From positions 1-55,586 of the forward strand of contig JAOASE010000010.1 in the NCBI GenBank assembly GCA_025210155.1: 55,586 nucleotides of DNA. The letters are read 5' to 3'. The notes below the pieces were generated by a model. It was not told where the DNA came from. It did no database searches and saw only the letters and a program-made list of their open reading frames with translations. This DNA comes from Alphaproteobacteria bacterium. Lineage in GTDB: Bacteria > Pseudomonadota > Alphaproteobacteria > Rs-D84 > CASDRH01. The translations under genes and the position numbers were made by a program. Positions 1 to 55,586 of this stretch are shown here, one piece after another; position 1 is the stretch's first letter, and each line of letters opens with the position of its first letter.

Positions 1-450
1 CTTAGCAACAACTTCTGCATAAAAAGCCCAATCCTCAGTATCAAATACTATTCTATCCTTAACAGACAACTTTTTAGATCCCTTACAAAATCCCCACCAA
101 GAACAATCATCTACTTGCTTATGGAAAGTAACTTCAAACTCCCTTCCTAGATCATCTGCATATATACCTAAATTAACACCACCAGTCTTTCCATTAAACT
201 CATCTAACCACTTGTTAACTCTACCTTTAACACGAGAAGGAATAACTCTAGTATCATTAAACACTAATAAATCCCCTTTATTCAATAAAGAAGGTAAATC
301 AGAAACTTTCTTATCTTCTAACTGAGGAACTAATAACAACTTAGAAGAGCTTCTATCCGCCATAGGAAACTTAGCTATATTCTCTTCCGGCAATTCAAAA
401 TCAAAATCCGAAAGCTTCATATCAGTATTTACATAACCTTTTTTAACCAT
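1..450 (-). CDS. queA: S-adenosylmethionine:tRNA ribosyltransferase-isomerase QueA, N-terminal part
   Basis: QueA transfers and isomerises the ribosyl part of SAM onto 7-aminomethyl-7-deazaguanine in tRNA, making epoxyqueuosine in the cytoplasm. The 150 codons present are open to the window edge, so the gene continues beyond position 1. The family N-terminus is clear: LSDFDFELPEENIA, a PSLLNKGDLLVFNDTRVIPS stretch and a following glycine-rich segment. I chose the ATG at 450 because AAGGAA lies about 8 nt upstream. The ATG at 420, nearer the usual family start, has no ribosome-binding site, so the protein has about 10 extra N-terminal residues. It is divergent from the gene at 597. Confidence 0.93.
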   Translation of the reverse strand, partial: MVKKGYVNTDMKLSDFDFELPEENIAKFPMADRSSSKLLLVPQLEDKKVSDLPSLLNKGDLLVFNDTRVIPSRVKGRVNKWLDEFNGKTGGVNLGIYADDLGREFEVTFHKQVDDCSWWGFCKGSKKLSVKDRIVFDTEDWAFYAEVVAK

Positions 451-535
451 AACAAATTCCTTTTTAGTTTTATTCTGAAAGAATTATAACCAATACTATC
501 CAAAACTCAAGAAAAGACTTATACCCACTTTAATA

Positions 536-563
536 TTGACAATATAAAAATGTATTATATATT
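536..563 (+). promoter_or_regulatory. Sigma-70-like promoter of the gene at 597
   Basis: TTGACA at 536-541 and TATATT at 558-563 are separated by 16 bp. The predicted leader is under 30 nt, has no SD and carries TTTAAACCTAA at 579-589, 10 nt before the ATG. Confidence 0.6.
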
Positions 564-596
564 AATCACAAATTTAAATTTAAACCTAATTAAAAT

Positions 597-923
597 ATGA
601 TTGTTATAGTAAAAGATTTAGAAGAGATTAAAAAACATCTATCAGATGAGTCTGTGAGAATTAGCGAAACCTTAACAGGAATCATTAAGGATTTCTGTAA
701 AGATCCAACACTAAGCTCCATCCATTTTAAAATAACACAACATAGAGAAATCTATCTTGTAAAAAATGGAGAGTTTGCATCTGTACTAGAAATAAAAAAC
801 CTTTTTAATTCTCCATATGAAATAGATGCTAAAAAAGTATCTTCAACAGAAAGCCACTTTCTAAAAGGAAAGACACTAATGGAAAGAAAAGAATTCACAC
901 TCTTTAACAACCGCTTTTCATGA
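597..923 (+). CDS. Unrecognised small protein with TTTAAACC leader
   Basis: A 108-residue soluble, charged protein with no family I recognise, no signal peptide and no membrane segment. The N-terminal third looks amphipathic helical and the middle looks like alternating strands. It has its own promoter and a terminator right after its TGA stop, so it is monocistronic. There is no SD; the ATG is preceded by the AATTTAAACCTAATT core shared with many other orphan genes here. Coding status rests on this promoter-leader-ORF-terminator layout, not on homology. Confidence 0.7.
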   Translation: MIVIVKDLEEIKKHLSDESVRISETLTGIIKDFCKDPTLSSIHFKITQHREIYLVKNGEFASVLEIKNLFNSPYEIDAKKVSSTESHFLKGKTLMERKEFTLFNNRFS

Positions 924-944
924 CCAAATCATAAACAAAGCACT

Positions 945-978
945 AACCTTCGGTGTAAAACACTGAAGGTTATTTTTT
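945..978 (+). terminator. Intrinsic terminator after the gene at 597
   Basis: AACCTTCGGTG and CACTGAAGGTT form an 11-bp stem with a short A-rich loop, followed by ATTTTTTA. Confidence 0.8.
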
Positions 979-1087
979 ATAATAACAACTCTTATAAGAA
1001 TTATTAATCTTTTATTAAATTCTTAAAGAAATCAGCTTGTAAATTTTCATTTCTATGCTATAATGAAAGAAAACAAACGAGGAAAAA

Positions 1088-1516
1088 ATGGCAGATGAAA
1101 ATCTAAACTTTTTAGGTCTAAAAACTGAAACAAAAGCTAAAGATTTAAAGGTTTCTTGGAAAAAACCTGTTGGATTTCACAACCCTAAAGAAATCACAAA
1201 CTCTATGCAAGTCGCTTATCAAAAGAACGAAAACTTTATCCTCGACTCTACAAAAAGCAGACTAGGCTTAAAATGGCCTATGAAACAAGTAACTTACTTT
1301 GCATGCGGAGCAGTACAAGATACCCTACAACTTGCAAAAACAGGAGCTGACTTATTCTTCGGCGACACTACTATGCAAAAGAAATGGGGCGAACACATAG
1401 TAAATAAATATAAAAACTCTCTAAAATACGAAGATGAAAAGAAGTTTGACGAAAAACAAAAATCTATGAATGATAGTATTAAATTATGGTCTAAAGAATT
1501 AGAAAGAAGAGCTTAA
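1088..1516 (+). CDS. Unrecognised 142-residue protein
   Basis: A soluble, lysine-rich protein I cannot place. The N-terminal third is polar. A short segment near residues 75-95 (tyrosine, phenylalanine, cysteine and glycine rich) could contact membrane but is too short for a confident transmembrane helix. The C-terminus is strongly helical and charged. Unlike the leader-motif genes it has a conventional ribosome-binding site (GAGG 6-7 nt before ATG) and a TAA stop. A terminator follows directly, so it is monocistronic. Confidence 0.7.
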   Translation: MADENLNFLGLKTETKAKDLKVSWKKPVGFHNPKEITNSMQVAYQKNENFILDSTKSRLGLKWPMKQVTYFACGAVQDTLQLAKTGADLFFGDTTMQKKWGEHIVNKYKNSLKYEDEKKFDEKQKSMNDSIKLWSKELERRA

Positions 1517-1520
1517 AATA

Positions 1521-1544
1521 AAACTCCCAACCAGGAGTTTTTTT
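1521..1544 (+). terminator. Intrinsic terminator after the gene at 1088
   Basis: AAACTCC-CAACCA-GGAGTTT hairpin followed by TTTT. Confidence 0.8.
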
Positions 1545-1583
1545 ATATCCAAACCTACAAGCTTTAAATTTCATTTATACTAC

Positions 1584-1613
1584 AAAAAAATATCCCCTAA
1601 ATTAAGGGGATAC
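1584..1613 (-). terminator. Intrinsic terminator of rpmE
   Basis: On the minus strand TATCCCC and GGGGATA form a stem followed by TTTTTTT, 25 nt beyond the rpmE stop. Confidence 0.8.
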
Positions 1614-1638
1614 TTCTAATCTCTTAAATAAAATCAAA

Positions 1639-1851
1639 TTAGCTAAACATACCAGCGAATTTTTTATTAAAGCTTTCAGATCTACCTGATTTGTTATCAA
1701 GATTTCTTTTACCAGTCCAAGCAGGATGGTTATTAGGATCTGTATCTAGCTTCATTTCTTCTTTATTCAAAGTAGATTTCATGACAACTGTTTCGCCAGT
1801 AGTTAATACCACTTTAACGTCATTTAATTGCGGATGAATATCTTTTTTCAT
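1639..1851 (-). CDS. rpmE: 50S ribosomal protein L31
   Basis: L31 bridges the large and small ribosomal subunits. The 70-residue protein starts MKKDIHPQLNDVKVVLTTGE and has the HPAWTGKR segment and the GRSESFNKKF C-terminal block typical of the family. It lacks the CxxC pairs of zinc-binding L31, as expected for the alphaproteobacterial zinc-free form. It is a single gene with its own terminator, upstream of and divergent from gmk. Confidence 0.95.
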   Translation of the reverse strand: MKKDIHPQLNDVKVVLTTGETVVMKSTLNKEEMKLDTDPNNHPAWTGKRNLDNKSGRSESFNKKFAGMFS

Positions 1852-1903
1852 TTTCTAACTCCATATATTTGTTTTATTAAAAGCAAAAAGCTTAATAAAC
1901 TTC

Positions 1904-1931
1904 TTGATTTTACTTTTCGTGAGTGTATAAT
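1904..1931 (+). promoter_or_regulatory. Promoter of gmk
   Basis: TTGATT (1904-1909), 16-bp spacer, TATAAT (1926-1931), giving a leader of about 55 nt before the gmk ATG. Confidence 0.6.
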
Positions 1932-1994
1932 AACGGGGTTGCAAAGTCAACAAAAAAACAAAATAAAAATCACGAATATATCAAAGGCGAGGTA

Positions 1995-2573
1995 ATGAGC
2001 AAAAAACTTATAATTTTTGGCGGTCCTTTAGGCGTCGGCAAAAGTACTATAATGAAAGAAATCTTAAACGATAAAGAATTAAACTCAGTAGAAATTTTAA
2101 ACACAACTACAAGAAAACCAAGAGACATTGAAACTGCAGGCGTAGATAGACACTTCACTACAGTAGAAAAATTCGAAGAAATGATCAAATCTGGTGAAAT
2201 GATAGAATGGATTAAATTCGAAGGAAACGGTCAATACTACGGAGTTGAAAGCAACGAAATTCACAGCAAACTAGAAACTCATGACTTTGGTGTAATAGAT
2301 GCTATGGCAGATGGCCTAAAAATATTCAAAGAAGTTCTTCCTAAAGAAGGTATCAAAATGAAATCAATCTTCATCAAACACCCTTCTAAAGAAGTTTTAG
2401 AACAAAGAATTAGAGATAGAGGCACAGAAAACGAAGAAGAAATTCAAAAAAGAGTTTCTATGACTGAAAGTTACCTTAAATATGAAGATATGCATGACTA
2501 CACAGTAGTAAATGATAATTTAGAAACAGCAGTAGCTGAAGCAAAAGAAATTATCAAAAAAATTATAGCATAA
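1995..2573 (+). CDS. gmk: Guanylate kinase
   Basis: Phosphorylates GMP to GDP with ATP. The 192 residues match the family length. The P-loop GGPLGVGKST lies at the N-terminus. It is followed by the GMP-binding TTTRKPRD segment, an RHF motif in place of the usual YHF, and NGQYYGV. The lid arginines lie in RIRDRGTENEEEI. I place the start at 1995, after GGCGAGG; an in-frame start at 1923 would add 24 low-complexity residues with no ribosome-binding site. Transcribed alone from the promoter at 1904. Confidence 0.93.
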   Translation: MSKKLIIFGGPLGVGKSTIMKEILNDKELNSVEILNTTTRKPRDIETAGVDRHFTTVEKFEEMIKSGEMIEWIKFEGNGQYYGVESNEIHSKLETHDFGVIDAMADGLKIFKEVLPKEGIKMKSIFIKHPSKEVLEQRIRDRGTENEEEIQKRVSMTESYLKYEDMHDYTVVNDNLETAVAEAKEIIKKIIA

Positions 2574-2584
2574 AGCATAAAAAA

Positions 2585-2608
2585 AACCCCGGAATATCCG
2601 GGGTTTTG
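2585..2608. terminator. Bidirectional terminator between gmk and the 2615 gene
   Basis: CCCCGGA and TCCGGGG form a GC-rich stem flanked by A-runs on the left and T-runs on the right, so it can terminate both convergent transcripts. Confidence 0.85.
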
Positions 2609-2614
2609 TTTTTC

Positions 2615-2920
2615 TCACGCTGCTACTAAAAATCTTTTCATTGAATCTATTAATGAAACCTTCACAAGAAAATCATCAATAATCAATTCTTCATCAAACA
2701 TCTTTTTTATATCATGTTTTTCTTTTGGAGTTAAAAAGATAGAGTTTTCTTTCTTCATTAAGTAATTAAAATATTCTTCTAATTTCAATAAATCGAATTC
2801 AAAACTAGAAAAGAATTGCTTATTCCAATTGAAAGTTAAATATATTTCATCAATATACTTATACAACATATCCTTCAAAACAACTTCCAAAAATAACTTT
2901 AAATGTTTTCTATTTCTCAT
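2615..2920 (-). CDS. Unrecognised 101-residue protein, second gene of a two-gene unit
   Basis: A mostly helical, basic protein rich in leucine, phenylalanine and lysine, with no membrane segment or known motif. The start ATG lies 3 nt after the TAA of the 44-residue gene at 2924-3058, so the two are almost certainly co-transcribed and perhaps translationally coupled. No SD is visible in that gap. It ends in TGA just before the gmk terminator. Confidence 0.6.
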   Translation of the reverse strand: MRNRKHLKLFLEVVLKDMLYKYIDEIYLTFNWNKQFFSSFEFDLLKLEEYFNYLMKKENSIFLTPKEKHDIKKMFDEELIIDDFLVKVSLIDSMKRFLVAA

Positions 2921-2923
2921 ACT

Positions 2924-3058
2924 TTAATTTACAATAGGAGCTCTTTCAAAATCAGAAAGATCCGAAATTAATGAATAATCAATTGTTCTAACTTCAATCA
3001 CTTCTATAGCAATCGGTAAATATTCAACATTATTCTCAAAATCTAATATGTCTAACAT
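2924..3058 (-). CDS. Unrecognised 44-residue acidic protein with TTTAAACC leader
   Basis: A short ORF (MLDILDFENNVEYL..., ending APIVN) rich in Asp, Glu and Ile. Support for coding: a consensus promoter at 3094-3122, the leader core (GGTTTAAA at 3070-3077 on the plus strand) 11 nt before the ATG, and tight 3-nt spacing to the following gene. I do not recognise it. It may encode a partner of the 101-residue protein or act as a leader peptide controlling it. Confidence 0.55.
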   Translation of the reverse strand: MLDILDFENNVEYLPIAIEVIEVRTIDYSLISDLSDFERAPIVN

Positions 3059-3093
3059 CTCTAAAAATAGGTTTAAATTATACAATACAAATG

Positions 3094-3122
3094 AATATAT
3101 TCATGAGTACCTATTTTGTCAA
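3094..3122 (-). promoter_or_regulatory. Consensus promoter of the 3058/2920 pair
   Basis: Minus-strand TTGACA (3122-3117), 17-bp spacer, TATATT (3099-3094). The leader then carries AATTTAAACCTA. Confidence 0.65.
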
Positions 3123-3124
3123 TA

Positions 3125-3151
3125 AAAAAGAGGAGCATATTTCAGCTCCTC
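3125..3151 (-). terminator. Terminator after the 3177 gene
   Basis: GAGGAGC and GCTCCTC form a stem followed by a T-run on the minus strand, directly upstream of the next promoter. Confidence 0.8.
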
Positions 3152-3176
3152 AATAAACAATTATTTTCAACTTAAT

Positions 3177-3659
3177 TTAAATTGCATAACAATTATCTTC
3201 CATTAGGTATTCTTCCATCTCTGGAAAGCTTTCCAAAACATCGACAAACTCATTCAATGTCTTTGGATCTGCAAGTTTAACGGCATCATCGTTAATAGGA
3301 AATTCTACCATTCTCTTCAGGTAAAATACAAAGCTATGAAATTCTTCTTTTGTAATTCCCAGTTCTTCGAACTTAAGATCACCAATTTCTTGATTTTTAA
3401 ACTCTTTTTGAGACGTCAAATGAGTAAACACCTCATAAAACTTCCCTGTTATTAGGGCTTTGAATCTTCCTTTAGCATCAACAATTCTTTGATAGAACTC
3501 ATTCCATTCTTCAAGGGTCTTATCATCAATCCCCATAAAGCTCTTATCCGCTTCAATTGTACTTGCCAATGATTCAGCATTTTCCTCACTAAGCCCCATT
3601 TGCTTTACAGCATAGAGAACAAAATACCTTTTGTTAAAATTAAATTCTTTTTTATTCAT
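3177..3659 (-). CDS. Unrecognised helical 160-residue protein with TTTGAACC leader
   Basis: A soluble, acidic, probably all-helical protein with no family I recognise. A LGITKEEF segment near residue 100 resembles GMSEDDF in the 4377 gene product, which may hint at a distant shared fold; this is weak. It lies 54 nt downstream of pth on the same strand and I see no TTGACA promoter in the gap, so co-transcription with pth is likely. The leader core (TTTGAACCTAAT) still abuts the ATG, with no SD. Confidence 0.65.
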   Translation of the reverse strand: MNKKEFNFNKRYFVLYAVKQMGLSEENAESLASTIEADKSFMGIDDKTLEEWNEFYQRIVDAKGRFKALITGKFYEVFTHLTSQKEFKNQEIGDLKFEELGITKEEFHSFVFYLKRMVEFPINDDAVKLADPKTLNEFVDVLESFPEMEEYLMEDNCYAI

Positions 3660-3713
3660 ATTAGGTTCAAATTTTAAGGGATAAATATCCCTGTTAATAA
3701 TTAGATTTACATC

Positions 3714-4244
3714 TTAAAAAATTTCTTTATAAACTTTCTCAAACAAAGCTCTCATTTCCGAGAATTCCTTATCAGAAAATTTACCTAACACATAATCAGC
3801 CACTTCCATTTTATTCATAGGTTCTGGTAAGTCTCTCGGATGCCCTACTCCAATTCTAACTCTATTGTATCCCTTACCAATCTTAGCATCTATATTTCTG
3901 ATACCATTATGTCCAGCGTGACCACCACCGACTTTACACCTAAAGTTTCCATATTTCAAGTCTAATTCGTCTTGAATTACAATTATATCTTCTGGGTTAA
4001 CTTTAAAAAACGAAGAAAAAGACAAAACAGCCTCTCCAGAAAGGTTCATATAAGTTGTAGGCTTTACTAGAATCACTTCTTCACCATTTTCCAACTTGCC
4101 CTTTGAAAAAACTCCATTATTTTTCTTTTTATATTCAGAGAACGACCACTTATCCAATAACCAATCTACAAACATAAATCCGACATTATGTCTAGTATAA
4201 GTATATTGCGAACCAACGTTTCCCAAACCAACAATCATTTTCAT
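3714..4244 (-). CDS. pth: Peptidyl-tRNA hydrolase
   Basis: Releases tRNA from peptidyl-tRNAs that drop off ribosomes. The 176-residue protein has the N-terminal IVGLGNVGSQY segment, the catalytic His in TRHNVGF, TTYMNLSG, the QDELDL segment and GGGHAGHNGIRNI. The start at 4244 lies about 10 nt after GGAG; a second ATG two codons on is also possible. In many bacteria pth follows a L25 gene (rplY); here it stands between orphan genes, with the 3177 gene immediately downstream. Confidence 0.95.
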   Translation of the reverse strand: MKMIVGLGNVGSQYTYTRHNVGFMFVDWLLDKWSFSEYKKKNNGVFSKGKLENGEEVILVKPTTYMNLSGEAVLSFSSFFKVNPEDIIVIQDELDLKYGNFRCKVGGGHAGHNGIRNIDAKIGKGYNRVRIGVGHPRDLPEPMNKMEVADYVLGKFSDKEFSEMRALFEKVYKEIF

Positions 4245-4314
4245 TTTTCTAATTCTCCATCATTCTAATCTTTAGAATACCACCTATTATACAACCAGCC
4301 TTCAAAAATCACAA

Positions 4315-4351
4315 TAAAAAAAGAAGGGGATTTTTCAATCACACCTTCTTC
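4315..4351 (-). terminator. Terminator after the 4377 gene
   Basis: AAGAAGG and CCTTCTT form a stem with a large loop, followed by a T-run on the minus strand. Confidence 0.65.
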
Positions 4352-4376
4352 TTAAATCTTAATCAACTCTTAGCTC

Positions 4377-4778
4377 CTATTGGTGAATGTCCCCTGTAAC
4401 AGTTCCCATATCACCTACTCTTTTCTGCAAATCTTCAATAGTCTTCCGCATACGAGCAAACTCTTCAGCAACCAAATTTTGATAATTTCCAACCTCAACA
4501 GGAAAATAAAAAGCATTGATAGCCTCTAAAAAAATCATACTACCTTGATAATCTTGAAAAGAATAAGTTACTCTCTCAAGAACTTTATCAAAATCAAAAA
4601 CAGTTTCGGCCAACTCCATCTTAAGAGTTTTAAAATCATCTTCAGACATCCCCATTTTATTTGGATATCTACTCAAAGAAACCTCATCATCTGCAACAGC
4701 ATCTGGCAAATATTCAGCAATCTTTTTAATTAAAAATTTATCAAGGTCTTCCCTGATAAGAAAAACTTTCTTTTCCAT
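4377..4778 (-). CDS. Unrecognised 133-residue protein
   Basis: A soluble acidic protein. The C-terminal 40 residues (from about FARMRKTIEDLQKRVGDM) have a heptad pattern typical of a short coiled coil. No recognised family. It has its own TTGACA-17-TATAGT promoter and an A/T-rich leader with TTTGAATTTAA, but no SD. Its promoter and leader are a near-copy of those of the next gene upstream (4904), although the proteins are unrelated. A terminator follows. Confidence 0.65.
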   Translation of the reverse strand: MEKKVFLIREDLDKFLIKKIAEYLPDAVADDEVSLSRYPNKMGMSEDDFKTLKMELAETVFDFDKVLERVTYSFQDYQGSMIFLEAINAFYFPVEVGNYQNLVAEEFARMRKTIEDLQKRVGDMGTVTGDIHQ

Positions 4779-4900
4779 AGAACAAGAATTTATAGATTAT
4801 AATTAAATTCAAACTTTACAAACTTTAAGAAAACTATAAAAAATAAAACCTGCCTTGTCAAATGCTAAAAACATCAAACAAAAACAGATTTTATAATTTT
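4776..4900. repeat. Promoter-leader direct repeat, copy 1
   Basis: Pairs with 5369-5495. The 60 nt at 4815-4874 are identical to 5408-5467, and the flanks continue to match imperfectly for about 60 more nt. The repeat contains the minus-strand TTGACA-N17-TATAGT promoter and the leader of the 4377 gene. Confidence 0.85.
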
Positions 4901-4903
4901 CCC

Positions 4904-5371
4904 TTAAAAACTGGAATTATTATCTGGAAGTTTCTTTTCCAGATTCATCTTTTCATAATACTCAATTACATAACTAAGTATTTTAATCTCATTATTTTCC
5001 CTAGTTAAATCAAATATCAAGGCCCTAAAAACATTAGGACTTAAAACCTTACTATCCCCTGGATAGATTGACCCCTTGTCTATAGGTAAACTAAAAATAT
5101 GATACTGAGACTTTGCCAATTTCTTAACAAATTCATCATCAAAAGGAATACCAAATTCCCTAATCTCCAAATAAAGCTTAAACACTTTTGAATAAAAATT
5201 TAAAAATTCCTCTTCATCTTTATAAAAAGGAGTAAATTTAAAATGAAGATTTTTATTCGGTAATTCTTCATAGTCAGAGGTATCGGTGACAATACCGTAT
5301 TCAGCCTCGACTATTTTCTTTATTTTATCGGCCCATTCATTTTGAATAGGTCCAGTCCCTCTATCTTTCAT
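4904..5371 (-). CDS. Unrecognised 155-residue protein
   Basis: A soluble protein of mixed helix and strand, with no membrane segment and no family I recognise. The middle has a KFTPFYKDEEEFLNFY segment and a later LPIDKGSIYPGD loop. It is flanked on both sides by the two copies of the promoter-leader repeat. The upstream copy drives it, and its leader carries TTTTAAATCTAATTATAAATC with no SD. No clear terminator separates it from the copy-1 promoter. Confidence 0.62.
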   Translation of the reverse strand: MKDRGTGPIQNEWADKIKKIVEAEYGIVTDTSDYEELPNKNLHFKFTPFYKDEEEFLNFYSKVFKLYLEIREFGIPFDDEFVKKLAKSQYHIFSLPIDKGSIYPGDSKVLSPNVFRALIFDLTRENNEIKILSYVIEYYEKMNLEKKLPDNNSSF

Positions 5372-5495
5372 AGAATAGAATTTATAGATTTATAATTAGA
5401 TTTAAAATTTACAAACTTTAAGAAAACTATAAAAAATAAAACCTGCCTTGTCAAATGCTAAAAACATAAAACAAAACAGATTTCATAATATCATA
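5369..5495. repeat. Promoter-leader direct repeat, copy 2
   Basis: Second copy of the repeat at 4776-4900. It holds TTGACA, a 17-bp spacer and TATAGT on the minus strand, plus the leader of the 4904 gene. Confidence 0.85.
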
Positions 5496-5509
5496 AAAAG
5501 TACATTTCA

Positions 5510-5662
5510 TTAAGCACGTACATTTGAAGATTTTCTTTTGTTAATAAAACGAGAATTTCTCCAAGTTACTAATTTATTTTTAAGCCTCTCTTGTCGAAGC
5601 TCTACAATTTTTCCATAAAATGAAAACGCACATAAAACCTTTTTTTCTTCAGATTTGATCAT
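5510..5662 (-). CDS. Unrecognised basic 50-residue protein with TTTAAAC leader
   Basis: A short ORF (MIKSEEKKVLCAFSFYGKIV..., ending SSNVRA), strongly basic in its second half (RQERLKNK, NKRK). It may bind nucleic acid, though I recognise no family. Support for coding: a perfect TTGACA-17-TATAAT promoter at 5708-5736 and the leader core AATTTAAACTTAATTTAA, as in the other orphan genes. No SD. Confidence 0.5.
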   Translation of the reverse strand: MIKSEEKKVLCAFSFYGKIVELRQERLKNKLVTWRNSRFINKRKSSNVRA

Positions 5663-5707
5663 AATACAAAAATTAGTTAAATTAAGTTTAAATTCTCACT
5701 GAAAACA

Positions 5708-5736
5708 ATTATACAAAAAAGCCCCTATCTTGTCAA
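5708..5736 (-). promoter_or_regulatory. Perfect-consensus promoter of the 5662 gene
   Basis: Minus strand: TTGACA (5736-5731), exactly 17 bp, TATAAT (5713-5708). Confidence 0.75.
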
Positions 5737-5785
5737 GTACTTAACAAAATAAGAGCCTAATTATGATTTTTTTAATTATATTAAA

Positions 5786-7303
5786 CTAAAAACAAGTTTT
5801 TAAACAAGTTTTTAACCTATTAATAATCCTATCCTTACCCAATAATTCCATAACTTCAAATGGAGGAGTAACACCAGAAAAACAAACTGCTATTCTAATA
5901 ATCATCAAAAACTTACCAAGTTTAAATCCTTGTTCATTTGAAAAATCACAAAGCAATTGATTAAAATCAGTCTTATTCCAATCGGCACCTTCAAGATAAG
6001 AAATACATTTTTCTAAAGCATCTTTAGCAGACATTTCACCATCTTCACCAACCTTCAATGGTTTAACTAAATTCTTAACAGATTTCTCATCCAAACCTTT
6101 AAACATAGTTTCTTCATGCTCAGAATCCACCCACATAAACATAGATAAATCAACAAGTTCAACAACGGATTTGACTCTATTCTTTAATTCAGGCATAGCC
6201 TTAACAAAAGTTATAAATTCAGCTTCAGTCAATTCTCTATCAAGTTTTTTCTCTAAAATATCTCTTGATAATTCAGCGACTCTTTCATCATTAGCTTCTT
6301 TCAAATAATTAACATTCAAATGCGTAATATTAGCTTCATCAAATTTAGAAGATGATTTACCAATTGCATCAAAACCAAACCATTCTATTGCCTTCTCACG
6401 AGAAATAATTTCATCTTCACCATGAGACCAACCAAGTCTTAATAAATAATTAAAGAAAGCTTCCGAAAGAACACCCTTCTCTTTATAATCCCAAAGAGCT
6501 ACATCAGCATCTCTCTTACTTAACTTGGCGCCTTTCATATTAGTAACCAATGGAAGATGAGCATAAACAGGAACATCCCAACCCATAGCTTTAATAATAT
6601 GCGCTTGCTTAAATGCATTATTTAAATGATCTGCACCTCTAATAACATGAGTAACTCCAGCATCATAATCATCTACAACAACAGATAAGTGATAAATAGG
6701 AGTTCCATTTGCTCTTAATAATACCAAATCATCAACTCTAGCATTATCTACTGTAACCTCACCTTGCACCATATCATTCAAAGTCATAGTACCTTCATTT
6801 GGAACCATTAATCTAACAACAGGATCTTTATCATCTCCCTCTGCCTCAGCCTTAGCACGAGCTTCTTCAGGAGTTAAGCCTCTATACGGAGAATGAATTA
6901 TTCCACCATTCTTACGAGCTTCATCTCTCATAACATCTAATTTTTCTTTAGAAAGATGACAATAATAAGCCTTCCCTTCAGCTATAAGCTTTTCAGCAAC
7001 TTCTCTATGTCTATCTGCACGAGCAAATTGACTTTCACAAAGCTCATCCCAAACAGCACCATCTTCAACGTCTGTTTCTAAAGTAACATCATCTTTTCCA
7101 CCCAATAACCATTTAAGATCTCTATATATAACTTTAACAGCATCTGGGTAATATCTTTCTCTATCTGTATCTTCAATTCTTAACTTAAATTTACCACCAT
7201 TAGCCCTAGCATATAACCAAGCAAACAACGCAGTTCTAGCATTTCCAATGTGTAAATATCCTGTAGGTGATGGAGCAAATCTAGTAACAACTTTTTTATT
7301 CAT
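5786..7303 (-). CDS. gltX: Glutamyl-tRNA synthetase
   Basis: Class I synthetase that charges tRNA-Glu (in some Alphaproteobacteria a paralogue also charges tRNA-Gln). The 505 residues hold the HIGH-type motif PTGYLHIGNARTA at the N-terminus, the RIEDTDRERY segment and the KMSKS-type motif KLSKRDAD near residue 260. The C-terminal anticodon-binding region is helical. Start supported by AAGGAAG about 7 nt upstream. The last residues repeat (LKTCLKTCF), reflecting a small tandem repeat at the 3' end. Divergent from tolC. Confidence 0.95.
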   Translation of the reverse strand: MNKKVVTRFAPSPTGYLHIGNARTALFAWLYARANGGKFKLRIEDTDRERYYPDAVKVIYRDLKWLLGGKDDVTLETDVEDGAVWDELCESQFARADRHREVAEKLIAEGKAYYCHLSKEKLDVMRDEARKNGGIIHSPYRGLTPEEARAKAEAEGDDKDPVVRLMVPNEGTMTLNDMVQGEVTVDNARVDDLVLLRANGTPIYHLSVVVDDYDAGVTHVIRGADHLNNAFKQAHIIKAMGWDVPVYAHLPLVTNMKGAKLSKRDADVALWDYKEKGVLSEAFFNYLLRLGWSHGEDEIISREKAIEWFGFDAIGKSSSKFDEANITHLNVNYLKEANDERVAELSRDILEKKLDRELTEAEFITFVKAMPELKNRVKSVVELVDLSMFMWVDSEHEETMFKGLDEKSVKNLVKPLKVGEDGEMSAKDALEKCISYLEGADWNKTDFNQLLCDFSNEQGFKLGKFLMIIRIAVCFSGVTPPFEVMELLGKDRIINRLKTCLKTCF

Positions 7304-7447
7304 AACAACTTCCTTATATTTTTCGAAAAATATACAATAAAAAAATCAAATAATCAATTAAATTTTTCCCTTGTATTAAAAATCAAAATACAGTAAAATG
7401 AAAAAGATAAAACCAAGAGATTTGCAAAGTTAGAAAGAGTAAAAAGA

Positions 7448-8722
7448 ATGAAAAATAATACATTTAAAATAGTTAGTTTATTAACTTTAGCAATTTCAAC
7501 TTCAGCCTATGCTGAAAATCTAGAAGAAGTATTGTCTCACACATACAAAAATAACCCACAAATTCAATCATCTATAAAAGACCTAGAAATAGCAGATGAA
7601 AAAATCTACGAAGCATTCAGTGCCTTCCTACCTGAAATCACAGCAAACGTATCTTTATTAGATTATGACTTTGAAGACGAAAATGCTTTTTCTCAATTCA
7701 TGGCTCCAGATAGAACATACGGAGCAAGCTTATCACAACCTATCTTTACAGGTGGTCAAGAATTCTACGCATATAAAGCTATTAAAAGATTAAAAGACAT
7801 CCAAGTTTCTACAACTCAACTTAAAAAAGATGAAATAATTATAGAAACAGCATCTGCTTACATGAACATAATCAAGACAGCAGGAACACATAAGCTAAAC
7901 CTTAATTCTGAAAAATTAAGAAAAAACCAATTAGAAGCTACAAAAGCAATGTTTAAGGCTGGAAGCCAAACAAAAACAGAAGTATTCTCAGCTGAGTCTG
8001 CTCTTTTTGCAGCAGAAACTAATACAGTTCATTCTAAAGGCGATCTAGACATAGCAAAAGAAAAGTTCAAAGAATTAACAGGTAAATATCCTGAAGATGA
8101 ATTAGAAATGCCATTCATTCCAGAACTTAACTTGCCTCAAACTAAAGAAGAGTTTATTGAAAAAGTATTGCTTAAAAACAATCAAATTAAAATTGCTAAA
8201 AATAATTACCAATACTACAAAGCAATTAAACATACAAATATTGGAAACATGCTTCCTCAAATTAAAGGTACAATTGACTATTCTAAATCAGAATGGGATA
8301 ACAATGACGACTTAGATAGCGGAAGCACAAAATTTGCAATCACTGCAAGCATGGACATTTTCAAAGGTGGAAGAAACCTTTCTAAATATGAACAAGATGC
8401 TCTAAAAGCTGAAAGTGAACTTCATCTTTATCAAAATACTAAAAACGAAGTTACTACTCAAGCAAACGAACTTTGGACTAATTACCAAACTGTTGTAGCA
8501 AGTAAAAAGTCTTATAAAAAACAAGTATCTAGTGCAAAAAACGCTTTAGACGCAACTGTTATTGAATATAAACTTGGAAAGAAAAATATATTTGATTTCC
8601 AAAAAGCAGAAAACGATTTCATCGAAGCATCTATAAATTTACTAGACGCTCAAAAAGATCAAATCACACTATACTTACAAATTTTATCAGCAATGGGAGA
8701 GCTTGATAAAATTATAGACTAA
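7448..8722 (+). CDS. tolC: TolC-family outer-membrane efflux channel
   Basis: Trimeric outer-membrane channel used by type I secretion systems and RND or ABC efflux pumps. The 424 residues begin with a signal peptide (about 22 residues, ending SAYA). Two internally repeated halves follow, each with a strand region (GASLSQPIFTGG; KFAITASMDIFKGG) and long amphipathic helices, as expected for TolC. It is followed after 34 nt by the PopZ-like gene; that tolC-DUF2497 pairing is common in Alphaproteobacteria. Confidence 0.92.
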   Translation: MKNNTFKIVSLLTLAISTSAYAENLEEVLSHTYKNNPQIQSSIKDLEIADEKIYEAFSAFLPEITANVSLLDYDFEDENAFSQFMAPDRTYGASLSQPIFTGGQEFYAYKAIKRLKDIQVSTTQLKKDEIIIETASAYMNIIKTAGTHKLNLNSEKLRKNQLEATKAMFKAGSQTKTEVFSAESALFAAETNTVHSKGDLDIAKEKFKELTGKYPEDELEMPFIPELNLPQTKEEFIEKVLLKNNQIKIAKNNYQYYKAIKHTNIGNMLPQIKGTIDYSKSEWDNNDDLDSGSTKFAITASMDIFKGGRNLSKYEQDALKAESELHLYQNTKNEVTTQANELWTNYQTVVASKKSYKKQVSSAKNALDATVIEYKLGKKNIFDFQKAENDFIEASINLLDAQKDQITLYLQILSAMGELDKIID

Positions 8723-8756
8723 AAAATTAGCTCAAGGGAAAAGCGAGGATTTAATT

Positions 8757-9887
8757 ATGGGAAACACGGAAAACATCAAAAAAAATGAAAATGTTACTTC
8801 TAGTCCAAACGAAAAAGGAGCTTCTTCACAAGCCCCTTCCCTTGACGATATATTAGATAAAATTAAAAATAAAATAGAAGATAAAAAGGCCAACAAAGAA
8901 AAATACGTAGGATCTCCACAAGAACAAAAAAAATCAAAAGATTCAAACACTTATAAAAACAAGAATGAATCAAAACCTCAAGTAAAAACAAAGCAAGAAG
9001 CTCCTAAAAAAGAGGAAGAAAAGAAAAATATTCCATCTCAAACAGAGAGCAAAAAAGATGATACTAAAGGTCATGAAGAAAACATAGATAGAAGCTTCTC
9101 AAATCTTTCTGCTTTACTAAATAAAAAATCTGAAGAGCAAGAAAAAGAAAGACTTAGTAAAAAAACTGAAACTAAAAAAGAAGACAGAACTAAAAAAATA
9201 GAAGATCTATATAACAAAATCGTAGAACAAAAAAGCTCTACATCTTCTAAGAAACCTTCTAATAAAAAAATTATCAAACCATCTTCTGAAAAGAAAGAAT
9301 TTAAAAAAGAAACTAAATCTTTTGAAGCTCCAAAGATAGAAGAACCTGATTTTGATAAAATAGCTGCTCAAAAAATAGCTGACAAATTAGAAAACAAAGA
9401 TACTACTCCAAAAGTAGATGATGAAGCCAGCAAAGTTTTCAGCATTTCTAAGAAAAAGAAAGAACAAAAACCTGCTGAAGAAAATAAAGTAAAAGTAGAA
9501 CTTAAAGAAAAAGCTAAAGAAATAAAGCCTGAAACTAAAAAGGAAATCCCAGTCCCTACTCCTGCTCCTATAAAAACAGAAGTTAAAAAAGAAGAAATTT
9601 CTCCAGTTTCAGAAATAATCAAAAGTAAAAAAGTAATTCTTCTTACAAATAATATGATCGTGAAAAACGAAAGTGAAAAGCAGATTAAATCAAAACCTAG
9701 CGTCCTTTCAAAAGAAGCCTTATCTAATGAAAAATTAGATTTATCAAACCTTTCAGAAAATAAACTAGATAAACTATCTGAAATCTTAGCTTTTGAAATT
9801 TCAAATTCTTGCTCTATCAAATACCTAAGACCAAAGATAGAAAAGAATATAAGATCAAGAATAAAAGAAATTCTAGATAAACTATAA
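8757..9887 (+). CDS. PopZ-like (DUF2497) polar organising protein, divergent
   Basis: PopZ forms a polar matrix that anchors chromosome origins and signalling proteins in Alphaproteobacteria. This 376-residue protein has the family plan. A short N-terminal helix (APSLDDILDKIKNKIEDKK) matches the PSMEEILASIRRIISED-type motif. A very long low-complexity linker follows, rich in Lys, Glu, Ser and Pro. The C-terminal helical block (about 325-376) contains YLRPKIEKNIRSRIKEIL, like the LRPMLKEWLD-type segment. The linker is much longer and more basic than in the usual 150-280-residue homologues, where it is acidic. Position after tolC supports the call. The usual valS neighbour is absent. Confidence 0.65.
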   Translation: MGNTENIKKNENVTSSPNEKGASSQAPSLDDILDKIKNKIEDKKANKEKYVGSPQEQKKSKDSNTYKNKNESKPQVKTKQEAPKKEEEKKNIPSQTESKKDDTKGHEENIDRSFSNLSALLNKKSEEQEKERLSKKTETKKEDRTKKIEDLYNKIVEQKSSTSSKKPSNKKIIKPSSEKKEFKKETKSFEAPKIEEPDFDKIAAQKIADKLENKDTTPKVDDEASKVFSISKKKKEQKPAEENKVKVELKEKAKEIKPETKKEIPVPTPAPIKTEVKKEEISPVSEIIKSKKVILLTNNMIVKNESEKQIKSKPSVLSKEALSNEKLDLSNLSENKLDKLSEILAFEISNSCSIKYLRPKIEKNIRSRIKEILDKL

Positions 9888-9890
9888 AAA

Positions 9891-9924
9891 GAAAAGGAGT
9901 TATTAATTTAACTCCTTCTTTTTT
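9891..9924. terminator. Bidirectional terminator between the popZ-like gene and the 9946 gene
   Basis: AAAAGGAGTTA and TTAACTCCTT form a stem with a T-run on the right and an A-run on the left. Confidence 0.8.
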
Positions 9925-9945
9925 ATCATACGATTTTACACATTA

Positions 9946-10347
9946 TCAAGACATAGAAAATGATATAGTAAAATTCCTAAAATCAGCACTATCAAAATTC
10001 ATTGCAGGCTCAATCATTGAAAACTTAGACTGAAAATAATAAACATGCATATTATAAAATAATCTATATATTACAAGATCAGAATGCAATGATTTCTCAT
10101 TTTTCAAATCAAAAACATCTGTTTTTTGACCAACAGAAAAAGAAACTTGATCTGAATTAATTTTACCCAAAGAAAGCTCCTTAGAAACAATTAGCCTTTT
10201 AAAATCACCATCGCCAAAATGATATTCTAAACAAAAATCATCCTCTTCAATACCTTTCATATTCAACAAAAAGCTATTAACAGGAAATTCTAAAATGAAG
10301 AGCTTTTCTTTCTTTAAGACATCCATTATTCTTTTTAATCTATACAT
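9946..10347 (-). CDS. Unrecognised beta-rich 133-residue protein with TTTAAACC leader
   Basis: A soluble protein with many alternating hydrophobic residues, suggesting beta structure; no recognised family. It begins 74 nt after the tkt stop on the same strand. I see no strong TTGACA promoter there, so it may be transcribed with tkt. The core TTTAAACC sits 9 nt before the ATG, directly after a TATAAT sequence, and no SD is present. Ends TGA, then an in-frame TAA. Confidence 0.62.
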   Translation of the reverse strand: MYRLKRIMDVLKKEKLFILEFPVNSFLLNMKGIEEDDFCLEYHFGDGDFKRLIVSKELSLGKINSDQVSFSVGQKTDVFDLKNEKSLHSDLVIYRLFYNMHVYYFQSKFSMIEPAMNFDSADFRNFTISFSMS

Positions 10348-10421
10348 AAATAATCAGGTTTAAATTATAAAATATTCAATATATCTAAAACATATTTTAA
10401 ATAAATACAATTAAAATTTAA

Positions 10422-12434
10422 TTAATTCATTAATTTAGACATAATCTTCGCAACTGAAAAACCAAACTTCTTGAAAAGATCTTCAGCAGGAGCCGACTTA
10501 CCGAAACTATCCATTCCAATAACTTCATCAGCATACTTAAACCATTCAAACCCTCTTGAAGCCTCAACAGCAACTTTCTTAACTCCCGAAGGTAGTAAAG
10601 AAGATTTATAAGCATCAGATTGTTCATCAAATAAATTATAAGAAGGAACAGAAATAACCCAAACTTTTTTCTTATTCTTAAATTCCTCTTCATAAGCCTT
10701 AGCAACTTCCACACAAAGAGAAACCTCCGAACCAGAAGCCATAAGAAGCAATGCAGGCCTATCATCTTCCGAACCATAAATTCTATAAGCACCCTTCTTA
10801 CAAAGATTACTCTTAGAAACCATAGATCTATCATTTCTCAATAAAGGTAAGTTTTGACGAGACAACATCATAGCAGAAACTCTATGCTGATTATTAAACG
10901 CCAACTCTAAACATTCTGCAGTCTCAACTTCATCACAAGGTCTTAAATCTACAACATTCGGAATAGCTCTCAACGCAGTCAAATGTTCTACTGGTTGATG
11001 CGTAGGACCATCCTCTCCAACACCAATAGAGTCATGAGTAAACACATAAGTAGTACCTAAATCCATCAACGCACCTAATCTAAGCGCAGGCTTAACAAAA
11101 TCGAAGAAAGAAAAGAAAGTACCACCATAAGGCTTAAAACCATACAACGCCAAACCATTCATACAAGCACCCATAAAATGCTCTCTAATTCCATAATGAA
11201 TATAACTTCCCTTACAATCCTTCTTAGGATAAACAGCTTCCATTCCTTTAGCAAAAGTTTTATTGGCCGGAGACAAATCAGCACTTCCACCAACTAAATT
11301 ATGCATAACAGAATGAACTTCATTTAAAACATTATTAAATGCCTGTCTCGTAGCAACTGATTTATCAGCAACCTTCTTCTTATGATCATATATAGCATAA
11401 GACAATTTACCCATAGCAAATTTCTCATCCTTATTAACAAACCTCTTAAAATCTAAAGAAGACTTCTTAAACTTCTCATTCCATTCAGCAACTTCACAAG
11501 AAAACTTAGCCTGAACATCTTCCCATAAAGCCATAACATCTTCAGGAATTTCAAATGCATTTTCAGAAGCCCATCCTAAATTTTCTCTAAGCGTCTTACA
11601 ACCTTCATCTCCCAAAGGAGCTCCATGAACTTTTTCCGAACCAACCAAATGAGAGTAAGCACCAATGTCAGTCTTACAAACAATCATTGTAGGCTTATCT
11701 TCACAAGCCTTCGCCTTCAAAATAGCCTTATCTATTTGCGAATAATTATGACCATCTATAGTCAACACCTGCCAACCATTAGCTTTAAATCTAGCTTCCA
11801 TATCAACTGAAGTAGCCAAATCAGTAGAGCCATCAATAGTAATCTTATTATCATCCCAAAAAGCAATCAGCTTACCTAATTTGTGATGACCTGCAAAAGA
11901 AATAGCCTCTTCAGAAATACCTTCCATCAAACAACCATCACCCATCATAACATATGTATAATTACCAATTAAATCAGCACCAAATTTATTCCTAGCAATT
12001 TTCTCAGCTAATGCCAAACCAACTGCTGAAGCAATACCTTCTCCTAAAGGTCCTGTAGTCATTTCAACACCATCCAATTTTTCAACTTCTGGATGACCCG
12101 CAGTTTTACTACCCAACTGCCTAAACTTTTTCAAATCAGATAATGAAATATCTCTATAACCAACTAAACAAAGTAATGAATATAAACCAGCAGAAGCATG
12201 ACCTGAAGATAAAACAAATCTATCTCTAGCAAACCACTTAGGACTATCCACATCAAACCTCAAATGATTAGCAAACAAAGTAGTTAAAACATCAGCCTGT
12301 CCTAATGGAGCTCCTGGATGACCAGAATTAGCCTTTTGCACCATATCAGCAGATAAAACTCTAAAAGCCGAGGCCATATCAAACAACTCTTCTTTATTAA
12401 ATACCCTACTCTTACATTTAAACTTTTTAATCAT
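10422..12434 (-). CDS. tkt: Transketolase
   Basis: Thiamine diphosphate enzyme of the non-oxidative pentose phosphate pathway that moves two-carbon units between sugar phosphates. The full-length 670 residues show SADMVQKANSGHPGAPLG near the N-terminus, the GDGCLMEG cofactor motif around residue 165, THDSIGVGEDGPTHQPVEH in the pyrimidine-binding domain and a C-terminal transketolase domain. Start preceded by GGGGAAGG. A transaldolase-like gene lies at 30348, so this window holds two pieces of the same pathway. Confidence 0.95.
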   Translation of the reverse strand: MIKKFKCKSRVFNKEELFDMASAFRVLSADMVQKANSGHPGAPLGQADVLTTLFANHLRFDVDSPKWFARDRFVLSSGHASAGLYSLLCLVGYRDISLSDLKKFRQLGSKTAGHPEVEKLDGVEMTTGPLGEGIASAVGLALAEKIARNKFGADLIGNYTYVMMGDGCLMEGISEEAISFAGHHKLGKLIAFWDDNKITIDGSTDLATSVDMEARFKANGWQVLTIDGHNYSQIDKAILKAKACEDKPTMIVCKTDIGAYSHLVGSEKVHGAPLGDEGCKTLRENLGWASENAFEIPEDVMALWEDVQAKFSCEVAEWNEKFKKSSLDFKRFVNKDEKFAMGKLSYAIYDHKKKVADKSVATRQAFNNVLNEVHSVMHNLVGGSADLSPANKTFAKGMEAVYPKKDCKGSYIHYGIREHFMGACMNGLALYGFKPYGGTFFSFFDFVKPALRLGALMDLGTTYVFTHDSIGVGEDGPTHQPVEHLTALRAIPNVVDLRPCDEVETAECLELAFNNQHRVSAMMLSRQNLPLLRNDRSMVSKSNLCKKGAYRIYGSEDDRPALLLMASGSEVSLCVEVAKAYEEEFKNKKKVWVISVPSYNLFDEQSDAYKSSLLPSGVKKVAVEASRGFEWFKYADEVIGMDSFGKSAPAEDLFKKFGFSVAKIMSKLMN

Positions 12435-12524
12435 TGAAAAACCTTCCCCTCAAACAAATAAATCTTTTTATTTAAATTCCTTTTTAAATACGAAAATATT
12501 GTATCACAAATTAAGATTAAAAGC

Positions 12525-12556
12525 AAAAAAAAGTGTCAGCAAAATACTGACACTCT
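12525..12556 (-). terminator. Terminator after the 12571 gene
   Basis: GTGTCAG and CTGACAC form a stem followed by a long T-run on the minus strand. Confidence 0.85.
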
Positions 12557-12570
12557 CAAATTTGTTCAAC

Positions 12571-12978
12571 CTAGGAAACTAATTTCATGAAGCCCTCCAT
12601 AATATTAGTAAATAAATTCCTAGTTTTGTTTTTTATAAGCCCATTGTCATCAATATAATAATTAGATTTTAAAGCTCCAACTGACGGTTTAAACCCATTC
12701 AGCTCAATAGCATTTACATCCAACAATATCTTTCCACCGCTCTGCCCCAAAGGGAATGTAGCTTTTTTCCCTTCTTTATAAAGAACAGAAACACTTAATG
12801 AAGCATTACCCTGGAATAAATCTTCCTTTGGCAATTCTTCTGCAAAAGAAGCTTTTTTAGTAATTTCAAAGAGAAATTTTTTAATCTCTCCTTTTCCATC
12901 AACTTCAAAGAACTTCAATTCTTTTCCATCAATAACAATAGCTAATCTTTTAATATGTTTTTCAAAAGTATATTTCAT
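12571..12978 (-). CDS. Unrecognised beta-rich 135-residue protein
   Basis: A soluble protein with short charged strands at the N-terminus (LAIVIDGKELKFFEVDG), looking like a beta-sandwich or barrel; no family recognised. It has a TTGACA promoter (13048-13043) with TAATAT 16 bp away, the leader core TTTAAATCTAATT 18 nt before the ATG, no SD, and its own terminator. The next gene upstream (13119) has the same architecture. Confidence 0.65.
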   Translation of the reverse strand: MKYTFEKHIKRLAIVIDGKELKFFEVDGKGEIKKFLFEITKKASFAEELPKEDLFQGNASLSVSVLYKEGKKATFPLGQSGGKILLDVNAIELNGFKPSVGALKSNYYIDDNGLIKNKTRNLFTNIMEGFMKLVS

Positions 12979-13070
12979 AACAAAATATTTTAATTAGATT
13001 TAAATTCTTTTTCCAAGACAATATTATCGCAAGCGCCATATTTGTCAAATATAAAATAATTTTATTTAAA

Positions 13071-13114
13071 AAACAAAAAAACACTGATGAATTAATCATC
13101 AGTGTTCTTTTTCC
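13071..13114 (-). terminator. Terminator after the 13119 gene
   Basis: AACACTGATGA and TCATCAGTGTT form a near-perfect hairpin followed by TTTTTTT on the minus strand. Confidence 0.85.
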
Positions 13115-13118
13115 CGAT

Positions 13119-13667
13119 TTATTCAGAAAAACTCTCAAATACAGCATAAGAATCAAAAGAACCTTGGCCTGCAGGAAATAAACAAATTGCAAACCCTGAC
13201 TTCTCTTTTATTCTTAATAAGAAATTAAATTCTATAGCAGTAACGGCCCCCCTAATTTTATCGTTTTTTTCTCCGATAAAATCATAAGTTTTTAAAATTT
13301 TATTTCCTGTACCCTTAAGTGTAACTTTTGGGTATTTAATAATCTCAAAACTTTCTTTCCTAAGGATCGGAACCCCAGATTTTTCTTCTCCATTAATTAA
13401 TGATACTTTTGGCATCTCAGCGTTTTCAACTTCATTAGAAAGTTTGCCTAAAAGCTCATTATTTAAAGTTTCTCCTGGAGCAATAGTCACATTGTTACCG
13501 GCGGAGATTAAAACATCTTGAGCCTCATATTTTTCACTGCTTAAGGTAAAAAATACTTTCTCAACTTTTTTATCACCCTCTTTTTTTACTTGGCATAATG
13601 TAATTACACCATTACTTTGTACTACTCTCAAGTTAGTAAATTCAGGTCTTAAATTTAATCTTTTCAT
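13119..13667 (-). CDS. Unrecognised beta-rich 182-residue protein
   Basis: A soluble protein of mostly predicted strands, with a glycine-rich centre and a C-terminal FLLRIKEKSGFAICLFPAGQ segment. No signal peptide, no known motif. It has a TTGACA promoter about 80 nt upstream. The leader contains TTTAAATATATAGAG before the ATG rather than the exact core. Monocistronic. Confidence 0.65.
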   Translation of the reverse strand: MKRLNLRPEFTNLRVVQSNGVITLCQVKKEGDKKVEKVFFTLSSEKYEAQDVLISAGNNVTIAPGETLNNELLGKLSNEVENAEMPKVSLINGEEKSGVPILRKESFEIIKYPKVTLKGTGNKILKTYDFIGEKNDKIRGAVTAIEFNFLLRIKEKSGFAICLFPAGQGSFDSYAVFESFSE

Positions 13668-13816
13668 CTCTATATATTTAAATTATAACTCAATACTTTA
13701 AAATTATCATACTCTATATTTATCATGATATATTTATTTGTCAAGTATAAAAATAATTTTATTTAAAAAAAAATAACTTTATGCTAAAATAACAACAAAT
13801 AGGATAGGAATATAAC

Positions 13817-14260
13817 ATGACAAAAGGTACTAAAATAAAGATTTATACTGACGGAGCTTGCTCAGGAAACCCAGGTATAGGCGGATGGGGAGCTATCCTT
13901 ATATATGGCAACAAAGAAAAAGAAATCTCTGGAGGAAATCCAGAAACTACAAATAATCAAATGGAACTTACAGCTGTAATAGAAGCTCTTAAAATCCTAA
14001 AGAAGGATTGCCAAATAGAACTTTACACTGACAGTAAATATGTAATGGATGGTATTACTAAATGGATCCATAATTGGCAAAAAAATAATTGGAAAACAGC
14101 TGCTAAAAAACCTGTTAAAAACAAAGAGTTATGGCAAGATTTAGTAAAAGAAACTTCCAAACACGAAATAAACTGGAACTGGATAAAAGGTCACAACGGT
14201 GATAAATATAATGAAATAGCTGATACCCTTGCAGTCTCAGAAGTAGAAAAGTTAAAATAA
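13817..14260 (+). CDS. rnhA: Ribonuclease HI
   Basis: Degrades the RNA strand of RNA-DNA hybrids (R-loops, primers). The 147 residues carry all hallmarks: [12 protein letters not shown] with the first catalytic Asp, [13 protein letters not shown] with the catalytic Glu, LYTDSKYV with the next Asp, and WIKGHNG plus a late Asp in the C-terminal helix. Start supported by AGGATAGGA 7-8 nt upstream. Monocistronic. Confidence 0.96.
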
Positions 14261-14286
14261 GAAATGCTCCCGTTAAGGAGCATTTC
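14261..14286 (+). terminator. Hairpin after rnhA
   Basis: GAAATGCTCC and GGAGCATTTC form a perfect 10-bp stem; the T-run is weak. Confidence 0.55.
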
Positions 14287-14320
14287 AAATCAAAGCACAA
14301 ATTTAGTCAGGTAAACGAGA

Positions 14321-14545
14321 CTAAATACTTTCAATAATTTTCAAAATCTTTTGGTTTCTCTTAATATCATTTTCACAAGTAACATCAATAAAACCCTCTA
14401 CTTCATCATACATCTCAATTTCTATCAAAGAAAATACACTATCATAATCAGCAATATTCTCTTTAGAAAAATATAAAGCGGAATCTAAATCCCTTATATT
14501 AAACTTAAAAGTATCAACCCCTTCTAGGATTTTTAACTTTTGCGT
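14321..14545 (-). pseudogene. In-frame coding continuation of the 14546 gene beyond its TAA
   Basis: The stretch stays open in the same frame as the 67-residue gene for 74 codons after its TAA and ends in TAG at 14321. It has no start codon of its own until about 27 codons before the end, yet reads as coherent protein (FNIRDLDSALYFSKENIADY, then IEIEMYDEVEGF). This looks like the soluble domain of a membrane-anchored protein cut off by a nonsense change at 14546-14548. Readthrough or a sequencing error are alternatives. Confidence 0.55.
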
Positions 14546-14749
14546 TTAATAAAATTTTAACTGCTCATAGCAATTATATAAATTCAAATTTTCCTTGTCT
14601 GCCGATATCTTAGACAATATATGTCCTTGATTAAAAGTAAGCTTATTAATTTCTTCAACAAAAGAATAGTTTGAAGACAACCAAAAGAAAATACTTAAAA
14701 CTCCCACCGAAAATACTATCAGCGAAACAGAAATTTTTTTCCAATCCAT
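14546..14749 (-). CDS. Membrane-anchored 67-residue protein, probably truncated
   Basis: An N-terminal transmembrane helix (about residues 6-26) is followed by a short polar region and the TAA. It has a TTGACA-17-TATCAT promoter and a leader with AATTTAAACCTAAATTT, very like the leader of the unrelated gene at 53667; no SD. The reading frame continues for 74 more codons after the stop, so the original protein was probably 142 residues with a single N-terminal anchor, a plan also seen in the 19753 and 21753 genes. Confidence 0.55.
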   Translation of the reverse strand: MDWKKISVSLIVFSVGVLSIFFWLSSNYSFVEEINKLTFNQGHILSKISADKENLNLYNCYEQLKFY

Positions 14750-14824
14750 AACGTGTAAATTTAGGTTTAAATTTATTTTTTTTACGAATTGATGATAAGT
14801 TTATAATCTCAAATTGTCAATAAC

Positions 14825-14852
14825 AAAAAAAAGACCCCTTTTTAAGAGGTCC
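14825..14852 (-). terminator. Terminator after the 14873 gene
   Basis: GGACCTCTT and AGGGGTCT pair around an A-rich loop and are followed by a run of T on the minus strand. Confidence 0.8.
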
Positions 14853-14872
14853 TTGTATGGTAGTATATATAG

Positions 14873-15427
14873 TTAAGTAAAGTGTAGCTTTTCAAGTATT
14901 TTCCTACTGTTATTTTTTATTAACAGCGCTGTTCTTCTATCTAATTTCTTATCTTCAAACAAATGTTTTTCTAAGATTTTAGAATTTTCAGCTGAAATTT
15001 TGATAATATCATCAGAAACTCCCATAGAAATCAAGTTGTCTCTTTTTATATTCTCATAGGCTATAAGATCTAAAACGTCCATATAACCAATATCACTATT
15101 TCCACTCCTATCAAACAAACACATTTGATATTGTGAATAACTCTGAACTCCATCAGTTTTTTCTCTGGCATCCTCCACGGATACCCACATAAAACCAAGT
15201 GAACCAACAATAACAATAGGCATTACGGTAGAAACGTAAGCAATCTTAATAATCTCTTTGTATTTAGTAAAGAAACCTGCAATTTCATTAACAGTTTCTT
15301 CAATTCTTTCTTTAATTTCGGTGAAAAAACTTACAATTTTATTAGAAGTTTCTTCTACTTTTTTTCTCATTGCAACAATCATTTCTATTAACGTAGCAAT
15401 AAAACCAATCTTCAGTAACTTTTCCAT
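14873..15427 (-). CDS. Unrecognised membrane protein, 184 residues
   Basis: The N-terminal 60 residues contain a long amphipathic or coiled-coil-like stretch with two similar units (VSFFTEIKERIEETVNEIAG and the preceding KVEETSNK). One transmembrane helix follows at about residues 63-83, then a soluble C-terminal domain. No family recognised. Leader: two TTTAAAC cores (15431-15438 and 15455-15462, plus-strand coordinates), no SD. The upstream region carries TTGACA and a CCGGA-TCCGG hairpin, so the 5' UTR may be over 100 nt. Confidence 0.65.
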   Translation of the reverse strand: MEKLLKIGFIATLIEMIVAMRKKVEETSNKIVSFFTEIKERIEETVNEIAGFFTKYKEIIKIAYVSTVMPIVIVGSLGFMWVSVEDAREKTDGVQSYSQYQMCLFDRSGNSDIGYMDVLDLIAYENIKRDNLISMGVSDDIIKISAENSKILEKHLFEDKKLDRRTALLIKNNSRKILEKLHFT

Positions 15428-15563
15428 AGCAGTTTAAATTTTTTTATAGTTGAGTGTTTAAATTTTATTTTTTTTAATTATGCTCCGGAGGACATCCGGT
15501 AAATATATATAAGGTTTACATTTTTTTCTTTCGAAAGAATCTCATAAAACAAATAAAATGTCA

Positions 15564-15618
15564 ACAAAAAAATGAAGCAAAGTTGCAGAAAACATAAGTT
15601 ACACCAACTTTACTTCAT
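15564..15618 (-). terminator. Terminator of the mlaD-to-rnc gene run
   Basis: TGAAGTAAAGTTG and CAACTTTGCTTCA form a long stem, followed by TTTTTTT on the minus strand. Confidence 0.8.
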
Positions 15619-15643
15619 AAAAACTATAAAATATTATATAAAA

Positions 15644-16315
15644 CTATTTTTTTAATTTTTCTAACAAACTCTTAGCGCTATCCATTTGAGATTGCTTCTT
15701 ATTTTTCCCATAACCAATAGCTGAAACAATTTGTCCCTTCTTAATTTCAATAGAAGCTTCCATTTCAAACTTAGGATTATGATCCGTTCCTGACATACCA
15801 AGAACCTCATAAGAAGGTAATTTTTTAAATTCTGCCTGAGTAAATTCTTGCAACGCAGTCTTAAAATCAACAGGAACATCAACCTGCTCCTCTAATAATT
15901 CACTCCATAAATCTAAAACAAACAACTTAACAACTTCAAAAGATGAATCTAAATAAACAGCTCCGATCAAAGCCTCAACAGCATTAGCCAATGGCTTTCC
16001 AAAAACACCTTTAGCCCTCTTTAGTTCTTCAGAAACCTTTAATCTATTCTTTAAATTAATCTTCTCAGCAACCTTCAACAAAGATTTACTAGAAACCAAC
16101 TCTGAATGTCTCTTAGCCAAAAGACCCTCATCCTCGTTAGAGTATTTTTTATAAAGAGCCTCCGCAATAACCAACCCCAAAATTCTATCTCCAATAAATT
16201 CTAATCTCTCATTAGAACCACCTTTTCTATCGAACGCTAATAAACTTTTATGTCTCATAGCCGTTTCAAACAAACTAGAATCTTTAAATGAATATCCTTG
16301 AAAATTTACAGACAT
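15644..16315 (-). CDS. rnc: Ribonuclease III
   Basis: Cleaves double-stranded RNA, including rRNA precursors. The 223 residues have the catalytic signature NERLEFIGDRILG near residues 34-46, a second acidic cluster (EALIGAVYLD) and a C-terminal double-stranded-RNA-binding domain (FKTALQEFTQ to the end). GGAG lies upstream of the start. Order lepB-rnc is conserved; the usual downstream era gene is missing and a terminator follows. Confidence 0.96.
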   Translation of the reverse strand: MSVNFQGYSFKDSSLFETAMRHKSLLAFDRKGGSNERLEFIGDRILGLVIAEALYKKYSNEDEGLLAKRHSELVSSKSLLKVAEKINLKNRLKVSEELKRAKGVFGKPLANAVEALIGAVYLDSSFEVVKLFVLDLWSELLEEQVDVPVDFKTALQEFTQAEFKKLPSYEVLGMSGTDHNPKFEMEASIEIKKGQIVSAIGYGKNKKQSQMDSAKSLLEKLKK

Positions 16316-16356
16316 ACTACACTACTCCAAACCTTTTACACATATAAACCAAAACT

Positions 16357-17373
16357 TTAATCAACAATATCTAATTTTTTGAAAAATCTACCAAAAAATA
16401 AAGATTTATGCCATCTCCACGGCTGAAGAACACTAGCCGCACCAGAATAAGAATATAGAACCAATTCAGCTCTTCCAATCAAGTTTTCAGCAGGTACATA
16501 ACCAACCTTTTCTAAAAACCTACTATCTTGAGAATTATCTCTATTATCACCCATAAAGAAATAATGACCATCAGGAACATTAAACACTTCCGTGTTATCC
16601 ATAAAGTCAGAATCAGAATTCTCTACTATATAATGCTGATGACCATTAGGCATAGTCTCAAGATATTTCTTATATTTTGCAACACCACACAATCTAGAAC
16701 AAGAATCTTGATCCCAATAAGTAATGTTGTAATCTTCATTAAGCTTTAATTCTTTACCATCTCTAATAAGAGTTTTATTATCAACAATCTCAAAAGTACC
16801 AAAATCATTCTTAAATGATAATAGCTTTTCACCTTTCTCACTCTTAGGCAAATTAACTATTAAAAATTCACCGACATACTTTCTATCAACTACTTCACCA
16901 TTAATATAAAGTCTTCCACCAACAACTTGAATCTTATCTCCAGGAAAACCAACCAATCTCTTTATATAATCTATCTTTTCTCCATTATCCTTAGGATGTC
17001 TGAAAACAATCTTATCACCTCTAGCAGGCAAATCATTATCAAGCAATCTACCTTCAAACAAAGGTAAAGACAATGGGAATGAATATCTTGAATAACCATA
17101 AGAATACTTAGAAACCAAAATATGATCACCAACTACCAATCCTGGATACATAGAACCAGACGGTATAAAGAAAATCTCACAAAAAAATGATCTAATAAAA
17201 ATAGCAAGAAACAATGCACAAAGCACCATCTTTGCCCAATCGAACAAAGTTTCCTTTTCTTCATCATCCTTTTCAGGTATTGATTTTTTCTTAGAAACCT
17301 TTTTCAAAAAATCTTTACTAGAAGCGTTCTTAAAAAAAGATTTCACATTCTCTAACTTATTTTTAAATTCCAT
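16357..17373 (-). CDS. lepB: Signal peptidase I
   Basis: Removes signal peptides from exported proteins at the outer face of the inner membrane. The 338 residues show a charged cytosolic N-terminus, one transmembrane helix (about 48-66), catalytic Ser in SGSMYPG, catalytic Lys in DYIKRLVGFPGD, and the conserved MGDNRDNSQDSR box. It is longer than typical alphaproteobacterial LepB because of an N-terminal extension and an insertion containing two cysteines (SCSRLC). Between acpS and rnc, about 20-40 nt apart: one operon. Confidence 0.95.
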   Translation of the reverse strand: MEFKNKLENVKSFFKNASSKDFLKKVSKKKSIPEKDDEEKETLFDWAKMVLCALFLAIFIRSFFCEIFFIPSGSMYPGLVVGDHILVSKYSYGYSRYSFPLSLPLFEGRLLDNDLPARGDKIVFRHPKDNGEKIDYIKRLVGFPGDKIQVVGGRLYINGEVVDRKYVGEFLIVNLPKSEKGEKLLSFKNDFGTFEIVDNKTLIRDGKELKLNEDYNITYWDQDSCSRLCGVAKYKKYLETMPNGHQHYIVENSDSDFMDNTEVFNVPDGHYFFMGDNRDNSQDSRFLEKVGYVPAENLIGRAELVLYSYSGAASVLQPWRWHKSLFFGRFFKKLDIVD

Positions 17374-17394
17374 AATTTTTCCTAACTACAATCC

Positions 17395-17841
17395 TTACTT
17401 TTTAAATACATCTATAATAGCAAAAGTCTGAACTAAATCTTTCTCATCCGAAATAGAAATTTCAATTTCAAACCCAAAGTCATCCAAAGAAAATCTCTTA
17501 AATTTAGTTATAGCAGATTGTTTTAAAACCTCTAAACTTTTACCATCAATTTTAACAAAAGGCTTACCAAAATCATCATTTAATAAAGTCATATCTTTAA
17601 AAGACACACCCTTTGCAATCCCAGTTCCAATAGCCTTACTAACTGCTTCCTTTATAGAAAATATCTTCGCTACCTTAGCCCAATTTTTATCAGTAAAATC
17701 ATTATATTCTTTACCAACAAAATCATAATGACCAAGTTCTTCCTTAGACATAACTCTATTTAAAAAATCATTACCAAACTTAGCAAAAGAATCTTGAATT
17801 CTAGAAATATGTAAAATATCCGTACCTACACCTAAAATCAT
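17395..17841 (-). CDS. acpS: Holo-[acyl-carrier-protein] synthase
   Basis: Transfers 4'-phosphopantetheine from CoA to acyl carrier protein. The 148 residues start ILGVGTDILHISRI (magnesium-binding Asp) and carry the FSIKEAVSKAIGTG motif. AAGGAG precedes the start. It lies 11 nt after the DUF2062 gene and 21 nt before lepB; the pdxJ gene often found here is absent. Confidence 0.94.
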   Translation of the reverse strand: MILGVGTDILHISRIQDSFAKFGNDFLNRVMSKEELGHYDFVGKEYNDFTDKNWAKVAKIFSIKEAVSKAIGTGIAKGVSFKDMTLLNDDFGKPFVKIDGKSLEVLKQSAITKFKRFSLDDFGFEIEISISDEKDLVQTFAIIDVFKK

Positions 17842-17852
17842 ATCAATACTCC

Positions 17853-18683
17853 TTACTTAGTTTTACTAACTTTATTTTTCTTAACAGTTGGCTTTTTCTT
17901 CGCAACCTTTTTAGTCTTTGCAGCAGAAGTCTTAGCCTTTTTCTTATCAGCAGCTTTCTTCTTAACAGAGCTAGTAGTTTTCTTAACCCCATCAAAAGTA
18001 TGCTCTAATTTCTTTTCAACCACATCAAATGTATGTTCTATCTTTTTCTCAACAGCAACTACATCTTCAACGACTTCATCCACAACCTTCTTAACTATAA
18101 CTTTAGCACCTTTATAGATTTTTTCAAAACGTTTTTTTCTATAACTCTCAATCATATAATAAGAAAGATAATAACAAATTATATAAGAGGCTACAAAATA
18201 AGGTATACAACCAATCATCATTGGGTAAATAAATTCTTCATAAGCAAATTTAATAGCATGAGCATCTTGTTGCAAAACAACATCCTTCAAATGCAATAAG
18301 GCATTAATAATCTCTTGAGAAGAATAAGCATCCATATTCTCAGCAAGTAAATGTCTACCAGTCCAAAAAACTATAATCCAAATAAAAGGAAACGTTAAAG
18401 GATTTCCAATCAATGAACCAATAACACCAGCCATAAAAGAAGCTCTAAATATTAGAGAAAACAACAATATAAGTATTACATGAAAACCAATAAATGGAGT
18501 AAAAGAAACTGCAAAGCCAAAAGCAAATCCTCTTGCCAATCTTTGCAAATCATCAGGGTTTCTCAGTAGTTTCCAATAATTATAAAGAAAACCCCTAACC
18601 ATCTTTCTCAAAGAAAGTTTTTCCTTAGCCCTTTTATATAAAGAACCTTTTTTCTTTCTATGTTTTACATTAGTTCCTAACAT
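17853..18683 (-). CDS. DUF2062 membrane protein with lysine-rich tail
   Basis: The DUF2062 domain (about residues 20-170) has the family plan: RGFLYNYWKLLRNPDD, then FAFGFAVSFTPFIGFH and hydrophobic helices, and the conserved SLIGNPLTFPFIW segment. The last 90 residues are a coiled-coil/basic tail with repeats (EKKIEHTFDVVEKKLEHTFD) ending in a histone-like Lys-Ala run. Function is not established; the family is often linked to envelope or glycosyltransferase contexts. Position next to acpS is conserved in Alphaproteobacteria. Confidence 0.85.
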   Translation of the reverse strand: MLGTNVKHRKKKGSLYKRAKEKLSLRKMVRGFLYNYWKLLRNPDDLQRLARGFAFGFAVSFTPFIGFHVILILLFSLIFRASFMAGVIGSLIGNPLTFPFIWIIVFWTGRHLLAENMDAYSSQEIINALLHLKDVVLQQDAHAIKFAYEEFIYPMMIGCIPYFVASYIICYYLSYYMIESYRKKRFEKIYKGAKVIVKKVVDEVVEDVVAVEKKIEHTFDVVEKKLEHTFDGVKKTTSSVKKKAADKKKAKTSAAKTKKVAKKKPTVKKNKVSKTK

Positions 18684-18698
18684 AATTCAAATCCAAAA

Positions 18699-19139
18699 CT
18701 AAAAAGTTTCACAAGAAAGCAACCAAACATCATAAGTAGGATGCTCTACAGAAGACAAAGATGGAGATGATGAAAACATCCATCCTGTAAACAATTTATT
18801 AATAAACTCACCACTTCTTACAAAGCTGCTCTTAGAATCATCAAAAACTTTATCTTCACTTTCTGTAGCAGAAATTTCCAAGAAAACAGAATCTTCCTTA
18901 GCTTCATAATCTGGAGTGAAATAACAAGCTTTAACAGAAATATTTAAGTTATCTTCAGATATAGTTTGACCAACTGGAATCTCCAGAATTTGAGCTTTTC
19001 CAACTTGCTTATTAAGCACCCTAATTCTGGCATAATCACCTTTCAAATTAGTCGCACCAAAAGCAATATCAAAAAACATAAAGAAGAAAAAAGCTCCTAT
19101 TAAAACCATAAAAAACAAATATTTCTTAACTTCTTCCAT
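18699..19139 (-). CDS. DUF2155 periplasmic protein
   Basis: A 146-residue protein with an N-terminal signal or anchor helix (about 7-29, ending near AFGAT) and the DUF2155 pattern: ARIRVLNKQVGKAQILEIPV, a CYFTPDYEAKEDSVFLEI stretch and the FTGWMFSSSPSLSSVEHPTYDVW C-terminal block, here quoted in part. The family is largely alphaproteobacterial and encoded beside mlaD. Its role is unknown. GAGGAG ribosome-binding site. The NDUFA12-like gene commonly between it and mlaD is missing. Confidence 0.85.
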   Translation of the reverse strand: MEEVKKYLFFMVLIGAFFFFMFFDIAFGATNLKGDYARIRVLNKQVGKAQILEIPVGQTISEDNLNISVKACYFTPDYEAKEDSVFLEISATESEDKVFDDSKSSFVRSGEFINKLFTGWMFSSSPSLSSVEHPTYDVWLLSCETF

Positions 19140-19169
19140 AACTTAAAGCTCCTCTCTCTACTCTCTTTA

Positions 19170-19640
19170 TTATTTCTTAGAACCATTATTCATTGAAAAA
19201 ATAAAATTACCAATAACATCTTCTAACGATGGAGTAATTTCACCTTCAACAACATCTGAATCACCAAGATAGAATTCTGACTTACCAATTTCTATAATAA
19301 GATTACTTGAACCTAACAAGCTTTCAGAAGCAATTTTAACTCTACTATCTACTGGCACCTTATATTTAGATGGCACAGAAAACTTAACATAAGCCATATA
19401 AGTTTCAGGATCTAATTCCTTAGAAAGAACACTTCCTACCTTAACACCATTTATTTTTACATCAGCACCAACTTGCAACCCTGAAGAGTTTTGAAAAGAA
19501 ACCTTATAATAAGAATCATTCGTAGCGCTTGTAACTTTTACAACTGAACTAGCCCAATAAAGGAAAACCCCTGATAAAACAATAATTACAAAACCTAAAA
19601 ATGTTTCTAACGGTGCAATTTTTTTAATATAATTTAGCAT
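19170..19640 (-). CDS. mlaD: MlaD-type MCE-domain phospholipid transport protein
   Basis: Inner-membrane anchored, periplasmic substrate-binding subunit of the Mla lipid-asymmetry system. The 156 residues contain one transmembrane helix (about 12-32) and a single MCE domain: FQNSSGLQVGADVKINGVKV, a strand pair, and a SRVKIASESLLGSSNLIIEI segment. I place the start at 19640, 8 nt after GGAGG. The mlaE permease and mlaF ATPase genes are not in this window. A second MCE protein is at 27726. Confidence 0.9.
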   Translation of the reverse strand: MLNYIKKIAPLETFLGFVIIVLSGVFLYWASSVVKVTSATNDSYYKVSFQNSSGLQVGADVKINGVKVGSVLSKELDPETYMAYVKFSVPSKYKVPVDSRVKIASESLLGSSNLIIEIGKSEFYLGDSDVVEGEITPSLEDVIGNFIFSMNNGSKK

Positions 19641-19713
19641 ATAAAATACCTCCAAAATAATTTTAGAAAATTATAACAAAAGGTTCTAAATAAGTAAACA
19701 AAATTCTTAACAA

Positions 19714-19743
19714 CAAAAAAAGGTAGCAATCCACCACCTTTTC
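19714..19743 (-). terminator. Terminator after the 19753 gene
   Basis: AAAGGT and ACCTTTT pair with a GGTGGATTGC loop region and are followed by a T-run on the minus strand. Confidence 0.65.
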
Positions 19744-19752
19744 TAAACATTT

Positions 19753-20283
19753 TCATTTCTCTGCAGAGATTTTATAACCTCTATTTTCTGATAATAATTC
19801 CAACGTCTTTTTGAATTCAATATCTTTAGAAATATCAAGGATATAAACCCTCTCCCCAGATACTGGATCCAAAAAATAAAATTGACCCTTTCTCATACCT
19901 CCATCAATCTTATACTTACCATCAGAAGTAATATCAGCTTTAAAATGCGTCCAATTCACATAGTCATATGCTCGAACTTTATCAAAAACTGATTTAATAA
20001 TATTAACCTCCTCTAAACTAAACCTAAAAGAAATTAAAAAGCTCCTATTTAGAAGAGGTAAAACATTATACCTTTCCAAAAAATTGAAGAAGTTTAATCC
20101 AAACTCATTCTCAATGAGCGCCTTTGAAATCATATTTAACAATGCTTTAGTATCTTCTATCTCAAGTTCAGCCACCTCTAAATCAGCATCATGCTGCCTC
20201 TTAAGAAAAAGCCTATAATAAATAACTAAAACCAAACAAGCAAATAAAACCCCAGAAACAAAAATCACAATTTTTCCACTCAT
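19753..20283 (-). CDS. Unrecognised single-pass membrane protein, 176 residues
   Basis: One N-terminal transmembrane helix (about 5-25) is followed by a helical stretch and a soluble beta-rich domain with GQFYFLDPVSGERVYILDIS. No recognised family. The ATG at 20283 is preceded by TTTAAACCTAATTTTTGAA and no SD. It ends in TGA and is followed by a terminator. Domain plan resembles the 21753 and 14546 genes (anchor, then charged helix, then soluble domain), though I see no convincing sequence identity. Confidence 0.65.
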   Translation of the reverse strand: MSGKIVIFVSGVLFACLVLVIYYRLFLKRQHDADLEVAELEIEDTKALLNMISKALIENEFGLNFFNFLERYNVLPLLNRSFLISFRFSLEEVNIIKSVFDKVRAYDYVNWTHFKADITSDGKYKIDGGMRKGQFYFLDPVSGERVYILDISKDIEFKKTLELLSENRGYKISAEK

Positions 20284-20354
20284 AACATTCAAAAATTAGG
20301 TTTAAACAATTACACCTTTTATAGGATAAAACAAAGACTTAAACATTGCCAATC

Positions 20355-20388
20355 AAAAAAAGCTACCAAAATATTTGATAGCTTTTAA
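20355..20388 (-). terminator. Terminator of rplS
   Basis: AAAAGCTATCAAA and TTTGGTAGCTTTTTTT on the minus strand form a stem with a T-tail. Confidence 0.85.
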
Positions 20389-20413
20389 TAAAATATTTAA
20401 TTCTAAAAAGAAA

Positions 20414-20941
20414 TTAAGCTTCAGTTTTTTCTTCAGCTTTAGCTTCTTCTGCTTTCGCAGCTTCAGCAGCTTTCTTTTCTGCTTCTTTAGCAGCAGCTTC
20501 AGCTTTTGCAGCTTCTTCAGCAGCTAATCTTGCAGATTCTTCCATTTCTTTAGCCATTTCTTCTCTAGCTTTTTTAGCAGCTGTAAGATCTTCAGCAATT
20601 CTTGCTTTCTTACCAGTTAAGCTTCTTAAGTAATAAAGTTTAGCTCTTCTAACTTTACCAATTTTAACAACTTCAATTGCATCAACATTTGGAGAGTAAA
20701 GAGGGAAAGTTTTTTCAACACCTTCACCACCAAAAGAAATTTTTCTAACTGTGAATGCAGAGTTAATACCTTTATTTTTTCTAGCGATACAAACACCTTC
20801 AAACATTTGGATTCTGTGTGTTTTACCTTCAATAACTTTAGTGTGAACTTTTACAGTGTCACCAGCTTTAAAGTTAGGTATTTTTTTATCAGCAGTTAAT
20901 TTATCAATGTTTTGTTTTTCGATATTTTGAATAATATTCAT
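20414..20941 (-). CDS. rplS: 50S ribosomal protein L19 with acidic-alanine tail
   Basis: L19 sits at the subunit interface. Residues 1-115 are typical: [39 protein letters not shown] and [19 protein letters not shown]. The last 60 residues are an Ala-Glu-Lys tail not found in the core family. The same kind of tail occurs on S16 and L9 here. It is not adjacent to trmD, unlike in many bacteria. It has its own promoter at 21064-21091 and a leader of about 115 nt. Confidence 0.95.
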
Positions 20942-21091
20942 TTTTCAAATCCTTTTTTAATCAATCCAAACATTCGTGATAACAGTTAAACTCTAATAAT
21001 TTCAATTGCTTAAGAGTTCCAACCCACCAGAGGTTTACACCAATTCATTAATTCACTGCCGACATTATAACCAATGAAAACAAAATTTCAA
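20942..21091 (-). promoter_or_regulatory. rplS promoter and long leader
   Basis: TTGAAA (21091-21086), 16 bp, TATAAT (21069-21064) on the minus strand. The leader of about 115 nt has several pairing segments (for example GGTGTAAACCTCTGG and TTAAGCAATTGAAATT regions). Autogenous L19 leaders are known in other bacteria; whether this is one is inference. Confidence 0.45.
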
Positions 21092-21264
21092 GCATTTTCT
21101 CAACAAAAACAAAAGAAAAAATAAAGTCTTAAATTGACAACTCAACCATAAATTATTAATATAAAAACTGAAAGATAAAAATAAACTTCATCAAGCAATC
21201 TCTACATACAGCGTATTGGATAGTTTGCTTTAAATGAAAACATAAATATTACAAAGGAAGTTCA

Positions 21265-21690
21265 ATGAGTATTAAAGCCACTATAAAAAAACAAATGCTA
21301 TTAAGTAAAGATAAAGACACAAAACAAGCATACAGAAACCTATACGCAATAATGGATCGTATAGAAATAGATACTAGAAAAGAACTTTCTGACGAAGAAA
21401 TTATCAAAATTTTCGATAAACAAGTTAAAAAACAAAAAGAAACTTACGAAGTATACGTTAAAAACGACCGCCCTGACCTAGCAACAAAAGAAAAAATAGA
21501 AATAGAAATTATGGAAGAATATATTCCAGAAAAAATGTCTGAGGAAGATGTCCTAGCAGAAATAAATAAAGTTATTTCATCTACTGAAAATTGCGAAATG
21601 AAAGACATTATGAAACACTTCAAAATAAATAACATCAACGCAGACATGAAAATGGTTTCAATCCTTGCAAACAAAACTCTAAAAGGATAA
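21265..21690 (+). CDS. GatB/YqeY domain protein
   Basis: A 141-residue all-helical protein of the YqeY family, related to the tRNA-binding tail domain of the GatB amidotransferase subunit. Diagnostic features: a basic N-terminal helix, LSDEEIIKIFDKQVKKQKET, then KEKIEIEIMEEYIPEKMSEE and a C-terminal helical pair. AAGGAAG precedes the start. The precise role is unknown. Monocistronic and convergent with the 21753 gene. Confidence 0.9.
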   Translation: MSIKATIKKQMLLSKDKDTKQAYRNLYAIMDRIEIDTRKELSDEEIIKIFDKQVKKQKETYEVYVKNDRPDLATKEKIEIEIMEEYIPEKMSEEDVLAEINKVISSTENCEMKDIMKHFKINNINADMKMVSILANKTLKG

Positions 21691-21698
21691 AACAAAAT

Positions 21699-21728
21699 AA
21701 AAAAGCCCCACTATTGGGGCTCTTCTAT
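21699..21728. terminator. Bidirectional terminator between yqeY and the 21753 gene
   Basis: AAAAAGCCCC and GGGGCTCTTCT form a stem usable on both strands. Confidence 0.8.
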
Positions 21729-21752
21729 TAAAACCAAAGAAAGTTTCATCCG

Positions 21753-22301
21753 CTACGCTCTTTTCATAGCATTAGTAATTTTTGAAAATAGTTCTTGATC
21801 ATAATTTCCTTCTCTAAGCGTTTCCACTTCATCATCTAGATATAAGTTTCCACCTGAAAAATTAAAAATCATCGTTTTAAAAGACTTTCTACTAGAAATC
21901 ACCAAACTATTATCAACATCTTTACCAAATTCTTGCTTCAAAAGCTCATATTCCCCGTCAAGAATATTAACTGAAATCTTTAAATCATCTGGAAAATGAT
22001 TTTGCTTTTTCAAAAAATTTAAAAAAGCTTTAAGACTCCCGATGGGAAATTCTGTCAAAATATTATTAGAGAAAAGGCTTATCTTCATGTAGTCTTTTTT
22101 CAACTCTTCATGATTTCGTTTTAACCCTGTCTCTTCTAATGAAATCTCTTCCTTTAATTCCTCAACATCATTCTTAATATTCTCTTTATCTCTAACTAAG
22201 ACAAACTTATTTTTAAAGACAAAAAACAGAACTAAAAGAAGAAAAATCACAGTCATGATTCCTAAACCATAACTAAGATTAAATAATTCCGAAAAATCCA
22301 T
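21753..22301 (-). CDS. Unrecognised single-pass membrane protein with coiled coil, 182 residues
   Basis: A transmembrane helix (about 10-30) is followed by a charged coiled coil (KENIKNDVEELKEEISLEET) and a soluble domain ending near a GGNLYLDDEVETL strand. No recognised family. The ATG at 22301 has no SD; TATAAACCTATTGAATATT lies just before it. Its -35 TTGACA overlaps the last codons of trmD (22370-22375). Confidence 0.65.
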   Translation of the reverse strand: MDFSELFNLSYGLGIMTVIFLLLVLFFVFKNKFVLVRDKENIKNDVEELKEEISLEETGLKRNHEELKKDYMKISLFSNNILTEFPIGSLKAFLNFLKKQNHFPDDLKISVNILDGEYELLKQEFGKDVDNSLVISSRKSFKTMIFNFSGGNLYLDDEVETLREGNYDQELFSKITNAMKRA

Positions 22302-22346
22302 AATATTCAATAGGTTTATAAGTATTTAAATGTAGTTTTCAGGAAT

Positions 22347-22375
22347 ATATTATTAATCTAACTAGCTCTTGTCAA
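22347..22375 (-). promoter_or_regulatory. Promoter of the 21753 gene inside the end of trmD
   Basis: TTGACA (22375-22370) within the last codons of trmD, 17-bp spacer, TAATAT (22352-22347). Confidence 0.6.
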
Positions 22376-23132
22376 TCTTTTTATACTTATTCCACAAGTC
22401 AGGTCTATTTTTCTTAGTAATCTTCTCTGCTTCCTCTAACTGCCAATCCGAAATCTTTTTATGATGACCCGATCTTAGAACCTCAGGAACTCCCATTCCC
22501 TTCCACTCTACCGGCCTAGTATAATGAGGATATTCCAATAAATTACCATCAGCAATTCCGAAACTTTCTTCCTGATGAGAAACTGGAGAATCTATAACTC
22601 CATCCAATAACCTGACAACAGAATCTAATAGAACCTGACAAGGCAACTCGCCACCAGAAAGAACATAATCTCCAATCGAAATTTCCTCTATATCATAATA
22701 ATCTAAAAACCTTTGATCAACGCCTTCATAATGCCCGCAAACAAAAGTAGCCTCTTCCTGCTTAGAAATATCTTCAACTAACCTTTGATTAAGCACCTTA
22801 CCTCTAGGAGAAAAGTAATAAACCTTTTGCTTCCCAGATTGAATCACTTCTTCACCTTTATTTTCAACACCATTGTTTTGACTCACAAAATCTTCACCGA
22901 CAACAGAATCTAAAGCTCTCCCAAGCACATCACACTTAAGCAACATACCAGCTCCACCACCAAACGGCGTATCATCAACTCTATTATGTTTATCCTGAGC
23001 AAAATCTCTAATATTAACAACATTCAAAGACCAGTCACCCCTATCCAAAGCCTTACCTGCATTAGAATGTCCTAAATACCCAGGAAACACTTCTGGAAAC
23101 AATGTCAAAACATTAGCTCTAAACTTTTTCAT
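22362..23132 (-). CDS. trmD: tRNA (guanine-37-N1)-methyltransferase
   Basis: SAM-dependent methylation of G37 in tRNAs, which prevents frameshifting. The 256 residues show NVVNIRDFAQDKHNRVDDTP, GGGAGMLLK, YFSPRGKVLNQ, the knotted SAM site CGHYEGVDQRFLDYYDIEEI and SIGDYVLSGGELP. It starts 8 nt after the rimM stop; a GAGG precursor to the ribosome-binding site overlaps that stop. Confidence 0.96.
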   Translation of the reverse strand: MKKFRANVLTLFPEVFPGYLGHSNAGKALDRGDWSLNVVNIRDFAQDKHNRVDDTPFGGGAGMLLKCDVLGRALDSVVGEDFVSQNNGVENKGEEVIQSGKQKVYYFSPRGKVLNQRLVEDISKQEEATFVCGHYEGVDQRFLDYYDIEEISIGDYVLSGGELPCQVLLDSVVRLLDGVIDSPVSHQEESFGIADGNLLEYPHYTRPVEWKGMGVPEVLRSGHHKKISDWQLEEAEKITKKNRPDLWNKYKKIDKS

Positions 23133-23140
23133 AATCCAAA

Positions 23141-23671
23141 TTACCTCACAATAAATTGTCCATCAACAAGAACTCTGTTATTATCTAAATCAACTTCAAC
23201 AATAGCATCATTAGAAAATGGAACTAACAAAGTCTTCTTCAAATTCTTCTCACCCTCTGGTAAAATCTCAAGTAAATCACCGGCTCCAAAATCCTGAACA
23301 TCATGAATCATTCCAAATCTATCATTAGAATAATCATCAACAAAAACTTCACAATCTTTTAAATCTTCAATATAAAACTCATCTTCCGAACTTTCTTCAT
23401 CATCAGATCTCATCTTGTCCGTAAAAACAAATAACTCCTTACCTCTTAACTCTTCAGCCATATTTCTATCATCAACACCATCAAGAGTGCAAACAGCAAC
23501 ATCCTTTTTCCATCCTCCAATCTTCTTAACCTTAACAACCTCATCAGACTTTAATAACAAATCACCATAAGAATTAAAATCTACATAATTATCACAATAA
23601 GACTTAATCTTAACCTGACCTTTTATACCATGCGCTGCCACAATCTTAGCAACTAAAACTTTTTCTTTCAT
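23141..23671 (-). CDS. rimM: 16S rRNA processing protein RimM
   Basis: Assists maturation of the 30S head by binding S19. The 176 residues show VAKIVAAHGIKGQVKIKSY at the N-terminus and the C-terminal PRC-barrel with DLLEILPEGEKNLKKTLLVP and a closing VDLDNNRVLVDG. Start chosen at 23671 after AAGGAT; upstream in-frame codons have no ribosome-binding site and lie in the noncoding unit. Operon with trmD. Separated from rpsP by about 800 nt of noncoding units. Confidence 0.93.
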   Translation of the reverse strand: MKEKVLVAKIVAAHGIKGQVKIKSYCDNYVDFNSYGDLLLKSDEVVKVKKIGGWKKDVAVCTLDGVDDRNMAEELRGKELFVFTDKMRSDDEESSEDEFYIEDLKDCEVFVDDYSNDRFGMIHDVQDFGAGDLLEILPEGEKNLKKTLLVPFSNDAIVEVDLDNNRVLVDGQFIVR

Positions 23672-23744
23672 AAAACAATCCTTACATACATATGTATTAT
23701 ATTTTCCAAAATTATATAAAAACCTAATAAAACAATCAAGAAAT

Positions 23745-24017
23745 AAAAAAAACACCCAGATTCTTAGGAGAGAGAAAAAGAACCTGGGTGCCAAACTATT
23801 CTTGGTGTAATAACCATTAATTTTAAGGGCGTTCCCTCAAAATATTGCAACATTCGAAATTTAAATTTTAAAAATATAGCGCCAAAAGATCGTTGTGGGA
23901 ATAGGCGCTATATTTTGACTCTTTGGGATGATCTAATATGATCACATTTCATCTAAAAACGTTTTCTCAGATGGGAGGGGTTGAGCACCCTCTCTTTTTT
24001 TTAAAATTAAAGCAAAA
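23745..24017 (-). ncRNA. Structured noncoding RNA candidate A
   Basis: Transcription is predicted from TTGCAA-17-TATATT just upstream (24046-24018 region) to a strong terminator at 23745-23790 (CACCCAG/CTGGGTG plus eight T). Between them lie nested hairpins with no ORF: CATCT-GAGAAAACGTTTTT-AGATG, TGATC-ATATTA-GATCA, an 11-bp AATATAGCGCC/GGCGCTATATT stem, and AGGG-AACG-CCCT. The unit shares architecture with unit B. I do not recognise 6S, SRP, RNase P or tmRNA signatures. The terminator loop is pyrimidine-rich (TTTTTCTCTCTCC). Confidence 0.5.
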
Positions 24018-24049
24018 ACAATATATAAAACAAATATTTTAATTGCAAG

Positions 24050-24268
24050 AAAAAAAACTCCCCTAATGATATAAATCATTAAGGGAAATATTGAGTCAAT
24101 TTATAATGACGAACGTTTTCGCCCTCAAAAGTACTGAATAGAGATTTCTATTTCAAAAGGAGCGCCCGATTAACAGTTGGATCTAATCGGACGCACGTAT
24201 TATAGGACTTCCTCTCTAAGACGTTTCTTAAAAAGGGAGGCTTTACAGCCCCTACATATATTTTCAAA
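24050..24268 (-). ncRNA. Structured noncoding RNA candidate B
   Basis: Ends at a terminator at 24050-24085 (CCCTTAATGA/TCATTAGGGG plus T-run). Internal stems: GGGGCT-GTAA-AGCCTC at the 5' end, TAAGA-AACG-TCTTA, a long CCGATTA/TAATCGG stem extended by GCG pairs, and AATAGA-AATC-TCTATT. As in unit A, a GAAA(A)CGT hairpin is followed by a long GC-capped stem and then TTTTGAGGG. No ORF, no recognised family. The promoter is less clear (TTGAAC upstream, A/T-rich -10). Confidence 0.45.
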
Positions 24269-24312
24269 AATAATTTTATCGTATACTACATAACAATAGT
24301 TCAAAAATCAAT

Positions 24313-24375
24313 AAAAAAAAGCGCCCCGAACAAAGGAATGTGAGCGCTTTTTCAATTTAAATACTTATCAAATGC
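24313..24375 (-). ncRNA. Short RNA candidate C (about 63 nt)
   Basis: TTGACA (24410-24405), 17-bp spacer and TATTCT (24387-24382) precede a short segment ending in AAAAAGCGC/GCGCTTTTT with eight T (24313-24352). The terminator loop contains CATTCCTTTG, complementary to AAAGGA-type ribosome-binding sites. No ORF of useful length. It could be an sRNA or simply an rpsP readthrough buffer. Confidence 0.4.
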
Positions 24376-24412
24376 AATTAAAGAATAACTTAAGTATTCC
24401 CAAATGTCAAAT

Positions 24413-24446
24413 ATAAAAAAATACTCCCACAATTGTGAGAGCATTT
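24413..24446 (-). terminator. Terminator of rpsP
   Basis: CTCTCACAATTGTGGGAG hairpin followed by ATTTTTTT on the minus strand; it overlaps the promoter of RNA C. Confidence 0.75.
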
Positions 24447-24468
24447 TAAACTTATACCAAATATAAAA

Positions 24469-24942
24469 CTATTCAGCCGCTTCTTCAGCAGGAGCTTCTG
24501 TAGTTTCTTCAGCTGGTTTTTCAGCTTCAGCTTTAGCAGCTTCTGCAGCAGCCTTAGCTTCTTCTTCAGCTTGTCTTTTTGCTTCTTCTTCAGCTTCTTT
24601 AGCAGCAGCAATTTTTTCAGCTTTTTCTTTAGCTCTTTCAACTGCTTTAGCTTTTGGTTTATCTTGTTTAGTTTGGTTAGTTGGAGCAACAAATTTTTCT
24701 ACAACACCAGCTTCACCTAAGAATCTTTTAACTCTATCAGTTGGTTGAGCACCGTTTGCCATCCATTTTTTAACAGCTTCAATATCTAAAGATAATCTTT
24801 GAGCGCCTTTTGGTAACATTGGGTTATAAGTACCTAATTTTTCAACAAATCTACCATCTCTTGGAGCTCTTGCATCAGCAACTACTACATGGTAGAAAGG
24901 TCTGTTTTTAGAACCGTGTCTAGCTAATCTAATTTTTAACAT
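24469..24942 (-). CDS. rpsP: 30S ribosomal protein S16 with acidic-alanine tail
   Basis: S16 is needed for 30S assembly. Residues 1-85 are typical: [35 protein letters not shown] and a [12 protein letters not shown] block. About 70 further residues form an Ala-Glu-Lys tail ending [18 protein letters not shown]. That ending is identical in the L9 protein of this window and nearly identical in DNA (24466-24527 versus 37163-37224). In many bacteria rpsP heads the rimM-trmD-rplS operon; here a terminator and noncoding units intervene. Confidence 0.95.
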
Positions 24943-25004
24943 ATCAATTTTTTCCTTATATTATGTTTTTATTATCAAACTTAATCTTTGCAATTTATAT
25001 ACAA

Positions 25005-25045
25005 AAAACATTCACAATGAGCGAACCTCGCCGATTGTGATGGAT
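25005..25045 (-). promoter_or_regulatory. Hairpin in the rpsP leader
   Basis: ATCACAAT and ATTGTGAAT flank a GC-rich loop (CGGCGAGGTTCGCTC on the minus strand), about 70-100 nt before rpsP. No T-run, so it is not a terminator. Position suggests a ribosomal-protein leader structure; inference only. Confidence 0.35.
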
Positions 25046-25172
25046 CCTCGAACCCTTATTAAGTCTTCAAATCTATGATAATTTCCTTTAATATACATTA
25101 ATGAATATCAAAGTCAAGCAATTTTTATAAACTCATATTAATATATATAAATCCAAAACACAAACTTAAAAT

Positions 25173-25203
25173 AAAAAAACCTCCACAATTGTGAAGGTCT
25201 CTA
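25173..25203 (-). terminator. Terminator of rpoZ
   Basis: GACCTTCACAATTGTGGAGGT hairpin (minus strand, core CACAATTGTG) followed by seven T. Confidence 0.8.
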
Positions 25204-25223
25204 TAAATATGTATTAAAAGAAA

Positions 25224-25607
25224 TTATTCTTCTATTTGAACACCAGCTGAACTAGCAACTGCTTCTGCGTCTTTTTCAACGTCTTGAGCATCTTCTTCTG
25301 TATCAACCATAAGCTCTTTTTTAATTTCTTCAAGAACATCAGCATCATCAGCAGATTCTTGAACTACATCTGAACTTCCAACATTTAATTCTTGATAATT
25401 AGAAACTAAAGCTTCTCTTAAATCATCTGCTGAAGTTTTATCATCTTCAATTTCTCTAATAGCTATAACAGGATTTTTATTATCATTTCTTTCAACTAAC
25501 GCTTTGTTACCTGCGTAAATATCTTTAGCACGAAAAGCTGATAAAACAACTAATTCAAATCTATCTTTAACTTTTCCAACTGTATCTTCTACTGTAATTC
25601 TAGCCAT
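25224..25607 (-). CDS. rpoZ: RNA polymerase omega subunit
   Basis: Small RNA polymerase subunit that stabilises beta-prime. The 127 residues start MARITVEDTVGKVKDRFELV and carry KDIYAGNKALVERNDNKNPV and AIREIEDDKTSADDLREAL, typical of alphaproteobacterial RpoZ, with an acidic C-terminal tail. The start is the ATG at 25607, 6 nt after AAGGAGC. The relA/spoT gene usually downstream is absent. Divergent from mtaB. Confidence 0.94.
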   Translation of the reverse strand: MARITVEDTVGKVKDRFELVVLSAFRAKDIYAGNKALVERNDNKNPVIAIREIEDDKTSADDLREALVSNYQELNVGSSDVVQESADDADVLEEIKKELMVDTEEDAQDVEKDAEAVASSAGVQIEE

Positions 25608-25733
25608 CAAAAAGCTCCTTTTTAATCTTATAAAAACACCCCTGAAATGAGGTACAGAAATATTTTATTAAAAAAAAGATAAAATCAAGAACTTTCTTTA
25701 AAATAAAAATATATTTCACCCCAAACAAAATTC

Positions 25734-25761
25734 TTGAATTATTACCTAAAACTTCTATAAT
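25734..25761 (+). promoter_or_regulatory. Promoter implying a leaderless mtaB mRNA
   Basis: TTGAAT (25734-25739), 16 bp, TATAAT (25756-25761). The -10 ends 7 nt before the mtaB ATG, so transcription should start at or next to the A of the ATG. No ribosome-binding site is visible. Confidence 0.5.
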
Positions 25762-25768
25762 CTCTCCT

Positions 25769-27112
25769 ATGACAAATACAAACAATGACATAATCACATT
25801 CGGCTGTAGACTAAACACATTCGAATCTGAAGTAATGAAAAAGCATGCTAAAACAGCAAATTTCAGCAATTATATACTAATAAACTCTTGCTCAGTAACA
25901 GGAGAAGCTGAACGCCAAGCACGTCAAGAAATCAGAAAACAAAGAAAACTTCACCCAGAATCTATCATAATATTAGCTGGTTGTTCTGCCCAAACATCCC
26001 CAGACTACTTCGGAGAAATGCCTGAATTAGATTTCGCATTCGGTAACAATGAAAAACTTCAACTATCTACTTGGAAACAAGCAAAAGAAGAACTTTCAAA
26101 ACCTAGAGAAGAACAAAAAAGAGTTTTCGTAGGTGATATAAACGACGAAAAATACATAATGAATGACGAAGATATCTTCGGCAACAACCTAGAAGAAGTA
26201 ATAGTATCTGACTTCTCAAAACACACAAAAGGCTTCGTACAAATCCAAAGAGGCTGCAGAAACAGATGCTCTTATTGCCTTATTGCACTTATCAGAGGAA
26301 AAAACCATTCCTACACAAAAGAAAACATCCTAAAACAATGTAAAGCACTTACTGAAAAAGGCTATAAGGAAATAGCTCTTACAGGCGTAGATATAGCCTC
26401 TTACGGGTCTGACTTCAAAGACAATAAATATAGCCAAATGTCAGCAAATCACTTAGCAGATTTAGTTGAATCAATACTTGAAGTTATACCTTCTAACACT
26501 CGAATTAGACTCTCATCTTTAGACCCTGCTCTAAATTACGACAAACTTATAGAGCTTGCTAAAAAAGATAATAGACTTGTTCCATTCTGGCACCTATCTT
26601 TACAAAATGGAGACAACGACATTCTTCAAAAAATGCGTAGAAGACACACTCGCGAACAAGTAATATCTCTTTGTAAAAAACTAAAAGAAGAACTTGGCGA
26701 AAAAGTTATGATTGGAGCCGACATAATAACTGGCTTCCCAACAGAAACAGATGAAAACTTTACAAACACATTAAACTTAGTTAAAGAATGTGGCATACAA
26801 AACCTTCATGTTTTCCCTTACTCTGAAAGAAAAGGAACTTTCGCACAAAAACAATGGAAAGACGAGATCCAAAAGAAAGTTAAGAAAGATAGAGCTAAAC
26901 AACTTCGCGACTTAGGAGATGAAATTCTAAAAGAATTCATAGTATCTCAAACAGGAAAAGAAATTGAAGTTCTTATAGAAAGTGACGGAAATACTGGTTG
27001 GAGCGAAAACTATATCCACTGTAAAATAGCAAACAAAACATTCCCTGAAAACACTCTAGTTAAAGGAAAAATAATATCTTTCAAAAATGGATACGCTGAA
27101 ATCCAAGCATAA
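25769..27112 (+). CDS. mtaB: tRNA threonylcarbamoyladenosine methylthiotransferase MtaB
   Basis: Radical-SAM enzyme that adds a methylthio group to t6A37 in tRNAs. The 447 residues have the UPF0004 domain with three cysteines (TFGCRLN, INSCSVTGEAE, LAGCSAQ). The radical-SAM cluster is GCRNRCSYC near residue 165, then a TIM-barrel segment and a C-terminal TRAM domain. The short ENQM-less N-terminus and C-RLN signature favour MtaB over MiaB. Probably leaderless (see the promoter). Confidence 0.9.
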   Translation: MTNTNNDIITFGCRLNTFESEVMKKHAKTANFSNYILINSCSVTGEAERQARQEIRKQRKLHPESIIILAGCSAQTSPDYFGEMPELDFAFGNNEKLQLSTWKQAKEELSKPREEQKRVFVGDINDEKYIMNDEDIFGNNLEEVIVSDFSKHTKGFVQIQRGCRNRCSYCLIALIRGKNHSYTKENILKQCKALTEKGYKEIALTGVDIASYGSDFKDNKYSQMSANHLADLVESILEVIPSNTRIRLSSLDPALNYDKLIELAKKDNRLVPFWHLSLQNGDNDILQKMRRRHTREQVISLCKKLKEELGEKVMIGADIITGFPTETDENFTNTLNLVKECGIQNLHVFPYSERKGTFAQKQWKDEIQKKVKKDRAKQLRDLGDEILKEFIVSQTGKEIEVLIESDGNTGWSENYIHCKIANKTFPENTLVKGKIISFKNGYAEIQA

Positions 27113-27143
27113 AAAAAGAGGTTTTTGATAAACCTCTTTTTTC
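27111..27143. terminator. Terminator between mtaB and the 27161 gene
   Basis: AAAAAAGAGGTTT and AAACCTCTTTTTT form a strong bidirectional hairpin. Confidence 0.85.
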
Positions 27144-27160
27144 TAATTACCCACCGATAA

Positions 27161-27658
27161 TTAAATCAACATTCCAGGATACCAAGAAGGAATAATAAAA
27201 TTACCTCTAGCCATCCCAGCTTTTTCTTTTTCCTCTTGAGTATTTTTTTCAACAGGTTCCGATTTCGCATTAACAGAATTTAATGACCGCTTAAACTCCT
27301 CCATAAACTCCTTAACGAAAAGTCTCTTTGCCTCTTTATCATCATAAAAATGAACATCTCCATCAATCATATCAATAAACCTATCAACATAACCTTTTAA
27401 CTCATCGACATTTTCTTTATACAAAAGAGTTCCTGGGGCTACCGAGAGATCTTTCAGGAAAAAATAAACTGTAAGAAACAGTATTAAATTTTCATTTCCA
27501 ACAAACAAAAACTCACTCACCCAAGAAACATCAATTCCTCTTTCGTATGCATGCTTTAATACAAGCTTCTTCAAGTTTTCAAAGTCTAAATCTTCTACTT
27601 TATAAAGATCGTTAATAACCTTATCAAAAAATGAAATTTTTTCTATTTCTGCAACCAT
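27161..27658 (-). CDS. Unrecognised 165-residue helical protein with duplicated leader core
   Basis: A soluble, mostly helical protein with a hydrophobic segment (LILFLTVYFFLKDL, about 57-70) that is too short and flanked by charge for a clear membrane helix. The C-terminal 40 residues are Glu-Lys-rich and end in a PSWYPGM motif. It lies 67 nt after the MCE gene with no clear promoter, so co-transcription is likely. The leader has the core AAATTTAAACTTAAT twice, around a GAGGT-TTTAG-ACCTC hairpin, and no SD next to the ATG. Confidence 0.63.
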   Translation of the reverse strand: MVAEIEKISFFDKVINDLYKVEDLDFENLKKLVLKHAYERGIDVSWVSEFLFVGNENLILFLTVYFFLKDLSVAPGTLLYKENVDELKGYVDRFIDMIDGDVHFYDDKEAKRLFVKEFMEEFKRSLNSVNAKSEPVEKNTQEEKEKAGMARGNFIIPSWYPGMLI

Positions 27659-27660
27659 AA

Positions 27661-27715
27661 ATTAAGTTTAAATTTAAGAGGTCTAAAACCTCCAATGAAT
27701 ATTAAGTTTAAATTT
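27661..27715 (-). repeat. Duplicated leader core around a hairpin
   Basis: AAATTTAAACTTAAT occurs at 27661-27675 and again at 27701-27715 (minus strand sense), separated by an inverted repeat GAGGT/ACCTC. The proximal copy is 3 nt from the ATG of the 27161 gene. Confidence 0.75.
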
Positions 27716-27725
27716 TACAAATCTC

Positions 27726-28421
27726 TTATTTAGAATCTTTCTCAAGTTTATCTACATCCTCAAGAATTTTCTTTAAATCTTCTCTAATCTTTTCAACTGA
27801 AGTTTCTTTTTTCTTCTCATCAATATCAACCCCAGCTTTTTTCATAAAACCTTTAACAGCATCAACAAGCAACCCTTGAGTATCAATAGAATCTTCTACA
27901 AATTCAAAAGAATCACCATCTTCTAAATACTCATCCATATCCCCTGCTTCTATAGCCAAATATTTTTCACCAAAAACACCATCAGTCAAAATTCTAACTG
28001 AAGAATCTGAAGGCACTTTATATCTATTATCAATTTGGAATACAAGGTCCACAAAGAAATCATCATTCATCTTAATTTCTTTAACAAAACCAACTTGCAC
28101 ACCTGAAACATAAACAGGAGCATTAAGCTCAACACCTGAAACATCAAAAAACTTAGCATTCAACTCAATATTTTCTTTAACTTGAGAAGATATACTCATG
28201 CTCTTTTCTTTTCTATAATCTCTAACAAAATCTACAGCTTTTTCTACCACAACAAAAGCAATAATTATATAAATAATAGGATAAACTATTAAATTCAAAT
28301 TAAGTCTTTTACTTTTAAAAGATTTAAGATCTACAATAGCTTCCGAAGTAGTTTCTTCAACAACTTCTTCAACTTCAGTTTCTACTTTTTTAATATCTTT
28401 TTTATTAACTTTCTTAACCAT
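27726..28421 (-). CDS. MCE-domain (MlaD-like) membrane protein
   Basis: A 231-residue protein. The N-terminus is a charged cytosolic region (to about residue 45), then one transmembrane helix (about 46-64), then a single MCE domain: FFDVSGVELNAPVYVSGVQV, a PSDSSVRILTDGVFGEKYLA block and an acidic C-terminal helix. The family carries lipids across the periplasm. It differs from mlaD at 19170 by its N-terminal extension, and no permease or ATPase gene is nearby. AGGA precedes the start. Confidence 0.85.
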   Translation of the reverse strand: MVKKVNKKDIKKVETEVEEVVEETTSEAIVDLKSFKSKRLNLNLIVYPIIYIIIAFVVVEKAVDFVRDYRKEKSMSISSQVKENIELNAKFFDVSGVELNAPVYVSGVQVGFVKEIKMNDDFFVDLVFQIDNRYKVPSDSSVRILTDGVFGEKYLAIEAGDMDEYLEDGDSFEFVEDSIDTQGLLVDAVKGFMKKAGVDIDEKKKETSVEKIREDLKKILEDVDKLEKDSK

Positions 28422-28523
28422 AACTTTTTCCTACATTAAAATAGCTTTTACAGACAAATACTTTCAACTTAAAGTAAAGCAAAAGATGTCGTTTTAAAAC
28501 ATTATATTTTGCATTTTTCCAAA

Positions 28524-28760
28524 TTACAAGCCTAAAAAGGATTTAACCTTAGCAAAACCCTTTGAAATTAAATCTAAAATCAAAATAAAAAAGTTAACTG
28601 TTACAAAAAACATTGCAAAAAAGAATAAAAGAAAAGATATAAAAACTATAAACATAGCAAATAAAATCTTAGCAACAATACCACCGCCAGAAAATTTTTC
28701 AAATCCAGCTTGCTTATAAGAATTTAATCCATCAAATGAACTTACTCTATAAAATTCCAT
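28524..28760 (-). CDS. Small membrane protein, 78 residues
   Basis: A strongly hydrophobic stretch (about residues 29-65, Phe- and Ile-rich) that could span the membrane twice follows a polar N-terminus. I recognise no family. AGGAG precedes the start. It lies between glyS and the MCE gene on the same strand, but the glyS terminator at 28777-28808 separates it from glyS. Confidence 0.65.
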   Translation of the reverse strand: MEFYRVSSFDGLNSYKQAGFEKFSGGGIVAKILFAMFIVFISFLLFFFAMFFVTVNFFILILDLISKGFAKVKSFLGL

Positions 28761-28776
28761 AACAATCTCCTAAAAA

Positions 28777-28808
28777 CAAAAATCCCAGAGTAAAGAACCC
28801 CGGGATTT
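28777..28808 (-). terminator. Terminator of glyS
   Basis: AAATCCCGGGG and CTCTGGGATTTTT pair imperfectly and end in a T-run on the minus strand. Confidence 0.7.
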
Positions 28809-28817
28809 AAAATAAAA

Positions 28818-30182
28818 TTATTTATTATAGAAATCTTTTACGAAATCTACAATTTCATCAAACTTCACAACGGTCTGCTCCATTGTATCCCTATCCCTAA
28901 CAGTAACTAAACCTTTTTCGATAGTATCAAAGTCAACCGTAATACACATAGGTGTACCAATTTCATCATGCTTTCTATAATTCTTACCGATATTACCAGT
29001 ATTTTCAAACACAACTCTACCCAATTGTAATTTCTTCAAAGCAGAATGTAATTCTCTAGCCTTACCAACTAACTCTTCATTATTTCTAGCAAGAGGAATA
29101 ACAGCAACCTTCACTGGAGCAATATGCTTAGCAAATTTTAATACCGTACGAGTTTTACCCTCACCTAAATCTTCCACTGTATAAGCTTCATTTAAAATAG
29201 CAACAAAACCTCTATCACCACCCATAGCAGTTTCAACCACAAAAGGTATATAGTTTTCTTTAGTTTGCGGATCTACATAATTTAACTTAGAATTAGAATC
29301 TTTATTAGGTAAAACTTTTGCTTTAATATCAAAATCTTCCTGAGCTTTAGTATGAGAACCTAAGTCAAAATCTTGTCTATTATGAATACCTTCTAACTCA
29401 TCAAAACCATGAGGGAATTTATATTCAATATCGGCTGCAGCTTTAGCATAATGAGCTAAATCATCTGGACCATGATCTTCAAATTTAAGATTTTCAGAAT
29501 TAATACCTTGCTTAACCCACCAATCTAATCTAATTTTCTTCCATTCATCATAAAATTTTTCATCTTCTTTTGGATTAACAAAATATTGCATTTCTAACTG
29601 CTCAAATTCTCTCATTCTAAATACAAAGTTTCTAGGAGTAATTTCATTTCTAAATGACTTACCCATCTGAGCAATACCAAAAGGTATCTTTTGAGAAGTA
29701 GAATCCATAACGTTCTTAAAGTTCACATAAGTAGTCTGTGCAGTTTCCGCTCTTAAATAACCATAAGAATCATCACTTTCTACAGGACCAATATTAACTT
29801 TCATCATTAAATGGAAAGCTCTTGGTTCCATTAAATCAGTAGAACCACAGTTATCGCACTTACTTCTATCTTTCATCTTATCTTCTCTCATACGAGAATG
29901 ACAAGCCTTACACTCTACTAAAGGATCAGAGAAACCATCTTCATGACCAGAGTGTTTCCAAACCAATCTGTTATTAAGCAATGAAGACTCAAGACCTTCA
30001 ATATCATCTCTATCATAAATTAATGAGTTCCACCATGCTTTACGTAAATTATTCTTTACTTCAATACCCATTGGACCATAGTCATAACAGCCTTTCAATC
30101 CACCATAAATTTCTCCAGATTGAAAAACAAAACCTCTTCTTTTACATAATGCAACTAATTCATCCATATTTTTAGCAGGCAT
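28818..30182 (-). CDS. glyS: Glycyl-tRNA synthetase, single-chain (alpha2) type
   Basis: Class II synthetase that charges tRNA-Gly as a homodimer. The 454 residues show the N-terminal KRRGFVFQSGEIYGGLKGCY, a YDYGPMGIEVKNNL block, a CHSRMREDK...CDNCG zinc-binding insertion, the class II motif 2 FRNEITPRNFVFRMREFEQL and motif 3 near residue 320. This is the archaeal/eukaryotic-like form; most Proteobacteria use an alpha2beta2 enzyme from glyQ and glyS. AAGGAG precedes the start. In this form the gene is sometimes named glyQS. Confidence 0.93.
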   Translation of the reverse strand: MPAKNMDELVALCKRRGFVFQSGEIYGGLKGCYDYGPMGIEVKNNLRKAWWNSLIYDRDDIEGLESSLLNNRLVWKHSGHEDGFSDPLVECKACHSRMREDKMKDRSKCDNCGSTDLMEPRAFHLMMKVNIGPVESDDSYGYLRAETAQTTYVNFKNVMDSTSQKIPFGIAQMGKSFRNEITPRNFVFRMREFEQLEMQYFVNPKEDEKFYDEWKKIRLDWWVKQGINSENLKFEDHGPDDLAHYAKAAADIEYKFPHGFDELEGIHNRQDFDLGSHTKAQEDFDIKAKVLPNKDSNSKLNYVDPQTKENYIPFVVETAMGGDRGFVAILNEAYTVEDLGEGKTRTVLKFAKHIAPVKVAVIPLARNNEELVGKARELHSALKKLQLGRVVFENTGNIGKNYRKHDEIGTPMCITVDFDTIEKGLVTVRDRDTMEQTVVKFDEIVDFVKDFYNK

Positions 30183-30296
30183 AAACTCACTCCTTAACTT
30201 TAAATTAACATAATAAAACTGAGGCTTACGACCTCATTCATAGTAAAAAACATTATAACAACCTCCTCAAAAAATTGCAATAATAATATAAAACAA

Positions 30297-30323
30297 AAAG
30301 AAGCCGGCAAAACCGACTCCCTT
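30297..30323 (-). terminator. Terminator after the transaldolase-CBS gene
   Basis: GGAGTCGG and CCGGCTTC pair around TTTTG and are followed by TTTTTG on the minus strand. Confidence 0.65.
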
Positions 30324-30347
30324 TCAACTTCAATAAACATAAAAAAC

Positions 30348-31385
30348 TTAAACAAGCAAAGTAGAATTCTCAAGAATTCCTCTATACTTTTTTTCCTCAT
30401 CTATAGCTATTAAAAAATTAACCTTTTCTTTGTTCTCTACATCAAAGAATGGCTCAGCATCCTTAAGAGTACTACTCAAAGAAATGGTTTTAACAGAATC
30501 TTTAACAGCACCAACATCCTTCAAAGCCTTTTGAGAGATAGCTCCCCCTCCTGCTCTAAAGTAATCCGTTGAAGTAAAAACTCCTACGACAACATTGTCA
30601 TCATTTACAACTGCTATCGTACTGATCTTTTTGAATAATGCCTCACAATTCTCAACCAAATCATTTTGATTAATAGCCGGTCTATCCGATGCCGCAAACA
30701 TGAATTGAGAAACTTTTTTACTCAAATGATTTGTATAATAAAATTGTTTATAAATTTTATCAGTAAAATCATCATTAAAAGCGCTGACAAATACTTCCGG
30801 TTTTGCAGTAATACTTTTAAAACCTAACTCAATAACTCTATCAATATAGGTTTTATCTCTTATACTTGTAGCCATATATTCGACCTGAACATCACTACCA
30901 TTGATATGATTAATAGTATTTTCAGCGACTTTATTAATAGCGCTACCAGCACTTTCATCATCATTTTTTCCAAACAAAGATGAAATTATTTCTGCTCCAG
31001 ATTCCATAGCAAATTTACCTTGGCTAAAAGTTTGAACCATATGAGCATGGCACCTTATACCTTTTTCAGATAAAATTCTTATCGCTGCATTTCCAATCAA
31101 ACCAGCCGGTATCTTAAAAACAACTTTCTTTTTATCCAAACCATCGGATAACTGCTCTTCAACATTTTCAACAATCTCCGCAGTAGTCTTACCTATCCCT
31201 TCAATATGAATTTCAGGAACTACTTTCAAAATCGCTTTAATAGCAGCAGCATTATCATCGAAACCTTGTTCAGCTAAAATATCAGGAGTTGTTGTCACTC
31301 CAACAGCTAAATTACCGCTCATTTCTTGAAACTTTTTAATGGACTCAATATTCGCTGTATCCAAATAAATCTTCAAATTTTTCAT
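30348..31385 (-). CDS. Transaldolase-family protein fused to a CBS-domain pair
   Basis: Residues 1-220 are a TalB/TalC-like aldolase barrel: IYLDTANIESIKKFQEM, GVTTTPDILAEQGF, Schiff-base Lys91 in VVFKIPAG and a HAHMVQTFSQGKFAMESGAE segment. Transaldolases move a dihydroxyacetone unit in the pentose phosphate pathway. Residues about 235-345 look like two CBS motifs (TIAVVNDDNVVVGVFTSTDY and VNFLIAIDEEKKYRGILENS), which usually sense adenine nucleotides. No fused homologue is familiar to me. The leader lacks an SD and has only a degenerate core (ATATAAACAC); the 5' UTR is long and structured. Confidence 0.8.
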   Translation of the reverse strand: MKNLKIYLDTANIESIKKFQEMSGNLAVGVTTTPDILAEQGFDDNAAAIKAILKVVPEIHIEGIGKTTAEIVENVEEQLSDGLDKKKVVFKIPAGLIGNAAIRILSEKGIRCHAHMVQTFSQGKFAMESGAEIISSLFGKNDDESAGSAINKVAENTINHINGSDVQVEYMATSIRDKTYIDRVIELGFKSITAKPEVFVSAFNDDFTDKIYKQFYYTNHLSKKVSQFMFAASDRPAINQNDLVENCEALFKKISTIAVVNDDNVVVGVFTSTDYFRAGGGAISQKALKDVGAVKDSVKTISLSSTLKDAEPFFDVENKEKVNFLIAIDEEKKYRGILENSTLLV

Positions 31386-31532
31386 AACTAATTTTTTTTA
31401 AGTGTTTATATTATTATTTTTTAAAAGTAATTTTCTGGACTATTCCAGATTAGATATATTAATGTCCGTCGATACGGACGCATTAAAAATATTTTACCCT
31501 AAAAAAATACTAGATTCGTGTGCTCATGTCAA
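31386..31532 (-). promoter_or_regulatory. Promoter and structured 5' UTR of the transaldolase-CBS gene
   Basis: TTGACA (31532-31527), 17 bp, TATTTT (31509-31504). The predicted UTR of about 112 nt holds two compact hairpins: GTCCGT-ATCG-ACGGAC (31464-31479) and TCTGGA-ATAG-TCCAGA (31434-31449). No T-run follows either. It could be a cis-regulatory RNA; no known riboswitch recognised. Confidence 0.5.
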
Positions 31533-31568
31533 GGCATTAAAAGAAATATTATTTTACTAACAAAAGCA

Positions 31569-31597
31569 TTGACATTTAAACGATTCCAATTTAATAT
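31569..31597 (+). promoter_or_regulatory. Promoter of the small RNA at 31604
   Basis: TTGACA (31569-31574), exactly 17 bp, TAATAT (31592-31597). Confidence 0.65.
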
Positions 31598-31603
31598 GAG
31601 CCT

Positions 31604-31662
31604 TAGTTTAATCCTTTAAACTCATGGAGCACATTTTCCCCTTTTGTGCTCCTTCTTTTTTT
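31604..31662 (+). ncRNA. Putative small RNA, about 59 nt
   Basis: Placed right after a consensus promoter. It consists of AGTTTAA-TCCT-TTAAACT (31605-31622) and an intrinsic terminator GGAGCAC/GTGCTCC (31626-31652) with TTCTTTTTTT. The 13-nt terminator loop ATTTTCCCCTTTT is pyrimidine-rich and complementary to purine-rich ribosome-binding sites. No start codon leads to a meaningful ORF. Promoter, two hairpins and terminator in under 100 bp are best read as an independent sRNA gene. Confidence 0.6.
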
Positions 31663-31727
31663 ATTGACTTCTTCAAATAATTCAATAACATAACTAGGAA
31701 TATAATATTAATTTAAACCTATATAAA

Positions 31728-32081
31728 ATGTACAACTTATTAAATAAACCTGAGTTTATAAAAGAGTTTAACCAAACCCTAGATAGAATATCCTGCGAAG
31801 AGAAAGACGAACCACTATTAAAGAATATGTTATTCATAATAACAATAAATTTGATGACAATTTCGTTAAAAAAATCCAAGCAGAACAATCTCAGCGAAGA
31901 CTTTTTCGAAAATAATGAAAGAGTTAAAAAAGTAAAAGAAATCATTTCTAAAAAAGTTAATTCAAATTATAGAAATAACTATAGAGATTTCATAAAATGG
32001 GTTTCAAAAAAGAGAATAGAATTAAATTCTGAAATATACGAAAAAAGCAATAAAAAACTAATTAAGTATTTCTCAGGTTAA
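31728..32081 (+). CDS. Unrecognised 117-residue basic helical protein with TTTAAACC leader
   Basis: An all-helical, lysine-rich protein; a hydrophobic stretch (MLFIITINLMTISL, about 34-47) is probably a buried helix. No family recognised. The core TTTAAACCTATATAAA is directly before the ATG and no SD is visible. It follows the sRNA on the same strand after 65 nt, with weak TTGACT and TATAAT-like elements between. A terminator follows. Confidence 0.65.
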   Translation: MYNLLNKPEFIKEFNQTLDRISCEEKDEPLLKNMLFIITINLMTISLKKSKQNNLSEDFFENNERVKKVKEIISKKVNSNYRNNYRDFIKWVSKKRIELNSEIYEKSNKKLIKYFSG

Positions 32082-32084
32082 AGA

Positions 32085-32116
32085 AAGAGCAAGGTTCAAA
32101 ACCTTGCTCTTTTTTA
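32085..32116. terminator. Bidirectional terminator between the 31728 and 32121 genes
   Basis: AAGAGCAAGGT and ACCTTGCTCTT form a perfect 11-bp stem with flanking A and T runs. Confidence 0.88.
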
Positions 32117-32120
32117 TTTC

Positions 32121-32759
32121 TCAAACATCCTGCATAACAACAATGCGTTCAGCAAACTCATCTGAAAAAATTTCAGTAGGATATCCATCTTCATCAAGTA
32201 TGAAAGCTGGGGAATAATCAGTTTCTCCGTTCAAAACCTCAATTAAATCAGAAGTAAAATAAAAGCGCTGGCCACCCTTCTTTGAAAGATCTTCCGGATG
32301 AACTGACAATTCTGTTATAGAAAAATCTTTAATCCTAAAAAGCTCCTTTATTGAAAAATTTGAAGCATACTCACAAATGCTAGCATAAACTCCATCAAAT
32401 TTTTCATCATTACCTTCCTGAATAAGATGGTTATCAGATAAAAAACTCACTCTAGTGTTTTCAAAGTCTTTCAACTTCATAATAGCATGACCACCCATAA
32501 AAAACTTATAAACCAATGTTTTAAAGTGCGGAACCGTATCACAATCTAGTCCCAAAGGAACATCGATAACAAAAATTTCATCATTCCTAAAAGATTTCAC
32601 ACCTATAGTATCAACAAATTTTCTAATAGATAATCCAAATTCACCATCAGGATCTTCTTCATTTTCCCAAATAGTAGCAATATTATTATTCTTTCTTAGA
32701 AAATATAAATTTCCATCCATACCTATAAAAAGGCGACTTTTTAATTCAGTTACGTTCAT
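32121..32759 (-). CDS. Unrecognised 212-residue protein, paralogue of the 32866 gene product
   Basis: A soluble acidic protein that shares spaced residues with the neighbouring 32866 product: MNV-E-K at the start, then DC...HF, FEN/FEK, FLSDN/FISDN, EG-D-K. No known family. The start is the ATG at 32759 (an upstream in-frame start would run through the leader). The leader carries TTAAATCTAAACACTAATC without SD, and a TTGACA-17-TAATAA promoter precedes it. It ends in TGA. Confidence 0.68.
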   Translation of the reverse strand: MNVTELKSRLFIGMDGNLYFLRKNNNIATIWENEEDPDGEFGLSIRKFVDTIGVKSFRNDEIFVIDVPLGLDCDTVPHFKTLVYKFFMGGHAIMKLKDFENTRVSFLSDNHLIQEGNDEKFDGVYASICEYASNFSIKELFRIKDFSITELSVHPEDLSKKGGQRFYFTSDLIEVLNGETDYSPAFILDEDGYPTEIFSDEFAERIVVMQDV

Positions 32760-32827
32760 ATGATTAGTGTTTAGATTTAACAAATTAAGATAATTCAATT
32801 ATTAAAGCAATATCAACCCCTTGTCAA

Positions 32828-32859
32828 ACAAAAAAGGGCTCCATTTAGGCCCCTCTTTT
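32828..32859 (-). terminator. Terminator after the 32866 gene
   Basis: GGGGCC and GGAGCCC pair around TAAAT with a following T-run on the minus strand. Confidence 0.75.
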
Positions 32860-32865
32860 ATTAAT

Positions 32866-33357
32866 TTACTTCTTACTTGAAATATAAATGCTTATAGTAA
32901 TATTATCAATTCTAGTTTTTTTAGAATCATCAAACATATCTATATCAAATTTCTCATCGTAAGAAAAAAGCTCAATAAATTCACATTCATTCTTAGAATC
33001 TGTTCCTTCAAAAGCGCATTCATTATCTGAAATAAAGTATAAAGGTTTTTCAAAAGTTTTAATATGCTTTAAAGAATTTTCTGAAAGCTCAAAAATTTTA
33101 GTAAAATGAGATAATTTACCACAATCTACAATCGGATAAACTATTGAGAAGAATTTTTCTTTAACCAACTGAACCTCAATTAAATCAAAAAGTTCCTCTC
33201 TATCATTGCCAACAACAAAATGATTAAATAAATTATAAAGATTAGAGGTTTTTAAATGTATTAAATTAACCTTTAATGATCTTTCTAAATCTATATAACA
33301 AATATGTTGTTTAGATAAATCATAATATAAATTTTTTTTAAACTCTTCTACATTCAT
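32866..33357 (-). CDS. Unrecognised 163-residue protein, paralogue of the 32121 gene product
   Basis: A soluble protein aligned with the 32121 product over its middle: DCGKLSHF against DCDTVPHF, then TFEKPLYFISDN against DFENTRVSFLSDN, then EGTDSK against EGNDEK. No family recognised. It has TTGACA upstream and its own terminator, so the pair are separate transcription units rather than an operon. Leader A/T-rich with only a degenerate core. Confidence 0.67.
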   Translation of the reverse strand: MNVEEFKKNLYYDLSKQHICYIDLERSLKVNLIHLKTSNLYNLFNHFVVGNDREELFDLIEVQLVKEKFFSIVYPIVDCGKLSHFTKIFELSENSLKHIKTFEKPLYFISDNECAFEGTDSKNECEFIELFSYDEKFDIDMFDDSKKTRIDNITISIYISSKK

Positions 33358-33443
33358 AAGTATTTTTTTAGATTACAACTTTAAATATATTTTCAGTCAG
33401 AAACTAAAACATTATTCAAAACATGTCAAACAAAAACAGATTC

Positions 33444-35711
<2,268 letters not shown>

Positions 35712-35741
35712 TTATAGCAAAAACACCTATTTTTTACAATA

Positions 35742-35775
35742 AAAAAAGCAGTAGAAAAATTAATTTCCACTGCCT
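35742..35775 (-). terminator. Terminator after the 35795 gene
   Basis: GGCAGTGGAAA and TTTCTACTGC pair and run into TTTTTTT on the minus strand. Confidence 0.8.
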
Positions 35776-35794
35776 AAAAATTCCTAGATACAAC

Positions 35795-36049
35795 TTACCA
35801 CTCTCCAAAATAAAACACAGGAGCTACAATCATAAACGCTATGATAAACGCTATGATAAACGATACAGCAATTGTAATAAAAAATGTTTTTACATCTTTC
35901 TCAGATATATTTTTAACACTTCCAAAAAGGGAGGATAAAAAATCAAAAGAAAAAAACAATCCCTGCAAAATCCTTATTATTGGTAAAACTACTACCAAAA
36001 GAAACATTCTTAATAAAGTTATTTCCTTATTTAAAATTACTATTTTCAT
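35795..36049 (-). CDS. Small membrane protein, 84 residues
   Basis: Two predicted transmembrane segments (about 12-34 and 58-80) around a short polar loop (GSVKNISEKDVKT). No family recognised. Promoter TTGACA-17-TAGAAT; leader with TGTAAATTAGTAATAAA rather than the full core; no SD. Its promoter resembles that of the next gene, 36196. Confidence 0.6.
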   Translation of the reverse strand: MKIVILNKEITLLRMFLLVVVLPIIRILQGLFFSFDFLSSLFGSVKNISEKDVKTFFITIAVSFIIAFIIAFMIVAPVFYFGEW

Positions 36050-36146
36050 AATTATATATTTTTTTATTACTAATTTACATCTTATTCTCTATACCGAAAT
36101 TCTACCCTGGAATAAAATATTTGTCAAGAAAAAAATAAATTAATAA

Positions 36147-36178
36147 AAAAAAAGGCTCCGCAAAAACGAAGCCCCTCT
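36147..36178 (-). terminator. Terminator after the 36196 gene
   Basis: GGCTTCG and CGGAGCC pair around TTTTTG, followed by a long T-run on the minus strand. Confidence 0.8.
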
Positions 36179-36195
36179 TATTTAAACCTAAAAAA

Positions 36196-36684
36196 TTATG
36201 CTCTTAACAAATCGTTCAGTTTAATTCTATAAATCTTAATAAACTTACTGTTTACTCGCGGTTTAGGTAATTCCCTATTAGCAAAAATACAAGCATCTCT
36301 TCTATGCTTACGGAAATCCTTAAGCTTTTCCCAAGATGTCACAACCTGATAATCAACATCAGTTATAATCAAATCTCCATCCTTTTTAGCGAGATAAAAA
36401 CCACCTGACGATCTATATCGCGACACATAATCATACTGCTCAAAAAGCAAATCATTATCAACTCGATAAACCAGCAAATAAAGCAAACTCATTACAACAA
36501 GTGAAATATCTAATACAAACATTACAAACTGCCCCATAGATAAAGCACTTAAAAACTCATGCGTAAAACTAAAATCCAATGTTTTTGTCGTATAAACCAG
36601 CCCTATAAAAGAACCAATCAAGATAATAACAGATAAAAAGTTTAACACTGTTGCCATTTTTTTTGTTAGGAATAAAGTTCTCAT
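36196..36684 (-). CDS. Unrecognised two-helix membrane protein, 162 residues
   Basis: Transmembrane segments at about 12-32 and 50-72 are followed by a soluble basic C-terminal domain with DNDLLFEQYDYVSRYRSSGG and KHRRDACIF. No family recognised. Promoter TTGACA-17-TAGAGT (36762-36734 region). Leader ACTTAATTAAAATATAAAAA with no SD and only a weak core. Confidence 0.62.
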   Translation of the reverse strand: MRTLFLTKKMATVLNFLSVIILIGSFIGLVYTTKTLDFSFTHEFLSALSMGQFVMFVLDISLVVMSLLYLLVYRVDNDLLFEQYDYVSRYRSSGGFYLAKKDGDLIITDVDYQVVTSWEKLKDFRKHRRDACIFANRELPKPRVNSKFIKIYRIKLNDLLRA

Positions 36685-36772
36685 TTTTTATATTTTAATT
36701 AAGTTAGTATAAATCTTATTCTTTCCACAACTCTACACCTATACAAAATATTTGTCAAGAGAAAATTTAAAA

Positions 36773-37034
36773 TAAAAAACAGCGGGAAAATTCCCACTGC
36801 CTAAAAATTTCAGCAACGAAGCTCTCATTTGCTATATTAATAGCTGCCGAAGGTAAACCCTCCCTTAATCTGCGACTTCTGCTTCTTTTTATGATTCAAA
36901 TTTACTAGAAAACTTCAGAAATAAAAAAAGTTTTTCACTAAGCATATAGCTCAACTGTCCAAACAGGTCAACGCCCATTCTCTTTGCCTGTCTTTATTCA
37001 TCTTCCCCAATAAATTTGATAAAATTTATCTTTC
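36773..37034 (-). ncRNA. Structured noncoding RNA candidate downstream of rplI (about 262 nt)
   Basis: A TTGTGA-18-TATAAT promoter (TATAAT at 37046-37041) follows the rplI terminator. The unit ends at a terminator CAGTGGGAA/TTCCCGCTG plus T-run (36773-36802). Inside are CTGT-TTGG-ACAG, a long GAAAAACTT/AAGTTTTC stem, GCTAT-TAAT-ATAGC, and AGCAA...TTGCT. There is no long ORF and no known RNA signature. This fills the 480-nt gap between the 36196 gene and rplI. Confidence 0.5.
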
Positions 37035-37080
37035 AAAAAAATTATAAATATACTCTAACATAAATCACAATCTTTTCAAT

Positions 37081-37133
37081 AAAAAAAGGGGACACCGTTC
37101 GTCCCCCCATTACATGAATGACTCCATGTAATA
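37081..37133 (-). terminator. Terminator region of the rpsF-rpsR-rplI operon
   Basis: A TTACATG/CATGTAA hairpin is followed by GGGGGGAC-GAACGGT-GTCCCC and seven T on the minus strand. Confidence 0.85.
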
Positions 37134-37165
37134 TTGTTATAGTTTAAATATAATAATCTCTTAAA

Positions 37166-37717
37166 CTATTCAGCAGCTTCTTCAGCAGGAGCTTCTGTAG
37201 TTTCTTCAGCTGGTTTTTCAGCTTTTTTAACAGATTTTTTAGCAGCCATTTCTTCAGCAACTTTAGCTTCTTCTTCAGATTTAGCAACGTTAATTTTAAC
37301 AGTTTCTAAAACTTCTGGGTGGAAAGCGATAGTTACAGAATAAATACCAACTTGCTTAATTGGCTCACCAATTTTAACTTGTTGTGAAGCAACTTCAAAA
37401 CCAGCAGCAACTAATAATTTAGCAACATCTTTTGAAGTAACTGAACCATAAAGATGACCAGTATCACCAGCTTGTCTAACAGCAACAAAAGTTTTACCTG
37501 CAATCTTTTTAGCAGCTTCTGAAGCAGTTTTCTTAGCTTCTTCATTTCTTTTTTCAAGTTCAGCTTTTCTAGCTTCGAAAACTTCTTTGTTTTCTTTAGT
37601 AGCTCTTAAAGCTTTTCCTTCTGGTAACAAGAAGTTTCTTGCAAAACCAGATTTAACATCAACTAGATCACCAATTGTACCTAATTTTTCGATTTTTTCT
37701 AATAGTATAACTTGCAT
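37166..37717 (-). CDS. rplI: 50S ribosomal protein L9 with acidic-alanine tail
   Basis: L9 binds 23S rRNA near the L1 stalk and reaches toward neighbouring ribosomes. Residues 1-150 are typical: MQVILLEKIEKLGTIGDLVD, KSGFARNFLLPEGKA, the connecting helix and the C-terminal domain (GHLYGSVTSKDVAKLL). The final 35 residues are an extra Lys-Ala-Glu tail ending with the same [18 protein letters not shown] as S16. Last gene of the operon. Confidence 0.96.
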   Translation of the reverse strand: MQVILLEKIEKLGTIGDLVDVKSGFARNFLLPEGKALRATKENKEVFEARKAELEKRNEEAKKTASEAAKKIAGKTFVAVRQAGDTGHLYGSVTSKDVAKLLVAAGFEVASQQVKIGEPIKQVGIYSVTIAFHPEVLETVKINVAKSEEEAKVAEEMAAKKSVKKAEKPAEETTEAPAEEAAE

Positions 37718-37730
37718 TGCAAACTCCTAA

Positions 37731-37940
37731 TTAATAATTGTTTGAAACGAAAGGTAGCAAACCAATGATTCTAGCTCTTTTAATAGCTGTAGCTAACTTT
37801 CTTTGATTTTTAGAAGATGTACCTGTAAGTCTTCTTGGCATGATTTTACCTCTTTCTGAGATAAATCTTCTTAATAATTTAACATCTTTGTAATCGATTT
37901 CGATATTTGCGAATGGATCGCCTTTAGTTCTCATATACAT
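37731..37940 (-). CDS. rpsR: 30S ribosomal protein S18
   Basis: S18 binds 16S rRNA together with S6. The 69 residues contain [20 protein letters not shown] and [20 protein letters not shown], as in the family. The ATG at 37940 follows AAGGAG at 7 nt; a second ATG two codons on is less well placed. Between rpsF (19 nt gap) and rplI (13 nt gap). Confidence 0.96.
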
Positions 37941-37959
37941 ATCAAAACTCCTTCTTCTC

Positions 37960-38289
37960 TTATGAATGATCTTTAACCATCATAGGAGATGGATCTTTAC
38001 TAATTTCTTTAATAGCGATAGTCATATATCTAATAACGTCTTCGTTTAGACCAAATCTTCTGTCCATTTCACGAACAGTATCACCGTTACCTTCAAATTG
38101 AACCATAGCATAATAGCCTTTTTTGTTCTTTTTGATTTTATAAGCTAGTTGTTTAAGACCCCATTTTTCAGTCTTAGCAACTTTACCACCGTTTGAAGAA
38201 ATAATACCTTCAACAGCTTTAACCAACTCATCGTATTGAGATGGAGTGAAGTCTTGTCTTGCAACAAAGACAGTTTCATAAAACGCCAT
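37960..38289 (-). CDS. rpsF: 30S ribosomal protein S6
   Basis: The 109 residues start [20 protein letters not shown] and carry [20 protein letters not shown], diagnostic of S6. AAGGAG precedes the start. First gene of the rpsF-rpsR-rplI operon, with a promoter at 38424-38451 and a leader of about 130 nt. Confidence 0.96.
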
Positions 38290-38451
38290 AATATAAACTC
38301 CTTATTTTCCTTATGGGTTAAAATCTTCCCTTACCACCGCCTAAGCAATAATAAAGAAAAACTTTCAATCTACGAACTTTGAGGCTTAAGAAATAGCCAC
38401 CTCGTAGATAAGGTTCAGCCCACATTATAAAGAAACAAACCCAAAAGTCAA
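38290..38451 (-). promoter_or_regulatory. rpsF promoter and leader
   Basis: TTGACT (38451-38446), 16 bp, TATAAT (38429-38424). The leader pairs CTACGAGGTGGC...GTTCGTAG and includes TTAGGCGGTGGTAAGG. S6:S18 autogenous leader motifs at this position are known in many bacteria. That this leader is one is inference from position and a GGTGG segment. Confidence 0.45.
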
Positions 38452-38463
38452 GCTTTTAGACAT

Positions 38464-38808
38464 AAAAAAACACCTCCGATTTCAGAAGGTGCACCCAATA
38501 AACTTTATGTATATGATCATCGAAACGATAGCTGCTTCCAAGCCAAGCTTCTACAACACATACAATCCATTAGGAATTTTAAGCTTTCTAAAGCTACTCT
38601 GAGCTTTTTATTCCGGTTGTGCCGGATAAAGCTGAAGGGTTCACTGATGCTCCCCTCCTATTTTCTATCTCCGTTCAGCCTTCTTTTACGAAGTGCTGTC
38701 TCATCTTAAACTAAGACTACCATTACCTAAGTAGTTAGGGGTAGAACAATCCAAGACCTGACCTTGAGCATTAAGGTGAAGATATTTCTTTATAAATACA
38801 TTTCTTGT
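38464..38808 (-). ncRNA. Highly structured noncoding RNA candidate (about 345 nt)
   Basis: Promoter TTGACT-17-TAAATT (38843-38815), terminator CACCTTCTG/CGGAGGTG with seven T (38464-38494). Between are many compact stems: CTACC(...)GGTAG enclosing CCTAA/TTAGG, TCTTA-GTT-TAAGA, CAGC-ACTTC-GTAAAA-GAAG-GCTG, TCCGG-CACAA-CCGGA, AGCTTT-AG-AAAGCT. Length fits RNase P RNA or tmRNA, but I cannot find a GAGGAAAGTCC-like core, an Ala-tag reading frame or a tRNA-like T-arm. No ORF. Fills most of the 620-nt gap beside rpsF. Confidence 0.55.
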
Positions 38809-38852
38809 AAATAAAATTTACCCTCATAAAAAATAAAAGTCAATATTTAAAT

Positions 38853-38881
38853 TGACAATACCAATTATTATAAATAGAATA
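38853..38881 (+). promoter_or_regulatory. Promoter of the 38911 gene, overlapping a divergent promoter
   Basis: TTGACA, 17 bp, TAGAAT on the plus strand. Its -35 is part of the near-palindrome GTCAATATTTAAATTGAC, whose other half is the -35 of the divergent noncoding unit. Confidence 0.6.
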
Positions 38882-38910
38882 ACCACACAAACAATTTAAA
38901 CCCTTGTAAA

Positions 38911-39441
38911 ATGAGTAAAAAATCTAAAAAAGAAAGAAAAGCTGAAAACGAACTAAGAGTTAAAGCTGAAAACAGTTTGATAGCTTTAATTAAAGAAAAT
39001 CATGAGTTTTATCTAAGTGAACTTATAACCAAAGAGTTCATTGAAAAATATAAATACCTTGATAAAAAAGGATTGATAAAATTCGGATCAATAGTTCTTA
39101 ACTACATCCAACATAGCTTGAGAATATATAGTCCCGAATGGATTGAAATAAAAGACCAACTCACTCCCAGAAGAAAAAGTAATTACTACTATAATATGTT
39201 GGGACGTGAAATTTGCAAATTTGTTACATCCAAATCATTCCTAGCTTTATATGAAACAAATGAAGCTCTGAAAAATAACTGCGATATTATTATAAACGAA
39301 CTAACAAATAAATGCAGTTACCCATACTATGAAAAAGATTTTCAAAACAAAATCATAGAAATGTTTCCTTCTACCTTTGAAAAAATAGAAAGGCAACAAA
39401 AGAAAAAATCTTTTATCCAAAAATTAATCCCCGCTCACTGA
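38911..39441 (+). CDS. Unrecognised basic helical protein, 176 residues, with TTTAAACC leader
   Basis: Lys/Glu-rich ends (MSKKSKKERKAENEL and KIERQQKKKSF) surround a helical core with several Tyr; no membrane segment or known family. The core TTTAAACCCTTGTAAA precedes the ATG directly, with no SD. It ends in TGA, and the terminator stem begins before the stop codon (overlapping the last codons). Confidence 0.65.
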   Translation: MSKKSKKERKAENELRVKAENSLIALIKENHEFYLSELITKEFIEKYKYLDKKGLIKFGSIVLNYIQHSLRIYSPEWIEIKDQLTPRRKSNYYYNMLGREICKFVTSKSFLALYETNEALKNNCDIIINELTNKCSYPYYEKDFQNKIIEMFPSTFEKIERQQKKKSFIQKLIPAH

Positions 39442-39452
39442 AGGGATTTTTT
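39425..39452 (+). terminator. Terminator overlapping the end of the 38911 gene
   Basis: AATCCCC and GGGATT pair around the final codons and are followed by TTTTTTTT. Confidence 0.75.
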
Positions 39453-39458
39453 TTTATA

Positions 39459-39496
39459 AAAAAAGATGTCTTCCCTAAGCAAAAACATCTTTCTTT
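39459..39496 (-). terminator. Terminator after the 39495 gene
   Basis: AAAGATGT and ACATCTTT pair with a large loop; T-run on the minus strand. Confidence 0.7.
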
Positions 39497-39944
39497 AATA
39501 AATAAGCTCAACAACAATAATCCTATCCTCGTTAATCACTATAGCTTCATACGGATAATTATGTATAATCTTTTTATTATCCCTAACCCTAGCAAAATAA
39601 CATCTGGCATTACTGTCAAAACGAACAGAAAACTCCATTCCTACAAAACAACCATCGTAAAAATCTTCATCATAGAAATACTTATATAAGACACATATTA
39701 AGCCATTATACTCCTTAGTATTTGCCACTTCATCCATTAACTCATCACTCTCCAGATCATTATTATCTGAATACATTTTAAGCAAAGCATGAAACATAAA
39801 TTTAAAAGAAATGACATTGGCTTCCTTTAAAATAGTAATCCAACTATTCTCTCTATTAGAAATCTTAAGCCCAAATCTTTCTATAAACTTTTCTTTTACA
39901 ACAGACTGTCTTTCATTCATTTTAACTACTGTCAACAATCTCAT
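39495..39944 (-). CDS. Unrecognised 149-residue protein with TTTGAAC leader
   Basis: A soluble protein with a helical N-terminal half and a beta-rich C-terminal half (SVRFDSNARCYFARVRDNKK). No family recognised. The ATG at 39944 is preceded by AAATTTGAACTAT, with no SD. A degenerate promoter (TTGATT-16-TAAGAT) lies upstream. Divergent from the 40094 gene. Confidence 0.63.
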   Translation of the reverse strand: MRLLTVVKMNERQSVVKEKFIERFGLKISNRENSWITILKEANVISFKFMFHALLKMYSDNNDLESDELMDEVANTKEYNGLICVLYKYFYDEDFYDGCFVGMEFSVRFDSNARCYFARVRDNKKIIHNYPYEAIVINEDRIIVVELIY

Positions 39945-40019
39945 ATAGTTCAAATTTTATAGTTTTAAACCATCTTAATTAATAAAAACATTAAATCAAT
40001 TAAAAAAATACTTGACAAA

Positions 40020-40047
40020 ATAAAAACATAAACATAAAATAACTTAA
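40020..40047 (+). promoter_or_regulatory. Promoter of the 40094 gene
   Basis: TTGACA, 17-bp A-rich spacer, TAAAAT; leader contains TTTAAACACTCG (40077-40088). Confidence 0.6.
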
Positions 40048-40093
40048 CAAATAAACAATAAACCGAAAATAAAACATTTAAACACTCGATACC

Positions 40094-40600
40094 ATGACTA
40101 AAAATATTGAAAACAACCTTAAAGCTATTATCGACCTTTTCATTACCAACAGAAATTACTTAGAGGCAATGATAAGTAAAGATAGAGAAGCCTTCCAAGA
40201 GAAATTGAATATAACAACCCTTGGACTAAATTCCCTGTCATACGAAAGAAAACAAGGAAATATTTCTAAAAGTATTTCCCTTGAAGTAAAGGAAGACATT
40301 TACTATTCCTACAAAGGTACTAAAGTTGGTCCCAATGGCGAAACATTACCTTGCGACATGCTCGTAGGAGTAATTAAGGGAGAAAGCGAACCAAAATGGA
40401 TTTATCCATTGGATGAAGAAATTCTCTTTGAATATTGTGAACTTGCAGCAAAAAGCACTGATCACGAAATGAAAAGAACTATCTTAAGTATTCGCCAATT
40501 TTTAGAAGAAGTAAAACTAGAAAACAACCGCGAACAAACCCAAGTAATGGTCAGAATCCTGTACGCAAATGTAACAGGTGCAGACATTTTCTGGGAATAA
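40094..40600 (+). CDS. Unrecognised 168-residue protein, paralogue of the 42397 gene product
   Basis: A soluble protein that shares a clear central block with the 42397 product: KGTKVGPNGETLPCDMLVG against KGTPLSPIDNIELPQDSIVG, then KWIYPLDEE against KWILPMNQL, and similar helices after it. No known family. Core TTTAAACA precedes the ATG, with no SD. The two paralogues flank the DEAD-box helicase gene, which lies on the other strand. Confidence 0.68.
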   Translation: MTKNIENNLKAIIDLFITNRNYLEAMISKDREAFQEKLNITTLGLNSLSYERKQGNISKSISLEVKEDIYYSYKGTKVGPNGETLPCDMLVGVIKGESEPKWIYPLDEEILFEYCELAAKSTDHEMKRTILSIRQFLEEVKLENNREQTQVMVRILYANVTGADIFWE

Positions 40601-40620
40601 CACCGGTTAAAAAAACATAA

Positions 40621-40648
40621 GAAAAGCTCCATTTAGGAGCTTTTTTTA
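40621..40648. terminator. Bidirectional terminator between the 40094 gene and the helicase
   Basis: AAAAGCTCC and GGAGCTTTTTTT form a strong hairpin. The T-run overlaps the original stop (TAA at 40646-40648) of the extended helicase frame. Confidence 0.85.
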
Positions 40649-40816
40649 TTCTTTCTTCTTTTTCTTAGAACCAACTAAGCTAACTTTCTTTTTAGAACTT
40701 TCGCTTTGTCCCTTCTCTTTCTTTTTAATAACAGATTTAAAGCCAGAGTTTCCAGATCTTCTACCACCAGAACGTCTCTCATCTCTTCCGCCATAAACTT
40801 CAGCATTTCCTCTGCC
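40646..40816 (-). pseudogene. Helicase C-terminal tail beyond an in-frame TGA
   Basis: After the TGA at 40817-40819 the helicase frame stays open for 56 codons to a TAA next to the terminator. The residues (GRGNAEVYGGRDERRSGGRR, then Lys-rich to KKKKKE) continue the Arg-Gly-rich basic tail seen before the stop. The tail evidently belonged to the helicase. A single CGA-to-TGA change would explain the break; readthrough or sequencing error are alternatives. Confidence 0.65.
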
Positions 40817-42013
40817 TCAATGACCTTTGCCACCGCCACTTCTTCTATTTCTACTACGGCTCTTTCTATTCTTCTTAGACTCTTCAATAAACTCATCTTC
40901 TTTAGAAGGATCTAGGAATAAAGATAACTCTTTCCATTCTTTCTTCTCAGCAGGAGAAACCAAAGTCAACGCATAACCTTTAGCGCCATTTCTTCCAGTT
41001 CTACCAATTCTATGAGTATAATCTTCAGCCTGTTGAGGTAAATCATAATTAATCACATGCTCAATATGAGGAATGTCCAAACCACGAGCAGCAACGTCAG
41101 TAGCAACAAGAATTCTAAACTTATAGTCTCTATATTTCTTAACAACCTGCTCTCTATGTCTTTGTCTCAAGTCACCATGAATATAGTTAACAGAGTGAGA
41201 ATCATTCTTAAGCTCATTAATTCTTTTAACAAGTCTCTCAACACCTCTCTTAGTTTTAGCAAATATAACTACTGAGCCAGATCTATTATCCAACTCATCA
41301 ATTAATTTATCAAACTTCTCATCTTCTTTTAAGTGAATAAAATCTTGCTCAATATTTTCATTTTGTTCCTTAGTACCTTCAATTTCAACAACTACTGGAG
41401 CCATAAGATACTTATTAGCCATCTTCATAATATTCTTTGGCATAGTAGCAGAAAGCATAAGAGTTTGTCTTTCTTGAGGCATTCTATTAATAATAGTCTC
41501 AATTTGCACACCAAATCCCATATCTAACATTCTATCCATTTCATCAAGCACAAGATAATCTGTTTGATGTAACTTCAAAAACTTCTTCTCAAGGAAATCA
41601 TTAATTCTACCAGGAGTACCAACAATAATTCTTGGTTTATTCTTCAACTGATTTTTTTGCCCAGCAATCTTATCACCACCGATAAGTAAAGCTGTATTTA
41701 TCTTCATATTAGGAGTAAGTATATCTCTAACAACTTCAAGAACCTGTTTAGCCAATTCTCTAGTAGGCACTAAAATAATACCTGAGTGAATCTTATCATC
41801 TAACAATTTAGAAATCATAGGTGTTATAAACGCCAAACTCTTACCTGTTCCAGTTTGAGCTGAACCCAATATATCTTGACCATTCATAGCCAAAGGAATC
41901 ACTTCTTCTTGTATTGGAGTAGGATTTATAAACTTATGTTCTTCAAAAGATTTCAAAAGCATCTCTGGCAATTTAAAATCTGTAAATTTTTTCTTATTAT
42001 TAACTTCTGTCAT
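40817..42013 (-). CDS. DEAD-box ATP-dependent RNA helicase
   Basis: Unwinds RNA in ribosome assembly or decay, RhlE-like. The 398 residues show the Q motif (FINPTPIQEEVIP), Walker A GSAQTGTGKS (50-59), PTREL, GTPGR, Walker B VLDEMD, SAT, then ARGLDIPHIEHVINYDLP and HRIGRTGR. The Walker B box is DEMD rather than DEAD. The ATG at 42013 follows AAGG at 10 nt; longer starts run through noncoding sequence. The annotated end is a TGA in the Arg-Gly tail, with coding potential continuing behind it. Confidence 0.92.
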   Translation of the reverse strand: MTEVNNKKKFTDFKLPEMLLKSFEEHKFINPTPIQEEVIPLAMNGQDILGSAQTGTGKSLAFITPMISKLLDDKIHSGIILVPTRELAKQVLEVVRDILTPNMKINTALLIGGDKIAGQKNQLKNKPRIIVGTPGRINDFLEKKFLKLHQTDYLVLDEMDRMLDMGFGVQIETIINRMPQERQTLMLSATMPKNIMKMANKYLMAPVVVEIEGTKEQNENIEQDFIHLKEDEKFDKLIDELDNRSGSVVIFAKTKRGVERLVKRINELKNDSHSVNYIHGDLRQRHREQVVKKYRDYKFRILVATDVAARGLDIPHIEHVINYDLPQQAEDYTHRIGRTGRNGAKGYALTLVSPAEKKEWKELSLFLDPSKEDEFIEESKKNRKSRSRNRRSGGGKGH

Positions 42014-42396
42014 TTTATTCAACCTTCTTAAGTACCCTATTCTATAATAAGGTATTTTAACATTACAAAGCACCCATCAAACCAGATGCTAAAATTATTA
42101 TTATTTATTTTATAGAGTCGGAAGTTTTAAGTATATTATCATAATACACCCACACACCTTCCATTAGTAAAGAAAATCTGAATAAACACAGAGAGTTTCT
42201 GAACGGATCAACTATGCAACCTATAACAGGAAGACTTACAAGTTTCAATGAAAGAGTTTCGACGAACTCTGCCGTGAGTATAAGTATATAAAAAGAGAAA
42301 GCAAGCTTTTTATTAAAAATAGTTGACTAAATAAAATTTCAGTTATAAAGTTGATTGGAAATAATTTTAAACGATGTTAAATTTAAACCTAAAAAA
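42014..42396. other. 383-nt gene-free stretch with hairpins
   Basis: Holds the helicase leader on the minus strand and a hairpin-rich plus-strand segment (about 42115-42325): TCTG-AATAAACA-CAGA, AGAGTT-TCGACG-AACTCT enclosed by ACTTA/TAAGT, ending with AAAGC-AA-GCTTT and TTATT. This could be a further noncoding RNA, but the promoter is unclear. Then come TTGACT and TATAAA elements and the leader (TTTAAACC at 42382-42389) of the 42397 gene. Confidence 0.35.
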
Positions 42397-42834
42397 ATGT
42401 CAGAAATTTTAGTTGAACTATCTATTAATTTTTCAAAATTAATATCAATAGTCTTAAATGAAAATCTTTCTTTAAATCTTGAAAAAGATAAATTAGAGCT
42501 TAACAACTTCATAACTTATCAAAACATGATTTTTACTCATAATATTATATCTATGAGTGAAAAACTTCAAGTTACTAAACCAAAAGTATTGAAGAAAGGA
42601 ACCCCATTAAGTCCAATAGACAACATTGAACTTCCCCAGGACTCTATAGTAGGGATAGACAATGAAAATAGGATAAAATGGATTTTACCAATGAACCAAC
42701 TCCATTCTATGGAGATGCTTAAAGCAATCAATGACAAAGAAGTTAAAGAAGATATCAAAAAAGTTATAAAACTTATGAGTGAATATACCTCATACGTAGC
42801 TTCCAAAAATCTAAAGCAACTAGCCTTAGTATAA
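42397..42834 (+). CDS. Unrecognised 145-residue protein, paralogue of the 40094 gene product
   Basis: A soluble helical protein with a central KGTPLSPIDNIELPQDSIVG block and KWILP, both shared with the 40094 product. No known family. I place the start at 42397 because AATTTAAACCTAAAAAA abuts it; the in-frame upstream ATT or ATG options lie inside the leader. No SD. Bidirectional terminator follows. Confidence 0.67.
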   Translation: MSEILVELSINFSKLISIVLNENLSLNLEKDKLELNNFITYQNMIFTHNIISMSEKLQVTKPKVLKKGTPLSPIDNIELPQDSIVGIDNENRIKWILPMNQLHSMEMLKAINDKEVKEDIKKVIKLMSEYTSYVASKNLKQLALV

Positions 42835-42856
42835 AGAGAAACTTTAACAAAAACAA

Positions 42857-42888
42857 TAAAAGCCCCTGATTTATCAGAGGCTTTTTTG
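42857..42888. terminator. Bidirectional terminator between the 42397 gene and the DUF805 gene
   Basis: AAAAGCCCCTGA and TCAGAGGCTTTTTT form a long stem with T and A tails. Confidence 0.85.
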
Positions 42889-42904
42889 TTAATTCAGTAT
42901 CAAA

Positions 42905-43477
42905 TTAATATTCTAAACTTATTCTGTTATCATACATAGTCTTAGCCTTAACCTGCTCTATTGTTCTCATAGAAAATAATGAATAAGAAGCTATATATAA
43001 AACAAAAAACAAAAATAATAACTTATTTATATGCTTATATATTTTAGCATACTTTTTATCTTTAGCATTAACACTACCGTGTTTATTCTTTTTTGCTTCC
43101 CCTTTATAACATAGAAAGAAAAAAGACCCCAATGCAATAACTAATAATAAAATTCCCAAATAAGGAGATTTAACACCATTAACATAAAAATTATAATTAA
43201 ATAGACTAAGTATAAAAGCTAAAATTAAATAAACTTTAGCAATATCATTCTTAAATCCCATATCATAAAGCCTTTTTGAATTAAGACAAAACATAGGATA
43301 CGCAAATAATAAAAAAGTTACTAAACCTAAGCTCCCAACATTAGCACCAAATAAATCTATTAAAAGAACTGATAGCGACAAAGTCGCAAAAGATACTACC
43401 AAAGATAGTAAAATATATAACTTCCTGCTCAAACGGCCATCTAAAGTTAAATATAAATCAAATAACATTTTTTTCAT
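42905..43477 (-). CDS. DUF805 membrane protein
   Basis: A 190-residue inner-membrane protein with four to five hydrophobic segments. DUF805 hallmarks are the N-terminal LTLDGRLSRKLYILLS and the loop NSKRLYDMGFKN, matching the GR-S-R and KR-HD patterns. Function unknown. AGGAG precedes the start. Downstream of infB but separated by a terminator. Confidence 0.8.
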   Translation of the reverse strand: MKKMLFDLYLTLDGRLSRKLYILLSLVVSFATLSLSVLLIDLFGANVGSLGLVTFLLFAYPMFCLNSKRLYDMGFKNDIAKVYLILAFILSLFNYNFYVNGVKSPYLGILLLVIALGSFFFLCYKGEAKKNKHGSVNAKDKKYAKIYKHINKLLFLFFVLYIASYSLFSMRTIEQVKAKTMYDNRISLEY

Positions 43478-43519
43478 AATAAATATCTCCTATTTTTAAT
43501 TCCTAATTTTATTTAAAAA

Positions 43520-43556
43520 TAAAGGCTTGGTTATTTTTTCAAACTCCCAAGCCCTA
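43520..43556 (-). terminator. Terminator of nusA-infB
   Basis: GGGCTTGG and CCAAGCC pair with a long loop, followed by TTTATTTTTA on the minus strand. Confidence 0.7.
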
Positions 43557-43568
43557 ATTCTTCAAAGA

Positions 43569-46079
43569 CTACAACTTAGCTGCGATCTCTTCTAATTCAA
43601 AACATTCAATCTTATCACCGATCTTAATATCATTGTAATCAGCAAAAGACATACCGAATTCCATTCCATTAGAAACTTCCTTCACATCATTCTTTTCTCT
43701 CTTCAACTGACCAATATCACCAGTGTACATAACAACATCATCTCTAATGATACGACATTTATTTGAACGTTTGATAACACCTTCTGTAGCTTTACAACCA
43801 GCAACAACTAAAGACTTACCAACTTTAAACGTTTGAATAACATTAGCGTATCCAACAAAGTTTTCTTTATATTCTGGTTCTAACTTACCTGATAAAATAT
43901 CTTTCACATCATCAGCAATATCATAAATGATTGAGTAATATCTAATATCTACACCAACATTCTTCGCTTCAAGCTTAGCATCAGCACCTGCTCTAACGTT
44001 AAACGCTACGATTAATGCATTAGATGATTTCGCTAAGTTAACGTCGTTCTTAGTAATACCACCAACAGAACCAGCGATAACTCTACATTTAGCTTTTTCA
44101 TTACCAATCTTTTCTAAAGTACCTTTTAATGCTTCGATAGTACCTTGAACATCGGCTTTAATAATAATTGGAAGTTCAACAACATCATCTTTACCAACAT
44201 TAGCAAACATATTTTCTAACATTGACTTAGATCTTCTTGCTTCTTCTTCTTGCTTAGATTTATGAATTCTGAATTCAGCAACCTTTCTAGCTTTAGCTTC
44301 GTTATCAACTACAACAAAGTCATCACCAGGAGAAGGAGGAACGTCAAAACCAAGCACAGCAACAGGATACGATGGAGACGCAACCTTAACAGATTTACCT
44401 CTATCATCAATCATATCTCTAACTTTACCCCAAGATTTACCTGAAACGAATACATCACCTTTCTTCAAAGAACCTCTTTGAATAAGCACTGTAGCCGTAG
44501 AACCTAAACCTTTTTTAACTTCAGCTTCAATAACATTACCTTCAGCTTTTCTATCTGGATTAGCTTTTAACTCTAACATTTCAGCTTGTAAAAGAATAGC
44601 TTCTTCTAACTTATCTAAATTAAGTTTGTTCTTAGCAGAAACTTCAACGGCTTGAACGTCACCACCCATTTCTTCCACAACTAATTCATGTTGTAATAAA
44701 TCCATTCTAACTTTTTGAGCGTTAGCATCTGGTAAATCAATCTTATTAATAGCAACGATAATTGGCACACCAGCAGCTTTCGAATGCTCAATCGCTTCAA
44801 TAGTTTGAGGCATAATTGAATCATTTGCTGCAACCACTAGAATAACGATATCCGTTGCATTAGCACCTCTGGCTCTCATAGCTGAAAACGCCGCGTGACC
44901 TGGTGTATCGATAAATGTAATTCTTTCACCAGCTTCGTTTTTAACTTGATAAGCACCAATATGTTGAGTGATACCACCAGCTTCGCCAGCAACAACATCA
45001 GTTTTTCTTAATGCGTCTAATAATGAAGTTTTACCATGATCAACGTGACCCATAACAGTAACAACTGGAGGTCTTTTAACCATAACAGTTTCTTTATCTT
45101 CAACTTTATCTAAAATTGAATCTTCTAATTCTGTAGCACTAACTCTATTAACTGAGTGACCTAATTCAGTAGCAACTAACTCAGCCGTATCTTGATCAAT
45201 GGCTTGATTAATTGTAGCCATAGTTCCCATTTTCATAAGTTCTTTAATAACTGAAGCTGACTTTTCAGATAATTTCTCAGCCAAATCTTTTACTGAAATA
45301 ACTTCTGGTAAATCAATAGTTTTAAGGATTTTTTCCTTAGGTTTTTGTTCCATCAAAGTCTTTTTAGATCTTAACTTCTTCAATCCAACATTAGCTGGTC
45401 TAAACGCAGGAGCATCAGAATCTTCTTCTCCACCAATACTATATTGAGCCTTAGCTTTAGAAACAGAGAATTTATTTCTTCTCATATCAGTTTCATTTGA
45501 TTTCTTAGAAGCTTTTTTCCTAGCTGAATAATCTACATTTTCAGTAGGAGCTTCTTTTTTGAATACTTTCTTTCTAGCACCTGCAGCAGAAGATTTTTCA
45601 CCTCTAGCAGCTGAAGCTTCACCTTCAGTTTTAGTTTCTTCTTGAGCTGGCTTTCTACCAACAGAATGCTTAGCTCTATAATCAACAGCCATACCAACTT
45701 GACTTCTCTTAGCAGCAGCTTTCTTAATTTCTTCAGCTTTTTTAGCTTCTTCCTCAGCTTTCTTTGCAGCTAATTTTTCAGCTTTTGCTTTTTCAGCAGC
45801 ATCAGCCAAAGCTTTTTCTTCAGCAACAGCCTTCTCTTGTTTAGCCTTAGCAGTGCTTAATACTTTTGCTTTTTCAGCTTCTGCTTTTTCTTCTTCTTTA
45901 GCAGCAGCTAAAAGAGCTTCTAACTTCTTTGCTTTTTCATCTGCAGAAGAAGCTGCTGTATCAGCCTTACTAAAAGTTCTCTTTTTCTTAACTTCAACTT
46001 TAACACCTGAACCAGTGCTAGCTTTAGGTTTTACATTGCCACCTAAAGATAATGTTAATTTTTTTCTTTCTTCTGCCAT
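43569..46079 (-). CDS. infB: Translation initiation factor IF-2
   Basis: GTPase that brings initiator tRNA to the 30S subunit. The 836 residues have a long low-complexity Ala-Lys-Glu N-domain (to about 270), then the IF2-N helices, GTPase motifs GHVDHGKTSLLD, DTPGHAAF and NKIDLPDAN, and C-terminal domains 2-4 with a VGGITKNDVNLA segment. The ATG at 46079 follows AAGGAA. Between nusA and infB there is no ylxR gene, which is common elsewhere; only a 65-nt gap with a hairpin. Confidence 0.96.
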   Translation of the reverse strand: MAEERKKLTLSLGGNVKPKASTGSGVKVEVKKKRTFSKADTAASSADEKAKKLEALLAAAKEEEKAEAEKAKVLSTAKAKQEKAVAEEKALADAAEKAKAEKLAAKKAEEEAKKAEEIKKAAAKRSQVGMAVDYRAKHSVGRKPAQEETKTEGEASAARGEKSSAAGARKKVFKKEAPTENVDYSARKKASKKSNETDMRRNKFSVSKAKAQYSIGGEEDSDAPAFRPANVGLKKLRSKKTLMEQKPKEKILKTIDLPEVISVKDLAEKLSEKSASVIKELMKMGTMATINQAIDQDTAELVATELGHSVNRVSATELEDSILDKVEDKETVMVKRPPVVTVMGHVDHGKTSLLDALRKTDVVAGEAGGITQHIGAYQVKNEAGERITFIDTPGHAAFSAMRARGANATDIVILVVAANDSIMPQTIEAIEHSKAAGVPIIVAINKIDLPDANAQKVRMDLLQHELVVEEMGGDVQAVEVSAKNKLNLDKLEEAILLQAEMLELKANPDRKAEGNVIEAEVKKGLGSTATVLIQRGSLKKGDVFVSGKSWGKVRDMIDDRGKSVKVASPSYPVAVLGFDVPPSPGDDFVVVDNEAKARKVAEFRIHKSKQEEEARRSKSMLENMFANVGKDDVVELPIIIKADVQGTIEALKGTLEKIGNEKAKCRVIAGSVGGITKNDVNLAKSSNALIVAFNVRAGADAKLEAKNVGVDIRYYSIIYDIADDVKDILSGKLEPEYKENFVGYANVIQTFKVGKSLVVAGCKATEGVIKRSNKCRIIRDDVVMYTGDIGQLKREKNDVKEVSNGMEFGMSFADYNDIKIGDKIECFELEEIAAKL

Positions 46080-46141
46080 TTTTATTCCTTTTTCTTTTCT
46101 ACTTTTCAATTTTCAATTATTATAAGCAATAATAATATCAT

Positions 46142-46166
46142 GAAATTCCCGCAAATTACGGGAATA
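46142..46166 (-). other. Hairpin between nusA and infB
   Basis: ATTCCCG and CGGGAAT form a perfect stem without a T-run. It may be a processing or stability element in the operon mRNA. Confidence 0.5.
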
Positions 46167-46174
46167 ACAAAATA

Positions 46175-47794
46175 CTACTTTTCAGCTTTTTCTTCACCTT
46201 CAAACCAGTGAGCTCTAGCTTTCAAAATAAATGCTTCAGCTTCTTCTGAATTTAATTTCTTATCAAGAGTTTCTTTTAATAAAACAATTAAATCATCAGA
46301 CGCCAAATCAGCTAAATCATCAAGTTCTTTAATTTCTTTTTCTTCAGCTAATTTTAATACTTCAGATTTAGTTAATAATTCAAAATTAACTAACTTATCA
46401 TCAATTTTCATTTCTTTAAGTTTAGCTTCAATTTCTTTATTTTGTTTTTCAACTGCAGTCTTAGCTCTGTTTTGAATTTCTTCAGCAATTTCTTGCTCAA
46501 AACCTTCAATAGCAACTAATTCTTCAACTGGAACAAATGCAAGTTCTTCTAATGTAGAGAAACCTTCAGAAATAAGAACTTGAGCCATCATATCATCAAT
46601 ATCAAGAGCTGAAATGAATAATTGAGATTTCTCTTTCATTTCTTTCATTCTCTTTTCTTGATCATCAGTTTCATTAACAACGTCTATTTTCCAACCAATC
46701 AATTGAGATGATAGTCTAACATTTTGACCTTTTCTACCAATAGCGATTGAAAGTTGATCTTCAGCAACAACAACATCAATATGGTTTGTATCTTCATCAA
46801 CAACAACTTTAGAAACTTTAGTTGGTTTCATTGCATTAATAACATATTGAGCAATATCTTCAGAGAAAGGAATGATATCAATCTTTTCACCTTGCAACTC
46901 ATTAACGATAGTTTGGATTCTAGATCCTCTCATACCAACACAAGCACCAACAGCATCAATTGAAGCATCGTGACCTAACACAGCAACTTTAGAGTGAGAA
47001 CCTGCATCTCTAGCCACACCTTTAATTTCAATAACACCTTCAAAAATTTCTGGAATTTCTTGTTCGAACAATTTAGCCATGAAGTTAGGGTGAGATCTAG
47101 TCAAGAAAATTTGAGGACCAGATTTTTCTTCTCTAACGTCTAGAACTAAAGCTCTAACTCTATCACCAACATGTAACATTTCTCTTGGTATTAATTCATT
47201 TCTTCTAATAACAGCTTCTGCTTTACCATTAACTTCAACAAAAACGTTACCATATTCAACTCTTTTAACAACTCCATTAACAATTTCGCCAGCTTTATCT
47301 TTAAACTCAACAAATTGTTTTTCTCTTTCCGCACCTCTGATTTTACCAGAAATGATTTGTTTAGCAGATTGGAAAGAAGATCTTCCAAAGTAAACAGGAG
47401 GTAATTCAGTTTCAATAAATTGACCAACTTCAATATCTTTAAGTTCTTTTTTAGCTTCTTTCAAAATGATATGTTTTGAAGAAGTATAAATTTCTGGAAG
47501 TTCTTCACCAGCTTCTTCTTTAGCTAATAATTCTTCTTCATCATACTCTTTATCAATTAAATCAGCTAACTTATCATCAATAACTTCTAATCTTTTAACA
47601 ACACTAATAGCACCGTCTTTTCTATCAATTTTTACAACGATATCGTGTTCGTAACCATATTTATTTCTAGCAATCTTAGTAACTGCCGCCTCTAAAGACT
47701 CAAATACAATTTCTTTATCTATATCTTTTTCATTAGATAAAGCATCTGCTGCAAAAATAATTTCAGGTCTTGGCATAGATATTGATTTTACCAT
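46175..47794 (-). CDS. nusA: Transcription termination/antitermination factor NusA
   Basis: Binds RNA polymerase and nascent RNA, affecting pausing, termination and rRNA antitermination. The 539 residues have the N-terminal polymerase-binding domain, S1 domain (GEIVNGVVKRVEYGNVFVEV), two KH domains (GACVGMRGSRIQ and SIAIGRKGQNVRLSS) and two C-terminal helix-hairpin-helix repeats. GAGG precedes the start. The rimP gene usually upstream is absent; an orphan gene lies there. First gene of the unit with infB. Confidence 0.96.
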   Translation of the reverse strand: MVKSISMPRPEIIFAADALSNEKDIDKEIVFESLEAAVTKIARNKYGYEHDIVVKIDRKDGAISVVKRLEVIDDKLADLIDKEYDEEELLAKEEAGEELPEIYTSSKHIILKEAKKELKDIEVGQFIETELPPVYFGRSSFQSAKQIISGKIRGAEREKQFVEFKDKAGEIVNGVVKRVEYGNVFVEVNGKAEAVIRRNELIPREMLHVGDRVRALVLDVREEKSGPQIFLTRSHPNFMAKLFEQEIPEIFEGVIEIKGVARDAGSHSKVAVLGHDASIDAVGACVGMRGSRIQTIVNELQGEKIDIIPFSEDIAQYVINAMKPTKVSKVVVDEDTNHIDVVVAEDQLSIAIGRKGQNVRLSSQLIGWKIDVVNETDDQEKRMKEMKEKSQLFISALDIDDMMAQVLISEGFSTLEELAFVPVEELVAIEGFEQEIAEEIQNRAKTAVEKQNKEIEAKLKEMKIDDKLVNFELLTKSEVLKLAEEKEIKELDDLADLASDDLIVLLKETLDKKLNSEEAEAFILKARAHWFEGEEKAEK

Positions 47795-47945
47795 TTTATT
47801 TTCCTCATAATTTTATTATTAGTTATTTTATTTATAAACTTTTTCGATCAGATATTAAAAAAAGTAGCTCTTCTCAGACTCTACTTTCACTTAATTCTTC
47901 GACTATTTACAAAATTAATAATACCTATTACATATCAAATGTCAA
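47795..47945 (-). promoter_or_regulatory. nusA promoter and leader with an internal terminator
   Basis: TTGACA (47945-47940), 16 bp, TATTAT (47923-47918). About 25 nt into the transcript AAAGTAG and CTACTTT pair (47861-47887) and are followed by seven T (47863-47857), about 63 nt before the ATG. This layout would end most transcripts after roughly 55 nt: either an attenuator for nusA-infB or a separate short RNA. Confidence 0.5.
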
Positions 47946-47958
47946 ATACTTTTTAAAT

Positions 47959-47994
47959 TAAAAAAAGGGTTATAAATTAATACAACCCATTAAG
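47959..47994 (-). terminator. Terminator after the 48005 gene
   Basis: GGGTTG and AACCC pair around an A/T-rich loop with a T-run on the minus strand, just before the nusA promoter. Confidence 0.75.
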
Positions 47995-48004
47995 TTTTAA
48001 AAAC

Positions 48005-48574
48005 TTACCAATAGCCCCTCTCTACAAAAGCATCATCACAATCATCGAACTTAATAAAATTAAGAACAAATTCACCATTTGCTCTCATAACAGCTCTTTC
48101 GCCTCTTGAATTCTTCAGAATATATCCTCCATCTCCTGAAATAAACTCCATACTATTAAAAGCACCGTAACGGTTTAGATTAATAATAGAAGTTAACTTC
48201 AAATAATTCTCAATAAAATCAGATCTATTATGTCTAATGACTAATATCTCTGAAACATATTCCTCAAAAAATTCTTCTTCATCAACTTTAGAAAAAAGGT
48301 TATATCCAACATCTTTCTTAAGTAAATTAAAATACTTTCCTTCATCAATAACTTCAAAAGAAGTATCAGATAATATTTCAGAGGGCTTAATTAAAGCCTC
48401 CTCAACAACATCCTTTATATGACGAATTTTACCCGGAAGAATAACAGGAAAATCACCTCCCCCTTCTTCATGCAAATAACAAAAGGGATTAACAGCTGCT
48501 ACAGAATCATCTATTTCATCAGTCAATCCAGAACAGGGTCCTCTAGTAAGATTTTTCTCTCCATCATTTTTCAT
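48005..48574 (-). CDS. Unrecognised acidic 189-residue protein with TTTAAACA leader
   Basis: A soluble acidic protein with a Gly-rich loop (LHEEGGGDFP) near residue 38 and a C-terminal segment KNSRGERAVMRANGEFVLNF. No known family. An NSRGE motif is shared with the 48728 product, a possible distant relation. Leader: TTTAAACACACC, no SD. TTGACT lies upstream with a weak -10. Confidence 0.65.
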   Translation of the reverse strand: MKNDGEKNLTRGPCSGLTDEIDDSVAAVNPFCYLHEEGGGDFPVILPGKIRHIKDVVEEALIKPSEILSDTSFEVIDEGKYFNLLKKDVGYNLFSKVDEEEFFEEYVSEILVIRHNRSDFIENYLKLTSIINLNRYGAFNSMEFISGDGGYILKNSRGERAVMRANGEFVLNFIKFDDCDDAFVERGYW

Positions 48575-48689
48575 ATTTTTTTATATTTTATAGGTGTGTT
48601 TAAATATTAATAGGCATAAATACCTAACTACATATAACCACAAAAGTCAAATACTTTTTTGAAAAAATCATAGAACTCTTTTAATACAA

Positions 48690-48721
48690 TAAAAAAAGGC
48701 TGTAAAAATTCACAGCCTTTA
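48690..48721 (-). terminator. Terminator after the 48728 gene
   Basis: AAGGCTGT and ACAGCCTT form a stem followed by TTTTTTT on the minus strand. Confidence 0.85.
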
Positions 48722-48727
48722 ATTATT

Positions 48728-49258
48728 TTAAGAAACTAATCTACTAAAATCAGTTGGAATCCAGTTAAGGACATAACTTGCATCTGACAGCATAACCGCC
48801 GACAAGTTCTTCTCTGGATCTTCAAGGAAATACCATCTCTTCGATATTAAATCTCTTCGAGGCTGTTCTGAAAGAATATTACATAAGTTTTTATACTTAG
48901 TGTAAGCCTCTGTGAAATTCTCAACATCAAATGAGTATTCAAAAACTCTAATCCACTCATTAAACATAAAACTCTCTTCCATAATGTTGTATACATTACA
49001 AAATCCGTTAGCTATGAGCATAATAAAGTTTTTATTATCCATTATTTCCATCCTGTCACAAACAAAATCAAAGAGATGTTCTCCCCTAGAATTAACAATA
49101 GCTCTAAATTTATACGCTTTTAATCCCTTTTTTTCATTTTCAGAATAAAAAGTATCAACGTAGAAATAAGCATCATCGCCTCGATCCGTTGCTAAACTAA
49201 CAAGATGATTTGGAAACCTCTTATTCAAGAGATCAACCACTTCGTTAATATTTTTCAT
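48728..49258 (-). CDS. Unrecognised 176-residue protein
   Basis: A soluble protein with a mixed helix-strand pattern and an FRAIVNSRGEHLFDFVCDRM segment near residues 45-65 (the NSRGE motif also occurs in the 48005 product). No family recognised. The leader has TGTAAACTTATAACC and no SD; promoter elements are weak. Own terminator. Confidence 0.65.
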   Translation of the reverse strand: MKNINEVVDLLNKRFPNHLVSLATDRGDDAYFYVDTFYSENEKKGLKAYKFRAIVNSRGEHLFDFVCDRMEIMDNKNFIMLIANGFCNVYNIMEESFMFNEWIRVFEYSFDVENFTEAYTKYKNLCNILSEQPRRDLISKRWYFLEDPEKNLSAVMLSDASYVLNWIPTDFSRLVS

Positions 49259-49574
49259 ATATATAGGTTATAAGTTTACAATTTAATATGCTTAATTACA
49301 GCCTAGCACCTTAAATTTTATTTTGCAAGTCTTTTTCTTGACAAAACAATAACTTAGATAAGTTAATATTCTTAAGCAAATTAATTTTTAATTGATTCTC
49401 TAGAGTAATTTCCAGAATCACAAAAATAAAAATCCTCTATCAAAAAGTATTTCCAAAGGTTTAAAGCTTTTTCAAATTTTAGCATTGACAATCCCTAAAT
49501 ATGCTTTAAAGTTTTTTATAGTATTAATATTTTTAAACTTTTGGGAGAGCGTTTAAAATATAAATTCAGTTTAA
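49259..49574. other. 316-nt intergenic region upstream of the thymidylate synthase gene
   Basis: No ORF of useful length on either strand. It contains two plus-strand TTGACA sequences (about 49337 and 49484) and A/T-rich -10-like elements. A stretch ending GTTTAAAATATAAATTCAG then runs straight into TTTAAATG, where the leader core overlaps the start codon of the next gene. I see no clear hairpin terminator. Confidence 0.45.
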
Positions 49575-50720
49575 ATGGAAACAATTTTAGATTCAAAAGT
49601 AGCGAAATTTCGCGAAGAAGAAAAAGCCTTCCAAAAGTATTTGGATGAAAGCTTTAGTGAACAAAAGATACGTTACCAGGAAAGGTTCAACAACCTAGAA
49701 ATAGGAGAAATATCAAACATCGATGATTTCGTTCGTTGGAGAAGTTCTTTAACCAAAGAACAAATCGAAAGTCTCAAGTTTGAAAACTTTTTCTCAGAAA
49801 GAAGAATTAATAATGATCCTGACTTAAAATATTTAAGATTGGTTCAAAAAATTCTTCTTGAAGGTCAAGTAAGAAACAACAGAACCGGCGTGGAAACGAT
49901 ATCACTCAAAGGATCACCAACAGAACGTTACAATATACGAAACGGAGAATTAGCAATTCTCAGAAGTAAAAAAGTACACGTTAAAAGTTGGGTTGGAGAG
50001 ATCCTTTGGATTGCATCAGGAAAGGAAGATTCTACTTTTTTAGTTGAAAATGGTATCAGAATTTGGAAAGAGTGGTCCCGTCCAGGGGACAACTATGTTG
50101 GACATTGTTATCCTAAAATGTGGAGAGACATGCCATACGATGAGGAAAAAATTGACCAATTAAAAACGGTCATCGAAACCTTAAGAAACAATCCAAATTC
50201 AAGGCAAAATTTGTTAGTTGCTTTTAATCAAGGAGCTAACAAACAAATGGCCGCAGCATCCAAAGAAGCTGGTATGACTATTGGATTACCTGCCTGTCAT
50301 TCACTTTTTCAGAATCATGTAGAGGCTGAAAATGATGATATGCTTAGATTTATCCTACAATTATACCAAAGGTCCTGCGACATATTCCTAGGAGTACCGT
50401 TTAACATTGCAGAATACTGTTTTACTGCAAACGTTATATCCTATGAAACAGGATTAGTACCTCACGAATTTGTACATAACATGGGTGATTATCACATATA
50501 TAAGAACCATATCGTGCAAATCCTTGAGCAATTAACGAGAACAGATTTTCTTGAAATGCCTATTGCAAGGATTAACTTAAATTACAACAGAAATGAATTT
50601 AATTTAATCGATGCTAAGAACTACTCAAACGAGAAATTAAGTGAATGGCTGAACATTCTCATTAAGAGTATTAACTACACTGAATATGAACCACATATAT
50701 CAGGAACAGTTGCCGTTTAA
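49575..50720 (+). CDS. Divergent thymidylate synthase (ThyA family) with N-terminal extension
   Basis: Methylates dUMP to dTMP using methylenetetrahydrofolate. Residues from about 85 on match ThyA: LVQKILLEGQVRNNRTGVET, catalytic Cys241 in LPACHS, RSCDIFLGVPFNIAEY (Asn favours dUMP), MGDYHIYKNH and a C-terminal TVAV. Deviations: about 84 extra N-terminal residues, YPKMWR where YGKQWR is usual, and NSRQNLLVAFN in the Arg motif. A dUMP hydroxymethylase is an alternative. Start ATG overlaps the leader core TTTAAATG; no SD. Terminator follows. Confidence 0.8.
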   Translation: METILDSKVAKFREEEKAFQKYLDESFSEQKIRYQERFNNLEIGEISNIDDFVRWRSSLTKEQIESLKFENFFSERRINNDPDLKYLRLVQKILLEGQVRNNRTGVETISLKGSPTERYNIRNGELAILRSKKVHVKSWVGEILWIASGKEDSTFLVENGIRIWKEWSRPGDNYVGHCYPKMWRDMPYDEEKIDQLKTVIETLRNNPNSRQNLLVAFNQGANKQMAAASKEAGMTIGLPACHSLFQNHVEAENDDMLRFILQLYQRSCDIFLGVPFNIAEYCFTANVISYETGLVPHEFVHNMGDYHIYKNHIVQILEQLTRTDFLEMPIARINLNYNRNEFNLIDAKNYSNEKLSEWLNILIKSINYTEYEPHISGTVAV

Positions 50721-50749
50721 ATTAATTTCCTCGGAAAACAATTTAAAAA

Positions 50750-50782
50750 ATAATCCCCCTTCTCCCAAGGGGTTATTTTTTA
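50750..50782 (+). terminator. Terminator of the thymidylate synthase gene
   Basis: AATCCCC and GGGGTT pair around CTTCTCCCAA, followed by ATTTTTTA. Confidence 0.7.
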
Positions 50783-50925
50783 CCCAAATAAAAAATCCCT
50801 GAACAAATCAAGGATTTTATTTTTTATCAAACTTCAAACTATTAAAATTTTAATTTTATAAAATATCTTCTATACGCGATGTCTAAACATAAAGTTTTGG
50901 ATAGTTTACCTTATATGCTAAATAA

Positions 50926-50970
50926 AAAGATTCCGACGCGTATAAGTAATACGCGAGGGTTCTTTTTATA
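50926..50970 (-). terminator. Terminator of hpf-aroK
   Basis: CGCGTAT and ATACGCG pair, extended by GG/CC and AAAAAG/CTTTTT arms, with T-tails on both strands. Confidence 0.8.
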
Positions 50971-50999
50971 ACGAAGATGAGGTGAAATATACGAAACCC

Positions 51000-51569
51000 C
51001 TATCCTAAAAAAGAATCAAGTTCTGATAGAATTTTTTTAACAGTCTTCTGCTTAGAAAAACCATCCACATCTATATGAATATCAGCTTCCTTGTAAAGAG
51101 AATACCTCTCCTTTTCCAACTTACTAAGAACTTCTTCAATATTCTCATTAAGCAACAAAGGTCTAGTATCTCGTCTTGAAGTCCTGTCTACCAAAACATT
51201 CAAATCACCCTTAAGCCAAATGGTAATAAACTTTTCCTTAGCCAACTTTCTAATAGAATCGTAAAGGAAACCACCTTCCCCTGTAGAAACAACCTGTTTC
51301 TCAACATCTCCTAGAAAACCTTGTAAAAATTTCTCTTCCTTTTGTCTATAAACATCCTCTCCATAAAGAGAAAATATCTCAACTATAGATAAACCACCAC
51401 TGCTTAACTCAATAAGAGAATCGGTATCATCAAATGCAAGACCCAATGCCCTCGCCAAGGACTTTCCAATAGAAGTCTTACCAACTCCCATAAGCCCAAC
51501 TATCAATATAGGTTTATCCAGCTTCCTTCTAACAAAAGGAGCTTTTCTAAAAAAAACTTTCTCTCTCAC
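51000..51569 (-). CDS. aroK: Shikimate kinase
   Basis: Phosphorylates shikimate in the chorismate pathway. The 189 residues have the P-loop GLMGVGKTS (25-33), the DTD motif (48-50), FRxxE-like YRQKEEKFL, and the lid RRDTRPLLL. The substrate-binding GGG motif reads STGEGGF rather than the usual STGGGAF, and about 18 N-terminal residues are extra. It starts with GTG, 6-7 nt after AAGGGGAG. It lies 21 nt after hpf; aroB, often next to aroK, is absent. Confidence 0.9.
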   Translation of the reverse strand: MREKVFFRKAPFVRRKLDKPILIVGLMGVGKTSIGKSLARALGLAFDDTDSLIELSSGGLSIVEIFSLYGEDVYRQKEEKFLQGFLGDVEKQVVSTGEGGFLYDSIRKLAKEKFITIWLKGDLNVLVDRTSRRDTRPLLLNENIEEVLSKLEKERYSLYKEADIHIDVDGFSKQKTVKKILSELDSFLG

Positions 51570-51590
51570 TAAAACTCCCCTTATAAAATT

Positions 51591-51887
51591 TTAGTGCTTA
51601 GCAGACTTAGCATGATCTTTATTTAATTGACTGTCTAATTTTGTAAGAGCATCTGCAAACGCATCTTTCATTTGATCAGCAGAGGCACTAGAAAAAAATT
51701 CCTTTTTCTCCGCTGGATGAACAGTTATTTTAGCCTCAACTTTATCAGCATGATCTAGCTCCAAAGAAACAGTAGCGGAAATAACTTTACCAAAATATTT
51801 TTCACACAACAAACTAACTCTTGAAACAAAATCTTCTTTCATACTTTGAGATACAGAAACTTTAACGCCTTTAACAGATATATTCAT
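51591..51887 (-). CDS. hpf: Ribosome hibernation promoting factor, short form
   Basis: Binds the decoding centre of idle ribosomes. The 98 residues show the HPF/RaiA plan (beta-alpha-beta-beta-beta-alpha): MNISVKGVKVSVSQSMKEDF, ATVSLELDHADKVEAKITV, then a helix with DQMKDAFADALTKLDSQL. No C-terminal dimerisation domain, so it is the short type. GGAGG precedes the start. First gene before aroK. Confidence 0.9.
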   Translation of the reverse strand: MNISVKGVKVSVSQSMKEDFVSRVSLLCEKYFGKVISATVSLELDHADKVEAKITVHPAEKKEFFSSASADQMKDAFADALTKLDSQLNKDHAKSAKH

Positions 51888-52029
51888 AGCATTTCCTCCA
51901 TTTTTCTTTTAATAACTTATAAAATAATTATAGTCAAAAAAACATTCTGCTTCAAGGTTTATTTCTTGAAAGATAACAAAAATTATGTTAAACTCTTGAA
52001 AAGAAAGAATTAAAAAAAGGTTAAGGAAA

Positions 52030-52932
52030 ATGTCAAATAACAAAACCCTATTAACTGCTGCGTTAATACTACCTATCATGGCGACAAACAGCTTTGCTAT
52101 TGGAGGCAAAAGCACTACTGTAAAATCAAGAAACGTAACAAATGTAGTCGTTGGACAAAACCTATCAAGCAGCGGCGGACTAAGCTGTCTAGACTCTTAC
52201 TGCATATCGCCAGCAGCTCCTGAAAAAGGAAAATGCAGATGCTCTAGCGCAATTTCAAAATACAACGGAATAAATCAAAGAATTAAAGAAATTGAAAACG
52301 AAATTGCCGAAAGAAATAGAATAACAAGTCTTACAAATTCAAACGTTGAAGTAGACAAAATTCTAACTAAAACTGAAGACATATATACAAGCCTAAAACA
52401 AACTGAAGACGTAAACGGAATTAACGGTTCTCTAAACAGTTTAACTGAAGGAACAACTCTTCTTGATATGGCTGTAGAAAAATGTGAAATAAACGACCTA
52501 GATACAATAGAAGATTACAAATTCGAAGTAGAACTAGATTGTGAAAATTATTCTGCGCACCTAAGTGACAAATTAGAACTTGCAAACAGTTTACTTTCAA
52601 CTGCAATCAAAAACCAAGAATTAGCAGAAGAAAATAAATTCAAACAAACTAACCAACTAAGTGATAGTCTTTGCAAATCAGAATATAAAAATTGTATTAA
52701 AACAGACTGCGGAAATGGCTTCCTAAAATGTCCTAACGCAACTCTAGTAAACAAAGCAATTGCCGCCTGTGAAGAAAAGCTTTACGGAAAATGTGAAAAT
52801 TCTAAAAAAGCAATTTTAAAGGAAATCAAAAGAGAAATCCCTAAAGATAGATCTGAAGAACGTCGTAGACAAAAGAAAATAGAAGAACAAAATAAAAAGA
52901 ACCGTGAAGGTGACGACAAAAAGAAAAAGTAA
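52030..52932 (+). CDS. Exported cysteine-rich protein of unknown function, 300 residues
   Basis: A signal peptide (about 22-24 residues, ending NSFA) is followed by a Ser/Gly region, an SCLDSYCISPAAPEKGKCRC cluster and long helical segments. A second cysteine cluster (CKSEYKNCIKTDCGNGFLKC, then AACEEKLYGKC) and a highly basic C-terminal tail follow. The paired cysteines point to disulfides in the periplasm or outer surface. No family recognised. AAGG precedes the start. Monocistronic. Confidence 0.78.
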   Translation: MSNNKTLLTAALILPIMATNSFAIGGKSTTVKSRNVTNVVVGQNLSSSGGLSCLDSYCISPAAPEKGKCRCSSAISKYNGINQRIKEIENEIAERNRITSLTNSNVEVDKILTKTEDIYTSLKQTEDVNGINGSLNSLTEGTTLLDMAVEKCEINDLDTIEDYKFEVELDCENYSAHLSDKLELANSLLSTAIKNQELAEENKFKQTNQLSDSLCKSEYKNCIKTDCGNGFLKCPNATLVNKAIAACEEKLYGKCENSKKAILKEIKREIPKDRSEERRRQKKIEEQNKKNREGDDKKKK

Positions 52933-52938
52933 AAAAAA

Positions 52939-52968
52939 TAAAGACTGGCCAAAACCAGTCTTTTTAAA
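52939..52968. terminator. Bidirectional terminator between the 52030 and 52972 genes
   Basis: AAAGACTGG and CCAGTCTTT form a stem with A and T flanks. A near-copy lies at 53740-53766. Confidence 0.85.
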
Positions 52969-52971
52969 TAT

Positions 52972-53667
52972 TTAAATTAATATTCTATTCTCAAGTCTTT
53001 TCCTTGTTAAGTCAAATTCTGCCAAAACAAGAGACTTAGACGCCGGTGATTTCCACCACTCATTCTCTGAAGCATCTCCATACTTTTCATCCTTAAATGG
53101 AGTCTTCATTAAATGATAAGCCACATCATAACCTACTAGATCCAAAAACCTTTTTAAAAATCTCTTTTCGAAAGGTTGAGGCATTAAAAGAGACCTATTT
53201 GCTCTAAAGACAGATCTATTATCATCAAAAAATCTATCTAGAGTTTCTATTTCTGAAGATACCCTAAAATATCTTTCATCTATTCCAAACTCTTCAATCA
53301 AAGCTCTCTTCAATAGCCAACCTTCCCCCCTCTTGTAATCTTCAAAAAAATTTCTGCCAGGGAAATCTCTAGAGTAAACATCCTCGACAATTTCTCTCTC
53401 TTGATTATTCTCCACAGTCAAATAATTTTCTTTTCGACCATTTCTAATAAAAATCACAGGTTTCTTTGGAAACTTATTAAAGTAATCAACCAAAAATGTT
53501 AAGCGATTTTTAACAGCAAAAGCAGAAGGAGAAAAAATTATACAATCAGACTCAAATATAGGTAAACAATCCTTTGGAAATAAATATTTAGTTATTTCTG
53601 AAATTTCCTTTTCAGAAAGTTCTCTATTCATCAATTCCTCAAGAATTAATCCATTCAAATAATCCAT
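52972..53667 (-). CDS. YdcF/DUF218-like protein
   Basis: A 231-residue soluble protein with the order of elements of the DUF218 family: SDCIIFSPSAFAVKNRL, KKPVIFIRNG, then ALIEEFGIDERYFRVSSEIE, NRS/ANRSLLM and QPFEKRFLKRFLDLVG. These parallel the family's GG-sensing loop, the GVP-E-I-E-S-T segment and the MRR-A block. Family members bind SAM or act in envelope sugar metabolism. The usual GGxG is replaced here by RNG, so activity is uncertain. The ATG at 53667 has TTTGAACCTAAATTTT upstream and no SD. Confidence 0.55.
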   Translation of the reverse strand: MDYLNGLILEELMNRELSEKEISEITKYLFPKDCLPIFESDCIIFSPSAFAVKNRLTFLVDYFNKFPKKPVIFIRNGRKENYLTVENNQEREIVEDVYSRDFPGRNFFEDYKRGEGWLLKRALIEEFGIDERYFRVSSEIETLDRFFDDNRSVFRANRSLLMPQPFEKRFLKRFLDLVGYDVAYHLMKTPFKDEKYGDASENEWWKSPASKSLVLAEFDLTRKRLENRILI

Positions 53668-53739
53668 ACACGTAAAATTTAGGTTCAAATTTATTTTAAA
53701 TAAGATATAAATAAACACCCATCAATTGTCAAGATAAAA

Positions 53740-53766
53740 TAAAGACCGGCATTTACCAGTCTTTTT
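53740..53766. terminator. Bidirectional terminator between the 52972 gene and cvpA
   Basis: AAAGACCGG and CCAGTCTTT pair around CATTTA. It resembles the terminator at 52939. Confidence 0.8.
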
Positions 53767-53786
53767 AATTTATCAAAATTTAATAA

Positions 53787-54575
53787 TTAATCTAAAAGAT
53801 CACTCTCAATTCTATCCAACTTATCTATCTTCTTTAGATAATCTTCAAGATTTTTAACTTCTTCCTCAGTATAAGTAGTCTCTTTAGTAATATTATTAAA
53901 CATATTATCAAAATCAGCAGAGTCATTCTCCACTGCAATACCAAGATCACCAAACTGTTGAACATCTTTTAAATTCTTAATAAGCGCACCTGAATTTTGC
54001 ATATTCTTTCCAACCATCTTATTAAGATTGAAACCTTCATCTTCTCCTTCAAGAATATTTTTAATTCTATCGAAATCTTCACTCTCAGGAAATAGTTTAG
54101 AAACTAAGTTAACAGAATATTTAATAACAGGAGCTGACTTAGCTTCCTTTTTCATCCAAGATGGTTTCTTTGCTGGATCCGAAATAAACCAAAGAACTGA
54201 AATATAAAATATAGCCATTATAAATATTCCTCTAACAAGACCGAATACAACACCTAAACTTTTATCCACATTTTTTAAATCAGAATCCCCTATTTTTCTA
54301 GATAACTTATTTGCAAAAAATGAGATCAAAACAATACAAAGAAAAAACGATACTGAATAAGTAACGGTCGAAGACCAAATAGAACCTTCTCCACCAAATC
54401 CAGAAATAACTAACGGTTCTAACAGAGGGAATAAAAACTTAACCAAGAATGCAGCTATAAACCAAGATGATATAGCAAACATCTCTTTAGTAAAACCTCT
54501 TACGTAAGCAAAAATACCTGACAAAATCAGAACTACAACAAATAGAAAATCTAAAAAATTTAACCAATCAGGCAT
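53787..54575 (-). CDS. cvpA: CvpA-family inner-membrane protein
   Basis: CvpA proteins span the membrane several times and are linked to colicin V production and envelope homeostasis. The 262 residues have four hydrophobic segments (about 8-28, 33-50, 65-88, 108-130) with FDFLFVVVLILSGIFAYVRG-type family sequence at the start and GLVRGIFIMAIFYI later; the first is quoted from memory of the pattern, the second is present here. A charged C-terminal tail follows. AAGG precedes the start. purF, a frequent neighbour, is absent. Confidence 0.88.
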   Translation of the reverse strand: MPDWLNFLDFLFVVVLILSGIFAYVRGFTKEMFAISSWFIAAFLVKFLFPLLEPLVISGFGGEGSIWSSTVTYSVSFFLCIVLISFFANKLSRKIGDSDLKNVDKSLGVVFGLVRGIFIMAIFYISVLWFISDPAKKPSWMKKEAKSAPVIKYSVNLVSKLFPESEDFDRIKNILEGEDEGFNLNKMVGKNMQNSGALIKNLKDVQQFGDLGIAVENDSADFDNMFNNITKETTYTEEEVKNLEDYLKKIDKLDRIESDLLD

Positions 54576-54875
54576 TCAACTAACCTTTTCCTTATACAAT
54601 TTTACTTTAGAATATTATATCAAATATAAAAAAATAATAAAGCAAAAAAGAAACAACCTTTAAAAGTCATAAACAATTAAAACAAGATTTTAACAAGCAT
54701 TTTCTAACTTAAATAAATAGATATTTATAACTATTTCAAAACCTTACCTATACCAAACCTTTATTTCTCAATATATTCCTAAAAAAGATAAAAAAATTTT
54801 AAATATTTCTTGCCAAGCATTTACATTTATATTATAATTATTTCACATCACTAAAATTTTTGTATTAAAGAGGAT
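54576..54875. other. 300-nt AT-rich stretch between cvpA and the 54876 gene
   Basis: No ORF or strong hairpin. It contains the cvpA promoter region on the minus strand and TTGCCA-17-TATAAT (about 54811-54839) for the plus-strand gene. Confidence 0.45.
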
Positions 54876-55337
54876 ATGGCTAATATGGACACACTCAATA
54901 ATGTTATTGATAGACCTAAGTTCAAGATTATTCAAGAGAAGAACTATGCCATTTTGAAAAATTTTTCAAACGAATTACTAATTATCACAAAACATTGCGA
55001 AATACCCCCCAAAGACGTAGAAATAGTCTATGACGGAGGTAAGCACGCTCTATTATATAGAGATAATCAAAACATAAAAATTTTAGATTTCATCAACGAA
55101 CAGGTTAGACCTGAATTACTAAATGCTAAAGAAGTTACTGTAATCGAATATGATGATAAAGAAAAAATCAAATACGAATACAAAGTTCCTATAAACAAAT
55201 TTAATAAAATAAACATAGAAGAAAACGAAGTCGTTACAATAAATGACTTTCCAAAAGAACATCAAAAATTAATTATGGACGAACTAAACGCTGAAAAACC
55301 AGACTTCGACAGAATTAATAAACTATTTTCAAAATAA
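54876..55337 (+). CDS. Unrecognised 153-residue protein
   Basis: A soluble, acidic protein with a strand-rich first half (DVEIVYDGGKHALLYRDNQN) and a helical C-terminus. No family recognised. Unlike most orphan genes here it has AGAGGAT before the ATG and no TTTAAACC core. Promoter TTGCCA-17-TATAAT. It precedes rho on the same strand after 140 nt, with no obvious terminator between. Confidence 0.62.
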   Translation: MANMDTLNNVIDRPKFKIIQEKNYAILKNFSNELLIITKHCEIPPKDVEIVYDGGKHALLYRDNQNIKILDFINEQVRPELLNAKEVTVIEYDDKEKIKYEYKVPINKFNKINIEENEVVTINDFPKEHQKLIMDELNAEKPDFDRINKLFSK

Positions 55338-55477
55338 TATTGACAATTCCCATATTTTCCCTTATAATCAAAACATCTTAAAGAAATTCAATTAGGAAAA
55401 TCAAAAATTTTTTAATCAACTCAATTGCTAACAAATAGCAATTTCAAACACAATATCAAAGTATAGAAAGAATCATC

Positions 55478-55586
55478 ATGCATTTAAAAGAAATTAAAGC
55501 GAAAAGCGTTGTAGAACTAGTTAAAATGGCTGAAGAAGCTGGCATAGATAATATAAGTAAATTAGATACTTCTGGTTTAAGATTTG
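55478..55586 (+). CDS. rho: Transcription termination factor Rho, N-terminal fragment
   Basis: Hexameric RNA helicase that ends transcription. Only 36 codons are present; the gene continues past the window. The sequence MHLKEIKAKSVVELVKMAEE followed by AGIDNISKLDTSGLRF fits the Rho N-terminal helical domain of Alphaproteobacteria. The ATG is preceded by GAAAGAA, a weak ribosome-binding site. Confidence 0.85.
   Translation, partial: MHLKEIKAKSVVELVKMAEEAGIDNISKLDTSGLRF

Follow-up and report, generated by a model that had tools for sequence, protein, structure and literature searches.

The interval between rpsP and rimM in this alphaproteobacterial genome (1.03 Mb in 12 contigs, 97% complete) contains two strongly structured, terminator-ended units, A and B, which lie in tandem on the minus strand, are related to each other and are absent from the relatives searched. 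They may be two small regulatory RNAs specific to this lineage. With a probability of roughly 0.5, we read them from their sequence as a tandem of small non-coding sibling RNAs produced by duplication, which would act as base-pairing regulators without Hfq or ProQ. Throughout, the window is the whole 55.6-kb stretch of DNA that was analysed (55,586 nt).

Two structured units between rpsP and rimM

The rpsP-rimM gap spans about 795-797 nt. Read along the minus strand, the rpsP terminator is followed by a promoter-like site, a short hairpin with a T8 tail, unit A, unit B and a promoter-like site in front of rimM, the identity of which was confirmed by Pfam. The relatives of the TrmD encoded here place the genome among the Alphaproteobacteria. 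The genes and the elements that flank the units are:

24942-24469, minus strand: rpsP
24418-24447, minus strand: terminator-like hairpin directly 3' of rpsP, with a 13-bp stem and a T run
24382-24410, minus strand: promoter-like TTGACA-17-TATTCT just past the rpsP terminator (10/12, consensus match only)
24315-24356, minus strand: third, short hairpin with a T8 tail (AAAAAGCGC...GCGCTTTTT; fold z -2.66), a terminator or a very short unit
23711-23739, minus strand: promoter-like TTGATT-17-TATAAT 5' of rimM (10/12)
23674-23141, minus strand: rimM
23132-22362, minus strand: trmD

The elements of the two units are:

About 24050-24258, minus strand: unit A, about 209 nt, paralogous to B
24237-24252, minus strand: 5' GC hairpin of A (helix probability 0.95)
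24211-24236, minus strand: first AACG-loop hairpin of A, 11 bp (helix probability 0.98; changes compensatory with B)
24162-24194, minus strand: long GC-rich stem of A, 12 bp (helix probability 0.95)
24107-24129, minus strand: TTTTGAGGG and weak second AACG hairpin of A (6-bp stem, -4.4 kcal/mol; pair probability about 0.2-0.4)
24050-24087, minus strand: terminator of A, 13-bp stem and T8
24020-24048, minus strand: promoter-like TTGCAA-17-TATATT 5' of unit B (9/12, weak)
About 23745-24002, minus strand: unit B, about 258 nt
23975-23994, minus strand: 5' GC hairpin of B (helix probability 0.84-0.87)
23950-23973, minus strand: first AACG-loop hairpin of B, 10 bp (helix probability 0.96)
23871-23916, minus strand: long GC-capped stem of B, 13 bp, with a 20-nt open loop (helix probability 0.97)
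23820-23843, minus strand: TTTTGAGGG/CCCTTAAAA second AACG hairpin of B, 10 bp (helix probability 0.94)
23746-23790, minus strand: terminator of B, 13 bp, with a pyrimidine-rich, fully unpaired 12-nt loop and a T8 tail (helix probability 0.99)

Unit A folds at -68.7 kcal/mol, compared with -45.4±4.1 kcal/mol for shuffled sequences (z -5.64), and unit B at -82.0 kcal/mol, compared with -49.4±4.8 kcal/mol (z -6.77); in neither case was any of 200 shuffles as good. Moreover, among the 25 intergenic regions of the window longer than 150 nt, the rpsP-rimM gap on the minus strand gave the strongest z-scores, with unit B being the most structured stretch, and the region has six serial terminator sites where 0.8 are expected. 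Four other intergenic regions of the window are also strongly structured (1517-1922, 14261-14872, 38290-38910 and 48575-48727; best z -3.8 to -5.2); none of the four had a match at Rfam gathering thresholds.

A simple hairpin scan of both strands detected exactly four AACG-loop hairpins of at least 6 bp in the 55.6 kb, two in each unit and all on the minus strand (24225, 24117, 23963 and 23833). In 5000 shuffles of the gap, such hairpins occurred 0.01 times on average and at most once.

An earlier note on this DNA had proposed two structured units between rpsP and rimM with a shared order of elements. We recovered both units at the same positions on the minus strand, and both have the order GC hairpin, AACG hairpin, long GC-rich stem, TTTTGAGGG at the second AACG hairpin and T-tailed terminator. 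The proposal that each unit runs from a promoter-like region to a T-tailed hairpin holds for the ends of both units; for the starts, unit B has a weak candidate (9/12), whereas no sigma-70-like promoter just upstream of unit A passed the scan. The region does not contain clearly more promoter matches than shuffled sequences do. On the plus strand, the 5' GC hairpin of unit B is followed by T8 (23973-24000) and could also terminate plus-strand transcripts.

No ORF of at least 50 aa lies within unit A or unit B, and the single 45-aa ORF spanning the A terminator and the start of B had no significant Pfam match. Short frames exist, for instance a 29-codon ATG frame in B (ATGTTGCAATATTTT...), and short frames behind AAGGAG/AGGAG sites are present in the corresponding interval of the only other genome of the family (G001). 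However, A and B have no frame in common and the B frame is not preceded by an SD-like site, and we consider a role of the units in coding for short peptides, or for a type I toxin-antitoxin-like pair, very improbable.

Units A and B are related to each other

Local alignment of A with B gave a score of 63 compared with 34±6 for shuffled sequences, and none of 500 shuffles reached it. The alignment is collinear across the whole units, passing through AGGG-GCT, CCTCCC, eight bases, AAACGT, the GC-rich stem, TTTTGAGGG, AACG and the terminator. In the first AACG stem, all ten of ten pairs are kept between the copies, four with two-sided and three with one-sided changes, and sliding the partner by 1-3 columns lowers pairing to 35-65%. 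Matching pairing was obtained in 25 of 500 column shuffles, which, with two sequences only, is limited evidence. Within the limits of two sequences, this pattern is what selection on RNA structure would give. The similarity of the copies and the compensatory changes between them support that A and B are paralogous, diverged structured RNAs, as the earlier note had suspected; the structural evidence is that of one paralogue pair.

The interval varies between lineages and the units have no detectable homologue in the genomes searched

In families f2, f3, f4 and f6 of the order, rpsP and rimM are about 0-60 nt apart, while many genomes of family f5 have several hundred nt with ORFs between these genes. 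In G001, the only other genome of family f1, the interval is 1025 nt long and contains terminators of its own together with structured stretches and SD-led short frames; it has no similarity to A or B. Accordingly, the claim that the units split a usually continuous operon stands for f2, f3, f4 and f6, in which the genes are nearly continuous, and does not hold for many f5 genomes and the other f1 genome, in which extra sequence is present. Since both the nearest relative and another family also have a longer interval, filled with unrelated sequence, it looks like a spot of lineage-specific gain, that is, a lineage-variable insertion spot.

Several further features were observed in these relatives. 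The G001 interval (L098 1960-2984) includes two short SD-led frames that flank a structured stretch (z -5.9), as well as a short Cys-rich frame (MPKCIICKKC...), and an Rfam search of it at E up to 1 gave nothing beyond miRNA noise. G001 RimM (L098 2985-3278) seemingly consists of the C-terminal PRC-barrel only (97 aa), with the N-terminal RimM domain unmatched; the PRC match is weak (23 bits, under the Pfam cut-off of 27). In many f5 genomes (L024, L026, L029 and others), a stretch with short ORFs, several hundred nt to 1340 nt long, separates rimM from trmD.

The interval could also be an insertion spot with decaying or neutral content, in which case the hairpins would be remnants of a former element without present function. 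Its variation, from about 0-60 nt in f2, f3, f4 and f6 to 797 nt here and 1025 nt of unrelated sequence in G001, with ORFs in many f5 genomes, fits this possibility; by contrast, the compensatory changes preserve pairing between diverged copies, which argues for structural selection, and we regard decay as unlikely.

The motif CCTCCC-N8-AAACGT occurs twice in the genome, once in A and once in B, and was not detected in 95 relatives. A covariance model of the 5' part of the units (R1) found A and B at E about 1e-11, and gave no credible homologue in the 26 nearest genomes, 201 genomes of the order and 385 of the class. Three matches, all lacking CCTCCC-N8-AAACGT, were rejected: one at an ORF edge (G010), one in a hairpin between LptF-like and NusA-like frames (G055) and one with E 6e-4 per genome in a search over 385 genomes (G238). 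Viral contigs with the motif gave no R1 match, a DNA search of phages and plasmids gave no match, and a DNA search of 96 genomes gave short matches only, mostly AT-rich.

In agreement with the statement in the earlier note that the units match no known RNA, Rfam gave no credible match at gathering thresholds over the whole window or at E up to 10 over the 1-kb region. The best sub-threshold match, to the S4-Fusobacteriales leader (26.2 bits, cut-off 48.8), was taken as chance, as were generic terminator-like matches. 6S RNA (RF00013) had no match in the region (E up to 10) or in the whole genome; a tmRNA was rejected, the tmRNA of this genome (alpha_tmRNA) being on another contig (G000:C12); and RNase P, considered because A has GAGGAAGTCC, was without Rfam support. 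A literature search for 'AACG tetraloop' found nothing.

A and B as candidate sibling small RNAs

A search with PF17209, which was positive in five control genomes including Caulobacter, did not find Hfq in this 97% complete genome, and ProQ was not found either. Open pyrimidine-rich stretches are present in both units, and an SD-like AAGGA/GAGG precedes 20/32 genes of the window. On the basis of the lack of detectable Hfq, ProQ and 6S RNA together with these stretches and sites, we favour Hfq-independent siblings that would pair at ribosome-binding sites.

We infer transcription of the units, their boundaries, their seeds and their action in trans as follows. Duplication would have given A and B in tandem, and these would be discrete transcripts of about 210 and 260 nt, each ending at its own intrinsic terminator, and transcription of rimM-trmD would start anew at a promoter of its own, 3' of B. 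The recurring AACG-loop hairpins would represent a conserved structural or protein-binding module. Open pyrimidine-rich stretches are the candidate seeds, namely UCCUUU (24161-24156) in A and, in B, both the terminator-loop sequence UUUCUCUCUCCU (23777-23766) and UAUUCCC from the loop of the long stem. These seeds are not the same in the two units; they would pair with purine-rich ribosome-binding sites of mRNAs, in trans and without Hfq or ProQ. The CCUCCC common to both units is paired (mean unpaired 0.04 in A and 0.17 in B) and is therefore not an exposed seed.

The main rival is attenuation of rimM-trmD, in which A and B, as attenuators or riboswitch-like leaders acting in cis and arranged in tandem, would regulate rimM-trmD (or B) through a terminator/antiterminator switch on a read-in transcript. 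Both units end in terminators directly 5' of rimM, and in A, pairing of UUUUGAGGG with the 5' terminator arm is possible (-8.6 kcal/mol), while B allows a similar pairing (-7.5 kcal/mol). However, the terminators are far stronger (-16.4 and -18.5 kcal/mol), TTTTGAGGG in B is sequestered in a hairpin of its own (probability 0.94), the B terminator and rimM are separated by a promoter-like site, and no Rfam leader or riboswitch was detected at gathering score. We judge attenuation to be unlikely.

Returning to sibling RNAs, a bolder version, which we hold to be improbable, is that A and B belong to a new sRNA class in which the repeated AACG-loop hairpins recruit a dedicated RNA-binding protein, so that this alphaproteobacterium with a reduced genome would have a duplicated regulator that works without Hfq. 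If transcribed, the units would represent birth and duplication of a lineage-specific sRNA gene within an operon for a ribosomal protein, in a 1-Mb genome for which neither Hfq nor ProQ was found; moreover, the two diverged copies would provide an internal test of which hairpins selection maintains.

Comparison with known systems

A and B share with tandem riboswitches and attenuators the serial arrangement of structured units, each with a terminator at its end, in front of a gene; they differ in lacking a known aptamer and in the promoter-like site that separates rimM from the last terminator. A conserved aptamer 5' of the regulated gene in relatives, as expected of a riboswitch or r-protein leader, was not found: the searches gave neither a homologue nor an Rfam leader at gathering score.

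Excerpts of two papers describe AbcR1/AbcR2 (alpha-r15) as alphaproteobacterial siblings that share an intergenic region in tandem and are each ended by an intrinsic terminator (PMC3712013, PMC4211561), and as carrying an exposed UCCUCCC (PMC3712013). Like AbcR, A and B are tandem copies with intrinsic terminators, and their CCUCCC stretch resembles the anti-SD UCCUCCC. Unlike AbcR, they have this stretch base-paired rather than exposed, have no Hfq in the genome on which to depend, as far as our search detected, and are about twice as long. AACG hairpins are not described for AbcR in the excerpts (PMC3712013, PMC4211561). By Rfam, AbcR/alpha-r15 had no match in the region at gathering thresholds or at E up to 10, with the presence of an alpha-r15 model in the library unconfirmed. 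Because A and B lack an exposed anti-SD sequence and the dependence on Hfq, we do not file them as AbcR.

Tandem sibling sRNAs are a known kind, with OmrA/OmrB and PrrF1/PrrF2 presented in the excerpted source as tandem duplicated genes (PMC4211561). The siblings described there are highly similar in sequence, whereas A and B are strongly diverged, and they belong to genera other than that of A and B; what A and B share with tandem siblings in general is the presence of two related structured RNAs in one organism.
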